From: Prochlorococcus sp. AG-402-K10
GTDB taxonomy: Bacteria > Cyanobacteriota > Cyanobacteriia > PCC-6307 > Cyanobiaceae
Length of the DNA stretch: 64,000 nt
Assembly (NCBI GenBank): GCA_003216835.1
Contig: QCIF01000002.1
Span: forward strand, 124,001-188,000
Direction: 5' to 3'
Every line of letters starts with the position of its first letter. The first letter of the stretch is position 1. Positions 1-64,000 of the stretch are shown one piece after another. The position numbers and the translations under genes are program-made. The notes below the pieces were generated by a model. It searched no databases. It had not been told where the DNA came from and saw nothing but the letters and a program-made list of their open reading frames with translations.

Positions 1-118
1 ACCAGCCATTATAAAACTATGCGTAGGTCTAGAAAGTTATAATCAACTTCACAAAACCATGGATCAAATTAAATCTATGGCAGATGTTTTAGATATTGCA
101 CGAGTAGGAGAAAGTTAA
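1..118 (+). CDS. C-terminal end of a probable RelA/SpoT (p)ppGpp synthetase/hydrolase (5' cut by window)
   Basis: An open frame from base 2 to a TAA at 116-118 encodes the last 38 residues of a protein. The tail has hydrophobic alternation, then D-Q-I-K-S-M-A-D-V-L-D-I-A-R-V near its end, which resembles the final strand and helix of the ACT domain that ends RelA/SpoT enzymes. Those enzymes make and break the alarmone (p)ppGpp. The catalytic domains lie outside the window, so the call rests on a short stretch and on remembered gene order (a spoT-like gene before mnmE in Prochlorococcus). Another ACT-domain protein is possible. Confidence 0.55.
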   Translation, partial: PAIIKLCVGLESYNQLHKTMDQIKSMADVLDIARVGES

Positions 119-137
119 TTCTGGTTAAAAAATAAAT

Positions 138-581
138 CTAATTTTTCTTTTTTATTTTATATAGCAAGAGAACAATAAACCCTGAAATAGAAGCTAATAA
201 TAATCCAACCAAAAATGAACCTAAGATTAATTTTATTGAAAAAATACTACCTTGTTCCCATAGATCATTAATACCCAAATGCCTGTCAGCATTGATATTA
301 GTTGAATTTCTTATAAAGATTGAACCAACTTTATAATTAAAATAATAAAGGGGTATATAAGTAAAAGGATTGCTAATCCAAGTACCAATTGCAGCTAGAA
401 CAATATTCCCTTTAGCTAGTTTTGCAAAAAATACACCTAATAAAGTCTGAAACCCAAAAAAAGGAAAGCAGCCACTAAAAACGCCTATAGCTAAACCTTT
501 AGCATTAAAGAAAGGATTACCATTCTTTTGCCTAAATAATGATAGAATTTTTTTATAGTTAATATCTCTTTTATATCTCAT
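138..581 (-). CDS. DUF2062 family small membrane protein
   Basis: A 147-residue protein with a basic N-terminus, a small-residue and glycine-rich hydrophobic segment (about 30-75, including F-S-G-C-F-P-F-F-G-F-Q) and a strong membrane helix near residues 115-140 before a lysine-rich tail. The G-x-F-x-G-x-x-P-F-x-G-x-Q pattern followed by N-P-x-T-x-x-P-x-Y is the signature of DUF2062, an inner-membrane family of unknown function. It converges on the gene that ends at 118 and is divergent from mnmE, with a 66-bp gap. No functional partner is evident. Confidence 0.75.
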   Translation of the reverse strand: MRYKRDINYKKILSLFRQKNGNPFFNAKGLAIGVFSGCFPFFGFQTLLGVFFAKLAKGNIVLAAIGTWISNPFTYIPLYYFNYKVGSIFIRNSTNINADRHLGINDLWEQGSIFSIKLILGSFLVGLLLASISGFIVLLLYKIKKKN

Positions 582-647
582 TAAGAAAGAAAAATTCAGA
601 ATTAAATTCTTGATAATACTACTTAATTATCTATAACAAAGCGAGAG

Positions 648-2030
648 ATGGATTCGATAGTTACTACAGAAGATACGATAGCTGCAATTGCTTCAGCTAT
701 AAGTATAGGTAAAGGAGGAGTTGCAATAATAAGAGTATCGGGGAAAGACTCAATAAATTCTTGCAAAAAGATTGTTAAAACTAAATCTAAATATGCATGG
801 GAATCGCATAGAGTTTTTCACGGTTTTATTCAGGAAAATAGAGAAAATAAATTTATAGACGAGGTTTTAATTTTAGTAATGAAATCTCCAAATAGCTTTA
901 CTGGAGAGGATGTTGTTGAATTACATTGCCATGGAGGAATAATCTTAGTAAATAAAGTTCTCAAAATATTATTATCTAATAATTCTAAAGTTAGACTTGC
1001 AAATCCAGGAGAATTTAGTCAAAGAGCTTTTCTAAATGGGAAAATAGATCTCACTCAAGCTGAATCAATTAATCAATTAATTAACGCAAACAATATAAGG
1101 TCAGCAGAGTTAGCTTTTAGCGGGGTTCAAGGAGAAATAAAGAAAACAATTGATGATATAAAAAATGACCTTATAAATGAACTTTGCGAAATAGAAGCAA
1201 GAGTTGATTTTGATGAAGACTTTACAGATTTTGATTACACCAAATATCTTAAAAACATTAAAAAAGTAAAACAAAAAATAAAACTACTTATAGAAAATGC
1301 AAAAAGAAATTCGTATATTCATAATGGAATATCTATTGCTCTTATTGGCAAAACAAATGTAGGCAAAAGCTCTTTACTAAATATGCTTGCAAAAAAAGAG
1401 AAAGCAATTGTGACTAATATTCCTGGGACAACTAGAGATGTTATTGAAGTGAATTTAACTATCAATGACATCCCAATGAAAATAATAGATACTGCAGGCA
1501 TAAGAGATACTCATGAACAAATTGAAAGTATTGGAATTAAAAAAAGTTTTGAAATAATTAACGAGTCAGATTTTATAATTTATCTTTATAGTCTTGAAGA
1601 AGGATTTAATGAAGCAGATGAGAAAATAATAAAAGCAATACCCAAAGAAAAATTAATTACAATTTTAGGAAATAAAAAAGATTTAATTGACTCAAGAAAT
1701 ATAAATCCAAATAATTTGAAAAACACAATTCTTATGAGCATTAAAAATAATGATGGAGAAAGATTATTAATCGATAAAATTATAAAAAGATGCGGATTAA
1801 AACAAGTAGAAAATATAAATATATTTTTAAACGAAAGACATTTAGCTAATTTAAGTGCTTGCCTATCTAATTTAAATGATACTGATCAAATAATTGAAAA
1901 TAAATTACCATTTGATTTCTTATCAATAGAATTGAGAGATGCTATACAAAACTTATCTAAAATCACTGGTCAAGAATTAACAGAAGTACTTCTAGATAAT
2001 ATTTTTTCTAAGTTTTGTATTGGTAAATAA
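648..2030 (+). CDS. mnmE: tRNA uridine-5-carboxymethylaminomethyl modification GTPase MnmE
   Basis: MnmE (TrmE, ThdF) works with MnmG to modify U34 in the wobble position of several tRNAs, using a formyl-folate donor and GTP. The 460-residue protein has the family's usual length and layout: an N-terminal folate-binding domain (1-120) starting with the D-T-I-A-A-I-A-S motif, a helical domain, and an inserted G domain. The G domain shows the P-loop G-K-T-N-V-G-K-S-S at 234-242, the G2 threonines in P-G-T-T-R-D, D-T-A-G at 281-284 and an N-K-K-D base motif. It ends in F-C-I-G-K, which carries the conserved catalytic cysteine. It starts at ATG 648. Confidence 0.96.
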
Positions 2031-2109
2031 ATTTGAGTTAAATTACATAGTGATATATAGTTAATTCTCATAGGTAAGTTGAATTTTTATCAATTAATTA
2101 TTTAGTTTA

Positions 2110-2976
2110 GTGGATTTAAATACTCCAATAATCAGTAAGATCATTGATAATTGGATCAATGAAGATATAGGTAAAGGAGATCTAACAAGTTCTTCTATTA
2201 CAAAAGAAAATGGTAATGCCTATTGGATTGCAAAAGAAGAAGGTATATTTTGTGGTGTGGAAATTATAAAAGAAATTTTTAAAAAAATTGATTTAAAAAT
2301 CAGTTCTAGATTTCATATATCTGATGGAGATAAATTTGTTAAAAATCAAAAACTACTAGAATTATATGGACCTTCAAAAAGTTTATTATCTAGTGAAAGG
2401 ATAAGCCTAAATATAGCAATGCATTTATCTGGAATATCTACCCATACAAAGAATCTTGTAAATAAGTTGGAAGGTACAAATATAAAATTGGCAGATACTA
2501 GGAAAACAACTCCTGGCTTAAGAATATTTGAAAAATATGCATTCAAATGCGGAGGTGGAGTAAATCATAGAATGGGATTATACGATGCAGCAATGATAAA
2601 AGAAAATCACATTGGATGGACGGATAATCTTAAAAATGCAGTAAAAAAAATTAGACTAAATTCGCCTTTTACAACTCATATCATAATAGAAGCTGAGAAT
2701 ATTAAACAGGCCAAAGAAGCAGTATTGGCAGGTGCAGATAGTGTCTTATTAGATGAACTTAGTCCTGAAACAATTAAGAAAGCTGTTGAAGAATTAAGGA
2801 ATTTATCAATTAATAGTATTGAAAAAGAAGTCAACAAAAATTTGATTATCGAAGTTTCTGGAATAAACCCTAAAGAAATGAGTAAATATCTAATAAAAGG
2901 TATAGATTTGATTTCAACAAGTTCTTCAATTACCAAAAGTAATTGGATTGATTTAAGTATGCGTTATATTAATTAA
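2110..2976 (+). CDS. nadC: Nicotinate-nucleotide pyrophosphorylase (carboxylating), quinolinate phosphoribosyltransferase
   Basis: NadC converts quinolinate and PRPP to nicotinate mononucleotide, the last dedicated step of de novo NAD synthesis. The 288-residue protein shows the family blocks: D-T-R-K-T-T-P-G-L-R at 129-138, H-R-M-G-L-Y-D at 153-159, K-E-N-H at 164-167, and the late strand motifs E-A-E-N and L-L-D-E-L. The length is normal. The start is a GTG at 2110 with no strong ribosome binding site. It lies 79 bp after mnmE and 27 bp before argS, in the same direction, so the three may be co-transcribed. Confidence 0.94.
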   Translation: MDLNTPIISKIIDNWINEDIGKGDLTSSSITKENGNAYWIAKEEGIFCGVEIIKEIFKKIDLKISSRFHISDGDKFVKNQKLLELYGPSKSLLSSERISLNIAMHLSGISTHTKNLVNKLEGTNIKLADTRKTTPGLRIFEKYAFKCGGGVNHRMGLYDAAMIKENHIGWTDNLKNAVKKIRLNSPFTTHIIIEAENIKQAKEAVLAGADSVLLDELSPETIKKAVEELRNLSINSIEKEVNKNLIIEVSGINPKEMSKYLIKGIDLISTSSSITKSNWIDLSMRYIN

Positions 2977-3003
2977 TTATATAGAAAAATAATTGAATAA
3001 TAA

Positions 3004-4818
3004 ATGCTAATCATTTCTAAAGAATTAACAAAAATCTTTGAACAATCTCTTTTAGATAATCTTGAAAAAAATAATAAAAAAGGGGAATTCGAGAATCTTA
3101 GAAAAAATTTAATTACACAATCATCAAAAGAAGACTTTGGTGATTATCAATGTAATGTTTGTCTAAGTTTATCTAAAATATATAAAAAGAATCCAAGAGA
3201 AATCTCTAGTGATTTTGTTAACCTTTTAGATAAAAATAAAAGCATATCCGAATTATGCAAGAGTCTAGAAATAGCAGGGCCTGGATTTATAAATATCAAA
3301 TTAAAAGATGATGTTCTAATAAATGAAATTAAATCAAATATGCAATGCCAAAGGGCTGGAGTACCCTTAATTAAAAAAAATTTAAATAATGGCTTATCTA
3401 ATAAAGTTATTGTAGATTTTTCGAGTCCTAATATTGCCAAAGAAATGCATGTAGGTCATTTAAGATCGACAATAATAGGTGACTCTATAGCAAGAATTTT
3501 CGAGTTAAGAGGTTATGAAGTATTAAGACTAAATCATGTTGGTGATTGGGGTACACAATTTGGAATGCTTATTACTCAGCTCAAAGATTTATATTCAAAT
3601 GATTTAAAAGAAATAGAAAAGATCAAGATTAGTGATTTAGTTGAATTTTATAAAGCCTCAAAAAAAAGATTTGATAATGAATCTGAATTTCAGAAAAGGT
3701 CTAGAGAGGAAGTAGTAAAGTTACAAAGTGGAGATAGTCAATCAATTCAAGCCTGGAAGTTATTATGTGATCAATCTAGAAAAGAATTTAATGAGATCTA
3801 TAAAAATTTAAATATAAAAATAAACGAAAGAGGTGAATCTTTTTATAATCCATTCTTAAAGTCAGTTATTGAAGATCTCAATTTTAAGAAAATACTCGTA
3901 GAAGATCAAGGAGCAAAATGTGTATTTTTAGAGGGAATGACAAATAAAGCAGGCAAACCTTTGCCACTAATTATTCAAAAAAAAGATGGAGGTTTTAATT
4001 ATGCCACTACAGATCTTGCTGCTATAAGATATAGATTCAATAAAGCACCTGATGGGGACGATGCCACAAGAATTATTTATGTAACTGATCATGGACAAGC
4101 TAATCATTTTGCAGGAGTTTTTCAAGTCGCAAAAAGAGCAAAATGGATACCAGATAATTGTCAATTAGACCATGTGCCTTTTGGTTTAGTTCAGGGTATT
4201 GATGGTAAAAAACTCAAGACAAGGGAAGGGGAAACAATACGTCTAAAAGACTTATTAAAAGAAGCAGTTAGAAGAGCAAAAGAAGATTTATTAAAAAGAT
4301 TAGAAAATGAAAATCGTTATGAAACTGAAGAATTTATTGCACATACTTCAAGAATAATTGGATTAGGAGCTGTTAAATATGCAGATTTAAGTCAAAATAG
4401 GATTACTAATTATCAATTTAGTTTTGATAAAATGCTTTCCCTAAATGGAAACACTGCTCCTTATTTGTTATATACACTTGTAAGAATTTCAAGTATTAAA
4501 AGAAAAAACGATTTTGTTTATGACTCTAAAGATTTTCAATCTATCAATTTTGAACATCAATCTGAGTGGAAGCTTGTGAGAAAATTACTTAAATTTGATG
4601 AAGTTATAATTTCTATTGAAAAAGATTTAATGCCAAATAGACTCTGCAATTATCTTTTTGAACTATGTCAGACTTTTAATAGATTCTATGATCAAGTTCC
4701 AATCCTCAAAGAAGAAAAAAATAAAAAAGTTTCTAGACTTAATTTATGTGACCTAACTGCAAAAACATTAAGATTAAGCTTAGAGCTTCTAGGAATTGAA
4801 ACTTTAGAAAGAATGTAA
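3004..4818 (+). CDS. argS: Arginyl-tRNA synthetase
   Basis: ArgRS charges tRNA-Arg and is a class I synthetase that needs tRNA for amino-acid activation. The 604-residue protein has the ArgRS-specific N-terminal add-on domain (about 10-120), the HIGH-type signature H-V-G-H at 149-152 within the S-S-P-N-I-A-K-E block, the loop G-D-W-G-T-Q-F-G-M, and L-K-T-R-E-G-E-T in place of a KMSKS lysine loop, as is usual in ArgRS. The C-terminal DALR anticodon-binding domain is present ([10 protein letters not shown] onward). Its TAA shares one base with the ATG of the next gene, so the two are translationally coupled. Confidence 0.97.
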
Positions 4819-5927
4819 TGAATGATTTTGATCAATTAAATAATCTTTTCCCAAAACCAAGAGAAGAAATAATAAATATGCAGTCTTACTCTGCCCCTTT
4901 AGAAAATAGAAGAAATTTACTTCGCTTAGACTTCAACGAAAATACTTTAGGGCCCAGTCCAAAGGTTTTCGAGGCATTAAAAGCAATAAGATTAGATGAG
5001 ATTTCAATTTATCCAGAATATAATTTATTAAAAAAATTTTTATGTAATCAATATATCGATTCAAGAAAATTCCACAAAGATGAAATAGGGATTTTCAATG
5101 GTGCTGATGCCGCAATAAATGCTATTTTTAATAGCTTTGGAGAAAAAGATGAAATATTTCTAACCACAAATCCAACTTTTGGTTATTATTCTCCTTGCTC
5201 CGAGATGAGAGGAATGAAGAAAGTAACTTGTTCTTACATAGGAGAAAATTTTCTTTTCCCAATTCAGGGATTTGAAGAAAAAATTATAAAGCATAATCCA
5301 AAACTAATTTTTATTTGTAATCCAAATAATCCAACTGGAACAGTTTTAAGCGCACAAGAAATAATGCGATTAGCAAATATCAATAAAAACTCATTAATTG
5401 TTGTGGATGAACTTTATGAAAAATTCTATGGTGATAGTCTTCTTAAATTAATAGATTTCGAAAGAAACAAAAATATAGTAATTATTCAATCTTTATCAAA
5501 AACTGCTGGTTTAGCTGGTTTAAGAATAGGATTTACTTTTGGCCACAGAAATTTAATTAAATATATTAATAAAGTTACCGGACCATATGATGTAAATAGC
5601 TTTGCCGTAACTGGAACATTGGCCGCGCTTAAGGATAAATCGTATATAGATAACTATGTTTTAGAAGTCAAAAAAGCAAGAGAATGGATTTTAAAGAAAT
5701 TTAAATCTACCAAAATCAGAACTCACTTTAGCGGAGGTAATTATTTCCTTATTTGGCCAAACAAAAATCCAAAATTTTTAATAGAGCAGATGAGAGGAAA
5801 GGGTATTTTAATTAGAAGTATGGAAAACAAAAAAGATATCAGTAACTCTATAAGGGTAAGTATAGGAAATCAAGAGCAAATGAATTTATTCTGGGATAAT
5901 TATAAAGACTTAGATTTAACAAATTAA
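4818..5927 (+). CDS. PLP-dependent class I/II aminotransferase, HisC-like
   Basis: A 369-residue fold-type I aminotransferase. Visible motifs are D-F-N-E-N near 38-42, F-N-G-A-D-A-A at 93-99, C-N-P-N-N-P-T-G-T at 167-175, the D-E-L-Y aspartate at about 197, and S-L-S-K-T-A-G-L-A with the Schiff-base lysine near 228. It is closest in style to histidinol-phosphate aminotransferase, but cyanobacteria carry several such paralogues, including CobC-like proteins, so the substrate cannot be settled here. Its start overlaps the argS stop by one base and its stop overlaps the convergent gene at 5924 by four bases. Confidence 0.85.
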   Translation: MNDFDQLNNLFPKPREEIINMQSYSAPLENRRNLLRLDFNENTLGPSPKVFEALKAIRLDEISIYPEYNLLKKFLCNQYIDSRKFHKDEIGIFNGADAAINAIFNSFGEKDEIFLTTNPTFGYYSPCSEMRGMKKVTCSYIGENFLFPIQGFEEKIIKHNPKLIFICNPNNPTGTVLSAQEIMRLANINKNSLIVVDELYEKFYGDSLLKLIDFERNKNIVIIQSLSKTAGLAGLRIGFTFGHRNLIKYINKVTGPYDVNSFAVTGTLAALKDKSYIDNYVLEVKKAREWILKKFKSTKIRTHFSGGNYFLIWPNKNPKFLIEQMRGKGILIRSMENKKDISNSIRVSIGNQEQMNLFWDNYKDLDLTN

Positions 5928-6652
5928 TAACTAAAGATATAAATAGTATTTTCTTCAAGTCTTTTTGGATTGATTTGAAAATATTTTCCAACATATTTAA
6001 CTTTAAAATCTTTCATATTTTCAAGAAATAAATCGGCATTTGAAAAATCACAATCTTCAGATTTTTTTCTTCCGCGTGTAAAGTGGACAGGTATAACTAT
6101 AGAAGGTTTTAAAGTTTTAACTATTCTTGAAGCCTCTTCACCATTATAAGATTTTATTCCTCCTCCAATTGAAATAAATAAAATATCAGGACGAGACAAA
6201 ACAATTTTGCTGTTAATATCAATTTCACCAGCAGCTCCTCCCATATGGACTATTTTCAGATTATTTTGCTCCCAACTCCAAACAGTAGCCATACCGAATC
6301 TCCTTCCTCCTAACCTGTCATGAGGAACAGTAATACCATTTAATAAAATATCTTTATATTTATATATTCCTGGCTCCACAAACATCAAGTTATTTTTTGG
6401 ATTATAACCCTCATCTGAAAGTTTAGAACTAGCTAGAATAAAATCTGCATTCCGTTCTTTTGGTTCCACTAAATTACTTGCACAACCTTTAGCCTTAAAA
6501 GGATTTATAAGAATTGATTTTCCTTCACCTCTAATTAAAAAACTACTATGACCAAAACTTTTTAAAGAAAGTTTATCTGCCAATGCAGCGGGAGGTAGAA
6601 AAAAGCTAAATAATATAAAAAGTAGAATTTTTTTGATTTTGATAATAGTCAT
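5924..6652 (-). CDS. Exported metallo-beta-lactamase-fold protein with a degenerate metal site
   Basis: A 242-residue protein with a clear signal peptide (K-rich start, hydrophobic core 9-22, likely cleavage after A-L-A at 25). The mature part begins like UlaG/UPF0173-type MBL proteins: F-G-H-S-S-F-L-I-R, then I-L-I-N-P-F. Later family blocks follow: V-P-H-D-R-L-G-G at 119-126, V-H-M-G-G and I-P-V-H-F-T-R-G. Where this family normally has T-H-x-H-x-D-H, the sequence reads A-S-S-K-L-S-D-E (74-81), so most first-shell metal ligands are missing. It is last in the minus-strand run from prfB. Its substrate is unknown and it may not be a metal hydrolase. Confidence 0.75.
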   Translation of the reverse strand: MTIIKIKKILLFILFSFFLPPAALADKLSLKSFGHSSFLIRGEGKSILINPFKAKGCASNLVEPKERNADFILASSKLSDEGYNPKNNLMFVEPGIYKYKDILLNGITVPHDRLGGRRFGMATVWSWEQNNLKIVHMGGAAGEIDINSKIVLSRPDILFISIGGGIKSYNGEEASRIVKTLKPSIVIPVHFTRGRKKSEDCDFSNADLFLENMKDFKVKYVGKYFQINPKRLEENTIYIFSY

Positions 6653-6660
6653 AAAATTAT

Positions 6661-7266
6661 TTAATATTTTACTTTTTTTTCGGCCATTTTTAGAAAATTA
6701 CTAATTAATTTATGACCAAATTGTGTCAAGACACTTTCTGGATGAAACTGTACACCATGCAAGTAGGGATATTCTTTATGGGAAATTGCCATAATAGTTG
6801 AGTCTTCTAAAGTAGCAGTTATCTCAAAACAAGATGGTAGGGACGCTGAATCAACTATAAGGCTATGGTATCTTGTAGCTACAAAAGGATTTTCAATATC
6901 TTTAAATAATCCTGTTTGATTGTGAAAAATTTTGGATGTCTTACCATGCATAAGTTCTTTACCAATTATTACATTACCTCCAAAAGCTTGGGCCAAAGCT
7001 TGGTGGCCTAAACAAACACCCAATATTGGAATATGCTTAGATAATTTTTTTAGTATTGGGAGACAAATTCCAGATTGATCTGGATTGCCAGGTCCTGGAG
7101 ATAATAAAATGCCGCCAGGATTTATTTTAGTAATTTCTTCTAATGTAATTTCATCATTTCTTTTTACTATTAATTCTTTAGTGATTTGATGTTCATCCGA
7201 AAGCTCTCCTAAATATTGAACAAGGTTATAAGTAAAACTATCGTAATTATCAATAACTAAAAACAT
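6661..7266 (-). CDS. trpG: Anthranilate/aminodeoxychorismate synthase glutamine amidotransferase subunit
   Basis: A class I glutamine amidotransferase of 201 residues that supplies ammonia to a chorismate-using partner, for tryptophan (TrpE) or folate (PabB) synthesis. Visible features are the N-terminal D-N-Y-D-S-F-T-Y-N, S-P-G-P-G-N-P at 56-62, the nucleophile elbow G-V-C-L-G-H-Q with Cys85, and the catalytic H/E pair in G-V-Q-F-H-P-E-S (His175, Glu177). Many bacteria use one subunit for both pathways and nothing here separates TrpG from PabA. It sits 13 bp after dgkA and 8 bp before the MBL gene. Confidence 0.92.
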   Translation of the reverse strand: MFLVIDNYDSFTYNLVQYLGELSDEHQITKELIVKRNDEITLEEITKINPGGILLSPGPGNPDQSGICLPILKKLSKHIPILGVCLGHQALAQAFGGNVIIGKELMHGKTSKIFHNQTGLFKDIENPFVATRYHSLIVDSASLPSCFEITATLEDSTIMAISHKEYPYLHGVQFHPESVLTQFGHKLISNFLKMAEKKVKY

Positions 7267-7279
7267 ACTTTTATAAATT

Positions 7280-7690
7280 TTAAAATAACAACTTTATTTT
7301 AGGAATAAATATATATACACCAATAATAACAGAATTAATGGAAGCTAATAATACAGCCCCTGCAGAAGCATCTTTAGCAATTTTAGCCAAATTACTAAAT
7401 TCTTTTTTAATTACTAGATCTACTATAGTTTCGATAGATGTGTTTAATGTTTCCAATATTAATACAGACATAATTGTGGCAACCAAGATCAAATAACTAC
7501 TTTTACTGATTTGAAGTAAAGAACCTATAATTAAACTGATCAAAGCAAAAACTATTTGAATCTTAAAATTTCTTGAAGTTTTAAATACGTAATAAATGCC
7601 ATTTAAAGCATACTTAAAACTTATAAAAAAATTTTTAGAAGTCTTGTATGATTCTATTCTGCTTTCTAAAAGGTTATTTTTTTTTTGCAT
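7280..7690 (-). CDS. dgkA: Prokaryotic diacylglycerol/undecaprenol kinase, DgkA family
   Basis: A 136-residue integral membrane kinase of the DgkA family, which phosphorylates diacylglycerol or undecaprenol in the inner membrane. It has a short soluble N-terminus, then A-L-N-G-I and R-N-F-K-I-Q, three hydrophobic helices, and the diagnostic N-T-S-I-E-T-x-V-D block followed by A-K-D-A-S-A-G-A-V that carries the catalytic acidic residues. The length is usual for the cyanobacterial or Gram-positive form. The gene is 7 bp downstream of ybeY; dgkA beside ybeY is a common bacterial pairing. Confidence 0.9.
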   Translation of the reverse strand: MQKKNNLLESRIESYKTSKNFFISFKYALNGIYYVFKTSRNFKIQIVFALISLIIGSLLQISKSSYLILVATIMSVLILETLNTSIETIVDLVIKKEFSNLAKIAKDASAGAVLLASINSVIIGVYIFIPKIKLLF

Positions 7691-7697
7691 AAAAATT

Positions 7698-8237
7698 TTA
7701 ATCTAAATTAGAAATTAAATATTCTTGAAAACTTAACATATTTTTCAATTCATTATCATCTTTATGTTCCCAACCCAAAAGATGTAAAAATCCATGACTT
7801 GCCAACCATAGCATTTCTCTTTTAATAGAATGTTTATATTCATAAGATTGCTCAAGTGCCATTTCCAATGATATAAATATATCTCCCAACTCTATGTGTT
7901 CTAAATTATTTAAATATTCATCTGAAATAATTGGAAACGATAGAACATCAGTTGGTCCTTTTTTTTGCATCCACTTCTGGTTAATAGATTCAATTTCTTG
8001 ATTAGATATTATTTGTAAGCCTAATGAAAAAGATTTTTTTTTAAAAATAAATTTTGGCAATTCATAATCATCTTTTTTTAATATTGTATTTATCCAAGAT
8101 AAAAAAACTTTCTCCCAAAAAATAGATTCAAAAATAAGCTTAGTTTTAGTATCTTTTAACTTATTTGAAAATTGAGAAGAATCATTACATTGAAAAACCA
8201 AATCTAAATTTATTTCAGAAATAATTTTTTCTTTCAT
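7698..8237 (-). CDS. ybeY: Endoribonuclease YbeY, 16S rRNA maturation
   Basis: YbeY is a zinc endoribonuclease that acts in 16S rRNA 3'-end maturation and ribosome quality control. The 179-residue protein carries the diagnostic H-x3-H-x5-H zinc motif, [11 protein letters not shown] at 148-158, preceded by G-P-T-D-V-L-S-F-P and the L-G-D-I-F-I-S block. The N-terminal 45 residues are longer than in E. coli, as in other cyanobacteria. It is inside the prfB to MBL minus-strand operon, 6 bp after the DUF3285 gene. Confidence 0.93.
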
Positions 8238-8243
8238 ACATTC

Positions 8244-8426
8244 TTATACAGGAATATTGGGCTTACCTATTGTGGCAACAAGTATTAATATCCCAATTAA
8301 AACTAGAAAGGTTATTGAAAAATGAGAAATACTTTTTGAACCCTTCCTTACCATATTTCTCATAGCAAGCTTTATAAAACTTGGAGGAGCAACTTTTTTT
8401 TCTAAATTTTCGTTTTTATTTTCCAT
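8244..8426 (-). CDS. DUF3285 single-pass membrane protein
   Basis: A 60-residue protein with a charged N-terminal half containing P-P-S-F-I-K-L-A-M-R-N-M-V-R-K-G and one C-terminal membrane helix (about 36-54). This matches the small cyanobacterial family DUF3285, whose function is unknown. It fits tightly between prfB (3 bp) and ybeY (6 bp), so it is almost certainly translated from the same transcript. The positively charged segment before the helix suggests that the N-terminus stays in the cytoplasm. Confidence 0.8.
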   Translation of the reverse strand: MENKNENLEKKVAPPSFIKLAMRNMVRKGSKSISHFSITFLVLIGILILVATIGKPNIPV

Positions 8427-8429
8427 TAG

Positions 8430-9552
8430 TTATTCAATAGATTCTTTAGAAGAAATATTCATGCGTAATAATTCATGAATAAATGGTTCAAGTCCACCAT
8501 CTAAAACACTATCTAAGTCGTTAGTCTCCTGCATAGTCCTAAGATCTTTTACCATTTGATAGGGATGGAAAACATAATTTCTTATTTGATTGCCCCATGC
8601 AGCTTCCACAATATCACCTTTAATATCAGCAACTTCAGCAGCTCGTTGTTCTTTAGCAATCACTAGTAGTTTAGACTTAAGAAGTAACATAGCTTTTTCT
8701 TTATTTTGTAATTGAGATCTTTCTTGAGTACATCTTACTGAAATTCCTGAAGGCAAATGAACAATTCTTACTGCTGTTTCTACTTTATTAACATTTTGTC
8801 CTCCAGCTCCACCGGATCTACTTGTTGTAATTTCTAAATCTTTTTCAGGTATATCAAGTGAAATATTGTCATCTAATTTTGGCATAACCTCTACACCAGC
8901 AAAGCTGGTTTGTCTTTTGCCATTAGCATTGAAAGGAGAAATTCTTACTAATCTATGAGTTCCTTTTTCATGTTGAAGATAGCCGTATGCATATTTTCCA
9001 TCAATTTCAAACGTTACACTTTTAATGCCTGCTTCTTCTCCTGGAGATAATTCATTGATGATAAGATTCATTTGATTATTATCGGCCCATCTTGAATACA
9101 TTCGCAATAATATCTCTACCCAATCCTGTGCATCTGTTCCACCCGCACCTGAGTTAATAGAAACTACTGCTCCTTCTTTATCGTATTCACCACATAACAA
9201 TCTTTCAAATTCCCATTTATCTAAATTATCTCTTAATTTCTTTAAGCCCTGCTGGGATTCGGCAATCATTTCCTCTTCAGGTTCTAAAGAATAAAGCTCA
9301 AGAGAGGCATTAGCATCAGCAATAAACGTTTGCCATTTATCTAACAATTCAAGTTGTACTTTGACATCATCAAGGATTAACATTTGTTTTTTCGCTTCTT
9401 CTTGATTCTCCCAAAATTCAGGCTGAGCAGAAATTTGCTCTAACTCTCTTCTTTTCGCTTTTAATCTTGGAACGTCAAAGACAATCCTGAGCATTACCCA
9501 GGCGCTTTGTTAGTTCCGAAAGATCTTTTTTGAACTCTGTAATATCTATCAA
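8430..9552 (-). CDS. prfB: Peptide chain release factor 2, expressed through a programmed +1 frameshift
   Basis: RF2 ends translation at UGA and UAA. The long open frame (from ATG 9494) has the RF2 stop-codon reader S-P-F within R-I-S-P-F-N and the peptidyl-transferase motif G-G-A-G-G-Q. That ATG would give a wrong N-terminus. Reading upstream, a frame-0 leader of 25 codons starts at TTG 9552 ([13 protein letters not shown], typical of RF2) and hits TGA at 9477-9475. A +1 shift at CTT-TGA-C joins it to D-V-P-R-L-K-A-K, giving 373 residues. The TTG start is inferred, since no ATG or GTG lies between it and an in-frame TAA at 9570-9568. It heads the operon to 5924. Confidence 0.93.
9474..9488 (-). 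promoter_or_regulatory. RF2 autoregulatory +1 frameshift site
   Basis: On the minus strand the site reads A-G-G-A (9488-9485), four bases, then CTT TGA C (9480-9474). The in-frame UGA at codon 26, the slippery CUU, the following C and an internal Shine-Dalgarno-like AGGA just upstream are the known elements of the prfB autoregulation loop, in which low RF2 lets ribosomes shift +1. The frame identity on both sides (N-A-Q-D-C-L before, D-V-P-R-L after) confirms the junction. Confidence 0.93.
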
Positions 9553-9628
9553 AATAGAATTTAATCGTTATTTATAATCTAACAAGCACTTTTGTTTAAT
9601 AGTATAAACTAAGTATTATTTTAAAAAA

Positions 9629-9883
9629 ATGTCCAAAGTTGAAATTTATACTTGGCAATATTGTCCATTCTGTATTCGAGCAAAATCTCTACTCAAGAAA
9701 AAAAATATAAATTTTACAGAATATAAAATAGATGGTGATGAAAATGCCAGAGCATTGATGACTGAAAGGGCCGATGGTAGAAGAACATTACCACAAATAT
9801 TTATAGATAATGAGGGTATTGGAGGCTGCGATGATCTCTACATGCTAGAAAATGAAAATAAACTAGATGCATTATTAAGCTAG
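9629..9883 (+). CDS. grxC: Glutaredoxin 3-type (dithiol)
   Basis: An 84-residue thioredoxin-fold protein with the active site Y-C-P-F-C (Cys12, Cys15), the cis-proline block R-T-L-P-Q-I-F-I and the glutathione-binding G-G-C-D-D-L-Y. It reduces protein disulfides and glutathione mixed disulfides in the cytoplasm. It is five bases upstream of gshB in the same direction, so reductant protein and glutathione supply are probably co-transcribed. The start is ATG 9629. Confidence 0.95.
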
Positions 9884-9888
9884 CTCTT

Positions 9889-10812
9889 ATGAAATTTCTA
9901 TTTGTAATAGATCCAATAAAAAATATAAATCCCTTAAAAGATTCATCTGCTGCTTTAATGCAAGCATCATCAAAAAAAAATATTGAAATCTGGAGTTGTA
10001 CCCCACAAGACCTTGAGGCTAGAGGTGATGAAGTATGGGCATCTTCAGTAAAAGTTGAAGTAAATCCATGGATTTCTTTCAAAAAAAATTACTGCATACC
10101 TCTCGCCGAATTTAATTGCATTTGGATGAGAAAAGATCCGCCTGTAAATGAGGCATATTTATATGCAACCCATCTCTTAGAAGTTGCGGAAAGAAAAGGA
10201 GTAAAAGTAATTAACAAACCTTCATCATTAAGAGCATGGAATGAAAAGTTAGGTGCTTTGAGATACAGCCACTTAATGGCACCAACAATAGTTGCAAGTA
10301 AGGTAAAAGATCTTATTAATTTTGCAAATATAAATAATGAAGTAGTCATAAAACCCCTTGGAGGGAAAGGTGGTCAAGGTGTTATAAGGATAAATAAAAA
10401 TTCCCCAGGTATTAAATCAATCATTGAATTAATAACTTCTCAAGAAGAATTACCAGTTATGATGCAAAAATTTATTCCTGAAGTAATAGAGGGTGATAAA
10501 AGAATAATTATTGTAAATGGTGAAGCAATTGGATCTATAAATAGGATTCCTCAAGGAGGCGATTTTAGGAGTAATTTAGCAATGGGAGGGAAGGCCGAAG
10601 CAACATTATTAACAGAAAAAGAAAAAATTATCTGCTCAGAGTTATCTCAACACTTCAAAGATGAAGGTTTATTTTTTGTAGGTATTGATGTAATAAATGG
10701 AATGCTTAGCGAGATTAATGTAACCAGTCCAACAGGTTTAAGAGAAATAGAAAATTTATCCAATAAGAATGTTTCAGAGGAAGTTATTGAAAAATTAGTG
10801 GAAATTATCTAG
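9889..10812 (+). CDS. gshB: Glutathione synthetase
   Basis: GshB joins gamma-glutamylcysteine and glycine using ATP. The 307-residue protein has the ATP-grasp layout of the bacterial enzyme: N-terminal [15 protein letters not shown] near 82-88, [13 protein letters not shown], the Q-K-F-I-P-E-V strand, [10 protein letters not shown], and the metal-binding E-I-N-V-T-S-P-T-G near the C-terminus. The length is normal. It follows grxC by five bases and its end overlaps the convergent menF end by eight bases. Confidence 0.95.
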
Positions 10813-12217
10813 GATTTTTAGCGAAAAATATTTGTTTTACTATAGATTCAAATTTTAATTTAATCTCATCTATTTCTTTCTCTAAAACAGAACCTGAAAC
10901 TATACCTGAACCAGCAGTAAATTCAATATTTTCTTCAATATATCTTGCGCCTCTTATTGCCAAAAGAAATGAAGCATTTCCTGATGCATCAACCCATCCC
11001 ATTGGAGAAGCATAATTTCCTCTAGGGAAAGACTCAAGAATGTTTATCCAATCCAATGCTTCATTTTTTGGATATCCACAAACAGCCGGAGATGGATGCA
11101 AGTTTTTAAGCAATTCAAAAGGACATATGTTTTCAACTTTAGAGAAAATGAGTGTTTGCAAATGAGAAATATCTCCATAAGAATTCACCTTGATATCACT
11201 TTTTTGAAAGTTTGTTATTTTTGAAACTTCTAAACATTTAACTAAATACTGTATTACATAATTATGTTCCTTTAAGTCTTTAGAACTTCTAAGGAGTTTA
11301 TTAAAATTTGAATTAGTTGAGATAGTTCCAGCAAGAGCCTCTAAAGTTAAATTTGGTTTAGTAAAAGAAAATAATTTTTCTGGAGATGCTCCAAACAAAA
11401 TATCCTTACTATTCCTTTTCCAAACGTATCTGCATGTATTAGGTTGATTTTTTTTTAATCTTTTTAAAATTTCTACTAAATCTAATTTATTTGTAAGTTT
11501 TATTTTAATCCTATTTGCTAAAACTATCTTTTCAAGGATACCTTTCTCTACTAATTGAATGCCTCTATTTACTACTTTTTTCAAATTTAAATTAGAAGTT
11601 TCTAAGGAGTTTAAGAAATCATCAATAATAGGAAAATCAAAACTAGTTTTTAAGCTAGATAATTTTTTTAATTCTGAGCCAGCATTAAGAACTTGATTTC
11701 TAATTGCCCATATTTCTTCAATTAATCTTCTTAATGATGACTTATCTTCAACATGACCATTGATTCTTAACCAGCAATTATTATCACTTTTGATAATTAA
11801 TATTTTTGGTAAGATAGCTTCCAAACTAGGAACATCTGAAGATAAATTTTTATTATTCAAATTTTCAGAAAAAGAAAATAAATAAATTATTTTTGAAAGT
11901 GAGGAACTATGGGATTCATTTGTTAAGTTAATTAAATTTTTAAAATTCTCAGAATTAAACTCATTTGCTACCTCAAATCTTTTTGGGCCATCCAAAGTAA
12001 CATATTTACATTTCTCAAAAGCAATATATGAAATGCCATCAGATTCCTCCCAAAATGAAGAAAAGGGATACTTATTTATAAATAATTCATATACTTGTAA
12101 TAAATCAATACAAGGAATCTCAACACAAATACTTACTAATCCAGAATTTTCTACTTTCTTATCGAAAGTGGAAAATACATCTTTTAAAAAATCTGTAAAT
12201 TTTAAATCATTTTTCAT
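10805..12217 (-). CDS. menF: Isochorismate synthase, phylloquinone pathway
   Basis: A chorismate-utilising enzyme of 470 residues that turns chorismate into isochorismate, the entry step to phylloquinone (vitamin K1), the photosystem I electron carrier. The C-terminal half carries the family blocks: [35 protein letters not shown] and [10 protein letters not shown] followed by E-I-D-E-I-K-x-K. The N-terminal 200 residues are poorly conserved, as usual. It is divergent from menA, menC and menE, which supports MenF over a salicylate or siderophore role. Confidence 0.88.
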
Positions 12218-12318
12218 TACTTATTGAAAATAACTAAAAATCATGCAATAAAGTAAAAAATGTAACTCAATTTATAAACTACATTTAATAATAATGAAAT
12301 TTTGTGTGTTAATTCAAA

Positions 12319-13236
12319 ATGAATGAAAATAAAAAAACATTATGGAAACAAGCAATAAAATGGCCTCTTTATTCTGTTGCAATTCTTCCAGTTTTTATAA
12401 CAGGGGCTTATTTACTCAATCAATATGAAAAAGTAAAAATTTATAATTTGATTTCATTTACTTTAGCTGCAATTTTGATATTAATTTGGGAAAATCTAAC
12501 TAATGATTTATTCGACGCAGAAACAGGGATCGATGAATTTAAATTCCATTCAATTGTAAATCTTATAAAAAATAAAAAAATAATTTCATTTATTGCATAT
12601 ATATCTTTAGGTATTGGTTTATTAATAATTTCAATTATTTCAGTATCAACAAGCATAAACATTTTGATTTTGGTGACAGCTTGCTGCTTATTAGGATATT
12701 TATATCAAGGGCCTCCTTTTAGATTTGGCTATAAAGGTTTAGGAGAACCATTATGCTGGCTTGCATTTGGACCTTTTGCTTACTCTGCAGTCTTAATTGC
12801 ATTAAATCCATCTAATATTTATTTCGAAGATATTCCTTGGAAAGCTTCTTTATTACTTGGTTCGGGACCTTCGTTGGCAACAACTCTTGTATTATTCTGT
12901 TCTCATTTTCATCAAATTATTGAAGATAAAAAGCATGGGAAAAATTCACCTTTAGTTCGCTTAGGAGCAAAAAAAGGTTCTCAATTTGTGCCTTGGATAA
13001 TTTTTACAATATATATTTTTCAACTTTTCACTATAGTTACTGGCTTTATTCCAGTTTTTTGTATCCTTTATTTGATTAGTTTGCCCCAAGCAATAAGACT
13101 GATAAATTTATTACAGTCTTCATATAACAAACCTTCATTAATAAAAAATTGCAAATTCATTGCAATAAAATTTCAAACTCTTAATGGCGTTGGCTTAATC
13201 ACAGGATTAATTTTTAATTACTTGATTCATAAATGA
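12319..13236 (+). CDS. menA: 1,4-dihydroxy-2-naphthoate phytyltransferase
   Basis: A UbiA-superfamily membrane prenyltransferase of 305 residues. In cyanobacteria MenA attaches a phytyl chain to DHNA in phylloquinone synthesis. The first Asp-rich motif appears as N-D-L-F-D-A-E-T-G-I-D (about 62-72); the second is replaced by a shorter C-S-H-F-H-Q-I-I-E-D-K-K-H-G-K. Multiple hydrophobic helices follow. The stop overlaps the menC start by four bases, so menA, menC and menE form an operon divergent from menF. Confidence 0.92.
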   Translation: MNENKKTLWKQAIKWPLYSVAILPVFITGAYLLNQYEKVKIYNLISFTLAAILILIWENLTNDLFDAETGIDEFKFHSIVNLIKNKKIISFIAYISLGIGLLIISIISVSTSINILILVTACCLLGYLYQGPPFRFGYKGLGEPLCWLAFGPFAYSAVLIALNPSNIYFEDIPWKASLLLGSGPSLATTLVLFCSHFHQIIEDKKHGKNSPLVRLGAKKGSQFVPWIIFTIYIFQLFTIVTGFIPVFCILYLISLPQAIRLINLLQSSYNKPSLIKNCKFIAIKFQTLNGVGLITGLIFNYLIHK

Positions 13237-14198
13237 ACTTAATATTTAAAAAAAAATCTTATTGCTTTAATTTATCCACAAAAGTAGAAAATTCTAAAAC
13301 CAGTTACCTTACAAAATCGGGTTGGATAATTAAATTAAAAAATAATGATAAAAAAATTGGATATGGAGAGGTTTCACCGCTGCAAAAAGAAGACTTAAAA
13401 AAATGTGAAGAACAATTAAATATGATTCCTGAGTATGTAGGAGTATTAAATTTATCTGAGCAAATAAATATTTTTCACCCATGCATCCAATCTGCAATAA
13501 ATTCAGCTTTAGCAGAAATAAATGGAAAAATAATTTTTAAAGAAAACTATTTTTTTGATGACCTTGATAAAACAGCCATACTATTAAATCCTAATAATGT
13601 CATTTCAGATTTAAATGAAATTAAAAAAAGTCAATCTAATATTGGAAAATCAGTAACCATAAAATGGAAAGTAGCTTTAAAAAATAATAATGAGGAAGAA
13701 GCAATTTTAGAAGAAATTTTAAGCCAAATAGGCAATAATATTAAATTAAGGATAGATGCGAATTGTTCTTGGGGAAGGGAGATGGCTAACAGATGGGCTG
13801 ATATTTTGAAAGATAACAAAAATATAGATTGGTTGGAACAACCTCTTTCTGTTGATGATATTGATGGACTAAAAGAACTCAACAAAAAAATTCCAATAGC
13901 TTTAGACGAATCACTTTTAAAATTTCCAACTTTGATTGATGATTGGAAGGGTTGGCAAATTAGAAGACCTTCTCAAGAAAAGAATCCAGATAAGCTTTTA
14001 AGAGACTTAGAAAATAAAAAACCTTTAATATCTATAAGCACTTCATTTGAAACTGGAATAGGCAGGAGATGGCTTTATCATTTATCGTCTCTACAATTAC
14101 AGGGACCAACACCAAAAGTTCCTGGTTTAGCAATAAATAAGTTCCCTAACTCTTTCCTATTTTTAAATCAAGCACAAAAGATATGGGATCAACTATGA
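13233..14198 (+). CDS. menC: o-Succinylbenzoate synthase
   Basis: An enolase-superfamily enzyme of 321 residues that dehydrates SHCHC to o-succinylbenzoate. Visible catalytic-barrel motifs are T-I-K-W-K-V-A (candidate base lysine), L-R-I-D-A-N-C-S-W (metal Asp), L-E-Q-P-L (metal Glu) and A-L-D-E-S-L (metal Asp/Glu). The strand that usually carries a second lysine reads W-Q-I-R-R-P-S-Q, so the position is occupied by arginine by my reading. It overlaps menA by four bases and menE by four bases, assuming the menE start at 14195. Confidence 0.88.
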   Translation: MNLIFKKKSYCFNLSTKVENSKTSYLTKSGWIIKLKNNDKKIGYGEVSPLQKEDLKKCEEQLNMIPEYVGVLNLSEQINIFHPCIQSAINSALAEINGKIIFKENYFFDDLDKTAILLNPNNVISDLNEIKKSQSNIGKSVTIKWKVALKNNNEEEAILEEILSQIGNNIKLRIDANCSWGREMANRWADILKDNKNIDWLEQPLSVDDIDGLKELNKKIPIALDESLLKFPTLIDDWKGWQIRRPSQEKNPDKLLRDLENKKPLISISTSFETGIGRRWLYHLSSLQLQGPTPKVPGLAINKFPNSFLFLNQAQKIWDQL

Positions 14199-15397
14199 AA
14201 AGTAAAATTCATATTATTGAAGTTGAAAATAATAACAATCAATCTATAGAGAAAATTATTCAGAAAATTAGAGCGAATAAAATAATTTATATAAAAAACA
14301 AATTTTATAAAAACGAAGAGGCACTAGATCCGATTCATGAAAATGGACCAGCAATTATCTTAAACAGCAGTGGAAGCAGTGGTAAACCTAGAAAATGTTT
14401 TCACCATATAGATAATCTCAAATTATCTGCCGCTGCTTCAGGAAAATGGCTAAAAGAGCAAGGATTTGAATTGCAAAACTGCTTAATTTTTAACACTTTA
14501 CCCCTTCACCATATAAGTGGATTAATGCCGCTTTTTAGAAGTCAAACTTGGGGATGTGATTGTATTAATATTTCTCCGAATTTAATAAAAAACACTCGAG
14601 ACCTTTTACTTTTTACAATTAAATCTAAAAAAAACAAAAAACACTTGATTACGTCATTAGTACCTACCCAATTAAAAAGACTTTTAGCTCAAAAAGATGG
14701 TATTAGTTGGCTAAAAATGTTTGATTTAATTTGGGTAGGTGGAGCTTCAATTACCCACGAAACTGCAGCAAAATGTATAGTAGAAAAAATAAAATTAGCA
14801 CCTTGTTACGGCTCAACTGAAACAGCAGCAATGGTTACAAGTTTAAAACCAAAAGAATTCTTAATGGGTTTTGAAAATGTTGGAGAAATACTACCGGATA
14901 CAAAAATAAGAATTAACGAAAGAGGATTAATTGAGATAAAATCAGCCAGAATTGGAATCGAAATAATAGACTCTGCAAAAACTAAAAATTTCAAAAATAA
15001 AAATGGGTGGTGGCAAACTGGTGATTTAGGTGAAATTAATCAAATCAATAATTCTTTATATTTAAAGTTTCTTGGAAGAATTGATAACGCTTTTAATTCA
15101 GGTGGAGAAATCGTTTTTCCAGAAGTAATTGAATCTCGATTAAATGATTTCATTATGAAAGAAAATATCCCAATTAATAAATGCAATATTTCAAAAATAC
15201 CAGACAAATTATGGGGAAATAGAATTAAAGTAATTGTTGAATTTAGAGAACTGACAAATCATAAAAATATTGAAAATTCATTAAATTTATTAAAAAACTT
15301 TTCTCAAAATTGGCCGAAACATGAAAAACCCGAAAAGTGGATTATTAAAAACAAAAATACAAGTAAAGAAAAAATAAACTATAAATTTAAAAAATAA
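14195..15397 (+). CDS. menE: o-Succinylbenzoate-CoA ligase
   Basis: An ANL-superfamily adenylating enzyme of 400 residues (404 if the earlier ATG at 14183 is used) that activates o-succinylbenzoate with CoA for MenB. The AMP-binding P-loop reads N-S-S-G-S-S-G-K-P-R-K. C-Y-G-S-T-E-T-A-A-M and W-W-Q-T-G-D-L-G follow at the usual spacing, and the C-terminal domain has G-R-I-D-N-A-F-N-S-G-G-E. I prefer ATG 14195 because it forms an ATGA stop-start overlap with menC. The protein is shorter than typical acyl-CoA ligases, as is usual for MenE. Confidence 0.91.
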   Translation: MKSKIHIIEVENNNNQSIEKIIQKIRANKIIYIKNKFYKNEEALDPIHENGPAIILNSSGSSGKPRKCFHHIDNLKLSAAASGKWLKEQGFELQNCLIFNTLPLHHISGLMPLFRSQTWGCDCINISPNLIKNTRDLLLFTIKSKKNKKHLITSLVPTQLKRLLAQKDGISWLKMFDLIWVGGASITHETAAKCIVEKIKLAPCYGSTETAAMVTSLKPKEFLMGFENVGEILPDTKIRINERGLIEIKSARIGIEIIDSAKTKNFKNKNGWWQTGDLGEINQINNSLYLKFLGRIDNAFNSGGEIVFPEVIESRLNDFIMKENIPINKCNISKIPDKLWGNRIKVIVEFRELTNHKNIENSLNLLKNFSQNWPKHEKPEKWIIKNKNTSKEKINYKFKK

Positions 15398-15403
15398 TAA
15401 TAA

Positions 15404-15856
<453 letters not shown>

Positions 15857-15865
15857 TTAAAGAAC

Positions 15866-17053
15866 TTATCTATCAACAGATCCCATAATGACATCTATTG
15901 AACCAAGGATTGCCATAATATCGGCGATTTTGGCACCTTTAAGAATATGAGGCAATATTTGCAAATTATTTAAATCAGCTGCTCTAATTTTAAATCTCCA
16001 TGGGGTAACTTCATTATTTCCTTGAATAAATACACCTATTTCTCCTTTCCCGGACTCTAATCTTGTATACAATTCTCCATTAGGAATTTTAAAAGTTGGA
16101 GCAACCTTCTTCGCTACATATTGATAGTCAATACCAAATATTTCACTCTTTTTATCTTCAGTCGCCATTCTTTGAGCTTCTAAATTTTCTGTTGGACCTC
16201 CTGGAATCATTTTGCAGGCTTGGCGAATGATGCTGAGTGATTGTCTCATCTCTTCAACTCTTACTCGATATCTCGCATAACAATCTCCTTCTTTTTCTGA
16301 AGCAATCTGCCAATCAAAATCGTCATAGCATTCATAACTATCTACTTTCCTTAAATCCCAGGAAACTCCAGAAGCTCTAAGCATTGGGCCAGACAAAGAC
16401 CAATTAATTGCCTGATCTCTTTGAATTGTTCCAAGACCTTCAATTCTTTTTCTAAAAATTGGATTATTTGTGATTAATTTTTCATATTCATCTATCTTAG
16501 GACCGAACCAATCGCAAAAGTCTATACATTTTTCTAACCATCCATATGGAAGATCACATGCAACACCACCTATCCTAAAGAAATTATTATTTATTAGCCT
16601 TTGTCCAGTAGCAGCTTCCCAAAGATCATAAATCATTTCTCTTTCTCTAAAGATATAGAAAAATGGAGTTTGAGCTCCTACATCTGCCAGAAATGGACCA
16701 AGCCATAAAAGGTGATTAGCAATTCTATTAAGTTCCAACATAAGAACTCTTATATAACTTGCCCTTTTGGGAACTGAAATATTTGCTAATCTTTCAGGAG
16801 CATTTACTACAATAGCTTCATAAAACATACCTGCTGCATAATCCATTCTGCTTACATAGGGCACATACATAACATTAGTCCTGTTCTCAGCTATTTTCTC
16901 CATTCCTCTATGCAAATATCCAATTACTGGCTCACAATCAATTACATCCTCACCATCAAGGGTTACAACTAACCTTAAAACCCCATGCATAGAAGGATGA
17001 TGAGGGCCAAAATTGACCACCATTGGTTCTGTTCTAGTCTCTAGCTGAGCCAT
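15866..17053 (-). CDS. ndhH: NAD(P)H-quinone oxidoreductase subunit H (NDH-1, 49-kDa homologue)
   Basis: A core peripheral-arm subunit of the thylakoid NDH-1 complex, which carries respiratory and cyclic electron flow to plastoquinone. The 395-residue protein shows [12 protein letters not shown] at the N-terminus (the quinone-site His region), [19 protein letters not shown], and a C-terminus ending I-M-G-S-V-D-R. The length matches cyanobacterial and plastid NdhH. It is transcribed towards menI and divergent from rsmH, with 38 bp between. Confidence 0.97.
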
Positions 17054-17091
17054 TGATAATTTAACCTCTATATAAATCTTAGTCGAAAGTT

Positions 17092-17994
17092 ATGCAAACT
17101 GACCTGTCTGATTCATTTCTTTTCAATCATAAATCAGTAATGACAAATGAAATAATGGCGTCTTTAGAGTATTACCCATCAATCTTTACAAAAAAATTCA
17201 AAGGAATAGACGCAACGCTAGGTGGTGGTGGGCACTCTTATCATTTATTAAAACAATATCCTGATTTAGAAATAATTGGTCTAGATCAAGATCCATTCGC
17301 AAGGAAATCGGCATCAATCAAGCTTGATGAATTCAAAACAAGGATAAAAATAAATGATTCGAATTTTGCGACTTTCGAACCTAACGAAAAAGTTTCTTTT
17401 GTGATTGCAGATCTTGGAGTAAATAGTAACCAACTCGATAACCCTGAAAGAGGATTTAGTTTCCAAAAAGATGGCCCTCTTGATATGCGTATGAATCCTT
17501 TTATTGAGATTGATGCAGAGAAATTAATTGAGAATCTAAGTGAAAAAGATCTAGCCGACTTAATTTATAAATATGGTGAAGAGAGATTATCAAGAAAGAT
17601 TTCTAGGAAAATCAAAATGGATTTAAAAGAAAAAGGAAAATATTCCGGTACAAAAGCTTTAGCATATTCTATTGCTGGCTGCTTCCCACCCAAACAAAGA
17701 TATAAAAAAATACACCCAGCGACAAGAACATTTCAAGCACTCAGAATTGCTGTTAATAAAGAAATTGAAGCACTAGAAAAATTTTTAAAGGTTGTTCCCG
17801 ATTGGTTACTACCAGGCGGAATTATTTCTATTATTAGTTTTCATTCGCTTGAGGATAGGTTAGTTAAAACTTCATTTAAGAATGATCAAAGACTGAAAAA
17901 TTTAACAAAAAAACCAATAACTCCCTCTTCCAAAGAAGTTGAACTTAATAAAAGAGCGAGAAGTGGAAAATTAAGAATTGCTCAATGTAAATAG
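17092..17994 (+). CDS. rsmH: 16S rRNA (cytosine-1402-N4)-methyltransferase
   Basis: RsmH (MraW) methylates C1402 in the 30S decoding site using SAM. The 300-residue protein has the N-terminal H-K-S-V-M-T-N-E-I, the SAM motif D-A-T-L-G-G-G-G-H-S, D-L-G-V-N-S-N-Q-L, G-F-S-F-Q-K-D-G-P-L-D-M-R-M, the K-I-H-P-A-T-R-T-F-Q-A-L-R-I block, and S-F-H-S-L-E-D-R. All are typical. The length and the ATG start at 17092 are ordinary, and it stands outside any cell-division cluster, as in other picocyanobacteria. Confidence 0.96.
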   Translation: MQTDLSDSFLFNHKSVMTNEIMASLEYYPSIFTKKFKGIDATLGGGGHSYHLLKQYPDLEIIGLDQDPFARKSASIKLDEFKTRIKINDSNFATFEPNEKVSFVIADLGVNSNQLDNPERGFSFQKDGPLDMRMNPFIEIDAEKLIENLSEKDLADLIYKYGEERLSRKISRKIKMDLKEKGKYSGTKALAYSIAGCFPPKQRYKKIHPATRTFQALRIAVNKEIEALEKFLKVVPDWLLPGGIISIISFHSLEDRLVKTSFKNDQRLKNLTKKPITPSSKEVELNKRARSGKLRIAQCK

Positions 17995-18004
17995 TTAATA
18001 ATTT

Positions 18005-19150
18005 CTAGCGTAATGATTTGATCGTATCAGTGAGTATTTGAATTGAATGTTTTATATCTTGTGAATTTGTGCTCAATCCAATGCTTAACCTAATTGAAGA
18101 TTCTGCTTCCTTAAAAGATCTTCCTAAAGCAAGTAAGACATGTGAAGGTTCGCCATTACTGCATGCTGATCCACTCGAGCATACTATTTTTGATTTTAAA
18201 AGTTTGTGGAATTTTGTACCGTTTAAATCTAATGCAGTCAAATTTAAATTATGAGGTAATCTTTTTGTAAGGGAACCATTAATTAATAAACCAGAATTAT
18301 TTTCTAATAAACCCTTTAATAAGCTATTTCTATGCATAAGCAATTGCTTAGCATTCTTTTTTTGATTACAAACTGCTATCTCTATTGCTTTAGTAAAACC
18401 AACTATTAAAGGGAGGGGTAAGGTGCCAGCTCTAAAGCCATATTCATGACCTCCTCCAATAATTAAAGGTTCAAGATCAATATCATCATCAATCAAAAGA
18501 AGACCAATTCCTTTGGGACCATATATTTTGTGGGAACTGATCGTTATCATATTGACATCTGAAAAAATATCGTTGACTTCGATATAACCTAAACATTGTG
18601 CAAAATCAGAATGGAAAATTATTTCTCTTAATTTACATATCTTTGAAATATTTTCGATGGGCTGAATAACACCTATTTCATTATTAGCCATCATGATACT
18701 CACCATAAATGTATCGTTTCTTATGTTTTTTATAAAATTATCTTCTGAAATTAAACCATCTTTTTCTGGAGTAATTTCAGTCACTAAAAAGCCTTCTTTT
18801 TTTAATTGATCTAAAGGCTCCAATACAGCTTTATGCTCGGTTTTCAACGTAATAATATGACCATAATTTCCTGTTTTTTTATAGTAATTTCTTGCAAAAC
18901 CTAATAAGGCCAAATTATTAGATTCCGTCGCGCCGCTTGTAAACACAACTTTTTTATTGTTAAGTAATAAATTCTGCTCTATTTTTTCTCTTGAAGCTTC
19001 CAATATAGCGCTTGCGTTTATACTAGCCAGATTTGATTTGCTTGAAGGATTAGAAAATATCTCAGTCCAAAAAGGTTGCATAGCATCCACAACATCTTTA
19101 GAACAAGGAGTTGAAGATTGGTAATCTAGTAGTATAGGAGTTGATAGCAT
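18005..19150 (-). CDS. Cysteine desulfurase (NifS/IscS-like)
   Basis: A PLP enzyme of 381 residues that releases sulfur from cysteine for Fe-S clusters and thiolation. Motifs: N-terminal L-D-Y-Q-S-S-T-P, F-T-S-G-A-T-E-S-N-N-L-A, the PLP lysine in S-S-H-K-I-Y-G-P-K-G, and the mobile-loop cysteine in S-S-G-S-A-C-S-N-G. The C-terminus has R-L-S-I-G. It belongs to the NifS/IscS class rather than SufS by its loop and start. It is ten bases from the convergent rsmH end, and its 5' end faces the response regulator gene. Confidence 0.92.
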   Translation of the reverse strand: MLSTPILLDYQSSTPCSKDVVDAMQPFWTEIFSNPSSKSNLASINASAILEASREKIEQNLLLNNKKVVFTSGATESNNLALLGFARNYYKKTGNYGHIITLKTEHKAVLEPLDQLKKEGFLVTEITPEKDGLISEDNFIKNIRNDTFMVSIMMANNEIGVIQPIENISKICKLREIIFHSDFAQCLGYIEVNDIFSDVNMITISSHKIYGPKGIGLLLIDDDIDLEPLIIGGGHEYGFRAGTLPLPLIVGFTKAIEIAVCNQKKNAKQLLMHRNSLLKGLLENNSGLLINGSLTKRLPHNLNLTALDLNGTKFHKLLKSKIVCSSGSACSNGEPSHVLLALGRSFKEAESSIRLSIGLSTNSQDIKHSIQILTDTIKSLR

Positions 19151-19209
19151 TATGTTTAGTATATAAAATTCTTATTAGTCCTAGAAAATCTAATTCAAGA
19201 ATTGAAAAA

Positions 19210-19938
19210 ATGAATGAAATTAATCAAATAAATAATCAACCGATCAGAAAATCAAAAATTTTGTTAGTTGATGATGAACCTGGATTAAGAACAGCTGTTA
19301 AAACATTTCTGGAAGATGAAGGCTATGAAATATTTGTTGCAGTTGATGGCGAAGATGGATGGGAAAAAGCACAAAAGATTTTTCCTGATTTAATAATTAG
19401 CGATATTATGATGCCCAGAGCTAATGGTTATAATTTATTAGAGAAAATTAGACAGGATGAAAAATTAGGAGGTACCCCAGTAATTTTTCTTACAGCAAAG
19501 GGAATGACATTAGATAGGACAGAAGGTTATCTTGCAGGCATTGATGATTATATTTCTAAACCTTTTGACCCAGATGAATTAGCCGCAAGAGTCAAAAATG
19601 TAATCAATCGTCAAGAGCGATTATTAAAAGAAGCTGCAAGATTTGCCGATATTGATGTAAGCAAAATGGCAAAACAAATAACTGAAATAAAGTATATGCT
19701 TACAGAGCAAAACCCCTCAAATCTAGAAAATGCAATAGATATTCCAAGTTTTACTCCAAGAGAAGCAAGTGTACTTCAGCTTGTAGCAGAAGGTCTAATG
19801 AACAAAGAAATAGCCAGAAAGCTAGAGACTTCTATAAGGAATGTTGAAAAATATGTAAGTAGGCTTTTCATTAAAACAGGAACATCTAGCAGAACTGAAT
19901 TAGTCCGTTATGCTCTTGAAAATCATTTAGTAACATAA
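19210..19938 (+). CDS. Response regulator with receiver and LuxR/NarL-type HTH domains
   Basis: A two-domain transcriptional regulator. I take ATG 19210 (242 residues), where the receiver domain begins a few residues later. A further-upstream TTG at 19141 would overlap the cysteine desulfurase start and add a poor 23-residue leader. The receiver has L-V-D-D-E-P-G, phospho-acceptor Asp65 in L-I-I-S-D-I-M-M-P-R, F-L-T-A-K and K-P-F-D-P-D-E-L. The C-terminal HTH has F-T-P-R-E-A-S-V-L-Q-L-V-A-E-G and N-K-E-I-A-R-K-L. It may correspond to cyanobacterial Ycf29/NarL-group regulators, but I cannot fix the orthologue or its signal. Confidence 0.86.
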   Translation: MNEINQINNQPIRKSKILLVDDEPGLRTAVKTFLEDEGYEIFVAVDGEDGWEKAQKIFPDLIISDIMMPRANGYNLLEKIRQDEKLGGTPVIFLTAKGMTLDRTEGYLAGIDDYISKPFDPDELAARVKNVINRQERLLKEAARFADIDVSKMAKQITEIKYMLTEQNPSNLENAIDIPSFTPREASVLQLVAEGLMNKEIARKLETSIRNVEKYVSRLFIKTGTSSRTELVRYALENHLVT

Positions 19939-19939
19939 T

Positions 19940-20641
19940 TTATTTAATTTTCTCAAATTCAATTAATTTAGAAAAATAAAAAGGGGCTTGATTTAATTTG
20001 TTTCTAACTACAGTAAATCCTTTTGCATTAGCAGCCTTAATAATGCCCTTTTCTCTTAATGTATATGCTCTTGTAGTTTTACTTGGTCCTGGAAATAATT
20101 TACCTATATTCTTGAGAATAGCAAGAACGGGAGTATAAGGAGCAAAACTAACGATTAGCTTTTCTTTACTTAAATCGCATAGATGTTTGACCATTTCCTC
20201 TGCGACTGGTTGAGGATAATGAATAAATACATCTAAACAAATGACAACATCAAATAATCCTCTTAATTGTTCCAGATCACAGGTTTCAAATTTTATTTTT
20301 CTTTTATTTAGCCCTAATTCATTTATACGTTTCTTTGTTTCTTTAATCATTTCAGAAGAAATGTCGCTTAACTGCAACTCTTGTATACCAAGTCTTAATA
20401 AAGGAATCGCTAGACTTCCAACACCACACCCAGCATCACAAAAACTTTTTTTTGTTAGTTCAGGATAGTGCTTTATATATGTAATTACATCATCTACAGT
20501 CTTTTGATGCCCTTTTCTAATATTTTTCTGAACTGTATTAATTTCATCAGATTTGCTATAAATTTTGTTCCATCGATCAAAGCCAGTACCATTGAAATAC
20601 TCCCTAACCTCGCTTTTCTCTAGAATTTTTTTAGATGACAT
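19940..20641 (-). CDS. chlM: Magnesium-protoporphyrin IX O-methyltransferase
   Basis: ChlM transfers a methyl group from SAM to the 13-propionate of Mg-protoporphyrin IX in chlorophyll synthesis. The 233-residue protein starts with an N-terminal segment containing R-E-Y-F-N-G-T-G-F-D-R-W, typical of ChlM. The SAM fold then shows F-C-D-A-G-C-G-V-G-S-L and V-V-I-C-L-D-V-F-I-H-Y-P, and F-P-G-P-S-K-T-T-R-A-Y is the substrate-domain mark. It is convergent with the response regulator, one base apart. Confidence 0.95.
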   Translation of the reverse strand: MSSKKILEKSEVREYFNGTGFDRWNKIYSKSDEINTVQKNIRKGHQKTVDDVITYIKHYPELTKKSFCDAGCGVGSLAIPLLRLGIQELQLSDISSEMIKETKKRINELGLNKRKIKFETCDLEQLRGLFDVVICLDVFIHYPQPVAEEMVKHLCDLSKEKLIVSFAPYTPVLAILKNIGKLFPGPSKTTRAYTLREKGIIKAANAKGFTVVRNKLNQAPFYFSKLIEFEKIK

Positions 20642-20732
20642 AATATTTTATAGAGATTTTATTCTTTTCAATACTAACCAACTGGCGCTCAAGTAATTGC
20701 ACGCCATTATAGGAAAGAATTGATTTGTTATT

Positions 20733-21269
20733 TTGTCAAACTTAAATTCTAGAGATATTTATAAGATCGCTGTCGTAATGGGTAGTGATTCAGATCTACA
20801 AACATTGAAACCTGCAATAGATATTTTGAAAGAATTTTACATAGAAACTGAGGTTTGCATACTTTCTGCCCACAGAACACCTATTGAAATGATGGAATAT
20901 GCAAAGAATGCAGAATCAGACAATATAAAAGTAATAATTGCTGGCGCTGGTGGTGCTGCTCATCTTCCAGGAATGTTAGCTTCTTTAACTTGCATTCCTG
21001 TTATTGGGGTACCTGTAGAAAGCAAGACACTTAAAGGTATTGACTCTTTATTATCAATTGTTCAAATGCCTGCTGGGATACCCGTAGCAACAGTTGCCAT
21101 TAATGGGGGACAAAATGCAGGCTTATTGGCAATAGAAATCATTAGTTTATTTGATAAATCTATGCAAGTAAAATTGAAACAATTTAGAGAAACCCTTCAT
21201 AAACAGGTAAGAGCTAAAAATAGTAAGTTATTCTCTCTAGGAGCAGAAAATTATCTAAACACCCAATAA
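20733..21269 (+). CDS. purE: N5-carboxyaminoimidazole ribonucleotide mutase
   Basis: PurE (class I) isomerises N5-CAIR to CAIR in purine synthesis, downstream of PurK. The 178-residue protein has V-V-M-G-S-D-S-D at the phosphate site, S-A-H-R-T-P with the conserved His, and [13 protein letters not shown]. The start must be TTG 20733: an in-frame TGA lies 12 bases upstream and the next ATG falls within the M-G-S-D-S-D core. The C-terminus extends a little beyond the E. coli protein. Confidence 0.94.
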
Positions 21270-21277
21270 AATCATAT

Positions 21278-21904
21278 TTATTTCGCCTTAGTAATTAAAT
21301 TCTCATGTTTAAGGTAATTAATAACTGTTTGAACTGACTCAGTTAAATCTAAAGAACCTGTATCAACAACAATTTCTGGATTTTCAGGAGCTTCGTATGG
21401 GCTGGAAATCCCGGTAAAATCTTTAATTTCACCCAAACGGGCTTTTTTATATAAACCTTTAGTATCCCTTTTTTCACATACATTGATATCTGCAGCACAA
21501 TATACTTCAATAAAATCCTGTGATCCAATAATTTTTCTGACCTTATTTCTATCACTAATGAAAGGTGAAACAAATGCTGTAATAGTTATTATTCCAGCAT
21601 TCATAAATAAATTTGCAACTTCTCCAATTCTTCTTATATTTTCTTCTCTATCTTCATCCGAAAAACCAAGATCTTTGCATAAACCATGCCTAATATTATC
21701 TCCATCCAAAACATAAGTTGACAATCCATCTAGGTGTAAAACTTCATTTAAAGCGTTAGCCAAAGTACTTTTGCCAGAACCAGATAACCCTGTAAACCAT
21801 ATAACCATTCCTTTATGACCTCTCATTTTCTCTAACTTATCTCTATCAATAGTTAAATTGTGCCACTTTATATTCCCTGAATTTGTTTGATTTTGTTCTT
21901 TCAT
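21278..21904 (-). CDS. cysC: Adenylylsulfate (APS) kinase
   Basis: CysC phosphorylates APS to PAPS in sulfate assimilation. The 208-residue protein has the P-loop G-L-S-G-S-G-K-S-T at 39-47, D-G-D-N-I-R-H-G-L, F-S-D-E-D-R-E-E-N-I-R-R and A-F-V-S-P-F. The C-terminal I-V-V-D-T ends the kinase core. It is a stand-alone kinase of normal length, without a fused ATP sulfurylase. It starts at ATG 21904 and is downstream of the SUI1-family gene on the same strand with a 42-bp gap. Confidence 0.95.
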   Translation of the reverse strand: MKEQNQTNSGNIKWHNLTIDRDKLEKMRGHKGMVIWFTGLSGSGKSTLANALNEVLHLDGLSTYVLDGDNIRHGLCKDLGFSDEDREENIRRIGEVANLFMNAGIITITAFVSPFISDRNKVRKIIGSQDFIEVYCAADINVCEKRDTKGLYKKARLGEIKDFTGISSPYEAPENPEIVVDTGSLDLTESVQTVINYLKHENLITKAK

Positions 21905-21946
21905 TTTTGATGTATTGAAATTTAAAGACTTATCCTAACTCTTGAT

Positions 21947-22258
21947 TCAAAAATTTTGAAATCCCTCTTTACGGAGAAAATCAATTGCTTTAATTACCAT
22001 GTCCCCTTGTAACTGAATATTATTATCAATTAATGTCCCTCCAGTTCCACAAAAAACTTTCATTTTTTTAAGCAAATCTTTTATTTGATATTCATTTTCA
22101 ATCCCTAAACCTTTTATTAAGGTAATAGTCTTCCCTTTTTTACCTTTTTTTTGTTTTAAAACATTGATTTTTGAAATTTTCCTAGAATTATCTAGTTTAA
22201 ATTTTTCTTCATATTTGTTTTCCTGATTATCAAATTCAATCCAATTTTTTCTTTTCAT
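21947..22258 (-). CDS. SUI1/eIF1-like (YciH family) translation factor
   Basis: A 103-residue protein with a charged 40-residue N-terminus and a SUI1 domain: T-L-I-K-G-L-G, L-K-K-M-K-V-F-C-G-T-G-G-T, and I-Q-L-Q-G-D near the end. Bacterial homologues (YciH) are related to eukaryotic initiation factor 1 and are thought to affect initiation fidelity, though their bacterial role is poorly established. It is divergent from trpB with 47 bp between and precedes cysC on the same strand. Confidence 0.85.
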   Translation of the reverse strand: MKRKNWIEFDNQENKYEEKFKLDNSRKISKINVLKQKKGKKGKTITLIKGLGIENEYQIKDLLKKMKVFCGTGGTLIDNNIQLQGDMVIKAIDFLRKEGFQNF

Positions 22259-22305
22259 TATTTTTACTATAATCTATAGTTAATCAATACTTATTCTATA
22301 GAAAA

Positions 22306-23550
22306 TTGGTAAGTACATTTTCTCCTGCAAATCAAAATTATAAAAATGATGATTTAAATCAACCTTCTAAAGAAGGAAGATTTGGAAAATATGGTGGTCA
22401 ATATGTGCCTGAAACGTTAATGCCTGCCCTTTTTGAACTTGAAGAAGCCGCAGCAAATGCATGGAAAGATGAACAATTTATAAAAGAATTAAATCATTTG
22501 CTTAAGACTTATGTAGGAAGAGAAACACCGCTATATGAGGCTAAAAGACTAACTGAACATTACAAAACTGACAAAGCGACAGCAAGAATATGGCTTAAAA
22601 GAGAAGATTTAAATCATACTGGTGCTCACAAAATCAATAATGCCTTAGGACAAGCTTTACTAGCTATAAGAATGGGTAAAAAAAGGATAATAGCAGAAAC
22701 AGGCGCTGGGCAACATGGGGTTGCAACAGCCACCGTTTGTGCAAGATTTGGCCTGGAATGCATTATATATATGGGAGCTGAGGATATAAAAAGGCAATCC
22801 CTCAATGTCTTTAGAATGAAACTATTGGGAGCGGAAGTTAAAGTTGTTAATTCTGGTACTGCAACACTTAAAGATGCTACTAGTGAAGCTATTAGAGATT
22901 GGGTATCTAATGTCGAAACTACTCACTACATTTTAGGATCTGTTGCTGGTCCACACCCTTTTCCAAAGATTGTCCGAGATTTTCATGCAGTTATAGGAGA
23001 AGAAACCAAAAAACAATGTTTTGAATCTTTTGGATCCTTACCCGATATTTTAATTGCTTGCGTAGGTGGGGGATCAAATGCAATGGGTCTTTTCCATCCT
23101 TTTGTTAAGGACATATCAGTTAGACTAATTGGAGTTGAAGCTGCTGGTAGCGGAGTTGATACTGACAAACATGCTGCGACTATAACTAAAGGTTCAGTAG
23201 GAATCTTGCACGGATCAATGAGTCTTCTCTTGCAAGATGAAAATGGTCAAGTACAAGAAGCTCACTCAATCAGTGCAGGACTAGATTATCCAGGAGTAGG
23301 GCCTGAACATAGTCATTTAAAAGATATAGGTAGAGCAGAATATGGATCAGTTACAGATCAGGAAGCTTTAGAAGCCTTGAGACTTGTTAGTGAACTTGAA
23401 GGTATTATACCTGCACTTGAAACCGCCCATGCATTTGCTTGGTTAGAAAAATTATGTCCCACTCTCGAAAAAGATACTCAAATAGTAATTAATTGCTCTG
23501 GGAGAGGTGACAAAGATGTTAATACTGTTGCATCTTCATTAAATATTTAA
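22306..23550 (+). CDS. trpB: Tryptophan synthase beta subunit
   Basis: TrpB condenses indole and serine to tryptophan with PLP. The 414-residue protein has the TrpB1 hallmarks: [12 protein letters not shown] near the N-terminus, [15 protein letters not shown] with Schiff-base Lys109, [12 protein letters not shown] and the phosphate cup G-G-G-S-N-A-M-G. The start is TTG 22306. trpA is not adjacent. Confidence 0.97.
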
Positions 23551-23901
23551 TTAATATCTAGAAATTGTTGAGTCAATATATCTACTCCATCCATCTATGC
23601 CTTCTTCCAGGTTCCATATTTCGCTCACAATATTATTATCTAGTGACCATTGGCAGAAGTTATAACTTCTAATTCCCGCATGACATATAACGACAATTTT
23701 TCTATCTAGTAAACCACCAATTATTTCTTGCACGTATTCAAGAGTAACTTTACTAAGTGGTATATGTAAAAATTCTTGTGAGAAAGAAGCTAATTCTAAC
23801 TCTGACTGTTCTCTGACATCAACTATGATTGGATTTTCCTTTTCCGAATTAAACCAATCATTAAGACTATAGGCATCAATAGGTTTAGGATAATTTCCCA
23901 A
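23551..23901 (-). CDS. Single-domain rhodanese-like protein
   Basis: A 116-residue rhodanese fold. It shows V-D-V-R-E-Q-S-E-L near 28-36, and the active-site loop V-I-C-H-A-G-I-R-S with the persulfide cysteine intact, followed by W-N-L-E-E-G-I-D-G-W. Such proteins carry sulfane sulfur, but the partner here is unknown. The stop directly abuts the trpB stop on the other strand. The protein is cytoplasmic, with no signal peptide. Confidence 0.88.
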   Translation of the reverse strand: MGNYPKPIDAYSLNDWFNSEKENPIIVDVREQSELELASFSQEFLHIPLSKVTLEYVQEIIGGLLDRKIVVICHAGIRSYNFCQWSLDNNIVSEIWNLEEGIDGWSRYIDSTISRY

Positions 23902-23990
23902 TTTAAAGAATAATTATTTGTTATTAACAATTTAATAAATTAAAGTTGCAAGAGTATGTTTATTGTTAAAAATGAAAATAAACATTAAGA

Positions 23991-25457
23991 ATGAATTTCA
24001 AAGTAATAGCGATAATAATAATATTATCTCTATGCTTTTTTTTTGGTTTTAAGACAATTTCTAGTTATAGAAATGAAATTTCCAATCAAAATATTGGAGA
24101 ATTAAAAATCCTTAAATACCTGCCGAGAGATAATAAATTGTTATTTATTTCAAATTCCCAAAGTTCAGATATTAGAAGTAGTTTTGAAAGAAACTTTAAT
24201 AGCAAAAATATAGATGGAATTATTTTAATAAAAAATAGTATATTATCTTATTTAGGTATTGATATTGGTGACAATAAATTAGAAGATCTTTATAATAATG
24301 AACTTACTATTTCCACTTATAATAATAATAAAAGAGAAAAAGATGATATTTTAATAGTATTAAAAATTAAGCCAGAAAAAAATATCAATGATCTATTAAA
24401 TTTATCTAATCCAATTGATCAGAATGATGAGATAATTAAAATATATAGAGAAAATAAACTTAATTATTTAAATTATATTTATAAAACTAATGATGATTAT
24501 ATTATTGCTTCTTCAAATAAGAAATTAATTTTAGATTCAATAGAAGCAAGTAATAATTGGCCAGAAACAAAAAATAATTTTTCTGCAGAGATTTTAAGGA
24601 ATTTTAAAAATGAAAATAATATACTATTCACGACAAAACTTAAAGATAATTTATTTTTAAATAATGAAAACAATATACAAGCTAATGAGGATATTATTGC
24701 AACAACATTAGCTTTAAAAAATAAACTTATAATTATAAAAACATATGTAATAAATAATAAAAAAAATCTAGATATTTTTTCTTATAAGAATTTAATTAAT
24801 CAGAATGAAATAAACTATGATAATTATCAAATATCTATTTACAGTGATTTAAATTCTTCTATTAAGTATATAAGTCCCTTAATAAATAACTTCGAAAAAA
24901 GACTTTTAGAAGAATTAAATCAATATTTAACTCAAAATATTCTGTTACTAAATTCTAATCAAGACTGGATAATTATATTAGAAAATAATCATCAAAACAA
25001 TTCAATTATAAGTGATATAAAACAACTAAAAGATTTTAATAAATATAGTTTAGAAAAAAATGATTATATTTATTCAGTTTATACAAAAGATATTCTTGAA
25101 GAAGAAGAGGAAATAATAAAACAATCTACTTATAAAGATTTATTTACAATTGAATCTGATAAATTATTTATGATAAGTAATACTTTAATTAAGGATGGAA
25201 AAATCAATTCAATATCGGAACAATTCTTTGAACTAAATAATAAAAAGGGTGCTAATGATTTTATCTATAAAACATTTGATATAAAGGGATTAGATTCTAA
25301 AGAAACTCAATATCTTTCTTTTATAAGAAATCTTAATTTTATGTTTAACAACATAATCAATTTTTCCGCTTCAGAATTTAAAGAAATTTCAAAACAATCT
25401 ATCCCAGAGAGAAATCCTCTCATTTATTCCGAACATAAGATAGAGATATTTCAATAA
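23991..25457 (+). CDS. DUF3352-like protein with an N-terminal membrane anchor
   Basis: A 488-residue protein with a strong N-terminal hydrophobic helix (residues 3-20) that can act as a signal anchor, followed by a long region unusually rich in Asn, Ile, Lys and Asp, with runs such as N-N-N-K and L-N-S-S. The arrangement L-K-Y-L-P-R-D-N-K-L-L-F-I after the anchor resembles the cyanobacterial DUF3352 group, which has no known function. It is followed by gltA after 113 bp. The composition may partly reflect extreme AT bias acting on a weakly constrained extracytoplasmic protein. Confidence 0.65.
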   Translation: MNFKVIAIIIILSLCFFFGFKTISSYRNEISNQNIGELKILKYLPRDNKLLFISNSQSSDIRSSFERNFNSKNIDGIILIKNSILSYLGIDIGDNKLEDLYNNELTISTYNNNKREKDDILIVLKIKPEKNINDLLNLSNPIDQNDEIIKIYRENKLNYLNYIYKTNDDYIIASSNKKLILDSIEASNNWPETKNNFSAEILRNFKNENNILFTTKLKDNLFLNNENNIQANEDIIATTLALKNKLIIIKTYVINNKKNLDIFSYKNLINQNEINYDNYQISIYSDLNSSIKYISPLINNFEKRLLEELNQYLTQNILLLNSNQDWIIILENNHQNNSIISDIKQLKDFNKYSLEKNDYIYSVYTKDILEEEEEIIKQSTYKDLFTIESDKLFMISNTLIKDGKINSISEQFFELNNKKGANDFIYKTFDIKGLDSKETQYLSFIRNLNFMFNNIINFSASEFKEISKQSIPERNPLIYSEHKIEIFQ

Positions 25458-25570
25458 TATAATTCAAGGATTTTCTCAAAAAAACATTTTTATTTATTTT
25501 ATATCTTGTGGTTAATTAAAAATTATTTGATTATCTTGTATCTATAATTAATTTATATCGGATTCAGCAA

Positions 25571-26716
25571 TTGGATAGTAACAAACTAATTTTAAAACCA
25601 GGACTAGAAGGTGTCCCAGTTACTAATTCATCGATATGTGATATTGACGGTGAAAAAGGGGAATTATTATATAGAGGTTATTCAATACAAGAACTTGCAC
25701 AAAAAAGTAGTTTTTTAGAGACAGCTTTTTTATTGATCTGGGGAGAATTACCTACAGCTACTCAACTAAGAGATTTTGAACAACAAGTTCAGATGCATCG
25801 CAGATTAAGCTTTAGAGTGAGAGATATGATGAAATGTTTCCCTGCGACAGGGCACCCTATGGATGCTCTCCAGTCTAGTGCAGCTTCTTTAGGACTATTC
25901 TACTCAAGAAGGGCGATTGATGATCCAAATTATATTTATAACGCAGTAATAAGGCTAATTGCAAAAATTCCAACAATGATTGCAGCCTTCCAACTTATTA
26001 GAAAGGGGCAAGACCCTATCCAACCTAGAGATGATTTATCATACTCCTCAAATTTTCTCTACATGCTGACTGAAAAAGAACAAGATCCAATAGCTGCAAA
26101 AGTGTTTGATAGATGTTTGATTCTTCATGCAGAGCACAGTTTAAACGCTAGTACATTTAGCGCTAGGGTTACTGCAAGCACTCTCACAGATCCTTATGCC
26201 GTTATTGCTTCGGCCGTGGGAACCTTAGCTGGCCCTCTGCATGGAGGCGCTAATGAGGATGTAATAGCGATGTTAGAAAATATTGAGACTCCTGATAAAG
26301 CCGCTTCCTTTTTAGAAGGTGCGATACAAAATAAAACTAAAATAATGGGCTTTGGTCACCGAGAGTACAAAGTTAAAGATCCCAGAGCAATCATTCTTCA
26401 AAAACTAGCGGAGGAACTTTTTATAAGATTTGGTGCAGATGAAATGTATGATGTTGCCAAAAAATTAGAAGCAGAAGCAATCCCAAGACTTGGACCAAAA
26501 GGTATTTTCCCAAATGTTGACTTTTATTCCGGTCTGGTTTACAGAAAACTTGGCATACCGCGAGACTTATTTACTCCAATTTTTGCCATATCCAGAGTCG
26601 CAGGTTGGTTAGCACACTGGAGAGAACAATTAGGCGCAAATAGAATTTTCAGGCCCTCGCAAATCTACACCGGTTCAGCTCCAAGAGATTGGATCAGTTT
26701 AGAAAATCGAAAATAA
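25571..26716 (+). CDS. gltA: Citrate synthase
   Basis: GltA condenses oxaloacetate and acetyl-CoA to citrate, the entry to the branched TCA route of cyanobacteria. The 381-residue protein has L-Y-R-G-Y-S-I-Q-E-L near the start, L-H-A-E-H-S-L-N-A-S-T-F (catalytic His), G-P-L-H-G-G-A-N-E, G-F-G-H-R-E-Y-K-V-K-D-P-R and D-F-Y-S-G-L-V-Y (catalytic Asp). It begins at TTG 25571. ndhA follows after 75 bp in the same direction. Confidence 0.95.
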   Translation: MDSNKLILKPGLEGVPVTNSSICDIDGEKGELLYRGYSIQELAQKSSFLETAFLLIWGELPTATQLRDFEQQVQMHRRLSFRVRDMMKCFPATGHPMDALQSSAASLGLFYSRRAIDDPNYIYNAVIRLIAKIPTMIAAFQLIRKGQDPIQPRDDLSYSSNFLYMLTEKEQDPIAAKVFDRCLILHAEHSLNASTFSARVTASTLTDPYAVIASAVGTLAGPLHGGANEDVIAMLENIETPDKAASFLEGAIQNKTKIMGFGHREYKVKDPRAIILQKLAEELFIRFGADEMYDVAKKLEAEAIPRLGPKGIFPNVDFYSGLVYRKLGIPRDLFTPIFAISRVAGWLAHWREQLGANRIFRPSQIYTGSAPRDWISLENRK

Positions 26717-26791
26717 TATTTGTAGCTTTTCATAAAAAACACACATATTGTTTATGGCGAGTTAATCTATTAAGTAAATAACATCAAAATT

Positions 26792-27910
26792 TTGGAAAAC
26801 GGATTAGACCTAGAATATATCTTTAATGAATTCTTAAAGGGTTTAGGCCTTTCAAGTGAAATCGCTCATATAATTTGGCTACCTTTCCCAATGCTTTTGG
26901 TTTTAGTTTCTGCAGTTGTCGGAGTATTAGTAACTGTTTGGCTTGAAAGAAAAATATCTGCTGCAGCTCAACAGAGAATAGGGCCTGAATATGCAGGAGC
27001 ACTTGGTGTACTTCAACCAATTGCGGATGGTCTTAAGTTACTCGTAAAAGAAGATATTATTCCAGCTAAAGCTGATTCAATTCTATTCACTGCAGGTCCA
27101 ATATTGGTTTTAGTGCCAGTTATCCTTTCTTGGCTAATAGTTCCTTTTGGTCAAGACTTATTAATTAGCAATGTTGGTATTGGAATATTTTTATGGATTG
27201 CATTAAGTAGTATTCAGCCTATTGGGCTTCTAATGAGCGGATATGCTTCAAATAATAAATACTCATTACTAGGTGGATTACGGGCAGCTGCACAATCTAT
27301 TAGTTATGAAATACCATTGGCCTTATCTGTGCTAGCTATTGTTTTAATGACAAATTCTCTAAGTACTATTGATATTGTTAATCAACAAAGTGGAGCGGGG
27401 ATATTAAGTTGGAATATATGGAGACAACCTATTGGATTCATAATTTTCTGGATATGTGCTCTTGCAGAATGCGAAAGACTTCCATTTGACTTACCAGAAG
27501 CGGAGGAAGAATTAGTGGCAGGGTATCAAACTGAATATGCTGGAATGAAATTCGCATTATTCTATTTAGGTAGTTATATAAATTTAATTCTTTCAGCGTT
27601 ATTAGTTTCTATACTTTACCTAGGGGGTTGGGCTTTGCCTATTCCTGTTGAAATAATAGCTAAATTTCTCAATATTCCACTTAATGCTCCTTTAATACAA
27701 GTTTTTACTGCTTCAATAGGAATTATAATGACTGTTCTTAAGGCATATATTTTAGTATTTATTGCGATATTATTACGTTGGACAACCCCAAGAGTAAGAA
27801 TAGATCAACTACTAGACTTAGGCTGGAAGTTCCTTCTACCAATTTCTCTTGCTAATCTTTTGTTAACTGCAGGATTAAAACTTGCTTTCCCCCAATTCTT
27901 TGGTGGTTAA
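26792..27910 (+). CDS. ndhA: NAD(P)H-quinone oxidoreductase subunit 1
   Basis: NdhA is the membrane subunit that links the quinone-reducing arm to the proton-pumping arm of NDH-1. The 372-residue protein has about eight membrane helices and the conserved loops [24 protein letters not shown], and [20 protein letters not shown], which carries quinone-site acids. The start is TTG 26792. It opens the ndhA-I-G-E operon common to cyanobacteria and plastids. Confidence 0.97.
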
Positions 27911-27934
27911 TTTTAAGTATATTTACTTAAAATT
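27909..27934. other. AT-rich perfect hairpin between ndhA and ndhI
   Basis: An 11-bp perfect inverted repeat, AATTTTAAGTA (27909-27919) and TACTTAAAATT (27924-27934), with a TATT loop. It overlaps the last two bases of the ndhA stop codon. There is no T-run after it, so it is not a standard terminator. It could act in mRNA processing or stability within the operon. Its symmetry is striking even for AT-rich DNA, but no function is proven. Confidence 0.5.
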
Positions 27935-27979
27935 AAAATTAATCCACTAAACTACAATAATTAAGTAAATTCTTTACAG

Positions 27980-28606
27980 ATGAAAGATTTTCTTCAAAAA
28001 GTAAATAGTTATATTAAAGAGGCTTTCAGTGCCGGCAAATATTTATATAACGGCTTCTCCGTAACATTTGACCATCTTCGCAGGAGACCAGTAACTGTCC
28101 AATATCCTTATGAGAAGTTAATCCCTTCTGAAAGATATAGAGGCAGAATACATTATGAATTTGATAAATGTATAGCATGTGAAGTTTGTGTGAGAGTTTG
28201 TCCGATAAATTTACCTGTAGTTGACTGGGTAATGAACAAAGAAACCAAAAAGAAAGAACTTAGAAATTATTCTATAGACTTTGGTGTTTGCATTTTTTGC
28301 GGAAATTGTGTCGAATTTTGCCCTACGAATTGCTTATCAATGACTGAGGAATATGAATTAGCATCATTTGATAGACATAATTTAAATTTCGATAATATTG
28401 CACTTGGCCGACTCCCTACAAATGTCACTACTGATCCATCAGTCAAACCCTTAAGAGAACTTGCTTATTTACCCAAAGGAGTTATGGACCCTCACGAAAT
28501 ATCACCTTCAGATCCAAGAGTTGGTAAACTGCCTGAAGAAGTTTATGACTGGATGAAACCAGTTTCAAATGAAACAAAAGATAAGGCTGTTAAAGCAAAT
28601 AATTAA
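27980..28606 (+). CDS. ndhI: NAD(P)H-quinone oxidoreductase subunit I (2x[4Fe-4S])
   Basis: NdhI is the ferredoxin-like subunit that carries electrons to the last cluster before quinone in NDH-1. The 208-residue protein has two complete 4Fe-4S motifs, [13 protein letters not shown] and [13 protein letters not shown], separated as in complex I TYKY subunits, plus an N-terminal amphipathic segment and a longer C-terminal tail typical of cyanobacteria. It lies between ndhA and ndhG, 12 bases before the latter. Confidence 0.97.
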
Positions 28607-28618
28607 TCTCAAAAAATC

Positions 28619-29218
28619 ATGTCAATAGCAGTCACAACACAATTAATTTGTTTTTCAATATTATCCTTAGTTGTCATAATTGGCGCATTAGGCGTAGTAC
28701 TACTCGAAAGTATTGTTTATTCAGCATTTCTTCTTTGTGGCGTATTCTTAAGTGTTGCAGGTTTATATCTTCTTCTCAATGCAAGTTTTGTTGCTGCAGC
28801 ACAAGTCTTAGTGTATGTAGGAGCAGTAAATGTCCTGATAATTTTTGCAATAATGCTTGTTAATAAAAAAGAAGATTTAAAGCCTATAGAAAATCTCAAT
28901 TCAAGAAGAATTATATCAACATCAATTTGTTTAACTCTACTGAGCCTCTTAATTAGAGTGGATTTATCAACCGTATGGATCATAGCAAGTCCTAATAGCT
29001 CCATAGGAGAAGAATCTACATATAGAATTGGTGAACATCTATTCAGTGATTATTTACTACCTTTCGAGGTAGCATCTGTATTATTATTGATGGCAATGAT
29101 TGGAGCAATAGTTTTAGCTAGAAAAGATGTTATGAATCAAGATATTTCAACAGGATTACCTGTCGATCAGGAGTTAATTGAGAAAACAAAGGAACCGTTT
29201 CTAATCAACAAGAATTAA
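28619..29218 (+). CDS. ndhG: NAD(P)H-quinone oxidoreductase subunit 6
   Basis: A 199-residue membrane subunit of NDH-1. It has five hydrophobic helices. The third includes the conserved [18 protein letters not shown] block that carries the pi-bulge helix of complex I ND6/NuoJ proteins, followed by V-N-K-K-E. The C-terminal tail is hydrophilic. It is the third gene of ndhA-I-G-E, with ndhE 22 bp downstream. Confidence 0.95.
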
Positions 29219-29240
29219 TTCTCAAATTTTATTTTTAATC

Positions 29241-29561
29241 ATGAATCTAGAATCCATACCATTACAAGCCTTTTTAATTGTATCTTCAATATTATTTTGT
29301 ATTGGAATTTGGGGATTATTAAATAGTAGAAATGCGGTAAGAGTCTTAATGTGCATCGAGTTAATGCTTAATGCCGTTAATATCAATCTGATGGCCTTTT
29401 CTTCTTTTGTAGATAACAACTTAATTCAAGGGCAGGTTTTTACGATTTTCGTGATTACCGTTGCAGCAGCAGAAGCCGCTGTTGGTTTAGCAATATTATT
29501 ATCTCTTTATAGAAACAGAGTCACTGTAGATATGGAAAGTTTTAACTTATTAAAGTGGTAA
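29241..29561 (+). CDS. ndhE: NAD(P)H-quinone oxidoreductase subunit 4L
   Basis: A 106-residue, three-helix membrane subunit of NDH-1 (NuoK/ND4L homologue). Helix 2 carries the conserved glutamate in [10 protein letters not shown], and helix 3 carries [10 protein letters not shown]. Both acids belong to the proton path in this family. The length is standard. It ends the ndhA-I-G-E operon and nadK begins 15 bases later, so the latter may be co-transcribed. Confidence 0.96.
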
Positions 29562-29575
29562 AAATATTAAATTAA

Positions 29576-30478
29576 GTGAAGCTTTCATTGGTTCTTATTA
29601 TTTATCGTTCCAATAGTTCTATCGCTTTAGATTCATCTATATTTTGTAAAAAAGCTTTTAAAGAGAAAAATATTAAATCCCATAGTATAGAGAGTGATTG
29701 CACTAATGAGGAAATAGACAATTTCCTTCGTCAAACGCAATCTCTGCCTCAATTAGTAATCGTTCTTGGTGGAGATGGCACCGTACTCAAATGCGCTAAC
29801 GCTTTAGTAAATTACAATATTCCTTTACTTTGTTTCAATATTGGAGGTAACTTAGGATTTCTCACACAAAAGAAAGAATTTTTATTTGATAAATCTTTTA
29901 TTGAAATTTTAGAAAAAGAAGAATTTATTATTGATTCAAGAAACAGGCTTAAATGTAAAATTCTTGATAACGAAAACAACATCATAAAAAGCTACGACGC
30001 ATTAAATGATTTCTATTTTAAATCTGATGAAGAGGAGATTTCACCTACAAATCAAATAGAAATTTCAATAGATACTGAAAAAGTAAATGAGTATAAAGGC
30101 GATGGGTTGATTATTGCTTCTTCAACTGGCTCTACAGCATATTCTATGGCTGCGGGGGGACCAATAGTTCATCCTTCAATAGATGCATTAGTGATAAATC
30201 CAATATGTCCTATGAGTTTGGCCAGTAGGCCAATAATTATCCCTCATACAAGTAATATAATCATTAGAGGAGTCAATAAAAGTCAAGGAGCAATTAAGCT
30301 TTGGAGAGATGGATCAAAGTGTATGACTATAAAAAAAAATAATTACTGTGAGATTAGCAAAGGTTCAAAATACTGCAAAATGATTAAGTTTAGAAAAAGT
30401 ATTTCCTACTACGGTACATTAATACAAAAACTAGATTGGAAAGGAAATCTAACATTAAAAAATAATCTAGACAACTAA
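29576..30478 (+). CDS. nadK: NAD kinase
   Basis: NadK phosphorylates NAD to NADP, the electron acceptor of photosynthesis. The 300-residue protein has the kinase motif L-G-G-D-G-T-V-L (Asp67), G-N-L-G-F-L, and the later [15 protein letters not shown] block. The start is GTG 29576. Position directly after ndhE and immediately before the CYTH gene (ATG follows the stop codon without a gap) suggests one transcript. Confidence 0.95.
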
Positions 30479-30976
30479 ATGGCATTAGAAATAGAAAGAA
30501 GATTTCTGGTAAAAAACGATAACTGGAAAAAATACATCACTAAAAAAACTGTAATTGAACAAGGATACCTTTCATATAAATTAGAAGATTGGGTAATTAG
30601 AATAAGATTTAATGGAGCAAACTTTAAAATTGCACTCAAAAAACATATCAAAAATTTTACTAACTTTGAATTTGAATACTTAATACCTAATCATGATGGT
30701 GAAAAAATCATGTCAAATCTTACAAATACAATTAAAAAGGATAGATTCTTTTTAGAAATTGAAAAAAAGCAATGGATTATAGATTGTTTTAAAGAAAAGA
30801 ATTTTCCACTTGAGGTTGCAGAAATTGAACTTTCCAAAGAGGAAGAAGAATTAACACTCCCATCGTTTGTTTCAAAAGAAATTACTGGACTTCAACATTT
30901 ATCGAATTTCAGTCTCACATCTCATCCTTTGTCAAAATGGAATAATGATGATTTGAGAACTCTCGAAAAAAGCTAG
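30479..30976 (+). CDS. CYTH-domain protein (triphosphate tunnel metalloenzyme)
   Basis: A 165-residue protein that begins with the CYTH signature A-L-E-I-E-R-R-F-L-V (the E-x-E-x-K/R type motif) followed by I-E-Q-G-Y-L-S and R-I-R-F. Small bacterial CYTH proteins of this type often hydrolyse inorganic tripolyphosphate or other triphosphates. Adenylate cyclase annotation is common but usually not supported for this subgroup. Its ATG directly follows the nadK stop, so expression is probably linked. Confidence 0.85.
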   Translation: MALEIERRFLVKNDNWKKYITKKTVIEQGYLSYKLEDWVIRIRFNGANFKIALKKHIKNFTNFEFEYLIPNHDGEKIMSNLTNTIKKDRFFLEIEKKQWIIDCFKEKNFPLEVAEIELSKEEEELTLPSFVSKEITGLQHLSNFSLTSHPLSKWNNDDLRTLEKS

Positions 30977-31039
30977 TCAAATAGACCAGTTTTCCTTTAT
31001 ATTCATTTTATATTTTAAAAATAGATTTTAATTCTAGAA

Positions 31040-31225
31040 ATGTATGGTCTTTATGATAGGCAAGGAATATTAAGATTTATCAACTCAGATAAAGAGGCTT
31101 GCATCGCATATGCAGAACTTTTTGAATTAGAGTCGACCAATTATTGTTTAATGAATTTAAGTGAGAATAATCAGAAATTAGAGGATACTAATCTTGATCT
31201 GAATCAGGTAGAGAACAACAATTAA
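31040..31225 (+). CDS. Small conserved protein of unknown function
   Basis: A 61-residue acidic protein. The first half, M-Y-G-L-Y-D-R-Q-G-I-L-R-F, then A-C-I-A-Y-A-E-L-F, has the feel of a folded conserved core, and I recall similar small proteins in other marine picocyanobacteria. The second half is low-complexity and rich in Asn, Glu and Leu. Its last 38 bases overlap the 3' end of the convergent PedR-like gene, so the two transcripts can pair. The function is unknown. Confidence 0.65.
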   Translation: MYGLYDRQGILRFINSDKEACIAYAELFELESTNYCLMNLSENNQKLEDTNLDLNQVENNN

Positions 31226-31466
31226 AACCATCCCTACAAATCTTTCCGTGATCCATAGCCCAATTCAATAATGCAACCCTGTTTTTAGAACCTGTTTTAG
31301 TAAACATATTACTTACATGATTATCAACAGTTCTTTTACTAATAGTAAGTTTTACAGCTATTTCTTGATTTGTTAGCCCATCCGCTACTAAATCAATGAT
31401 CTCCATCTCTCTAGCGGAGAGACCCATCATATCAAGGTTGTTTACTTCTTCATCAACCATTTGCAT
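31188..31466 (-). CDS. Small LuxR-type regulator, PedR-like
   Basis: A 92-residue protein that is essentially one LuxR/NarL HTH domain: L-S-A-R-E-M-E-I-I-D-L-V-A-D-G, N-Q-E-I-A-V-K-L, and R-T-V-D-N-H-V-S-N-M-F. It has no receiver domain. The C-terminus carries cysteines in K-I-C-R-D-G-F-N-C-C. This size and the cysteine tail match PedR, a cyanobacterial regulator that senses photosynthetic electron transport through thiol chemistry. Orthology is inferred from memory of that family. It is divergent from metF with 77 bp between. Confidence 0.75.
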   Translation of the reverse strand: MQMVDEEVNNLDMMGLSAREMEIIDLVADGLTNQEIAVKLTISKRTVDNHVSNMFTKTGSKNRVALLNWAMDHGKICRDGFNCCSLPDSDQD

Positions 31467-31543
31467 TTAAACAGTTCCTTTTTTATATTAATTAAGTTTA
31501 GCAATCTCACTACACTTGTTAACCTAGTTGGAAACAAAAGCAA

Positions 31544-32434
31544 TTGAAATCAAAACTTCAGGAGACTTTAGAAAAAAAATCTAAAGTGATTACAGCAGAG
31601 TTAATGCCGCCAAGAGGTGGGGACCCCATAAGATCTCTTAAGATAGCACAACTTTTAAAAGATAAGGTACATGCTGTTAACATTACAGATGGAAGCAGAG
31701 CTGTAATGAGAATGTGTAGCTTGGCACTGTCCAAACTATTACTGGAAAATGGGGTAGAACCAATAATGCAAATCGCGTGCAGAGATCGTAATAAAATTGC
31801 TTTACAATCAGACATCCTAGGAGCTAATGCTTTAGGAATTAAAAATATCTTATGCATCACTGGTGATTCGGTAAAGGCTGGTGATCAACAAGATACAAAA
31901 GCTGTGCATGAGTTTGAATCAGTTAGATTATTAAGACAAATTCAAGCCTTTAATCAAGGCATTGATCCAACTTTTGAAGAACTTGCCGATCAAAGAACAA
32001 ATATATTTTCAGGTGCTGCAGCTAATCCAAACTTGAGGAATCAAAGAAGTTTACAAAGTAGAACGAGAAAGAAAAAAGAGGCAGGTGCAAATTTCCTACA
32101 AACTCAAATGATTATGGAAAGAAACTATTTAATAGAATTTTGTGAGAGAATTAGCAAGCCTCTTGATATACCAGTAATTGCAGGAGTATTTCTTTTAAAA
32201 TCATACAAAAACGCTCTCTTTATAAATAAGTACGTACCAGGGGCAAACATTCCTGAAAAGATTTTAAATCGTCTTAAAGATGCCAAAGACCCCTTAAAAG
32301 AAGGCATACAAATCGCTGCAGAGCAAGCTAAAGATTACATTAATATCGCAGAAGGTATTCATATCATGGCCGTTAAAGCAGAACATCTCATACCTAAGAT
32401 TATTGAGATGGCAGATATTAATCTGGAATATTAA
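31544..32434 (+). CDS. metF: Methylenetetrahydrofolate reductase family protein
   Basis: A 296-residue TIM-barrel protein of the MTHFR family, which reduces methylene-THF to methyl-THF for methionine synthesis with FAD. It shows T-A-E-L-M-P-P-R-G-G-D near residues 17-27 (the catalytic Glu region), H-A-V-N-I-T-D-G, I-A-C-R-D-R-N and I-L-C-I-T-G-D. A 30-residue basic stretch around R-S-L-Q-S-R-T-R-K-K-K is unlike E. coli MetF. The start is TTG 31544. The 3' end overlaps the convergent gene by 17 bases. Confidence 0.88.
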   Translation: MKSKLQETLEKKSKVITAELMPPRGGDPIRSLKIAQLLKDKVHAVNITDGSRAVMRMCSLALSKLLLENGVEPIMQIACRDRNKIALQSDILGANALGIKNILCITGDSVKAGDQQDTKAVHEFESVRLLRQIQAFNQGIDPTFEELADQRTNIFSGAAANPNLRNQRSLQSRTRKKKEAGANFLQTQMIMERNYLIEFCERISKPLDIPVIAGVFLLKSYKNALFINKYVPGANIPEKILNRLKDAKDPLKEGIQIAAEQAKDYINIAEGIHIMAVKAEHLIPKIIEMADINLEY

Positions 32435-33596
32435 TTAAATCTGTACCTAATAATTCTGCCATAGCTTTTTGCTGAGGAGAAGGCTCCGTCAGATCTGATC
32501 TTCTTGAATCCGTTATCAACCAATCCAAAGAGGCGTCTTGCAAATCAAAGTGATCTCCATTTTTACCTACACAATATCGCCCGAAAACTAACTTATCTAC
32601 AAGTTTAACCCCTTTACCTATTTTTGAATAATCAAAAATAATTGAATTATCAATAGTTGCGCCCTCACAAATACAACAACTTGGTCCAATCATTGCGGGG
32701 CCAATAATTGTTGCACCATCTTCTATTCTTGTCATTCCACCTATATAAACCGGTCCTGTAATATCAATTTTTTCCCAATTAGCAGCTACATTCAATCCAG
32801 TATAAACACCAGGTTTAATCTGTTTACCTGGAATTTCGACTTGTCTTACCTTACCTTGTAAGACATTACGTATAGCACTCCAATAATCTGGAACCTTACC
32901 AATATCTACCCATTCAAAATCCATAGGTAAGGCAAAAAATGGTAAATCCATTTCAACAAGTTTAGGAAATAGATCAGAACCAATATCAAATTTTTGGCCT
33001 GTTGGAATGTAATTAAAAATCTCAGGTTCAAAAAGATAAATTCCAGTATTTATAGAATCACTTAATGCATTATCTACAGTTGGCTTTTCCTGAAAGGCTT
33101 CTATTCGACCATTAGCATCTGAGACCACTACTCCATAACTAGATACTTGATCTTTAGTTACTTTTTTCGTTATTAAACTTGCAATGGCTCCTTTTTGCTT
33201 GTGTTTCTTTACTGCTTCAGTCAAATCTAAGTCAACTAAAGCATCACCACATAATACAACGAACGTTTCATCAAAAAAATTTTGAAAATCTTGAATTTTC
33301 TTTAATCCTCCTGCTGAGCCCAAAGCATCACCTATCAATTCTCCATCTTCAATTCTTCCTTCAAAGCTGTAAGCAATCTCTACACCAAATCTTTGCCCAT
33401 CTCTAAAATAATTTTCAATTTCTTCAGCAAGATGAGAAACATTAACCATAATTTCTTTAAAACCATGTTCTTTTAAAAGCTCTAAAAGAAACTCCATAAC
33501 AGGTTTTTGTAAAATCGGAATCATGGGTTTTGGAATTATATGCGTAATAGGCTGAACGCGCGTACCTTTTCCTGCTGCAAGTATCATTGCCTTCAT
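32418..33596 (-). CDS. Sugar-phosphate nucleotidyltransferase with C-terminal left-handed beta-helix
   Basis: A 392-residue protein. The N-terminus has the nucleotidyltransferase signature A-A-G-K-G-T-R-V-Q-P-I-T (7-18), then P-K-P-M-I-P and C-G-D-A-L-V-D. The C-terminal third has hexapeptide-like repeats (I-G-P-A-M-I-G-P). This layout fits mannose-1-phosphate guanylyltransferase-like or glucose-1-phosphate transferase enzymes used for cell-surface sugars, but the nucleotide and sugar cannot be decided from sequence. It is downstream of scpA on the same strand with a 49-bp gap. Confidence 0.85.
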   Translation of the reverse strand: MKAMILAAGKGTRVQPITHIIPKPMIPILQKPVMEFLLELLKEHGFKEIMVNVSHLAEEIENYFRDGQRFGVEIAYSFEGRIEDGELIGDALGSAGGLKKIQDFQNFFDETFVVLCGDALVDLDLTEAVKKHKQKGAIASLITKKVTKDQVSSYGVVVSDANGRIEAFQEKPTVDNALSDSINTGIYLFEPEIFNYIPTGQKFDIGSDLFPKLVEMDLPFFALPMDFEWVDIGKVPDYWSAIRNVLQGKVRQVEIPGKQIKPGVYTGLNVAANWEKIDITGPVYIGGMTRIEDGATIIGPAMIGPSCCICEGATIDNSIIFDYSKIGKGVKLVDKLVFGRYCVGKNGDHFDLQDASLDWLITDSRRSDLTEPSPQQKAMAELLGTDLINIPD

Positions 33597-33645
33597 CAGA
33601 TTAAAAACCTCGTTTCTAAGATTATACGTTATTATTACTTAACTA

Positions 33646-34467
33646 CTAAGCAGCTGACGAAGAGGTAATTGCTTCATCAAGATTTTCTATAGGCAATTGA
33701 GCCAAGCCTCCATCAGGAATTATTCTTTTAATTTGTATTGGGCCATAAAGAGAGTTTATTTGTTTAAGTTCAATTTTGTTTTCTGAATATAAAAATAACA
33801 AAGCCCAGAAGACACCAAGCCTATCCTTATCTAAGTCATTTTTTACGACTCCTTGCCATTTGTTGACTAAATATTCAAAATCTGTCCACTGTAATGCGTT
33901 TTCCCAACCATCAATAAATTTTCCTAATTCTTTAGTAGTTTCAGGTAGTTTCTCACGATGAGCTAAAGACTTTACTTGAGAAATTAGTGCCTTATCAGAA
34001 TATTTTTTATTTCTTTTTCTCTTCATTAGTAAAAGATCTTGAGTTTCTATAATCTCGGCAATAGATTCTAATTGACTTACAAGTTCCCCTAATGTTGATG
34101 TTCGTTTAAGAATTGGTTGCGCTACAGATCTTCGTCTGAGGTATTTTTCAGGATATTTTGGAATATCAAATCCTTGATTAATCCATTCTTGATTATCCAT
34201 TTCATAATCATCTTCCAATTCTGTTAAATCATCTTTGAAAACATCAGATTCTAAAACTTGAGCTTTTAAATTAACCAGAACTGAAGCTGCAAAAAATGCT
34301 TCACTTGTCTCAGCTAAATCTTTTTGATATGAATTATGTTTATGATGAGGTTTTTCTATAGTGCTTGTATATTGATCTAAAAAACTATCTATTACACTTA
34401 TTACATCAATATCCCATGGATCAAGATCACCTTTGCCAGCAGCATCTTGGAGAAACTTTATTAACAA
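33646..34467 (-). CDS. scpA: Segregation and condensation protein A
   Basis: ScpA is the kleisin that links SMC heads for chromosome condensation. The 273-residue protein has L-L-Q-D-A-A-type helix L-I-K-F-L-Q-D-A-A-G-K-G-D-L-D-P-W-D-I-D near its start, and a central linker with charged residues. The TTG start at 34467 looks internal. In-frame codons continue upstream as D-R-P-Q-L-G-P-R to a TAA at 34548-34546, and they fit the family's G-x-R-L entry to that helix. No ATG, GTG or TTG exists there; ATT at 34494 is the best candidate. scpB is not adjacent. Confidence 0.88.
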   Translation of the reverse strand: MLIKFLQDAAGKGDLDPWDIDVISVIDSFLDQYTSTIEKPHHKHNSYQKDLAETSEAFFAASVLVNLKAQVLESDVFKDDLTELEDDYEMDNQEWINQGFDIPKYPEKYLRRRSVAQPILKRTSTLGELVSQLESIAEIIETQDLLLMKRKRNKKYSDKALISQVKSLAHREKLPETTKELGKFIDGWENALQWTDFEYLVNKWQGVVKNDLDKDRLGVFWALLFLYSENKIELKQINSLYGPIQIKRIIPDGGLAQLPIENLDEAITSSSAA

Positions 34468-34590
34468 TCTAGGTCCTAACTGTGGCCTATCAATAGAATT
34501 TGAATTAGATACTTTAGATAGATTAAATCTACCTACAAGATATCTTTATATCGATCTTAATGTCAAAAAACATTGTATAAATTTAAACAA

Positions 34591-36231
34591 TCATATTTTT
34601 GGAGCTTTAAATATCTCATTCTTGTTATTACCTGAAAAAATATTTGTTTTCACAGCACTTTTAACTGCATTTAAATCCCTATCAACTAAGTTATTAATCG
34701 AAGCCAAATAACTCTCTGTAACTAACCTAGGGTATAAACCTATTCCAATTATTGGCAAAAGTAAACAGGCAATTATATAAACCTCTCTAGGTTCTGCATC
34801 AACTAGTTTTCGTTTTTCAGTTAATGTAGGATTTTCTTTACCAAAGAAAATTTCCCGTAACATAGAAAGCAGATAAATAGGAGTGAGTATAACGCCTATT
34901 GCTGCTAAGGAAGCCAACACAATTCTAAAAGGCAGTGTATATACTTCATCAGTAACAAATCCTGTAAATACCATTAATTCAGAAACGAATCCGCTCATTC
35001 CTGGCAAAGCAAGTGATGCTAGAGAACAAGCAGTCCACAAAGCAAACATAATTCGCATTTTTTGTCCTACACCACTCATTTCGTCAAGTTTAAGAGTTTT
35101 GGTCCGATCATAAGTAGCTCCCACCAGAAAGAATAAACTAGCCCCAATTAACCCATGACTAATCATTTGAAGCATTGCTCCACTTGTACCAAGACTGCTA
35201 AAACTTCCTATTCCAATCAAAACAAAGCCCATATGACTAATTGAACTGTATGCAATTTTTCTTTTGAGATTTCTTTGTGCGAAAGAAGTTAGTGCTGCAT
35301 AAATTATATTGACCACCCCAAGCACAATTAATAAAGGAGCAAATTGCGCATGAGCTAAAGGTAGTAATTGCGCATTAAATCTCAAAAGAGCATATCCACC
35401 CATCTTTAATAGAATACCGGCAAGAAGCATATGCACTGGCGCCGTTGCTTCTCCATGAGCGTCTGGGAGCCAGGTATGAAGTGGGACTATTGGAAGTTTC
35501 ACTCCAAATGCAATTAGCAGTCCTACATAACACAGTATTTGAAACTTTTGACTAAAATCTTGATTTGCTAAATGCGAGAATTCAAAATTAGGAATTTCTG
35601 TCCCGTAAAACCCCATTGCTAATCCTGCTAAAAGAATAAATATCGAACTTCCAGCTGTATAAATAATGAATTTTGTAGCTGCATATTGTCTATTTTTCCC
35701 ACCCCAGATAGCTAAAAGTAAATATACAGGGATTAATTCAAGTTCCCAAGTAAGAAAGAATAAAAGCATATCTTGGACAGCAAACACGGCTATTTGCCCC
35801 CCATCCATTATTAATATTAAAAAGAAAAATAACTTTGGTTTAAACTTGACTGGCCAGGCAGCTAGAACTGCTAAAGCAGTTATAAAACTAGTTAGTAATA
35901 TTAATGGCATAGATATCCCATCAGCACCAACAGTCCAAGTAAGACCTAGATTAGGAAGCCAATTTAAACTTTCTTTGAGTTGGACATTTTCATCATTAAT
36001 ATCAAAACCAGTTATATAAGAACCTACGGTAATTAAAAAAGTTATTAACGCTATATACAAAGCAAACCATCTTACTTCTTTACCCTCTCCTTTATCAGGG
36101 AAAAACGGGATTACAAATGCACTTGCAATTGGGAAAAGGATAGAGGCCGATAGCCAAGGAAAGTTAGATAAGCCAGCGTCAAGCGTTCCTAAGGTTTGAT
36201 TCGCAAAATGTGTAAAAAAATTAATGCTCAA
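34591..36231 (-). CDS. ndhD: NAD(P)H-quinone oxidoreductase chain 4 (NdhD1-type)
   Basis: An antiporter-like proton-pumping membrane subunit of NDH-1 (546 residues, about 14 helices). Conserved blocks are [11 protein letters not shown] in TM5 with its key Glu, [17 protein letters not shown] in TM7-8, and I-S-H-M-G-F-V-L. It follows ndhF on the same strand with 85 bp between, as in the respiratory/cyclic NDH-1 type rather than the CO2-uptake forms, which this lineage is known to lack. Confidence 0.95.
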
Positions 36232-36316
36232 TTTAACAAGAAATTCATCTTAAATAGAGTCTAGAAATTTTCTGTATTTTTTCACCCCTATGAACAGTGA
36301 AGACACACATTTGTAA

Positions 36317-38344
36317 TTAAGACACTGAAGGAGATTGGAAGCCAAATATAGCTACTAATAAAATTACACCTCCAAACACTATAAGAGCATAAAATTGAGC
36401 TCTACCAGTTTCAAAATATTTCAAACCTTCTCCACTGCCTAAAGTGACAAGTCCAGTCAAATTGACCACCCCGTCAACAACTTTCGAATCAACTTCTAAT
36501 ACCTCTTTAGCAAGTTTTCTACTTCCCTTAACAAAAAGTTTTTCATTAATATCGTCTAAATACCATTTTTTTGATAAGAATTTATTAATGGCTGGGAACT
36601 TTTGAGCAAATAGAATTGATAAATTAAGTTTGCGAGCAAAATAAGCTTGATATGCAATCGTTATACCTATTGATGCGACAACAATTGACGCTATTGCTAA
36701 AGGTAAAAATTCTTTTAATTCAAAAGCTTGAGCAGCAACCTCAGCTTCTTCAGGATCTAGCAAATTTGCGAATTTACTATCCCAAGGAAGGCCCATAAAA
36801 CCAATAATTACTGAAGGCACCGCAAGAAATACTAATGGGAATGTCATTGACCATGGAGACTCATGAAGCGAACCATGTTTTTGATCCCCATGTTCTTCTT
36901 CGCTTTCTTCATCTAAAGAAATTTCAGAGGCTACTAAAAGTTCTTTTTGTAACTCTTTATTATCTCCCCTAAAGTCTCCTTCAAATGTCAAGAAATAAAG
37001 TCTAAACATATAAAATGCTGTCATACCAGCAGTTAAAAGTCCTATCAACCAAAACACAGGAAATGAAATAAATGCATTTCCCAGTATTTCATCTTTACTC
37101 CAGAATCCAGCTAATGGAGGGATACCGCTTATTGCTACACAACCTATTAAAAAAGTTGCAGATGTATATGGCATTTTCTTTCTTAATCCTCCCATTAATC
37201 TCATATCTTGAGCTAACACAGGCTGATGGCCTACAACTTCTTCCATTGCATGAATTACTGATCCAGACCCCAAAAACAACATTGCTTTGAAGCAAGCATG
37301 TGTTATTAAGTGAAAAATTCCTGCTATTGGGGCACCGCAACCCATTGCAAGCATCATATAACCAAGCTGTGAAACCGTACTGTAGGCCAAACCCTTTTTT
37401 AGATCCATTTGGGTTAATGCAATAGAAGCACCTAAAAAACAGGTAATAGTACCAACTAAAGCAATAATAAATTGAATCTCAGAGAATAATGAGTACAAAG
37501 GTTGAAGTCTCGCAACTAGGAATATTCCTGCTGCAACCATAGTAGCTGCATGTATAAGGGCAGAAATAGGAGTAGGACCTTCCATAGCATCAGGCAACCA
37601 AACATGCAAAGGAAACTGAGCTGATTTTGCCATTGGGCCTAAAAAAACTAAAAAACAAAGGATTAACGCAGCCCATATTGGTAATGAATTTTCAGAGATT
37701 GATTTAGATATTCCTAAAGCTATCTCATTAAAATCAAAACTATTCGTTGCCCAGAATAAACCTAAAATACCTAGTAATAAGCCAAAGTCTCCAACTCTGT
37801 TAACTACAAATGCTTTTTGAGCAGCATGTGCAGCACCATCTCTGTCATACCAAAAACCAACCAATAAATAAGAACACATTCCAACTAATTCCCAGAAAAC
37901 ATAAATCTCTAACAAATTTGGACTTATTATCAATCCCATCATTGAGCTACTAAATAACGCTAAGTATGTAAAAAACCTTACGTATCCTTTGTCATGAGAC
38001 ATATAACCATGGGAATAAATCATGACTAGCAACGTTATTGTAGTTACTAAAGCAAGCATGACACTACCCAGAGGATCAAGAATGAAACCCATAGGGATTG
38101 TAAAATCACCCGCACTAGCCCAAACAAATAATTTTTCTACTGATTGATAACCATTCACTTGTTCAAGAAGAGCCTTATAACTAATTACTGCCGAAACACC
38201 TACAAAGGAAATTAAACTGATAGAAACTATTTCTCTAGCATTATTAATTTTCTTATTGATACTTATTAATCCCAAACCAGAAAGAACTGCCCCAATAAGA
38301 GGAAAAACAGGAATTAACCAGGCAATTTCTGAAGCTTGAGGCAT
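36317..38344 (-). CDS. ndhF: NAD(P)H-quinone oxidoreductase chain 5 (NdhF1-type)
   Basis: The largest antiporter-like subunit of NDH-1, with 675 residues. It has W-E-L-V-G-M-C-S-Y-L-L in TM5, F-P-L-H-V-W-L-P-D-A-M-E-G-P-T-P near TM7-8, and H-A-A-T-M-V-A-A-G. A charged cytoplasmic loop (around E-E-S-E-E-E-H-G-D) and a long C-terminal lateral helix region follow, as expected for NdhF. It is upstream of ndhD on the same strand, so the two form a transcription unit. Confidence 0.96.
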   Translation of the reverse strand: MPQASEIAWLIPVFPLIGAVLSGLGLISINKKINNAREIVSISLISFVGVSAVISYKALLEQVNGYQSVEKLFVWASAGDFTIPMGFILDPLGSVMLALVTTITLLVMIYSHGYMSHDKGYVRFFTYLALFSSSMMGLIISPNLLEIYVFWELVGMCSYLLVGFWYDRDGAAHAAQKAFVVNRVGDFGLLLGILGLFWATNSFDFNEIALGISKSISENSLPIWAALILCFLVFLGPMAKSAQFPLHVWLPDAMEGPTPISALIHAATMVAAGIFLVARLQPLYSLFSEIQFIIALVGTITCFLGASIALTQMDLKKGLAYSTVSQLGYMMLAMGCGAPIAGIFHLITHACFKAMLFLGSGSVIHAMEEVVGHQPVLAQDMRLMGGLRKKMPYTSATFLIGCVAISGIPPLAGFWSKDEILGNAFISFPVFWLIGLLTAGMTAFYMFRLYFLTFEGDFRGDNKELQKELLVASEISLDEESEEEHGDQKHGSLHESPWSMTFPLVFLAVPSVIIGFMGLPWDSKFANLLDPEEAEVAAQAFELKEFLPLAIASIVVASIGITIAYQAYFARKLNLSILFAQKFPAINKFLSKKWYLDDINEKLFVKGSRKLAKEVLEVDSKVVDGVVNLTGLVTLGSGEGLKYFETGRAQFYALIVFGGVILLVAIFGFQSPSVS

Positions 38345-38378
38345 TTTTTAAAAAAACTTTTAAATTGATTTTAAACTG

Positions 38379-39107
38379 TTAATTGAGAAATTCCGACAAA
38401 AATGATGAATTAAATGTTTTTACAGCAATATTTATGTATTGATGAGACCACCAAAGTACTGCTATCGCAATTAATATTCCAAGTTGGGATAATTTGAAAA
38501 ATTCTTTAATTTTAAAAGTTTGTCTCCCCTCAATTATTGCCATAAATGGAATAATTGAAGTGCTTTCTTTAAATTGATAAAATTCACCTCCAAATTTTGT
38601 TTCCAATCTCTTATCACCATGCCAAATCGCAAAAATATGATGCAAAATCAACCCTAGAGAAGTTACTAATGTGAATGATGTTCCAATCCATAGAGTATGA
38701 GCAAAACACCAAATTATCTGTCCAAATGCTTGTGGGTGCCGAGTAATTCGCATTATTCCACTTCCGTAAATCCTAACTTGTGGTTTCAAAACTGAAGGAA
38801 TTTCTAATAAATTATAAGTAGCAGGATATAAAAATAAGAAACTTATGGCAGTTAAAAACCAAACCAACAAAAAAACAAAGCTATTTCCTTGAAAATTCCA
38901 TAATCTAATTCCGTCATATCTATGAGACAAAAAATAACTGATAAGAATAATTGCTGACGGTAAACTTAAGGAAACAAAACATAATCTCCATAATCTTGCA
39001 CCCATGATAGATTCTGCTTTACTTCTTAAAGCAGCTCCACCACTATGAATAACGGCAAAAACAATTATTAAGAGAAAGATTATTAAAGAAGTTCTGTGCG
39101 TCTCCAT
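38379..39107 (-). CDS. NnrU-family membrane protein, possible 15-cis-zeta-carotene isomerase (Z-ISO)
   Basis: A 242-residue protein with about six membrane helices. It begins H-S-G-G-A-A-L-R-S-K-A-E near residue 21 and has R-I-T-R-H-P-Q-A-F-G-Q-I-I-W-C-F-A-H and I-F-A-I-W-H-G-D-K-R. These match the NnrU family. Plant Z-ISO, a heme-containing carotene isomerase, belongs to this family, and conserved histidines (H21, and the R-H-P, A-H and W-H-G-D ones) are candidate heme ligands. The link to carotenoids here is an inference supported by phytoene desaturase and synthase genes 2 to 5 kb away. It is 34 bp upstream of ndhF on the same strand. Confidence 0.78.
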   Translation of the reverse strand: METHRTSLIIFLLIIVFAVIHSGGAALRSKAESIMGARLWRLCFVSLSLPSAIILISYFLSHRYDGIRLWNFQGNSFVFLLVWFLTAISFLFLYPATYNLLEIPSVLKPQVRIYGSGIMRITRHPQAFGQIIWCFAHTLWIGTSFTLVTSLGLILHHIFAIWHGDKRLETKFGGEFYQFKESTSIIPFMAIIEGRQTFKIKEFFKLSQLGILIAIAVLWWSHQYINIAVKTFNSSFLSEFLN

Positions 39108-39191
39108 ATATTTAGATAATTTAAATAATCTATTCTTAACAAGAATACGTTTAGGTATTAGAATTATATAATTATATTGTAGGCATAATAG

Positions 39192-40136
39192 ATGCCCGAA
39201 TTACCATTTACTCTTGACCAATTAAGAATATTAAAAGCTATAGCAGCTGAAGGAAGTTTCAAAAAAGCTGCTGATTTGTTGTACGTAACCCAACCAGCTG
39301 TAAGTTTGCAAATACAAAATCTAGAAAAACAACTTGAAATTACAATTTTCGATAGGGGAGGTAGAAAGGCTCTTCTAACCGAAGGAGGAAGACTATTACT
39401 AGAATACTGCGAAAGAATTTTGAATCAATGCGATGAAGCTTGCAAAGCAATCGAAGATTTAAATAGTTTAAAAGGAGGAACACTCATAATTGGAGCCAGT
39501 CAAACTACAGGAACTTACTTAATGCCAAGAATGATAGGATTGTTTCGCCAAGCATATCCTGATGTATCAGTTCAGCTAAAAGTTCACAGTACTAGAAGAA
39601 CTGGCTGGAGTGTTGCTAATGGTCAAATCGACTTAGCTATTATTGGAGGACAGTTGCCAGGAGATCTAGAAAATTTATTACAAATTATTCCTTATGCAAC
39701 AGATGAATTAGCACTAGTATTGCCCATAAGTCACCCTCTTACTAATAAAAAAGAACTTTTAAAAGAAGATCTATACAAATTAAATTTTGTCACACTAGAT
39801 TCTCAATCTACAACTAGAAAAGTTGTTGACAAACTACTCAAAGATTCTGGACTAGAGATTCAAAGATTAAAAATAGAAATGGAACTGAACTCTCTTGAGG
39901 CAATCAAGAATGCAGTGCAAGCAGGTCTAGGCGCCTCTTTTGTTCCTGTTGTTTCTATTGAGAGAGAATTAGCAGGTGGTACAATTCACAAGGCCAAAAT
40001 TGCTGACTTAGAGGTTAAAAGAGAGCTTAAATTAATTACCAATCCATCAAGATACACCTCAAGGGCATCGCAAGTTTTCAAGAAGAATATATTGCCACAA
40101 TTTGCCAGTTCAGAGAGTCCATTAAGAAAAATATAA
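39192..40136 (+). CDS. LysR-type transcriptional regulator, RbcR/CbbR-like
   Basis: A 314-residue LysR regulator. The N-terminal winged HTH reads [32 protein letters not shown] and F-D-R. The effector domain starts [16 protein letters not shown] and has [10 protein letters not shown]. It resembles cyanobacterial and plastid RbcR, which acts on RuBisCO and carbon-uptake genes. It is divergent from the NnrU-ndhF-ndhD run (84 bp between), so local control of NDH-1 genes is also possible. Confidence 0.87.
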
Positions 40137-40142
40137 TTTTAC

Positions 40143-40763
40143 TCAGAACTGAATTGCTTCTTTATTAATTCCTACGCCTCCATCTTCTGCTTGACCATCT
40201 CCCTTGATAATGAACTTATTCTCATTTACATCAGTCTGATAAACACATTTAACTATTGGTTTATCTCTTATAGATCCAATATATGCAAAAGTATTCATTC
40301 TTTGCTTACATTCTCTAACATCTTCATTACTGATAGCTCCTTGTTTTTGCAAAACAGTCCAATTCTCCCTACGAATTACGCAGCCAGGTTGCAGCGCTGG
40401 TTGTGTTACAAAGCTTGTTGAGGGATTAAGGGTTGTATACATTTCAACATCAATAACAAAAGCGCTTGCCCCCCATTGTCTACAGAATTCAGGATCTGGA
40501 ACAGCCATATCTAATTGTTGTTGACTAGCTATATTTCCTTGTCCACCATCTGTTGTGCTAGTTATTGCGCTACCAATGCCAACTCCTAAAATTAATACAC
40601 CTGCAAGGATAGCAATCGTTCCCGTATTTAAATTAATTTTTTGTTCAGTACCAGAAGATAATCTTTTATTTCTTTGCATGTAATCAGCTCCCTCTCTTGA
40701 GGATGAGGAATAATATCCTCTATTAGGGCCTCTTCCTGGCCTTCTGTTTGAATATCTATTCAC
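40143..40763 (-). CDS. DUF3172 single-pass membrane protein
   Basis: A 206-residue protein with a basic, Arg/Gly/Tyr-rich N-terminus ([11 protein letters not shown]), one membrane helix near 50-68 and a C-terminal domain with [15 protein letters not shown] and four cysteines. This fits cyanobacterial DUF3172, of unknown function. Its start overlaps the ndhM stop by four bases, so it is translated with ndhM. The cysteines lie on the predicted lumenal or periplasmic side and could form disulfides. Confidence 0.78.
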
Positions 40764-41107
40764 AGCTCTTCATTTGTCTTTGGTAAACCCATTGAATAAT
40801 TCATAACTCTACATTCTGGGTTATAACTTAATTGACCATCTTGTAGCAAACTTTTAATTAATCCTTCAATCTCTGAACCGATTTTGCGAAGTTCATAGTC
40901 ATCTAAATTTTTTCCTGCTCTCTCTTTAATAAGCTCATTGAATTTTTGATTTATTTTATTTATAGAATTCTCATTCCAAATAAACTCATTATCAGGATCC
41001 AAATCAAGCGTTAGTTTATTTGGATGGAATTGTAAATCATTATTTATAACCTCAGCTGTAAAGATTCTGACATGTCTGGTAGTTGATTTTAAAAGCATTT
41101 TTTCCAT
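40760..41107 (-). CDS. ndhM: NAD(P)H-quinone oxidoreductase subunit M
   Basis: NdhM is an oxygenic-photosynthesis-specific peripheral subunit of NDH-1 and has no homologue in E. coli complex I. The 115-residue protein has the family landmarks: [25 protein letters not shown]-x-W, and the C-terminal [15 protein letters not shown]. It is divergent from the phytoene desaturase gene with 90 bp between. It is the eighth ndh gene in the window. Confidence 0.93.
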
Positions 41108-41155
41108 AATTTTAAGAAATAATCAACAAAAAAAACTATTATGTTCTAACTTTAG

Positions 41156-42595
<1,440 letters not shown>

Positions 42596-42641
42596 AAACA
42601 CCTAAAATAATATCCAACCTTTCTATACAAAAAAAACTTTT

Positions 42642-43550
42642 TTGAAAAATTCAATTTCACAAATAAATAAAGCATATGAAATATGCCGTAAAGAAACTCA
42701 AAAATGGGCTAAAACCTTTTACTTAGGAACTCTTTTATTACCACTAGAAAAGAGAAAAGCGATTTGGGCTATTTATGTTTGGTGTAGAAGAACAGACGAG
42801 ATAATGGATAGCCTAGAAGCTTCAACCAAATCAAAAGATGAACTGTCAGATAACTTAAATCAATGGGAAGAAAATACCAAAAATATATTTAAAGGAAATA
42901 TAAAATCAGAATTAGATGCTGTCCTTGTAGATACAATCGAGAAATATCCACAAACTATTCAACCTTATTTAGACATGATTGAAGGACAAAGGATGGATTT
43001 ATACAAATTTAGATATAAGAATTTCTCTGAATTAAAACTCTACTGTTATCGTGTCGCAGGAACAGTTGGTTTAATGACCCAGAATGTTATGGGGATAGAT
43101 AAAGCATATACATCAGCGCCATGGAGTAACAAGCCTGACCCTTCAGAAGCAGCGATAGCTTTGGGTATAGCTAATCAATTAACTAACATATTAAGAGATG
43201 TCGGGGAAGATAGGCAAAGAGGGAGAATATATTTACCTCAGGAAGATATAGAGAAATTTAATTACTCTGAAAAAGAACTCTTAAACGGTGAAATAAATAA
43301 TCAATGGAGAAGACTTATGAACTTTCAACTAACCAGAGCTAGAGATTGGTTCCAAAAATCTGAAGATGGCATTAAGTGGTTATCTGCTGATGCAAGATGG
43401 CCTGTATGGACATCATTACGCCTTTACAGAGGCATATTAGATTCTATTGAAAGGTTAGATTATGATGTTTTCAATAATAGGGCTTTTGTAAAAAATTCTG
43501 TAAAAGCTTTTGAACTTCCAATATCTTTTTTAATCTCTAGAATTAGATAA
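42642..43550 (+). CDS. crtB: 15-cis-phytoene synthase
   Basis: CrtB joins two geranylgeranyl diphosphates to phytoene. The 302-residue protein has the two Asp-rich motifs of head-to-head prenyl synthases, D-E-I-M-D at 52-56 and D-V-G-E-D-R-Q-R-G-R, plus R-V-A-G-T-V-G-L-M and I-A-N-Q-L-T-N-I-L. The start codon is TTG 42642, which gives the expected N-terminus. It is downstream of crtP in the same direction and convergent with the RRM gene (adjacent ends). Confidence 0.95.
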   Translation: MKNSISQINKAYEICRKETQKWAKTFYLGTLLLPLEKRKAIWAIYVWCRRTDEIMDSLEASTKSKDELSDNLNQWEENTKNIFKGNIKSELDAVLVDTIEKYPQTIQPYLDMIEGQRMDLYKFRYKNFSELKLYCYRVAGTVGLMTQNVMGIDKAYTSAPWSNKPDPSEAAIALGIANQLTNILRDVGEDRQRGRIYLPQEDIEKFNYSEKELLNGEINNQWRRLMNFQLTRARDWFQKSEDGIKWLSADARWPVWTSLRLYRGILDSIERLDYDVFNNRAFVKNSVKAFELPISFLISRIR

Positions 43551-43970
43551 TTAGGCAGGTGTCTTCTGATTCGCTAATAAATCTTTTAGCTTGGAAAGTT
43601 CACCAGCCCATCTTGGATCAGGAGCTTCGAGATTAGGGGCATCACTATGAACAATTTTCTTAAAGTCTTTCCTCTTCTTATTCCTATTAGAGTTTGCATT
43701 ATTTCTTTTATTTGAAGAAGAATCTTTCTTTTCTGATAATTCCACCCTCAACTTAGAACCATTAAATTCAAAGCCATTTAATTTTTCTATTATTAAATTA
43801 GCATTATCTTCATTATTGGTTGAAGCGAAACCAAATCCTCTACACTCTTTAGTTTCTTTATCTAAAACTGGTTTAAATCTAATAGAGTCAGAAACTGATT
43901 TTAAAATACTATCAAATTCTTTTGGATTAAATCCTTGTGGTAAATTGCCAATGTAAATACGAATGCCCAT
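43551..43970 (-). CDS. RRM-type RNA-binding protein
   Basis: A 139-residue protein with one N-terminal RNA recognition motif: RNP2 I-Y-I-G-N-L (5-10) and RNP1 C-R-G-F-G-F-A-S (43-50). A low-complexity tail rich in Ser, Asn, Arg and Lys follows (about 85-110), and the C-terminus contains D-P-R-W-A-G-E-L. Cyanobacterial RRM proteins of this class bind RNA during cold or stress and can target thylakoid-protein mRNAs. The specific target here is unknown. Confidence 0.92.
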   Translation of the reverse strand: MGIRIYIGNLPQGFNPKEFDSILKSVSDSIRFKPVLDKETKECRGFGFASTNNEDNANLIIEKLNGFEFNGSKLRVELSEKKDSSSNKRNNANSNRNKKRKDFKKIVHSDAPNLEAPDPRWAGELSKLKDLLANQKTPA

Positions 43971-44028
43971 AAAATTTTTAAGAATGATTTAAAGTCGGAA
44001 CTTTTAAACAAAACTAAGCTATGTGTAT

Positions 44029-45276
44029 TTAATCACATTTTGGCGCATTTTGTTCAATCCATCGTTTTGCTTTATAAATAGCTTCATCTAAATTTTGTAA
44101 CCTATTAAATGCAAGCTCCTTTGAAAGATAATATAGAAGCTTTCCCATAAGAGGGCCATTCTCTATTTTTAAATGTTTTTTAATTAAATCGCCATTTACT
44201 AAATTTGTGGGATGAAATAATTTATCATCCTTATCTCGCCATCTATTTAGCCAATCTGAACGTAAATTTTGAGGCAAGTAAAAAATAAAAGAGGGAAGAA
44301 TACCTTCTAATTCTTGATGTAAATTGAATCTTTCTAATTCATTTAACTGAGAAATATTTCTTTCTCTTAAGATAAGATGCCATTTTCTTAATAACTTAGC
44401 TTTTACAATGTCAGATTTACTAAATTTAAATTTCTCCAAGGAGAACTCATCTAAAATTTGCACTACAAAAAACAAAGGTAAAAATTCATCCTTTTCATTT
44501 TGACTAAGTTGGTCATAATTAATGCCCTCTAAATCTATAAAGAAAGAATCTTTATATAAGGTTTCAAATCCAAATATATTAAATTTTTTTACCAATAAAA
44601 TAGATTGAACAGCATTTATCCCCCTCACTATTCTATGTATCTCATAATTAATTCTCTCTTTCGCAACAAGAGTTATTTTTTCTCTATTTTTTTTTATAAA
44701 ATATATTAATTGTTTATCAATATTAAAATTAAGTTCTGAAACAAAACGGAAGCACCTTAACATCCGCAATGGATCATCAAGTAAATTTTTTGTTGAATAA
44801 GTTCTAAGTATAGAAAGTTCAAGATCTTTTATTCCATTTAATGGATCAAGCAAGCAATTTTTATCAAACAAAAAAGCAATTGCATTTATTGAAAAATCTC
44901 TACTTTTCAAATCTCCTTCGATCGTGGGAGAAATCTGTTTAGCAATATCAATTGAAATATGATTCAGAATAATTCTTACTACTTCTCTTTCTTTATCCAA
45001 GACGATAAATTTTCCTTGAAATGTATCCGAAATTCTTTGTCCAATATCAATTGCATTTGAAGGAACTACAATGTCAACATCCACTTCTAAACTTATTCTC
45101 CCAAGAATAATATCTCTTATATAACCACCCACTAAAAATGATCCTTTTGGTAAAAAAGATAAAATAAAATCCCAATTATAAATTTTTATACTTCTTTCTA
45201 ATTCATTGATTATTAGTGTATGATCTTTATAAAAGTTATTTATTTCATTTTCTTTATTTTGCATGTGCATTTGCAT
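44029..45276 (-). CDS. Poly(A) polymerase/tRNA nucleotidyltransferase family protein
   Basis: A class II nucleotidyltransferase of 415 residues, either a CCA-adding enzyme, a partial CCA enzyme or a poly(A) polymerase. It has F-L-V-G-G-Y-I-R-D with the metal motif D-V-D-I-V (D-x-D), R-D-F-S-I-N-A-I-A, and D-P-L-R-M-L-R-C-F-R-F. These motifs do not separate the activities. It begins with three close methionines, and its 5' end overlaps the divergent ycf34 start by up to 14 bases, so the two promoters must lie inside each other's coding starts. Confidence 0.87.
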   Translation of the reverse strand: MQMHMQNKENEINNFYKDHTLIINELERSIKIYNWDFILSFLPKGSFLVGGYIRDIILGRISLEVDVDIVVPSNAIDIGQRISDTFQGKFIVLDKEREVVRIILNHISIDIAKQISPTIEGDLKSRDFSINAIAFLFDKNCLLDPLNGIKDLELSILRTYSTKNLLDDPLRMLRCFRFVSELNFNIDKQLIYFIKKNREKITLVAKERINYEIHRIVRGINAVQSILLVKKFNIFGFETLYKDSFFIDLEGINYDQLSQNEKDEFLPLFFVVQILDEFSLEKFKFSKSDIVKAKLLRKWHLILRERNISQLNELERFNLHQELEGILPSFIFYLPQNLRSDWLNRWRDKDDKLFHPTNLVNGDLIKKHLKIENGPLMGKLLYYLSKELAFNRLQNLDEAIYKAKRWIEQNAPKCD

Positions 45277-45514
45277 TAACTGTAAATGGGTTGATAGATG
45301 TATTACATATCATGATGTAGAAAATAATCATGGAGTTGATCATATTTGCAAGTTGCCCGATTTTAAAGCAAAAAGCCCTTTCATTCATGTAAGTATAATT
45401 AAAGATACAAAAGGTGAGTACAAAACTGAGTGGGATGTTCAATCTTGTGCAAGTTTTTCAGAAGAATTAGGGAAATGGTCTAAATATAATCCTGGATTAG
45501 AATTACCGCTATAA
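45263..45514 (+). CDS. ycf34: Ycf34, Fe-S-binding protein of oxygenic phototrophs
   Basis: An 83-residue protein beginning M-C-I-C-I-N-C-K-W-V-D-R-C, the signature of Ycf34. The clustered cysteines (Cys2, Cys4, Cys7, Cys13) plus later C-K-L-P and S-C-A-S-F are the likely cluster ligands. Ycf34 binds a 4Fe-4S cluster and affects photosynthesis in Synechocystis; its exact role is unsettled. It starts inside the first codons of the divergent nucleotidyltransferase gene and is six bases upstream of the TsaB-like gene. Confidence 0.93.
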   Translation: MCICINCKWVDRCITYHDVENNHGVDHICKLPDFKAKSPFIHVSIIKDTKGEYKTEWDVQSCASFSEELGKWSKYNPGLELPL

Positions 45515-45520
45515 AGATAG

Positions 45521-46174
45521 ATGCAAAATCAACTTACAAATATATCCAATCAACTCACATTAGCTATACATAGCACTGATAATACTTATGGTTTCGCATA
45601 CAGAAACAAAAGTGATTTTGACTCTGATAATTTTTTTATAACTAAATTTGACAATGATTTATGTAATAACTTGATAGTCGATTTCAACAAATTTATCACT
45701 AAAGAGAATCTAGAAAGAGTAAATAAAATATCCGTTAGTATAGGCCCAGCAAATTTTAATGCTTCAAGACTTATCGTGGTTTTAGCAAGAACTATTTCAC
45801 AACAAAAAAATTGTCCTTTAGAAAGCTTTAGTTCTTTTGAAGTAATGTCAAAGAGAATTGCTTTAAGAAATAATATATATAAAAAGAATAAATCATTCTG
45901 GATTTACAAGAAATTAAAACGGAAAGGATTTATCGCTGGTAAATATGAAGTTTGTATTTCGGAACAAGAGAGCAAAAAGCTGCTGCTGAAAGAAAAAGTT
46001 ATTCCAAAAATGGTGCAAGAATTAGATAATAAAGAAACTAATTTTCAAGCTAATTACGACGATAAACAAGATTTAAAGGAATTATTAAATTTATCAAATA
46101 AGAAACAAAACATATCCAATTTCAACTCATGGGAAAAAGTTTTACCACTCTATCCTATATCCCCAATTAATTAA
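45521..46174 (+). CDS. tsaB: TsaB-like protein (tRNA t6A modification)
   Basis: A 217-residue protein weakly similar to TsaB (YeaZ), the partner of TsaD in making threonylcarbamoyl-adenosine at tRNA position 37. Support comes from L-A-I-H-S-T-D-N-T-Y-G-F-A near residues 13-25 (the actin-like phosphate-1 region) and S-I-G-P-A-N-F-N-A-S-R-L in the place of the usual G-P-G-S-F-T-G-L-R. The latter is divergent. It follows ycf34 and converges on plsC (4 bp apart). Confidence 0.68.
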   Translation: MQNQLTNISNQLTLAIHSTDNTYGFAYRNKSDFDSDNFFITKFDNDLCNNLIVDFNKFITKENLERVNKISVSIGPANFNASRLIVVLARTISQQKNCPLESFSSFEVMSKRIALRNNIYKKNKSFWIYKKLKRKGFIAGKYEVCISEQESKKLLLKEKVIPKMVQELDNKETNFQANYDDKQDLKELLNLSNKKQNISNFNSWEKVLPLYPISPIN

Positions 46175-46178
46175 TTTT

Positions 46179-46799
46179 TCATCCAATCAAATTATTAATA
46201 TTGTCCTTTAAGCAATTAGTTACAACATTCAAATCCTCTTTAGATGAGCTTTTAGGAGGTTGAACAGGTTTTCCTACTTTAATAACTATTGGTGTAAAAA
46301 ATGGTATAAAAAATCTAAACCTTATCAATCTATGAGAATTAACAATTGCGACTGGTAATAATAATTTTTGGTTCTTAAAAGCTAATAATGCTGCCCCTTG
46401 TTTTGGCTTATTAACACGCCCATTTTTTTGACGCGTACCATCAATAAAAATACCAATGCAATTATCATTTGACAATTTTTCACAAGCCGTTTTTATAGTG
46501 TTTTTGTCAACTATACCTCTTTTAACAGGATAAGCTCCACAAGCCTTGATAATAAAACCAAGCAAAGGAATTTTAAAAAGTTCTGCCTTTGCCATAAAAG
46601 ATATGTTGCGACCTAAAGCATGGCCTAAAAGCGGAGGGTCAAGTAATGATCCATGATTAGAAACCATTATAAAAGAACCTTTTTGAGGAATATTTTTTTT
46701 ACCAATTAAGTAGCCTTTGAATATAAATTTATAAATAGGTAATACAATAAATAGACTTACTAATTGATAAATTAATTTTTGAAAAAAATCATTTTTCAT
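46179..46799 (-). CDS. plsC: 1-acyl-sn-glycerol-3-phosphate acyltransferase
   Basis: PlsC makes phosphatidic acid from lysophosphatidic acid. The 206-residue protein has a hydrophobic N-terminus (about 9-28), the catalytic H-x4-D motif N-H-G-S-L-L-D-P-P (His49, Asp54), K-A-E-L-F-K-I-P-L-L-G, P-V-K-R-G and F-I-D-G-T-R-Q. All are family motifs. It is the last gene of the run rpaB-plsX-fabH-fabD-plsC, with five bases between it and fabD. Confidence 0.93.
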   Translation of the reverse strand: MKNDFFQKLIYQLVSLFIVLPIYKFIFKGYLIGKKNIPQKGSFIMVSNHGSLLDPPLLGHALGRNISFMAKAELFKIPLLGFIIKACGAYPVKRGIVDKNTIKTACEKLSNDNCIGIFIDGTRQKNGRVNKPKQGAALLAFKNQKLLLPVAIVNSHRLIRFRFFIPFFTPIVIKVGKPVQPPKSSSKEDLNVVTNCLKDNINNLIG

Positions 46800-46804
46800 A
46801 CAAA

Positions 46805-47701
46805 TTAATATTTTAATTGATCTGAAGATGAAACTTGAGAAATTTTTATATCCTTCAAGTGTCTTTTACATAAACCACTTAATACATTAGAAGGGCCAAT
46901 TTCAACAATATGAAGATTACTATCTTCTGACATTAAATCCATAGTTTCGCGCCATCTAACACCATTGCACATTTGATTTTCCAATCTACTTTTAAGTTCG
47001 TCCGAATCATTACAAAAAGATGGATAATAGTTACTAATGACTGGGAAAGAAGGAGTATTAAATTTAATAGTTTTTAAATACTCAGTAAATTTAATTGAGG
47101 GCTCTCTCATAAATGGAGAATGAAAAGCTCCAGAAACATTTAATTTCAAAAATCTTTTACAAGAAATTTCTTTAGAAAAATTATCTAATGCTAATTCAGA
47201 CCCTGACAAGACAACTTGAGCAGAACTATTATCATTTGCAATAACAATGTCATCAGTTTTATCTACTAATAAATCAAGTTGATTTCTATCAAAACCAATT
47301 AATGCTGCCATAGATCCTTTTCCAGCATTGGCCATTAATTCAGACCTGACTTTTATAAGTGATACGCAATCTTCAAAAGAAAAAACATCCGCGCAATATA
47401 ATGCCGTGATTTCCCCTAAACTATGGCCAGCAACGTAAGTTGGTTTAAAACCATTTGCTTTTAAGTTATCTAATAAAACTGATTCAACTAAAAAAAGACA
47501 AATTTGTGTATTCCTTGTATTATTTATATCCTGCATAAAATTCGCCGGATCAGAATTTAATTCACAAATTTCAAATAAATTTCTTTGAAAAACCTCAGAA
47601 GCATAATTAAATCTCGTTTTTGCATTTGGCAAACTTTCAATTTCTTTTGCCATTCCAATTTTTTGCGACCCCTGACCAGGGAATACCCATGCAACTGTCA
47701 T
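46805..47701 (-). CDS. fabD: Malonyl-CoA:ACP transacylase
   Basis: FabD loads malonyl groups on ACP for fatty acid synthesis. The 298-residue protein starts W-V-F-P-G-Q-G-S-Q and has the nucleophile elbow G-H-S-L-G-E (Ser94), R, and S-G-A-F-H-S-P-F-M with the catalytic His. The length is standard. It lies between fabH (nine bases) and plsC (five bases), consistent with a fatty-acid operon. Confidence 0.95.
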   Translation of the reverse strand: MTVAWVFPGQGSQKIGMAKEIESLPNAKTRFNYASEVFQRNLFEICELNSDPANFMQDINNTRNTQICLFLVESVLLDNLKANGFKPTYVAGHSLGEITALYCADVFSFEDCVSLIKVRSELMANAGKGSMAALIGFDRNQLDLLVDKTDDIVIANDNSSAQVVLSGSELALDNFSKEISCKRFLKLNVSGAFHSPFMREPSIKFTEYLKTIKFNTPSFPVISNYYPSFCNDSDELKSRLENQMCNGVRWRETMDLMSEDSNLHIVEIGPSNVLSGLCKRHLKDIKISQVSSSDQLKY

Positions 47702-47710
47702 AATTTGTTT

Positions 47711-48718
47711 TTAACCCCATTGTATGAGGGCTGCACCCCAACTTAACCCAGCCCCAAAACCACTTGTAGCAATAATATCATTTTGTTTAATTGTATTATT
47801 TCTAATAGCCTCATCAATCATTAAAGGAATTGTTCCTGCTGAAGTATTTCCATAATTTTGTAAATTACTCAGAATCTTTTCTTTAGAAAATTTTAGCTTA
47901 TCTCCTACAGAATCTAATATTCTTTGATTAGCTTGATGCAATAAAAGCCAATCAACTTTGTCAGAATTATAATTTACCTTTTTAAATAAATCTTTAATAA
48001 TTAATGGAACTTCTCTGACTGCAAATTTATATACTTCCTGACCGTTCATCTGAACTGGAGAAAAACCACCACTAGAATACTCGATCTTATCAATTATGGA
48101 GTCTTTTTTATTCTTTGATGGGAGATTTAGAAAAGAGCCCCTTTGCCCATCAGTTCTCATATTAAATCCAATTAAATTATCAAATTCATTGGTTGCTTCA
48201 ATGGCTATTGCACCAGCACCATCTCCAAATAGAATACAGCTTCTTCTATCATTCCAATCGACATAACTTGACATTTGATCTGCACCAATAACTATAGCTC
48301 TTTTATAACTTCCACCTTTTAAAAATTGAGAGGCTGTTATTAAAGCAAATAAAAATCCACTACATGCTGCAGTTAAATCAAAAGCCACGGCATTATTTGC
48401 ACATAATTTAGCTTGAATCGCAGGGGCAGAACCAAATAAATCATTCGGAGTGGAAGTAGCTAAAACTATCAAATCAATTGTTTCAACATCCCATTTCGCC
48501 ATCTGAATTGCTGACATCGCAGCCTTATAACCCATCTGAGTTACATTTTCTTCTAAACCAGCAATCCTTCTCTGAGAAATACCTGTTCTAGATTTTATCC
48601 ATTCATCACTTGTATCGACCTTATCACTAATTTTATGATTAGTAAGTATTTGTTTAGGCACATAACTTCCACTTCCTTTGAATGAGACCCCAATCTGATT
48701 AAAATTTATTCCTTCCAA
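47711..48718 (-). CDS. fabH: Beta-ketoacyl-ACP synthase III
   Basis: FabH starts fatty acid chains from acetyl-CoA and malonyl-ACP. The 335-residue protein has T-A-A-C-S-G-F (Cys119), L-L-H-Q-A-N-Q-R-I (His) and N-Y-G-N-T-S-A-G (Asn), the complete triad. G-A-G-A-I-A-I and the C-terminal F-G-A-G-L-S-W-G are also present. It is 54 bp downstream of plsX, the largest gap in the operon, so an internal promoter is possible. Confidence 0.96.
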   Translation of the reverse strand: MEGINFNQIGVSFKGSGSYVPKQILTNHKISDKVDTSDEWIKSRTGISQRRIAGLEENVTQMGYKAAMSAIQMAKWDVETIDLIVLATSTPNDLFGSAPAIQAKLCANNAVAFDLTAACSGFLFALITASQFLKGGSYKRAIVIGADQMSSYVDWNDRRSCILFGDGAGAIAIEATNEFDNLIGFNMRTDGQRGSFLNLPSKNKKDSIIDKIEYSSGGFSPVQMNGQEVYKFAVREVPLIIKDLFKKVNYNSDKVDWLLLHQANQRILDSVGDKLKFSKEKILSNLQNYGNTSAGTIPLMIDEAIRNNTIKQNDIIATSGFGAGLSWGAALIQWG

Positions 48719-48772
48719 AAGAGTTTTTTAATTACTTATATAAGTCAACCATAAAATATGACAAAATATGTT

Positions 48773-50245
48773 CTAAGAATTTAAAACATGAAGCTTTTGA
48801 AGTTGATTTAAATTCTCCATAACATCGTGATTAACTGCAGAATGAGCTAAACGCAGAGCACTAACTACAGATAAAGACTTACTACTTCCATGTCCAATCA
48901 CACAAATTCCATTAACTCCAAGTAATAAAGCACCACCATGCTCAGCATGATCTAACCTTTTTTTTATTCTGAGTAGATTACTCTTTAAAAAAGCAGAACC
49001 AACTTTACCTCTTCTGCCTCTTGGTAGCTCAGACCTCAAAATATCTAATAAAACTCCTCCAACAGACTCAAGAAATTTAAGTAATATATTTCCTGTGAAA
49101 CCATCACAAACAACGACATCAAAACTACCAGACAAAACATCTCTACCTTCACAATTACCTACAAAATTAAAACTTTTTTCATTGGAAAGTAATTCAAAGG
49201 TTTTAAGAGATAAATCATTACCTTTGCATTCTTCTTCTCCAATATTTAATAAACCAATTCGTGGTTTTTTAATTTGTAAAACATCTTTGGCATAAATATT
49301 ACCAAGAAGGGCAAACTGATGCAGATAAGAGGGCTTGCAATCAGTATTTGCTCCAACATCTAAAACTAATACAGGGCGAGTTTGATCCCTTGTAGGGAAT
49401 AATGCACCAATAGCTGGTCTTTCAATACCTTTTAACCTACCAAGTCTAAAAATAGCAGAAGCCATCATAGCTCCTGAATTACCTGCGGAATAAACAGCTT
49501 TTGCTTGATTATTCTTTACTAAATCCATCGCAACATTTACACTAGCATTTTTTCTTTTCCTGACAGCAGTAGCTTCTTCGTTCATGCCTATAGGGTCTCC
49601 ACTATCAATTAATTCAATGCGATTATTATCAATTTCTTTTTCGAGCAATTCTAGTAAACCGACTTTTTCTGCCTCATTTCTGACATTTTTAATGTTCCCA
49701 ACAAACTTTATATTTATAGGAAATCGGCTTATCGCATCAAGGCAACCCTCAAGAATTGGAGCAGGAGCATAATCTCCACCCATACCATCAACTGCAATCC
49801 AAATTCTCTCAGCATTTGATTCGTATTTTTTTTCTAAAGGATTATCGCTATTTTGTAATCTTTTTAAAGGATCAAAAACTAATGGCTGTAATGTATTTTT
49901 TGCTAATGAACTAGCATTTGAAACTACACTACTAGCAGTATTAACAACAGATTCAGCACTTGACACTACGTTTCCAGCAACATTACCAGCAACATTACTG
50001 GCAGTATTAACAACAGATTCAGCACTTGACACTACGTTTCCAGCAACATTACCGGCAACATTACTTGCTGTACTAACAACAGATCCAGCGCCAGAGACAA
50101 CGTTACCAGCAACATTACTTGCTGTAACAGCAGAATTTGCAGCGGTATCAACTATAGAGGTCACAGCTGCGTTCCGTTTATACCAAATAACTAATCTTCT
50201 GATAGCTCTTGGCTTATTAATTTTATTTAAATTATCTTTTCCCAT
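48773..50245 (-). CDS. plsX: Phosphate acyltransferase PlsX with a repeat-bearing N-terminal extension
   Basis: PlsX makes acyl phosphate from acyl-ACP for phosphatidic acid synthesis. The catalytic core begins near residue 148 with I-W-I-A-V-D-G-M-G-G-D-Y-A-P and includes V-Y-S-A-G-N-S-G-A-M-M-A and L-D-V-G-A-N-T-D. Ahead of it is an extra 147 residues: a basic segment with R-A-I-R-R-L-V-I-W-Y-K-R, then Ala/Val/Asn/Ser/Gly-rich repeats of 22 residues (44-105), each splitting into two 11-mers. A typical PlsX has no such part. The ATG directly follows the rpaB stop, so the two genes are coupled. Confidence 0.92.
   Translation of the reverse strand: MGKDNLNKINKPRAIRRLVIWYKRNAAVTSIVDTAANSAVTASNVAGNVVSGAGSVVSTASNVAGNVAGNVVSSAESVVNTASNVAGNVAGNVVSSAESVVNTASSVVSNASSLAKNTLQPLVFDPLKRLQNSDNPLEKKYESNAERIWIAVDGMGGDYAPAPILEGCLDAISRFPINIKFVGNIKNVRNEAEKVGLLELLEKEIDNNRIELIDSGDPIGMNEEATAVRKRKNASVNVAMDLVKNNQAKAVYSAGNSGAMMASAIFRLGRLKGIERPAIGALFPTRDQTRPVLVLDVGANTDCKPSYLHQFALLGNIYAKDVLQIKKPRIGLLNIGEEECKGNDLSLKTFELLSNEKSFNFVGNCEGRDVLSGSFDVVVCDGFTGNILLKFLESVGGVLLDILRSELPRGRRGKVGSAFLKSNLLRIKKRLDHAEHGGALLLGVNGICVIGHGSSKSLSVVSALRLAHSAVNHDVMENLNQLQKLHVLNS
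49931..50116 (-). repeat. Tandem 66-bp repeats inside the plsX 5' region
   Basis: On the minus strand, residues 62-83 (50062-49997) and 84-105 (49996-49931) of PlsX are the same 22-residue unit, N-V-A-G-N-V-A-G-N-V-V then S-S-A-E-S-V-V-N-T-A-S. Their DNA copies are nearly identical, which suggests recent duplication. A third, shorter 18-residue unit precedes them (50116-50063). Confidence 0.9.
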
Positions 50246-50992
50246 TTATTTACCATCAAAAGGAGAAATATCTACAATTCTTTGAAAGAGATATCCTGTA
50301 CCTCTCGCTGTAAGAATTAATTCAGGATTTGCAGGGTCAGCTTCTAACTTTGATCTTAGTCTTGATATATGAACGTCCACTACTCTTGTATCTACATGTC
50401 TTTCTGGTGTATAACCCCAAACCTCCTTCAATATCTCTCCTCGACTAAAAGGCTCTCCTGATCTACTTACTAAAAGCTCCAAAAGACTAAATTCCATTCC
50501 AGTTAATCTAATTCTTTCATCGCTTTTGAAAACTTGTCTTCGATTTGTGTCAATTTTTATATCCGTAACCAAAATCAAACCTGAATTAGGCATTCCTGGA
50601 ATTTGTTCTTTATCTATTCTTCTTAAAACGGACCTAATTCTAGCTTCTAACTCTTTAGGACTAAAAGGTTTGACAACATAATCATCCGCTCCTAATTCTA
50701 AACCGGTTATCCGATCAGCTACATCTCCTAATGCAGTTAACATTACAATCGGCACATCAGAGTCTTTTCTTAATTCTTGGCAAACTCCATACCCATCTAA
50801 TTTAGGCATCATGACATCAAGCACAACTAAATCGGGCTCATAATCATGGAATAACTTTAGTGCTTCTTTACCATCACATGCCGTGATAACTTTGTAACCA
50901 ATCATAGAGAGACGTGTCTCTAGAATTCTTCTAATGCTTGCCTCATCATCAGCAACCAATATTGTTTCTTTAGTTTGACTAGATACAGCCAT
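50246..50992 (-). CDS. rpaB: OmpR-type response regulator RpaB
   Basis: RpaB (Ycf27) is the cyanobacterial regulator that represses high-light genes in low light and binds HLR1 sites. The 248-residue protein has the receiver motif V-A-D-D-E-A, phospho-acceptor Asp59 in V-V-L-D-V-M-M-P-K, M-L-T-A-L and K-P-F-S-P-K-E-L, and a winged-helix domain with R-L-T-G-M-E-F-S-L-L and H-V-D-T-R-V-V-D-V-H-I-S-R-L-R-S-K. The close match over the receiver and the winged helix supports RpaB rather than RpaA. It heads the lipid operon plsX-fabH-fabD-plsC. Confidence 0.93.
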   Translation of the reverse strand: MAVSSQTKETILVADDEASIRRILETRLSMIGYKVITACDGKEALKLFHDYEPDLVVLDVMMPKLDGYGVCQELRKDSDVPIVMLTALGDVADRITGLELGADDYVVKPFSPKELEARIRSVLRRIDKEQIPGMPNSGLILVTDIKIDTNRRQVFKSDERIRLTGMEFSLLELLVSRSGEPFSRGEILKEVWGYTPERHVDTRVVDVHISRLRSKLEADPANPELILTARGTGYLFQRIVDISPFDGK

Positions 50993-51098
50993 TTGTTTCT
51001 ATTAGCTAATCAGTAAGAGAATTTATTCTTATCCTAATCTAACTTGTAGAGGGGCAATATCCAAAACATATAAGTCCGTCATTCTATTCAAAACCTTA

Positions 51099-52466
51099 AT
51101 GTCTAGTAAATTTTCGACTTTTATTTGTCAGAATTGCGGGTCTGAAACTTCTCAATACTTTGGAAGGTGCCTCAATTGTAATGAATGGAATACAATTGTG
51201 GAAGAAAGGAAAAGCCAAATATCCAAATCCTCAAATGTTAAAAAAAATAAAAAATCTAAGCTATTTAATGAAATTTCATCTGAAAGAATATCAAGATTTA
51301 CCAGTGGTTTTAAAGAATTTGATAGAGTTCTTGGAGGTGGAATTGTCCCAGGATCTGTAGTCTTACTTGGTGGTGAACCAGGAATTGGCAAAAGTACAAT
51401 CGTTCTTCAAACAGCAGGAAAAATATCTTTGAAGGAAAAAGTTTTATATATTACTGCTGAAGAATCTTTAGAGCAGGTAAAAATTAGATGGGAAAGATTA
51501 AGTCAAAACTGCAGTGATTTAAAAATTTATGCAGAAACCAACTTGTCTTTAATTCTTGAAGAGATCAAAAACGTAAAGCCAAGTTTTGCAATTATTGATA
51601 GCATCCAAGCTATTCATAATGAGGAAATGGAAAGTTCGCCAGGATCAGTTTCGCAAGTAAGAAACTGTTCATCTGACTTACAAAATCTTGCTAAAGAAAA
51701 TAACATAGCTCTTTTAATAATCGGCCATGTTACCAAAGATGGAGCTCTAGCAGGACCAAAAACCCTAGAACATTTAGTTGACGTAGTTATTAACTTTGAA
51801 GGAGACAAGATTTCCTCCCATAGGTTACTAAGAAGTATCAAAAATCGATTTGGGTCAACTTTTGAAATTGGAATTTTTGAAATGTTAGAAAAAGGTTTGA
51901 GCGAAATAAAAAACCCAAGTTCAATATTTACCAGCAAAGAAAATATTTCAGGAGTTACAACTGCAATTACTAATGAAGGCTCAAGACCATTTGCAGTAGA
52001 TATTCAAGCACTAGTTAATAAGACTTTTTACAGTAATCCAAGAAGAACTACTACAGGGATAAGTATCAACAGATTGCATCAGATTTTAGCAGTTATTGAA
52101 AAACACTTAGGTATTAAATTATCTCAATATGACTGCTATGTAGCTACTGGCGGAGGATTTGAAATAAATGATCCTTCTTCGGATTTAGGCGTAGCAGTAT
52201 CAATTTTATCAAGTTTAAAAAACATCCCTCCTTTAGAAAATTCTGCATTTATTGGAGAAATAGGTTTGAGCGGTCAAGTTAGGCAATCAAATAATATTCG
52301 GCCAAAAATAGAAGAAGCAGTAAGACTAGGCATCAAAAATATTTTGGTACCTAAATCAAAATACGATTTACAAAATGACTTCAAGAATATAATCACAATT
52401 AAGGAGATTTCACATATTAGAGAAGCAGTTGATTATGCTTTAATGCAAAAATCTAAGCAAAACTAA
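51099..52466 (+). CDS. radA: DNA repair protein RadA
   Basis: RadA (Sms) is a RecA-like helicase-type ATPase that helps branch migration in recombination. The 455-residue protein has an N-terminal C4 zinc finger (C10, C13, C24, C27), the Walker [11 protein letters not shown] around 91-100, the RadA motif [13 protein letters not shown], and a C-terminal Lon-like domain. Its 3' end overlaps the convergent ycf3 by four bases. It is divergent from rpaB (106 bp). Confidence 0.95.
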
Positions 52467-52984
52467 AGGTACATATCAATTGAACTTCTTCCAGAATTTT
52501 TTAGCCAGTTTTCAATATCTAAATATCCACCAGGATATAGCCTTACTGCCTTCGACCACACTTCAGCAGCTTTATCAAACCATATTTCTCTTTGATCTAA
52601 ATCTCCCTCTTGCTCAGCATATCTTCCCCTTTTTTCATATATTAACCCTATATTTTTAAGGCATGATGGTTGTTTTGGATTTTCAATTAATGCTTTTTGA
52701 TAAGTCTCAATAGATAAATCTTCATCACCATTACTCATATATATAATTGCCATATTTTTTAGAGTTTCTCCCCTATCAATTTTATTTTCCTCCAGCTTTA
52801 AACTTTCTTGGTAATATTCTAATGCCTCTGAATAATCTCCATTGTTTTGAGCTGCTAATCCATCTCTATAATAGATATATGCTTTTTTTTCCTTTTCTGC
52901 AATAGGCATAACTTTTACTATAGATTCTGCTATTACAGTAAAGGCTTTATCAATAAAATTGTCTCTGTTTTGATTACTAGGCAC
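52463..52984 (-). CDS. ycf3: Photosystem I assembly protein Ycf3 (TPR)
   Basis: Ycf3 is a thylakoid-associated chaperone required for photosystem I assembly. The 173-residue protein carries three TPR units starting near residue 36 ([22 protein letters not shown]), then D-E-D-L-S-I-E-T-Y, and ends W-L-K-N-S-G-R. The length equals that of plastid and cyanobacterial Ycf3. It is convergent with radA and divergent from the copper ATPase gene (120 bp). Confidence 0.94.
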
Positions 52985-53104
52985 TGTTTTAAGTGAAATA
53001 AGATTAAAATAGTAGATTAAAATTAACTATTTTTTAAAGTCTATAACATTTATTATTATAGTTATTAATAGAGAAAAGAATTAATTTGAGTTTTTTGTAA
53101 AAAT

Positions 53105-55402
53105 ATGGAGATTATTCAATTAAACATTACAGGTATGAAATGTGGTGGGTGTGTAAATACTGTAGAAAATATATTAAAAAAGTCAGATGGTGTTGCAAAT
53201 GTCTCTGTTAACTTACTTACTGAAAGCGCCTACTTTGAACTTCATAAAGGTTATATAAAAATAGATCAGATTCTGGAAGATCTAAAGAAAAACGGTTTTC
53301 CAGCAATGATTTACACAAATGATTTCACGAAAAAGATAAATAAAGCAGAATTAGAAAAAAAAAAGAAATGGAATAATCAATGGCAAAAACTTAATTTTGC
53401 TCTTTTACTTTTGCTATTTTCAGGTTTAGGGCATCTAGCAGAGGGAGGCTATATAAACTTACCAATATTGGGGAATTTATTGTTTCATGCAATATTAGCA
53501 ACATCAGCTTTATTATTTCCTGGACGCTCAATAATCATAAATGGATTCCAATCATTTCTAAAGAATCATCCAAATATGGACTCTTTAGTAGCTCTTGGTG
53601 TTACAAGTGCTTACATTACCAGTCTCCTATCCTTGATTTTTCCTGCAACTGGTTTTCCTTGTTTTTTTAATGAGCCAGTAATGTTATTAGGATTTATATT
53701 AATTGGACGTTTCTTAGAAGAAAGAGCAAGGTATCAAACGGGTTCATCAATTAGTGAATTGCTAGATCTCCAACCTGAAATGGCAAATGTTTATATAGAA
53801 GAAAATAAAGTTAAGTCTATAAGAGTAAATTTATTAAAATCTGGCCAAGAAATTCAAGTTTTAGCTGGCGATAGAGTCCCCGCTGACTGCGTTGTAATAA
53901 AAGGGGCTTCATCTATGGATGTCTCCCATATTACTGGTGAATCAAAGCCTATCGAGGTCAAAGAAGGGGAAAAGGTATCAAATGGATCATTAAATTTAAA
54001 TTCAACTCTCAGATTAAAAGTAGAAAAAGTAGGGAGCGATTCTTCGCTAGCAAAACTAGTCAATCTTATTGAGTCAGTTCAATCTAATAAACCTCCTATT
54101 CAGAGAATTGCAGATAAAATCGCGGGTAAATTTACTTACTTTGTTCTCATATTTGCAACTTCTAGTTTCTTTTTCTGGTGGAAAGGAGCAGAGCAAATTT
54201 GGCCTGATTTATTAAAACATAATCATAATGAATTTATAACAAATTCAAGCCATACATTACATAATTCTCTTGGCAGCAATGCTGAAAACTTCCTCAGTTT
54301 AGCTATTCAACTATCAATTGCAGTTTTAGTTATAGCTTGTCCATGTGCACTAGGTTTAGCTACTCCTACGGTAATTACTGTTGCATCAGGTAAAGCAGCA
54401 AAAAAAGGAATTTTATTTAAAGGGGGAGACAAAATAGAGATAGCCTCAAAAATTAATCAAATTATTTTTGATAAAACAGGAACCTTAACCAAAGGAGAGC
54501 CTTTCATTCTTGAATATAAGAATAATGATGATAATTTATTTTTATTAAAAATATCTGCAAGTTTAGAAAGCGAAAGTAGACATCCAATCGCAAATGCCTT
54601 AGTTAAGGAAGCAAAAAAACAAAAATTAAATCTACTGCCAATAAAAAGCATCCAAACCGAATCTGGTAGAGGTATTTCTGGAGAACTTGAAACAATTAAT
54701 GGAGTAATAAATATTGGAAGTATTGAATGGTTGATTAGTAAAGGAGTAAGTATTGATAGTGATTCAAAAAAGGCTTTAGAAACTGAAGAAACCAAAACAA
54801 ATACAGTTATTGGAATAAGTATCGAAAATAAACTACTTGGTTTTATTTTGTTAGGAGATTTACTAAGAGAAGATGCAATCAAAACAGTTCAAAAACTAAA
54901 GAAAAACAACTTCAGAATTAATATTTTAAGCGGGGATAGAAAACAAACGGTAATTGAGTTAGCCAAGAAAATTGGTTGTAATGAAAATGAAATAAAATGG
55001 GAACTTCTTCCTCAAATGAAACTAGATATTATAGAAGATTTAAAGAAAAATAATAAAGTAGCAATGATTGGTGATGGAATAAATGATGCTCCTGCCTTAG
55101 CTGCCTCTGATTTAGGCATCGCAGTAGGATCAGGAACTCAAATTGCAAAGGCGAATGCAGATGTAGTTTTGATGGGAGATCAATTAAATGGATTAACTTA
55201 CGCATTAGCACTGGCAAAAAAAACCATAAGAAAGATCAAACAAAATCTCCTTTGGGCATTTGGTTACAATTTAATAGCTATTCCAATAGCGGCTGGGATT
55301 TTATTCCCTAAATATGGCATTCTTCTTACTCCCTCGATAGCTGCTTTATTAATGGCTACTAGCTCTATAACAGTCGTAGTTAATGCTTTATCTTTGGATT
55401 AA
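53105..55402 (+). CDS. Copper-transporting P1B-type ATPase
   Basis: A heavy-metal P-type ATPase of 765 residues. The N-terminal HMA domain has G-M-K-C-G-G-C-V-N (Cys13, Cys16), TM6 has the copper motif A-C-P-C-A-L-G (CPC at 412-414), and the catalytic core has D-K-T-G-T-L-T (Asp456), the H-P locus in R-H-P-I-A, and [10 protein letters not shown]. This specifies Cu(I). In cyanobacteria such pumps supply copper to plastocyanin across the cytoplasmic or thylakoid membrane (CtaA/PacS). Which of the two this is cannot be told. Its stop overlaps the tmk start by one base. Confidence 0.93.
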
Positions 55403-56046
55403 TGAAAGGAAAATTTATTGTTATTGAAGGAATAGATGGATGCGGTAAGACAACTCAAATAGATGAGATTGCAAAATGGCTACCAACAAGTGGTCTTATG
55501 AAAAAAGATTCTCAATTAATAACAACAAGAGAACCTGGGGGAAGCCTCTTAGGGAAAAAACTAAGAAGCCTTATTCTTGATAACCATAAAAATAATAAAC
55601 CTTCTGCACTTGCAGAATTATTACTTTATTCAGCTGATAGAGCAGAGCATGTTTCAAAAATCATTGCTCCTGCTCTAAAAAATGAAAATTGGGTAATTAG
55701 TGACAGATTTTCAGATTCCACACTTGCATATCAAGGTTATGGAAGAAATATTAATCTGGAAACCATAAAAAATATTGAATCTATTGTATGCCAAGGAGAA
55801 TCTCCAGACCTGACAATCTTTTTAGAAATTTCTCCAGAAGAAAGCATTATACGTAGAAAACATGAAATACCAGATAGAATGGAATCTGAAGGTATTAAAT
55901 TTCTAGACAAAGTAAATGAGGGATTCAAATTAATTGCCAAAGATAAAAACTGGGTCGTAATATCTGCTGCACAAAATATAAAAACTATTTCTAATCAAAT
56001 TAAAGAAGTTTTACTAAAAAAATTTTCGAATATAAAAAATGTGTAA
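55402..56046 (+). CDS. tmk: Thymidylate kinase
   Basis: Tmk phosphorylates dTMP to dTDP. The 214-residue protein has the P-loop G-I-D-G-C-G-K-T at 10-17, the D-R/Y block [15 protein letters not shown], and the L-E-I-S-P-E lid start. Its start shares a base with the ATPase stop and its end overlaps holB by eight bases. tmk followed by holB is a common bacterial order. Confidence 0.95.
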
Positions 56047-57001
56047 ATTAAAAACAAATAATTTTTTAATTAATTTAGAAGTAAATAAATACCTTGAGAG
56101 CATAATTCAAAATAAATTATTTGCTAATGGATACATTTTTTCTGGAGCCGAAGGAGTTGGAAAAAAAGAAACAGCTCTTAATTTTATAAAACAAATTTTC
56201 AAACAATATTCCTCGAATGGAAATGTTGAAGAAAAAATCAACAATAAAAATCATCCGGATTTTTTAATGATTGAACCAATTTCTTTTCTTAAAGGTAAGA
56301 CTGCAAAAAGTTTAGATTCTCAAAAGCCAACAATAAAAAATATGGATATTATCAAGATAGAACAAATCCGTAATGTTAAGACCTTCCTTAACCAAAAATC
56401 TATAGAATCAGAAAAAAAAATAGTTTTAATAGATGATGCCCATCTTCTGAATGAAGCAGCTTCAAATTGCCTTTTAAAGACCCTAGAAGAGCCTAGAAAT
56501 GGCATCTTTATTTTATTAACCTCAAAATTAAATTTACTTTTAGATACTATTATCTCGAGATGTCAACTAATAAGATTTAAATCTTTTTCCAGCGAAAAAT
56601 TAAATTATTTCTTCCAAAAGAACTTAGATCCTTCAGTGTTAGATATTACCAAAAATTTAAATTTCCAAGATTTAGTGAATTCTGCAAATGGTTCTCCTGG
56701 GAATTTATTTAAAAACATTGAGATTTGGAAAGATTTATCAGACGAAATTACCAGTAAATTAAACTTTCCCTTAAAGGATGATTTGGAGATCTTAAAGATT
56801 TGCAAATTAATCTCTGAGCAACTCGAAATATATCAACAGATTTATCTAATTAATTTACTACAACAAATGTGGTGGAGAAAAACAAGAAATATCAATTTAG
56901 TTAAAAAACTCGAAAAACTAAAATTACATATCAACAATCATATTCAACCCAGATTGGCATGGGAAGTTACATTATTAAAAATTGCTATAGAAGATTTATA
57001 A
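56039..57001 (+). CDS. holB: DNA polymerase III delta-prime subunit
   Basis: HolB is the clamp-loader delta-prime subunit. The 320-residue AAA-type protein has a degenerate P-loop [10 protein letters not shown] (Lys instead of Thr/Ser after the P-loop lysine, tolerated because delta-prime does not hydrolyse ATP), [20 protein letters not shown] and S-R-C-Q. The start codon lies inside tmk (ATG at 56039). It is convergent with rpaA, three bases apart. Confidence 0.92.
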
Positions 57002-57004
57002 GAT

Positions 57005-57787
57005 TTACTCTATTACAGAATTTATTAAATCTAAGTTTCTGGATTTCATAAACTCTAGCTTTGCAGATTCAACTTGAGAGCCAGTAGGTAGTTCAAGACA
57101 ATATCCTGCCCCATAAACAGTTTTTATATAAATTGGCTTACGTGGATCAGGCTCTAGTTTCGTCCGCAAATGCCTAACATGAACTCTTATTGTCTCAATA
57201 TCATCATCAGGTTCATATCCCCATACATCTTTAAGTATCAATGCTGGTGAGACTGTTTGACCATGTCTTTGTAATAGACAATGAAGAAGTTCAAATTCTA
57301 GATGGGTTAATCTAACTGGGGATTCAAACCAAATTGCTTCAAATCTTTCTGGAACAAGTGTTAGAGGACCATAACTTAAGATTTCCTGTTGATTACTCGA
57401 ATTCAACTGTGCTCTATTAGTTCTTCTTAATAAGGCTTTAATACGAACATACAATTCTTCTAGATCAAAAGGCTTTGTTATATAGTCGTCTGCACCTGAA
57501 TTAAACCCCGTCACTTTATCTTTAATTCCTCCCAATGCCGTAATCATTAAAATTGGAATATTTAAAGTTCTTTCATCTCTTCTGAGTCGCTGACATAAAG
57601 TTAAACCATCCACATTTGGCAACATTAAATCTAAAAGTATTAAATCCGGTGAATATTGAAGAGCCAAAGCCTGTCCTTTAATACCGTCTTCAGCTTTTTG
57701 GACATCAAAACCGGCATGTTCTAAATGTCCCGCAATCAACTCACGCATATCACGATCATCTTCAATTAAAAGGATTGAAATTTTCAT
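57005..57787 (-). CDS. rpaA: OmpR-type response regulator RpaA
   Basis: RpaA is the output regulator of the cyanobacterial circadian and redox system, paired with SasA. The 260-residue protein has L-L-I-E-D-D-R-D-M, phospho-acceptor Asp53 in [10 protein letters not shown], and a winged helix containing the near-invariant RpaA stretch [12 protein letters not shown] and [13 protein letters not shown]. It is the last familiar core gene before the accessory region. Confidence 0.95.
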
Positions 57788-58163
57788 ATTTATTTAGACT
57801 ATTAAATTAAAATTAAATTTTAGTAATACGATTCTCTCAAGAATTCACAGCTATTGCAGATTTAATGTAAACAATTTTTCCAGCAAGAATTCTCAATAAA
57901 ATCAATCATAGCAATGATTTCCGAGAAAAAAACGTCTAGAAAAATAAATTAAATTTTATAAATTCTTTCGATTTTTTTAATATTTCCTTAATAATTACAA
58001 ATTATTTTCAAGAATTAGAAACAAATTAACAGTGTTAACAATCAATTTCAAATGATTTTTAACTCAAAACTTTATATTACTTTGATCATTATCAAAACAT
58101 TATTAAATTCTTCGAATTTTCAAATCTAATGTTTGGATTATATTAAAAAAAATCTAAATATTT
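57788..58163. other. 376-bp noncoding spacer between rpaA and the 119-residue gene
   Basis: No ORF or RNA gene can be supported here. It holds the divergent promoter regions of rpaA and of the gene at 58164. One perfect short inverted repeat TTAACA-G-TGTTAA lies at 58026-58038, and TTGAT-CATT-ATCAA lies near 58083-58096. Either could be an operator; neither has a recognised factor. The spacer is long for this genome. Confidence 0.5.
58026..58038. promoter_or_regulatory. Short perfect inverted repeat, possible operator
   Basis: TTAACA, one base, TGTTAA. It lies about 125 bp upstream of the 119-residue gene. In DNA this AT-rich, six-base arms can arise by chance, so the site is only a candidate. 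Confidence 0.3.
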
Positions 58164-58523
58164 ATGAAAAACAAAACACTCATCTATTCTGATTTATCCA
58201 AAAAGCAACTGCAGCATCTTAAGGAATTTTATATTCAAACTAAAGTTAATTCTATGAGCAATGCAGAATTAAAAGAATTTGTATTAGAAATTATTTCTCA
58301 TCAAATAAACGACACTATAGGAAAAGAAGAAGAAATAGAAGCCTGGCAAGAAATGTCAGATTTTTTTGGCGAAAAATTCGAAATCATTATTCTAGAAATG
58401 CAGACAAAATATAAAGATAATGGGAGCTTACAAGATATTGAAGTTGATCCTCAAAAACTAAGGCAAGATTTACTGCAGAAAAACAATATCGAAAAAGAAA
58501 AACTGGATATGTGGGATGATTGA
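58164..58523 (+). CDS. Conserved-looking protein of unknown function
   Basis: A 119-residue acidic and helical protein with no membrane segment or signal peptide. It has S-D-L-S-K-K-Q-L-Q-H-L-K-E-F-Y and E-E-E-I-E-A-W-Q-E-M-S-D-F-F-G. I recall very similar small proteins in other Prochlorococcus genomes, but I do not know a domain name or role. The start at ATG 58164 has no strong ribosome binding site. It stands alone in a spacer-rich stretch. Confidence 0.7.
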   Translation: MKNKTLIYSDLSKKQLQHLKEFYIQTKVNSMSNAELKEFVLEIISHQINDTIGKEEEIEAWQEMSDFFGEKFEIIILEMQTKYKDNGSLQDIEVDPQKLRQDLLQKNNIEKEKLDMWDD

Positions 58524-58865
58524 TCTTTACAAAATTAATTAGGGTTTGAAGGTTTTCTAAATAATATTTATCTTTAAAACAAATCTATTGTCTCTAAGTT
58601 TGATCAATTTAAACCTATAAAAAAGATTTCGAAATGTACTAGAAACTATATATATTTTATGTTCTACAAACTCTTACATATAAACGGCTGAATACAATTC
58701 TAAATATTAGAACCAATGGCAATTAGAGGATCTTCCTCCTGGAATTCAGAGAGAATATACAAATTCAGAAGAAATACATTAGAAAATAAATGAAATTCAT
58801 ACGAATAAATTATTACTTGTGTATCAATTTTAAAGGCCTTGTGAATTAGTTTCTATCTTGACTAA
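58524..58865. other. 342-bp spacer with one tiny possible ORF
   Basis: This AT-rich stretch has no gene I can support firmly. A 25-codon frame runs from ATG 58716 to TGA 58793 (starts M-A-I-R-G-S-S-S-W-N). It is basic in its second half and has no ribosome binding site. The rest shows no clear hairpin or promoter. Confidence 0.45.
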
Positions 58866-58974
58866 GAATAAAATAAGAGGGCATTTGTTTGCCCTCTTCG
58901 AGTCTTATCCACTTCCTTGTCCACAAAGTCGGGGAAGTGCTTTTGACTCCTGAATTATTTCTACTCCAACTAAA
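58866..58974 (-). ncRNA. Predicted structured small RNA, copy 1
   Basis: On the minus strand an inferred RNA of about 105 nt would start near 58974, seven bases after a TATCTT box (58986-58981), and end at a 9-bp hairpin with loop AACAAA (58898-58875) followed by a U-rich tail. In front of the terminator is a nested stem: outer GAGTC/GACTC (58900-58904 with 58945-58949) and inner CACTTCC/GGAAGTG (58910-58916 with 58933-58939). Copy 2 at 59868 keeps every stem with paired changes. The strand is chosen because only the minus strand gives a U-run. I cannot place it in a named RNA family. Confidence 0.6.
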
Positions 58975-59084
58975 TCGGAAAAGATAGTCGTGACAACCAC
59001 AAAGCACTTCTACTCGGGTAGAAATACCCTATGAATTTCAAGTTAAAAGAGGGATAATGAAAGAGTAGAGACAAAGGAGGTTTT

Positions 59085-59243
59085 ATGAAACTCACTACTC
59101 CGTTAAATACTCTCAGAAATGTAACTTCAGATATTTGGAGAATGCATGATTTCAACTATCAATTACCTAAGGATATAAGGCAGGATTATTGGGTAAAAGA
59201 ATGTATAAACCACCCAACGAGTTCTCATTGCAAAGTTTACTAA
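59085..59243 (+). CDS. Small protein A of a three-member paralogous family
   Basis: A 52-residue ORF with a near-perfect ribosome binding site, AAAGGAGG, four bases before ATG. It begins M-K-L-T-T-P-L-N-T-L and ends Y-W-V-K-E-C-I-N-H-P-T-S-S-H-C-K-V-Y. The K-E-C-x2-H-P-T-x3-C-x2-Y pattern is shared with small protein C. It is not hydrophobic, so it does not look like a membrane toxin. Sequence match to C in the leader and both ends supports a real gene. The function is unknown. Confidence 0.68.
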   Translation: MKLTTPLNTLRNVTSDIWRMHDFNYQLPKDIRQDYWVKECINHPTSSHCKVY

Positions 59244-59260
59244 TTAAATAAGGAGGTCTT

Positions 59261-59428
59261 ATGAAACTAATTACTCCATTCACCATACTCAACAGGAAAG
59301 TCAATGAGATGGATTTGATAAGAGATGCTATGAAGTCAAAAAAATTCGCAACTGAAAGATTGCATGATGATTATAGAAAAATGTTCAAAAACAGAGAAGA
59401 TCGATCTGTAGTAAATGGGTATGTTTGA
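59261..59428 (+). CDS. Small protein B of a three-member paralogous family
   Basis: A 55-residue ORF with the ribosome binding site AAGGAGGTCTT before ATG. The N-terminal half M-K-L-I-T-P-F-T-I-L-N-R then N-E-M-D-L-I is almost that of small protein C, but the C-terminal half is different (lysine/arginine-rich, no cysteines). It is 17 bp downstream of A, on the same strand, and probably on the same transcript. It may have lost or replaced the Cys-His tail. Confidence 0.65.
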   Translation: MKLITPFTILNRKVNEMDLIRDAMKSKKFATERLHDDYRKMFKNREDRSVVNGYV

Positions 59429-59516
59429 TCTTTAAAGGAAGCATAATTGGACGAATAAAAAATTTGCTGAAATATAAACATTTGTAGAATGTTATTTCAT
59501 GAAGAAAGTTATTCAA

Positions 59517-59547
59517 TAAAAAAACTCCAAGTGATTTAACTTGAAGT
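59517..59547 (-). terminator. Intrinsic terminator (minus strand), left repeat unit
   Basis: Stem ACTCCAAGT (59524-59532) pairs with ACTTGAAGT (59539-59547), with one mismatch and a six-base loop. A seven-A run at 59517-59523 gives a U-tract on the minus strand. No minus-strand gene is seen just upstream of it, so the terminator is orphaned. Confidence 0.65.
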
Positions 59548-59563
59548 CTGTTGAAGTTATTTG

Positions 59564-59577
59564 AACTCCCCGGGCGG
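59564..59577. repeat. GC-rich 14-bp direct repeat, left copy
   Basis: AACTCCCCGGGCGG, identical to 62945-62958 and in the same orientation. It is 16 bases from the minus-strand terminator, as the right copy is (16 bases). Such a GC-rich word is very unusual in this AT-rich DNA. It could be an attachment or recombination site, or the 3' end of a shared transcript. Confidence 0.75.
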
Positions 59578-59648
59578 ACGTCGAAGTGATATTTCCTGAT
59601 GTTCCCTGACAGAAAATGAAATAAAAAAATAGAAGATTTGGGCATTTT

Positions 59649-59667
59649 CGCCACCATATCGCCACCA
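59649..59667. promoter_or_regulatory. Two CGCCACCA direct repeats, 11-bp period, before the AlpA-like gene
   Basis: CGCCACCA occurs at 59649-59656 and 59660-59667. The second copy ends one base before the ATG of the AlpA-like gene. Spacing of one helical turn and the position over the initiation region suggest an operator, possibly for autoregulation. No Shine-Dalgarno sequence is present there. Confidence 0.5.
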
Positions 59668-59668
59668 C

Positions 59669-59860
59669 ATGAACGCACCAAATCGTCCATTTTTAACCAT
59701 GAAAGAAGTATCAGATATACTTGGTATTTCAGTATCAACAATTGATCGTTTAATCAAAAGAGGACAATTTCCTCCAAAAGTAAAATTATCTCCAAGAAGA
59801 ATAGTTTTTATGAAAAACGAAATAGATGAATGGATTAAAAGTAAAAAAAATAACAACTAA
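59669..59860 (+). CDS. AlpA/excisionase-family HTH protein
   Basis: A 63-residue MerR-like winged helix-turn-helix of the AlpA type: F-L-T-M-K-E-V-S-D-I-L-G-I-S, then S-T-I-D-R-L-I-K-R-G-Q-F-P-P, K-L-S-P-R-R and N-E-I-D-E-W-I. Such proteins control integrase or satellite genes in prophages and integrative elements. ATG 59669 is preferred because the R-P-F-L-T segment belongs to the fold; ATG 59699 would cut it. No integrase lies in the window, which makes its target uncertain. Confidence 0.88.
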   Translation: MNAPNRPFLTMKEVSDILGISVSTIDRLIKRGQFPPKVKLSPRRIVFMKNEIDEWIKSKKNNN

Positions 59861-59867
59861 ATTTCTA

Positions 59868-59976
59868 AAAAATAAAGGGGCATTTGTTTGCCCCTTTCGA
59901 GTCTTGAACTTCTTTTCCTAAATGAGTGGTGTTTTGAAGTTCCTTTGACTCCTGTATTCTTTATACTCCTATCAAT
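59868..59976 (-). ncRNA. Predicted structured small RNA, copy 2
   Basis: The second copy of the element at 58866. On the minus strand a TATATT box at 59988-59983 would start an RNA near 59976, ending at the 9-bp hairpin 59897-59874 with the same AACAAA loop and a U-rich tail. Outer stem GAGTC/GACTC: 59899-59903 with 59947-59951. Inner stem GAACTTC/GAAGTTC: 59906-59912 with 59936-59942. Terminator-stem pairs differ from copy 1 at two positions, both compensated. It may also serve as the minus-strand terminator of an unknown transcript. Confidence 0.6.
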
Positions 59977-60085
59977 TAGAGAAATATAGTGCTGAGAACA
60001 ACAAAGCATTATTACTTGAGCAAAAACCACCATTTTAATTAAAGGTAAATGGGGTAAAAATATAAGTAGAGATCTAAGAGGTCTT

Positions 60086-60232
60086 ATGAAACTTAAAACT
60101 CCATTCACCATTCTCAATGGAAAATTCAATGAGATGGATTTCATCAGATATTCAATGAAAAGTAAAGAGTTTTGGGATAAAGAGTGCAAAGACCATCCAA
60201 CCAATAATCAATGCTTGATCTATTGCGACTGA
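60086..60232 (+). CDS. Small protein C of a three-member paralogous family
   Basis: A 48-residue ORF with a ribosome binding site AAGAGGT before ATG 60086. It begins M-K-L-K-T-P-F-T-I-L-N-G then N-E-M-D-F-I, like B, and ends F-W-D-K-E-C-K-D-H-P-T-N-N-Q-C, like A, so it combines both. It sits downstream of RNA copy 2 with the same spacing as A has from RNA copy 1. The Cys/His pattern could bind metal, but this is speculation. Confidence 0.68.
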   Translation: MKLKTPFTILNGKFNEMDFIRYSMKSKEFWDKECKDHPTNNQCLIYCD

Positions 60233-60307
60233 ACTTTTGTAATAAGCAAATAATTACTTTTACCTAAAAACAAAAGTATCGCCAGAAAGAACAATATTTT
60301 GAAAAAA

Positions 60308-62224
60308 TTAAGATCTTTTTTTAATATTTTTTAAATTTCTTAGTATCGTGTGCCCTAATTGCGCCCTATATAGGAACCTTGCATAAGTCCCATCTAAACT
60401 TTTAACAGGAAATATAAAATGTGTCTTGTTTATATATTCTCTCATCCCCTTTGTGACGGAACCAATTAAACCTTTTCCTCCCTCTCTCATAAGTTTGTCA
60501 TCATTCCAATCAATTCTTTTTCTTCCAGTAAAGATAGTTTTATTATCATCTTCTCCTCTTGTTAATATTAAAACTTGATCATGCTTTCCAGAAGGAGATT
60601 TTTCTTCGATATAAGTTAATAAGGTTTTAGGAAATTCATTATAAGAAAGTAACTGTTCATCAATCAATTCTCGTATAAAATCAACAACACTAATCTTATG
60701 ATCAAAATTAATAATTTTTTTCTCTAATTCATAATTAAGTAAAAACTTATTACCAATTGCCCTTTCTCTTTGTTCAATACTTACATTATCTTTATCAATT
60801 GCTCCAGAATCCACTGCTCTTGTATTTTCACTTTGAACATGAGCAAGATCTCCCCCCTTAGCAAATCTTAGGGATAATTCATGATCTTCAAATACATCTT
60901 TCCATCTTTCAAAAATTGTTCCAGGAACGCATAATTCAAAATATTCTGCATATGGTCTTGAACCAAACATTCTTGCTCTTTGAACATAAGTATTTTGCTG
61001 CATCTTTCCTTTTACATTTCTAGAAAAGAAGAATGTTAATAAATTTTCAAAAGTTAATCCCCTTGAGACAATATTGCCACCGATAGCAAAAGTAAATAAG
61101 ACCTGAGGTTTACATGCCCGTAAAACATTTTCTTTATCTTTTTTACTATTTAAAATTAATACTTGATTCTGACCTATATACCTCAACAAATATTTCAATA
61201 TACTTTCAACTTCAGAAGTCTCAAAAAGTCCACTTGCAATTTTTATTAATTCATTAAGTATTCTTTGATCATGATTAGTCAATCTATGTAAAACAGAATC
61301 AACTAGTTTTTTATCCTCTTCATGATCTCTTACTCTCCCTGCAGTATGAATCAACATTGAGTAACCTTTTGGTTCTACAGATGGATAGTTCAAGTAAGCA
61401 GTCCTAAGCATGAATCTTAAAACTGCATGTCTTAGAAATTTGGGATCATCATATTCTTCAGGAAGAATATTTAAAATATATCTATTCTCAGTTTCTTGTA
61501 TATTATCTGGGAAAAAGAATTCTCTGCCTTTATATTTTTGATGACTATCTAAATAAACCCAATGTTCTGACTTATTTAAAAATGTATTGTTTAAATCTAA
61601 TCTGCCTGGAGTAGCAGTAACACCGATATATATTCCTCCTTCTTCTAGTTTGACAAGTTCACCAAGTCTTTTATGTATTGCAGTTGATTCGGCATCTTTT
61701 TTATTAATGTTGGTATTAGGAGTTGCAAAATCTGCTTCATCATCAAGGATTACTCTATCTTTAAAATTTCTTGCATTAACAATAAGTTTTTTAAGTCTAA
61801 CTGAGTTCTTTCTGCAAAATACAACTCTTGGAATGTTTAATTTTAATTGTTCTGGTAACAATTCTTCTACTTGTGAGTCTCTTAGTGGAGATGGGTTTAA
61901 TTGACAAGCATTTAAAAACCTATCAAAATTTTGAGACTCTAATTCTGTATTATCATTAACAACAACAAAAATAGTTTTAAACCCATAATCAAGTAATTTA
62001 CAAGTTAAAGCAATCATTAATTCAGTTTTGCCAGATTGTGGTTCACCATAAATAACAAATGAATTTCCTTGCTTTTTGTCAATTACATCAATTGCTTGCT
62101 CAACTCCATTTTCTATAATTTCTGTATTAAAGTTACTTTCCTTTAACGCATTTATTCTATTTATATATCTATCATCAGATTTCTCTAAATTAAAAGAATT
62201 AATAAGTTCCTCAGGTGTAATCAT
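60308..62224 (-). CDS. Z1-domain SF2 helicase-like ATPase
   Basis: A 638-residue P-loop ATPase. Walker A is G-E-P-Q-S-G-K-T (60-67), Walker B is V-I-L-D-D-E-A-D-F (158-166), and motif III is T-A-T-P (203-206). The C-terminal half has G-G-N-I-V-S-R-G-L-T-F-E-N-L and Q-N-T-Y-V-Q-R-A-R-M-F-G, the hallmarks of the Z1 domain. Z1 proteins are known mainly from restriction-like and conflict loci, usually beside a nuclease. It is divergent from the 194-residue gene with a 56-bp shared promoter region. No methylase or recognisable nuclease is in the window. Confidence 0.85.
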   Translation of the reverse strand: MITPEELINSFNLEKSDDRYINRINALKESNFNTEIIENGVEQAIDVIDKKQGNSFVIYGEPQSGKTELMIALTCKLLDYGFKTIFVVVNDNTELESQNFDRFLNACQLNPSPLRDSQVEELLPEQLKLNIPRVVFCRKNSVRLKKLIVNARNFKDRVILDDEADFATPNTNINKKDAESTAIHKRLGELVKLEEGGIYIGVTATPGRLDLNNTFLNKSEHWVYLDSHQKYKGREFFFPDNIQETENRYILNILPEEYDDPKFLRHAVLRFMLRTAYLNYPSVEPKGYSMLIHTAGRVRDHEEDKKLVDSVLHRLTNHDQRILNELIKIASGLFETSEVESILKYLLRYIGQNQVLILNSKKDKENVLRACKPQVLFTFAIGGNIVSRGLTFENLLTFFFSRNVKGKMQQNTYVQRARMFGSRPYAEYFELCVPGTIFERWKDVFEDHELSLRFAKGGDLAHVQSENTRAVDSGAIDKDNVSIEQRERAIGNKFLLNYELEKKIINFDHKISVVDFIRELIDEQLLSYNEFPKTLLTYIEEKSPSGKHDQVLILTRGEDDNKTIFTGRKRIDWNDDKLMREGGKGLIGSVTKGMREYINKTHFIFPVKSLDGTYARFLYRAQLGHTILRNLKNIKKRS

Positions 62225-62280
62225 AGAGGTAAATTTTTGAATAAAATAATAATATCTTTTTCATAAAATGTGAAGTAATT

Positions 62281-62865
62281 ATGTCTTTATCAACAGAAGA
62301 TATGCTACATGGGGCAGCACTTTTGTCCTTAATGCAATCTATGGAAGATTTAGGTAAAGAAATAACTTACAAAATTTCAAGAGGTGAAACAAAATCCTGT
62401 TATCAATTATTAGTTCACCACTCTAATAATATAAATTCACTAAATATTGGACTCTATATAAAAAGATCTAGGAAAAGATTATCACCTTGGAGATATACTT
62501 TCTCTCATGAAAATCAACATGAAATTGAAAGGTTATTAGATAAAAATGACTATTTATTTCTACTTTTAATTACAGATCAAGAGGGTGTAGCAATTATTGA
62601 TTACAACACACTTAAATTACTATTAGATAATCATTTTGATTCTTCAGAGTGGATATCAGTGAGTAGAAAACTTAGAGAAAATTATCGCATTTGTGGCAAG
62701 AATGGAAAATTAGACAGAGCATTGCCAAAAAATGATTTCCCAAAAAGAATAATTGAATATATAAATACGAATCTATATCAAACCAAAGAAATTGAACCAA
62801 AAAGGAATAGATTCAATCATTACATACGTAAGATAAAAAATAAATTTAATTCAGAATTAAAATAA
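62281..62865 (+). CDS. Unknown protein paired with the Z1 ATPase
   Basis: A 194-residue protein without a signal peptide or membrane helix. Visible features: Y-K-I-S-R-G-E-T-K-S-C-Y-Q-L near 31-44, L-Y-I-K-R-S-R-K-R-L-S-P-W-R-Y-T-F, D-Y-L-F-L-L-L-I-T-D-Q-E-G, W-I-S-V-S-R-K-L-R-E-N-Y, and a lysine/arginine-rich C-terminus. The alternating strands with D, Y and K/R residues could suit a nuclease or nucleic-acid-binding fold, but I recognise no motif well enough to say. It shares a 56-bp divergent promoter with the Z1 gene. Confidence 0.65.
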   Translation: MSLSTEDMLHGAALLSLMQSMEDLGKEITYKISRGETKSCYQLLVHHSNNINSLNIGLYIKRSRKRLSPWRYTFSHENQHEIERLLDKNDYLFLLLITDQEGVAIIDYNTLKLLLDNHFDSSEWISVSRKLRENYRICGKNGKLDRALPKNDFPKRIIEYINTNLYQTKEIEPKRNRFNHYIRKIKNKFNSELK

Positions 62866-62894
62866 ACTTTATTTACTCAAAGAAATTTAAATTT

Positions 62895-62928
62895 AAAAAA
62901 AGACCTCAAGTGCAATAACCTGAGGTCT
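62895..62928 (-). terminator. Intrinsic terminator of the pentapeptide-repeat gene (right repeat unit)
   Basis: Stem AGACCTCA (62901-62908) pairs with TGAGGTCT (62921-62928), with a U-run on the minus strand (62895-62900). It lies 47 bp past the stop of the minus-strand gene at 62975. It corresponds to the terminator at 59517-59547 in position relative to the 14-bp repeat. Confidence 0.78.
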
Positions 62929-62944
62929 TGTGAAATTGAAATGA

Positions 62945-62958
62945 AACTCCCCGGGCGG
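62945..62958. repeat. GC-rich 14-bp direct repeat, right copy
   Basis: AACTCCCCGGGCGG, identical to 59564-59577. It sits in the 3' untranslated part of the pentapeptide-repeat gene. The two copies bracket the AlpA, RNA copy 2, small protein C, Z1 and 194-residue genes. Confidence 0.75.
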
Positions 62959-62974
62959 GTTTTAGATGTATAAA

Positions 62975-63691
62975 TCAGCGTTTTATAAGATTTGAACCTC
63001 CCCTTCCATTAGGGATGCAGGTCCATCCCCTTGGTAAAGATGTTGGACAACCACTAGAGATATAGATATTTGCTTTAACAACACTAAGGTTGGCATCAAA
63101 CAGGTCAGCACCTCTAAGGTTGGTATTATTCAGGTTGACATTCTCAAGGTTGGCACCAATCAGGTTAGCACCAAACAGTTTGGCATAATACAGGTTGGCA
63201 CGACTAAGGTTGGCATCCCACAAGTTGGATTCTCTCAATTTGGCACCACTAAGGTTGGCACGACTAAGGTTGGCATGACTAAGGTTGGCACCACTAAGGG
63301 AAGCATACTCAAGTGTGGCACCACTAAGGTTGGCACCTTTCAGATTGGCATAATACAGGTTGGCACGACTAAGGTTGGCACCTGTCAGATTGGCATCACT
63401 AAGGTTGGCACGACTAAGGGTGGCTTTCCACATGTCAGCACCACTAAGGTTGGCACCACTAAGGTTGGCACCTTTCAGATCTGTATAACTCAGGTCGGCA
63501 CCTATCAGATTGGCATCACTAAGGTTGGCTTCACTCAGATCGTCAACTCTAAGTTTGGCACCTTTCAGGTTTGTATGACTTAAGTTGCCGGATTCCCAGT
63601 CACTTTTTGTTGGTTTTAAATGATCAGCAAAACATGTTATTGGTGTGGTTGCTAGAGCTAAATAGCAAGTTATTGCTAATGTTTTTTTCAT
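62975..63691 (-). CDS. Exported pentapeptide-repeat protein
   Basis: A 238-residue protein with a signal peptide ([10 protein letters not shown], cleavage likely near C-F-A at 22) and about 33 pentapeptides of the A-(D/N)-L-x-x type between residues 42 and 205, forming a right-handed quadrilateral beta helix. The end has [13 protein letters not shown], a possible disulfide pair. Function of secreted pentapeptide proteins in picocyanobacteria is unknown. The DNA repeats with a 15-bp period, so length may vary between strains. It is divergent from the lipoprotein gene with a 248-bp gap. Confidence 0.9.
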
Positions 63692-63939
63692 GTATATATT
63701 TTTTTAATAATTATTTTAGATAAAATTTCAATTTAAGTTTTTTTGTTGGCAAGTTAAGAGCGGTACGGGTCAACTGCATCTTTCTTCTAACAATATAAAA
63801 TCAGGAAACATCTTAATTATTTAAATATTTATGTTTTGTAAAAATTATTTAATCAATAATTATGATGTTGTTAAGTCAATATTTAAGATAATTTTATTAA
63901 GTAACCACAATTATTTTAAAGAAACTTACAAATTTCAAA

Positions 63940-64000
63940 ATGAAACTAAGTTATTTTTTGTTTTTATTCATCTCACCAATTCTTTTAGTGAGTTGCGGGA
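63940..64000 (+). CDS. Start of a lipoprotein gene (cut by window end)
   Basis: From ATG 63940 the first 20 codons read M-K-L-S-Y-F-L-F-L-F-I-S-P-I-L-L-V-S-C-G. This is a lipoprotein signal peptide with the lipobox L-V-S-C, so Cys19 would become the lipidated N-terminus after cleavage by signal peptidase II. Nothing more of the protein is visible. Confidence 0.75.
   Translation, partial: MKLSYFLFLFISPILLVSCG

Follow-up and report, generated by a model that had tools for sequence, protein, structure and literature searches.

A multi-copy structured small RNA of Prochlorococcus and its divergent small-protein gene

Prochlorococcus has few regulatory proteins and many small RNAs (sRNAs), the roles of which are mostly open (PMC2518516). 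Among the Yfr RNAs of strain MED4, Yfr2–Yfr5 are characterized by the 5' end GUGUGUAGGAG and by a 5' hairpin whose loop holds a GGAAACA repeat (PMC1242208; PMC2518516) and are said to be under the control of a GntR-type factor (PMC6778093). Yfr11 and Yfr16 are a pair of similar sRNAs located in islands, and Yfr13 is a 101-nt RNA of variable location that occurs in high-light strains and in NATL1A/2A (PMC2518516). Yfr103 is a paralogous picocyanobacterial sRNA of 290–328 nt that has an imperfect palindrome between -29 and -58 (PMC5069720). We analyzed a 64,000-nt stretch of Prochlorococcus sp. AG-402-K10 (contig QCIF01000002.1, positions 124,001–188,000; hereafter the window) and compared a recurring element on its minus strand with these systems.

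Two structured RNAs and their relatives

The window carries two members of one family of structured RNAs of approximately 105–110 nt (Table 1). Both display the same order of parts from 5' to 3', namely a single-stranded 5' end, an outer GAGUC/GACUC stem, an inner ACUUC/GAAGU stem and a 9-bp terminator. Read on the minus strand, copy 1 consists of TATCTT, CAGGAGTC, GAGTC...GACTC, CACTTC...GAAGTG and the terminator AAGAGGGCA-AACAAA-TGCCCTCTT, and copy 2 of TATATT, CAGGAGTC, GAGTC...GACTC, GAACTTC...GAAGTTC and the terminator AAAGGGGCA-AACAAA-TGCCCCTTT. AGGAG occurs twice within the 5' stretch of each copy and a T-rich sequence follows the terminator hairpin. A first-pass annotation of this DNA had reported the recurring layout, including the TATCTT/TATATT boxes, the 9-bp terminator and the identical six-base loop, and all of this is seen in the sequence. 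Its account of the stems also stands: two terminator pairs differ between the copies with both partners altered each time, and the inner stem covaries at one pair (C-G to A-U). The statement that both copies have the same length (about 105 nt) holds roughly, the model matches being 111 and 114 nt rather than identical. That annotation did not include the small-protein gene in the opposite direction, the palindrome between the two genes, the number of copies or the occurrence in other genera, all of which are described below.

Table 1. Positions of the RNA copies, control sites and divergent genes within the window
Feature	Position	Strand	Basis
sRNA copy 1	58866..58976	-	R1 134.3 bits, R2 127 bits, fold, terminator scan
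sRNA copy 2	59865..59978	-	R1 89.9 bits, R2 88.4 bits, fold, terminator scan
Presumed -10 box TATCTT, copy 1	58981..58986	-	sequence; conserved in relatives
Presumed -10 box TATATT, copy 2	59983..59988	-	sequence
Palindrome core TACTCGGGTA (minus: TACCCGAGTA), 24 nt from -10 box; presumed activator site	59011..59020	.	
Type-2 palindrome core TACTTGAGCA (minus: TGCTCAAGTA), likewise at 24-nt spacing, copy 2	60013..60022	.	
AGGAGG ribosome-binding site of divergent gene (copy 1)	59075..59080	+	sequence
Divergent small protein, 52 aa, subtype b, CP12-like tail ECINHPTSSHCKVY	59085..59243	+	profile; subtype-b selection test
Second small protein, 55 aa, subtype a (MKLITPFTIL...), without CP12-like tail	59261..59428	+	
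Divergent small protein of copy 2, 48 aa, CP12-like tail ECKDHPTNNQCLIYCD	60086..60232	+	

On the minus strand both copies folded better than dinucleotide shuffles (z = -4.5 and -4.7; 0 of 200 shuffles as good in each case), and the same was true of the plus strand (z = -5.0 and -4.2; again 0 of 200 each), so the strand is not given by folding alone. It was assigned from the terminator hairpins. A consensus scan of 58800–60150 returned four terminator-like sites (0.5 expected), two of which are these hairpins, both picked on the minus strand where the RNAs had originally been placed. A corresponding scan of this interval for sigma-70-type promoters found none at either copy (four elsewhere, 4.5 expected).

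Paired changes were examined in 88 distinct sequences from 84 chosen loci. When these were fitted to the model, pairing held in 89.8% of cells, 18 of the 26 pairs had altered partners on either side and double-changed cells numbered 101; none of 500 shuffles was as high on any one of the five measures, and scores fell when partners were slid. The terminator accounts for eight of the 18 double-changed pairs and the outer and inner stems for three each. The model's first hairpin (four pairs, 80.4% of cells paired) is not claimed as structure. In a plain MAFFT alignment on which the 24 pairs of the copy 1 structure were imposed, pairing held in 80.7% of cells compared to 38–44% for slid partners, and 72 cells are double-changed compared to a shuffled mean of 28 (0 of 500 as high); 16 pairs show a double change compared to 12.2 in shuffles (15 of 500), with one slid version also giving 16. 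Support from paired changes is weaker on this unfitted alignment than on the model-fitted one and, because the sequences are related by descent, the double changes are not independent events. The earlier proposals of selection on RNA structure and of probable structured small-RNA genes on the minus strand agree with the 88 aligned relatives, in which stem changes are paired beyond shuffles rather than random.

The distribution of the family was determined with two covariance models, R1 (built from 12 sequences) and R2 (which includes distant members). In the window genome there were two strong covariance-model matches (E = 3.4e-23 and 1.8e-14), the next best having E = 0.12. A decayed third RNA (24.6 bits, E = 0.12) was located in the same genome at G000:C4:80067, with its protein gene intact. 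A query of copy 1 plus its promoter matched 152 of 200 genus genomes at E ≤ 0.01, although the weakest of these may match the promoter or terminator only. R1 matched 77 of the 87 genomes of the genus that are at least 90% complete (E ≤ 0.001), with two to four matches in 33 of the 77. Across the family, R1 was detected in 67 of 300 genomes (4 of 40 genera) and R2 in 99 of 300 (9 of 37 genera; E ≤ 1e-4), the weakest R2 matches perhaps resting largely on the terminator, and a class-wide search matched 6 of 117 genomes, all six within the same family. An exact-pattern search of named species genomes returned 67 stretches, 65 from Prochlorococcus and two on one uncultured Synechococcaceae contig, in agreement with the guess of a picocyanobacterial origin made in the first-pass annotation; the covariance search over picocyanobacteria that it had named as a check found the family in most of the genus genomes searched. 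Genomes that we take to be MED4, MIT9301, MIT9312 and MIT9215 had one, three, two and three matches, respectively, with the MED4 member at 1348295–1348400 (+), so that the genus is that of the high-light strains. MED4 was further recognized by Yfr2–5, Yfr10 and Yfr18 motifs at the coordinates published for them. The ungapped sequence GGAGTAGAAATAATT occurred seven times in six genomes, every time inside an sRNA copy.

Some members in other genera keep the outer stem and have a GCAC/GUGC inner stem and an enlarged inner loop, resulting in forms of 138–153 nt. In another genus the RNA lies near different small proteins, one of them with a C-terminal two-cysteine tail. Two family RNAs were also found back to back, about 64 nt apart, in another genus (L135:151-425, L149:546-824), the second RNA occupying the position that the protein gene has in the window's genus.

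Divergent small-protein genes, palindrome and genomic context

Partner genes were sought in 138 distinct copies outside other genera (111 from genome searches and 27 from named contigs), of which 131 had the minimum of 300 nt upstream required for counting an ORF of at least 40 aa. An oppositely oriented ORF with an ATG and an AGGAGG site was located about 107 nt from the RNA start in 117 of the 131; all 117 matched the peptide profile and 111 lay at 106–109 nt. At random positions any such ORF was encountered in 87 of 5000 draws, a few of which fell on loci of insufficient length, and in 116 of 5000 without the short loci. The stretch of approximately 100 bp separating RNA and ATG is conserved. 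Fourteen copies, including the single copy of MED4, were without a recognized protein gene, and at two loci in two other genomes (L185, L186) the protein and palindrome were kept without an RNA match.

The proteins of the divergent arm are 48–60 aa long and comprise three subtypes (a, b and c). The ratio pN/pS was 0.45 for subtype a (13 of 22 distinct sequences), 0.21 for b (25 of 43) and 0.10 for c (37 of 38), calculated on equal-length sequences only and excluding eight unclassed sequences and pairs with fewer than three differences. These ratios point to purifying selection on the divergent small protein and, being low, indicate that the ORFs likely encode real proteins. The C-terminus of subtypes b and c, and that of the protein at 60086, reads C-x2-H-P-x4-C-x-[VIL]-Y, which is the spacing of the tail of the genome's own CP12 (FCEANPDEPECLVYDD; C-x2-[NH]-P-x4-C-x-[VI]-Y), whereas subtype a has no such tail. 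The Pfam CP12 model gave no hit at E ≤ 1 for the three window proteins, nor at these loci, and a PF02672 search of the genome recovered CP12 itself and, at another place, a single 53-aa protein with a weak match; as the model matches none of the window proteins, the likeness to CP12 is one of motif only. A search of solved structures with the peptides gave six hits, the best with E = 0.31 and none meaningful. A 53-aa protein with a CP12-like tail (YWDDVCKKNPSKKECLVYCD) was observed in the same genome at G000:C4:63799-63879 (L209).

The palindrome between the two genes has the core TACYCGAGTA, which is replaced by TGCTCAAG[CT]A in copy 2 and in MED4. A distance of 24 nt separates its end from the -10 box in 104 of the 106 copies with an exact core and a recognized -10 box, among them eight of nine with the TGCTCAAG core; 32 of the 138 copies have no exact combination of core and -10 box. 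Common descent of the copies accounts for part of this constancy in spacing. If the -10 box is placed at -12 to -7 relative to the presumed start, the core is centered at about -41.5, a usual place for an activator overlapping the -35 region, and no consensus -35 partner was found. Elsewhere in the window genome, a 22-base exact match to the -10 region of the module (L003:1460-1665; G000:C1, from about 120260) has a palindrome, TACTCGAGTA, upstream and an unrelated 32-aa membrane-like ORF after it. An ORF close to the MED4 RNA (LFRI.ALNVLMLL; L088:1294-1389) resembles this 32-aa ORF, and ORFs of this type may be a second gene type under the same regulator.

The downstream flanks of 135 of the 138 copies fell into 32 groups without detectable similarity between groups (largest group 51), indicating that the unit occupies many contexts. 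A gene for an AlpA-type excisionase/regulator (59669–59860, +) lies between the two modules of the window, which suggests that they sit in a mobile island. Beside the modules is a 638-aa Z1-domain ATPase (60308–62224, -) that resembles MzaC and PADLOC Helicase_II and is possibly a defence gene, and a 119-aa protein at 58164–58523 (+) matches Pfam DUF7326 (E = 5e-15). The RNA had no match in 50,697 phage records and viral contigs gave no exact match of the RNA pattern. One viral-collection contig (L277:1-1844) carries a complete module together with, by eye, an apparent serine tRNA, a membrane-protein ORF and phage-like replication genes; this contig is most likely an assembly chimera and less probably the result of transfer. 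With no match in the phage records and the lone viral-contig module most likely chimeric, a phage origin was rejected.

Possible functions and alternative readings

At the level of sequence, the analysis establishes an RNA family with paired structure, a protein gene at near-fixed spacing and under purifying selection, a palindrome at constant spacing and a presence in many contexts. On balance, we lean towards interpreting these parts as a two-gene, bidirectional, activator-controlled regulatory cassette of Prochlorococcus that comprises a trans-acting sRNA and a 48–60-aa protein. An activator would bind the palindrome and switch on both arms under some stress, the RNA would pair in trans via its conserved unpaired 5' segment GGAGUAGAAAUAAUUCAGG, as is thought for other Yfr RNAs, and the small protein would act separately, its CP12-like tail perhaps serving in the redox control of carbon fixation.

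When eight genomes were searched for sites complementary to the 5' segment, 54 were found (13 of them sRNA genes) compared to 21 for the reversed pattern, a two-fold excess in which shared orthologous sites are counted several times. Among ten target loci examined the sites were mostly inside or antisense to coding sequence, and the complement scan of the eight genomes yielded no convincing common target. A gene that we presume to be pheT has a sense site 40 nt in, where a variant of the pattern recurs in four of the eight genomes; the best duplex of this site with copy 1 was -21.6 kcal/mol and was matched by 11 of 300 shuffles, making the pheT-like gene a weak, pre-selected candidate. A leader element AGGAGUAGARAUA..AGGAG common to the RNA and the mRNA was also considered and was rejected, a third of shuffles aligning as well.

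Alternative roles based on pairing were assessed with duplex tests on 72 of 90 distinct copies (score at least 60, ATG at 95–115 nt, ORF of at least 40 aa). The 5' AGGAGUA could pair with UACUCCU of Yfr1/Yfr10, as Yfr2 does via GUGUGUAGGAG, in which case the RNA would be a sponge that frees the targets of Yfr1. The Yfr1 of this genome carries CAUACUCCUCACACAC, the best duplex of the 5' segment averages -9.7 kcal/mol compared to -6.8 kcal/mol for shuffles (72 copies), and Yfr2 is reported to interfere with Yfr1 (PMC6778093). We nevertheless consider a sponge unlikely, and a rival rather than a finding because 15% of shuffles pair equally well; in addition, several copies from other genera have UAGUAGUA instead, and AGGAG also resembles an ordinary ribosome-binding site. 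A divergent RNA and small ORF is likewise the layout of IstR-1/TisB and OrzO/ZorO, which the locus recalls, and the RNA might accordingly silence the mRNA of the divergent small protein by base pairing as in a type I toxin-antitoxin-like pair. This is distinctly improbable here, as the duplex of the RNA with its own mRNA barely exceeds chance in the 72 copies (-30.3 compared to -27.9 for shuffles, of which a third do as well), on which ground cis antisense pairing was rejected; the proteins, moreover, look polar by eye and are conserved rather than being short hydrophobic peptides, and RNA and protein also occur apart.

The remaining readings deny the element a regulatory RNA. In some copies AGGAG stands at start-codon distance before AUA or AUG, and in MED4 Yfr11 and Yfr16 a similar stretch is followed by a 13-aa ORF, as would be expected if the RNA were the mRNA of a tiny peptide; the copies shown, however, mostly have AUA and not AUG, a single-base indel shifts the frame in some and several copies from other genera read AUG AAU UAG, which leaves such an mRNA barely plausible. 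The many copies in unrelated contexts, some of them decayed, would fit a passive mobile repeat (REP/MITE-like) or a bare terminator, but the promoter region and the unpaired 5' segment are conserved, the structure is maintained by double changes and the element is coupled to a protein gene under selection, and we regard passivity as very improbable.

The two-gene cassette could be extended to a system in which a single operator governs an sRNA of the Yfr1/Yfr2 network and a mimic of the CP12 tail that alters the control of GAPDH/phosphoribulokinase, its gain and loss tuning carbon flux between ecotypes or during phage attack; this is a speculation that we think improbable. With an sRNA that most genomes of the genus carry, frequently more than once, together with a protein gene at tightly kept spacing and a shared palindrome, the cassette would constitute a compact, testable regulon. 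It suggests a movable regulatory unit of small size in a photosynthetic microbe that ranks among the most abundant in the ocean. If the tail binds GAPDH as CP12 does, mobile DNA would be linked to the control of carbon fixation.

Comparison with described RNAs

A comparison with Rfam, also proposed in the first-pass annotation, revealed no family match: Rfam 15 gave no match at gathering score in the whole window, and seven sub-gathering matches (best E = 1.3) in 58400–60500 at E ≤ 10. On 13 MED4 stretches covering Yfr2–Yfr6 and Yfr8–Yfr21, R1 and R2 had three weak matches each (best E = 0.17 and 0.22, respectively), none of them at a published sRNA on its strand. The MED4 member overlaps no Yfr1–Yfr21 coordinate in the tables of PMC1242208 and PMC2518516, and the coordinates of Yfr7 (6S RNA) and Yfr1 in the tabulated part of PMC1242208 are clear of it. 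The Yfr1-motif loci of the window genome (L167, L168) gave no match, and the Yfr1/Yfr10 motif ACUCCUCACAC has three exact places in this genome, none at the loci described here.

Yfr2–Yfr5 of MED4 resemble the present RNA in being multi-copy sRNAs (about 90 nt) at changing loci with AGGAG near the 5' end and a terminator of their own. In contrast, GGAAACA and GUGUGUAGGAG are present in MED4 yfr2–5 and absent from both window copies, neither model matches there, and no palindrome of the window type occurs within the 110 nt upstream of MED4 yfr2–5, for which reason GntR/CGRE1 control as for yfr2 was rejected. Yfr11 and Yfr16 share with the window RNA a 5' GGAG..UAGAAAUGAUU, a weak resemblance as three other MED4 places fit the gapped pattern, and small proteins similar in appearance (MKIQTPFTVL..., MYCGNSYKH...) are encoded divergently from Yfr16; the two RNAs differ in length (138 and 149 nt) and stems, with no model match at either locus. 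Both (L108, L109) contain, besides a ribosome-binding site, an ORF of 13 codons, the two products being alike (MIDSPPEKFIRLV and MIDSPPENLMRLV), and may therefore be tiny mRNAs. Yfr13 is similar in length and unrelated in sequence and fold, again with no model match. Homology to Yfr13 and to Yfr11/Yfr16, suggested by length, islands and neighbours, was rejected on comparison with the MED4 loci. Yfr103 is set apart by length alone, the window copies being 111 and 114 nt. Loci of the IstR-1/TisB type are alike in the divergent sRNA and small ORF; they differ in that no RNA-mRNA complementarity clearly above shuffles was found here.

The Yfr literature examined yielded no description of this RNA or of its pairing with a protein gene. 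An earlier name in a transcriptome paper is possible, and a 2014 MED4/MIT9313 transcriptome study may have named the MED4 copy. Compared with Rfam 15 and with Yfr2–Yfr6 and Yfr8–Yfr21 of MED4, the sequences apparently represent a widespread sRNA family that is undescribed. The RNA is a member of no family tested and resembles, in its layout, a multi-copy island sRNA of the Yfr kind.
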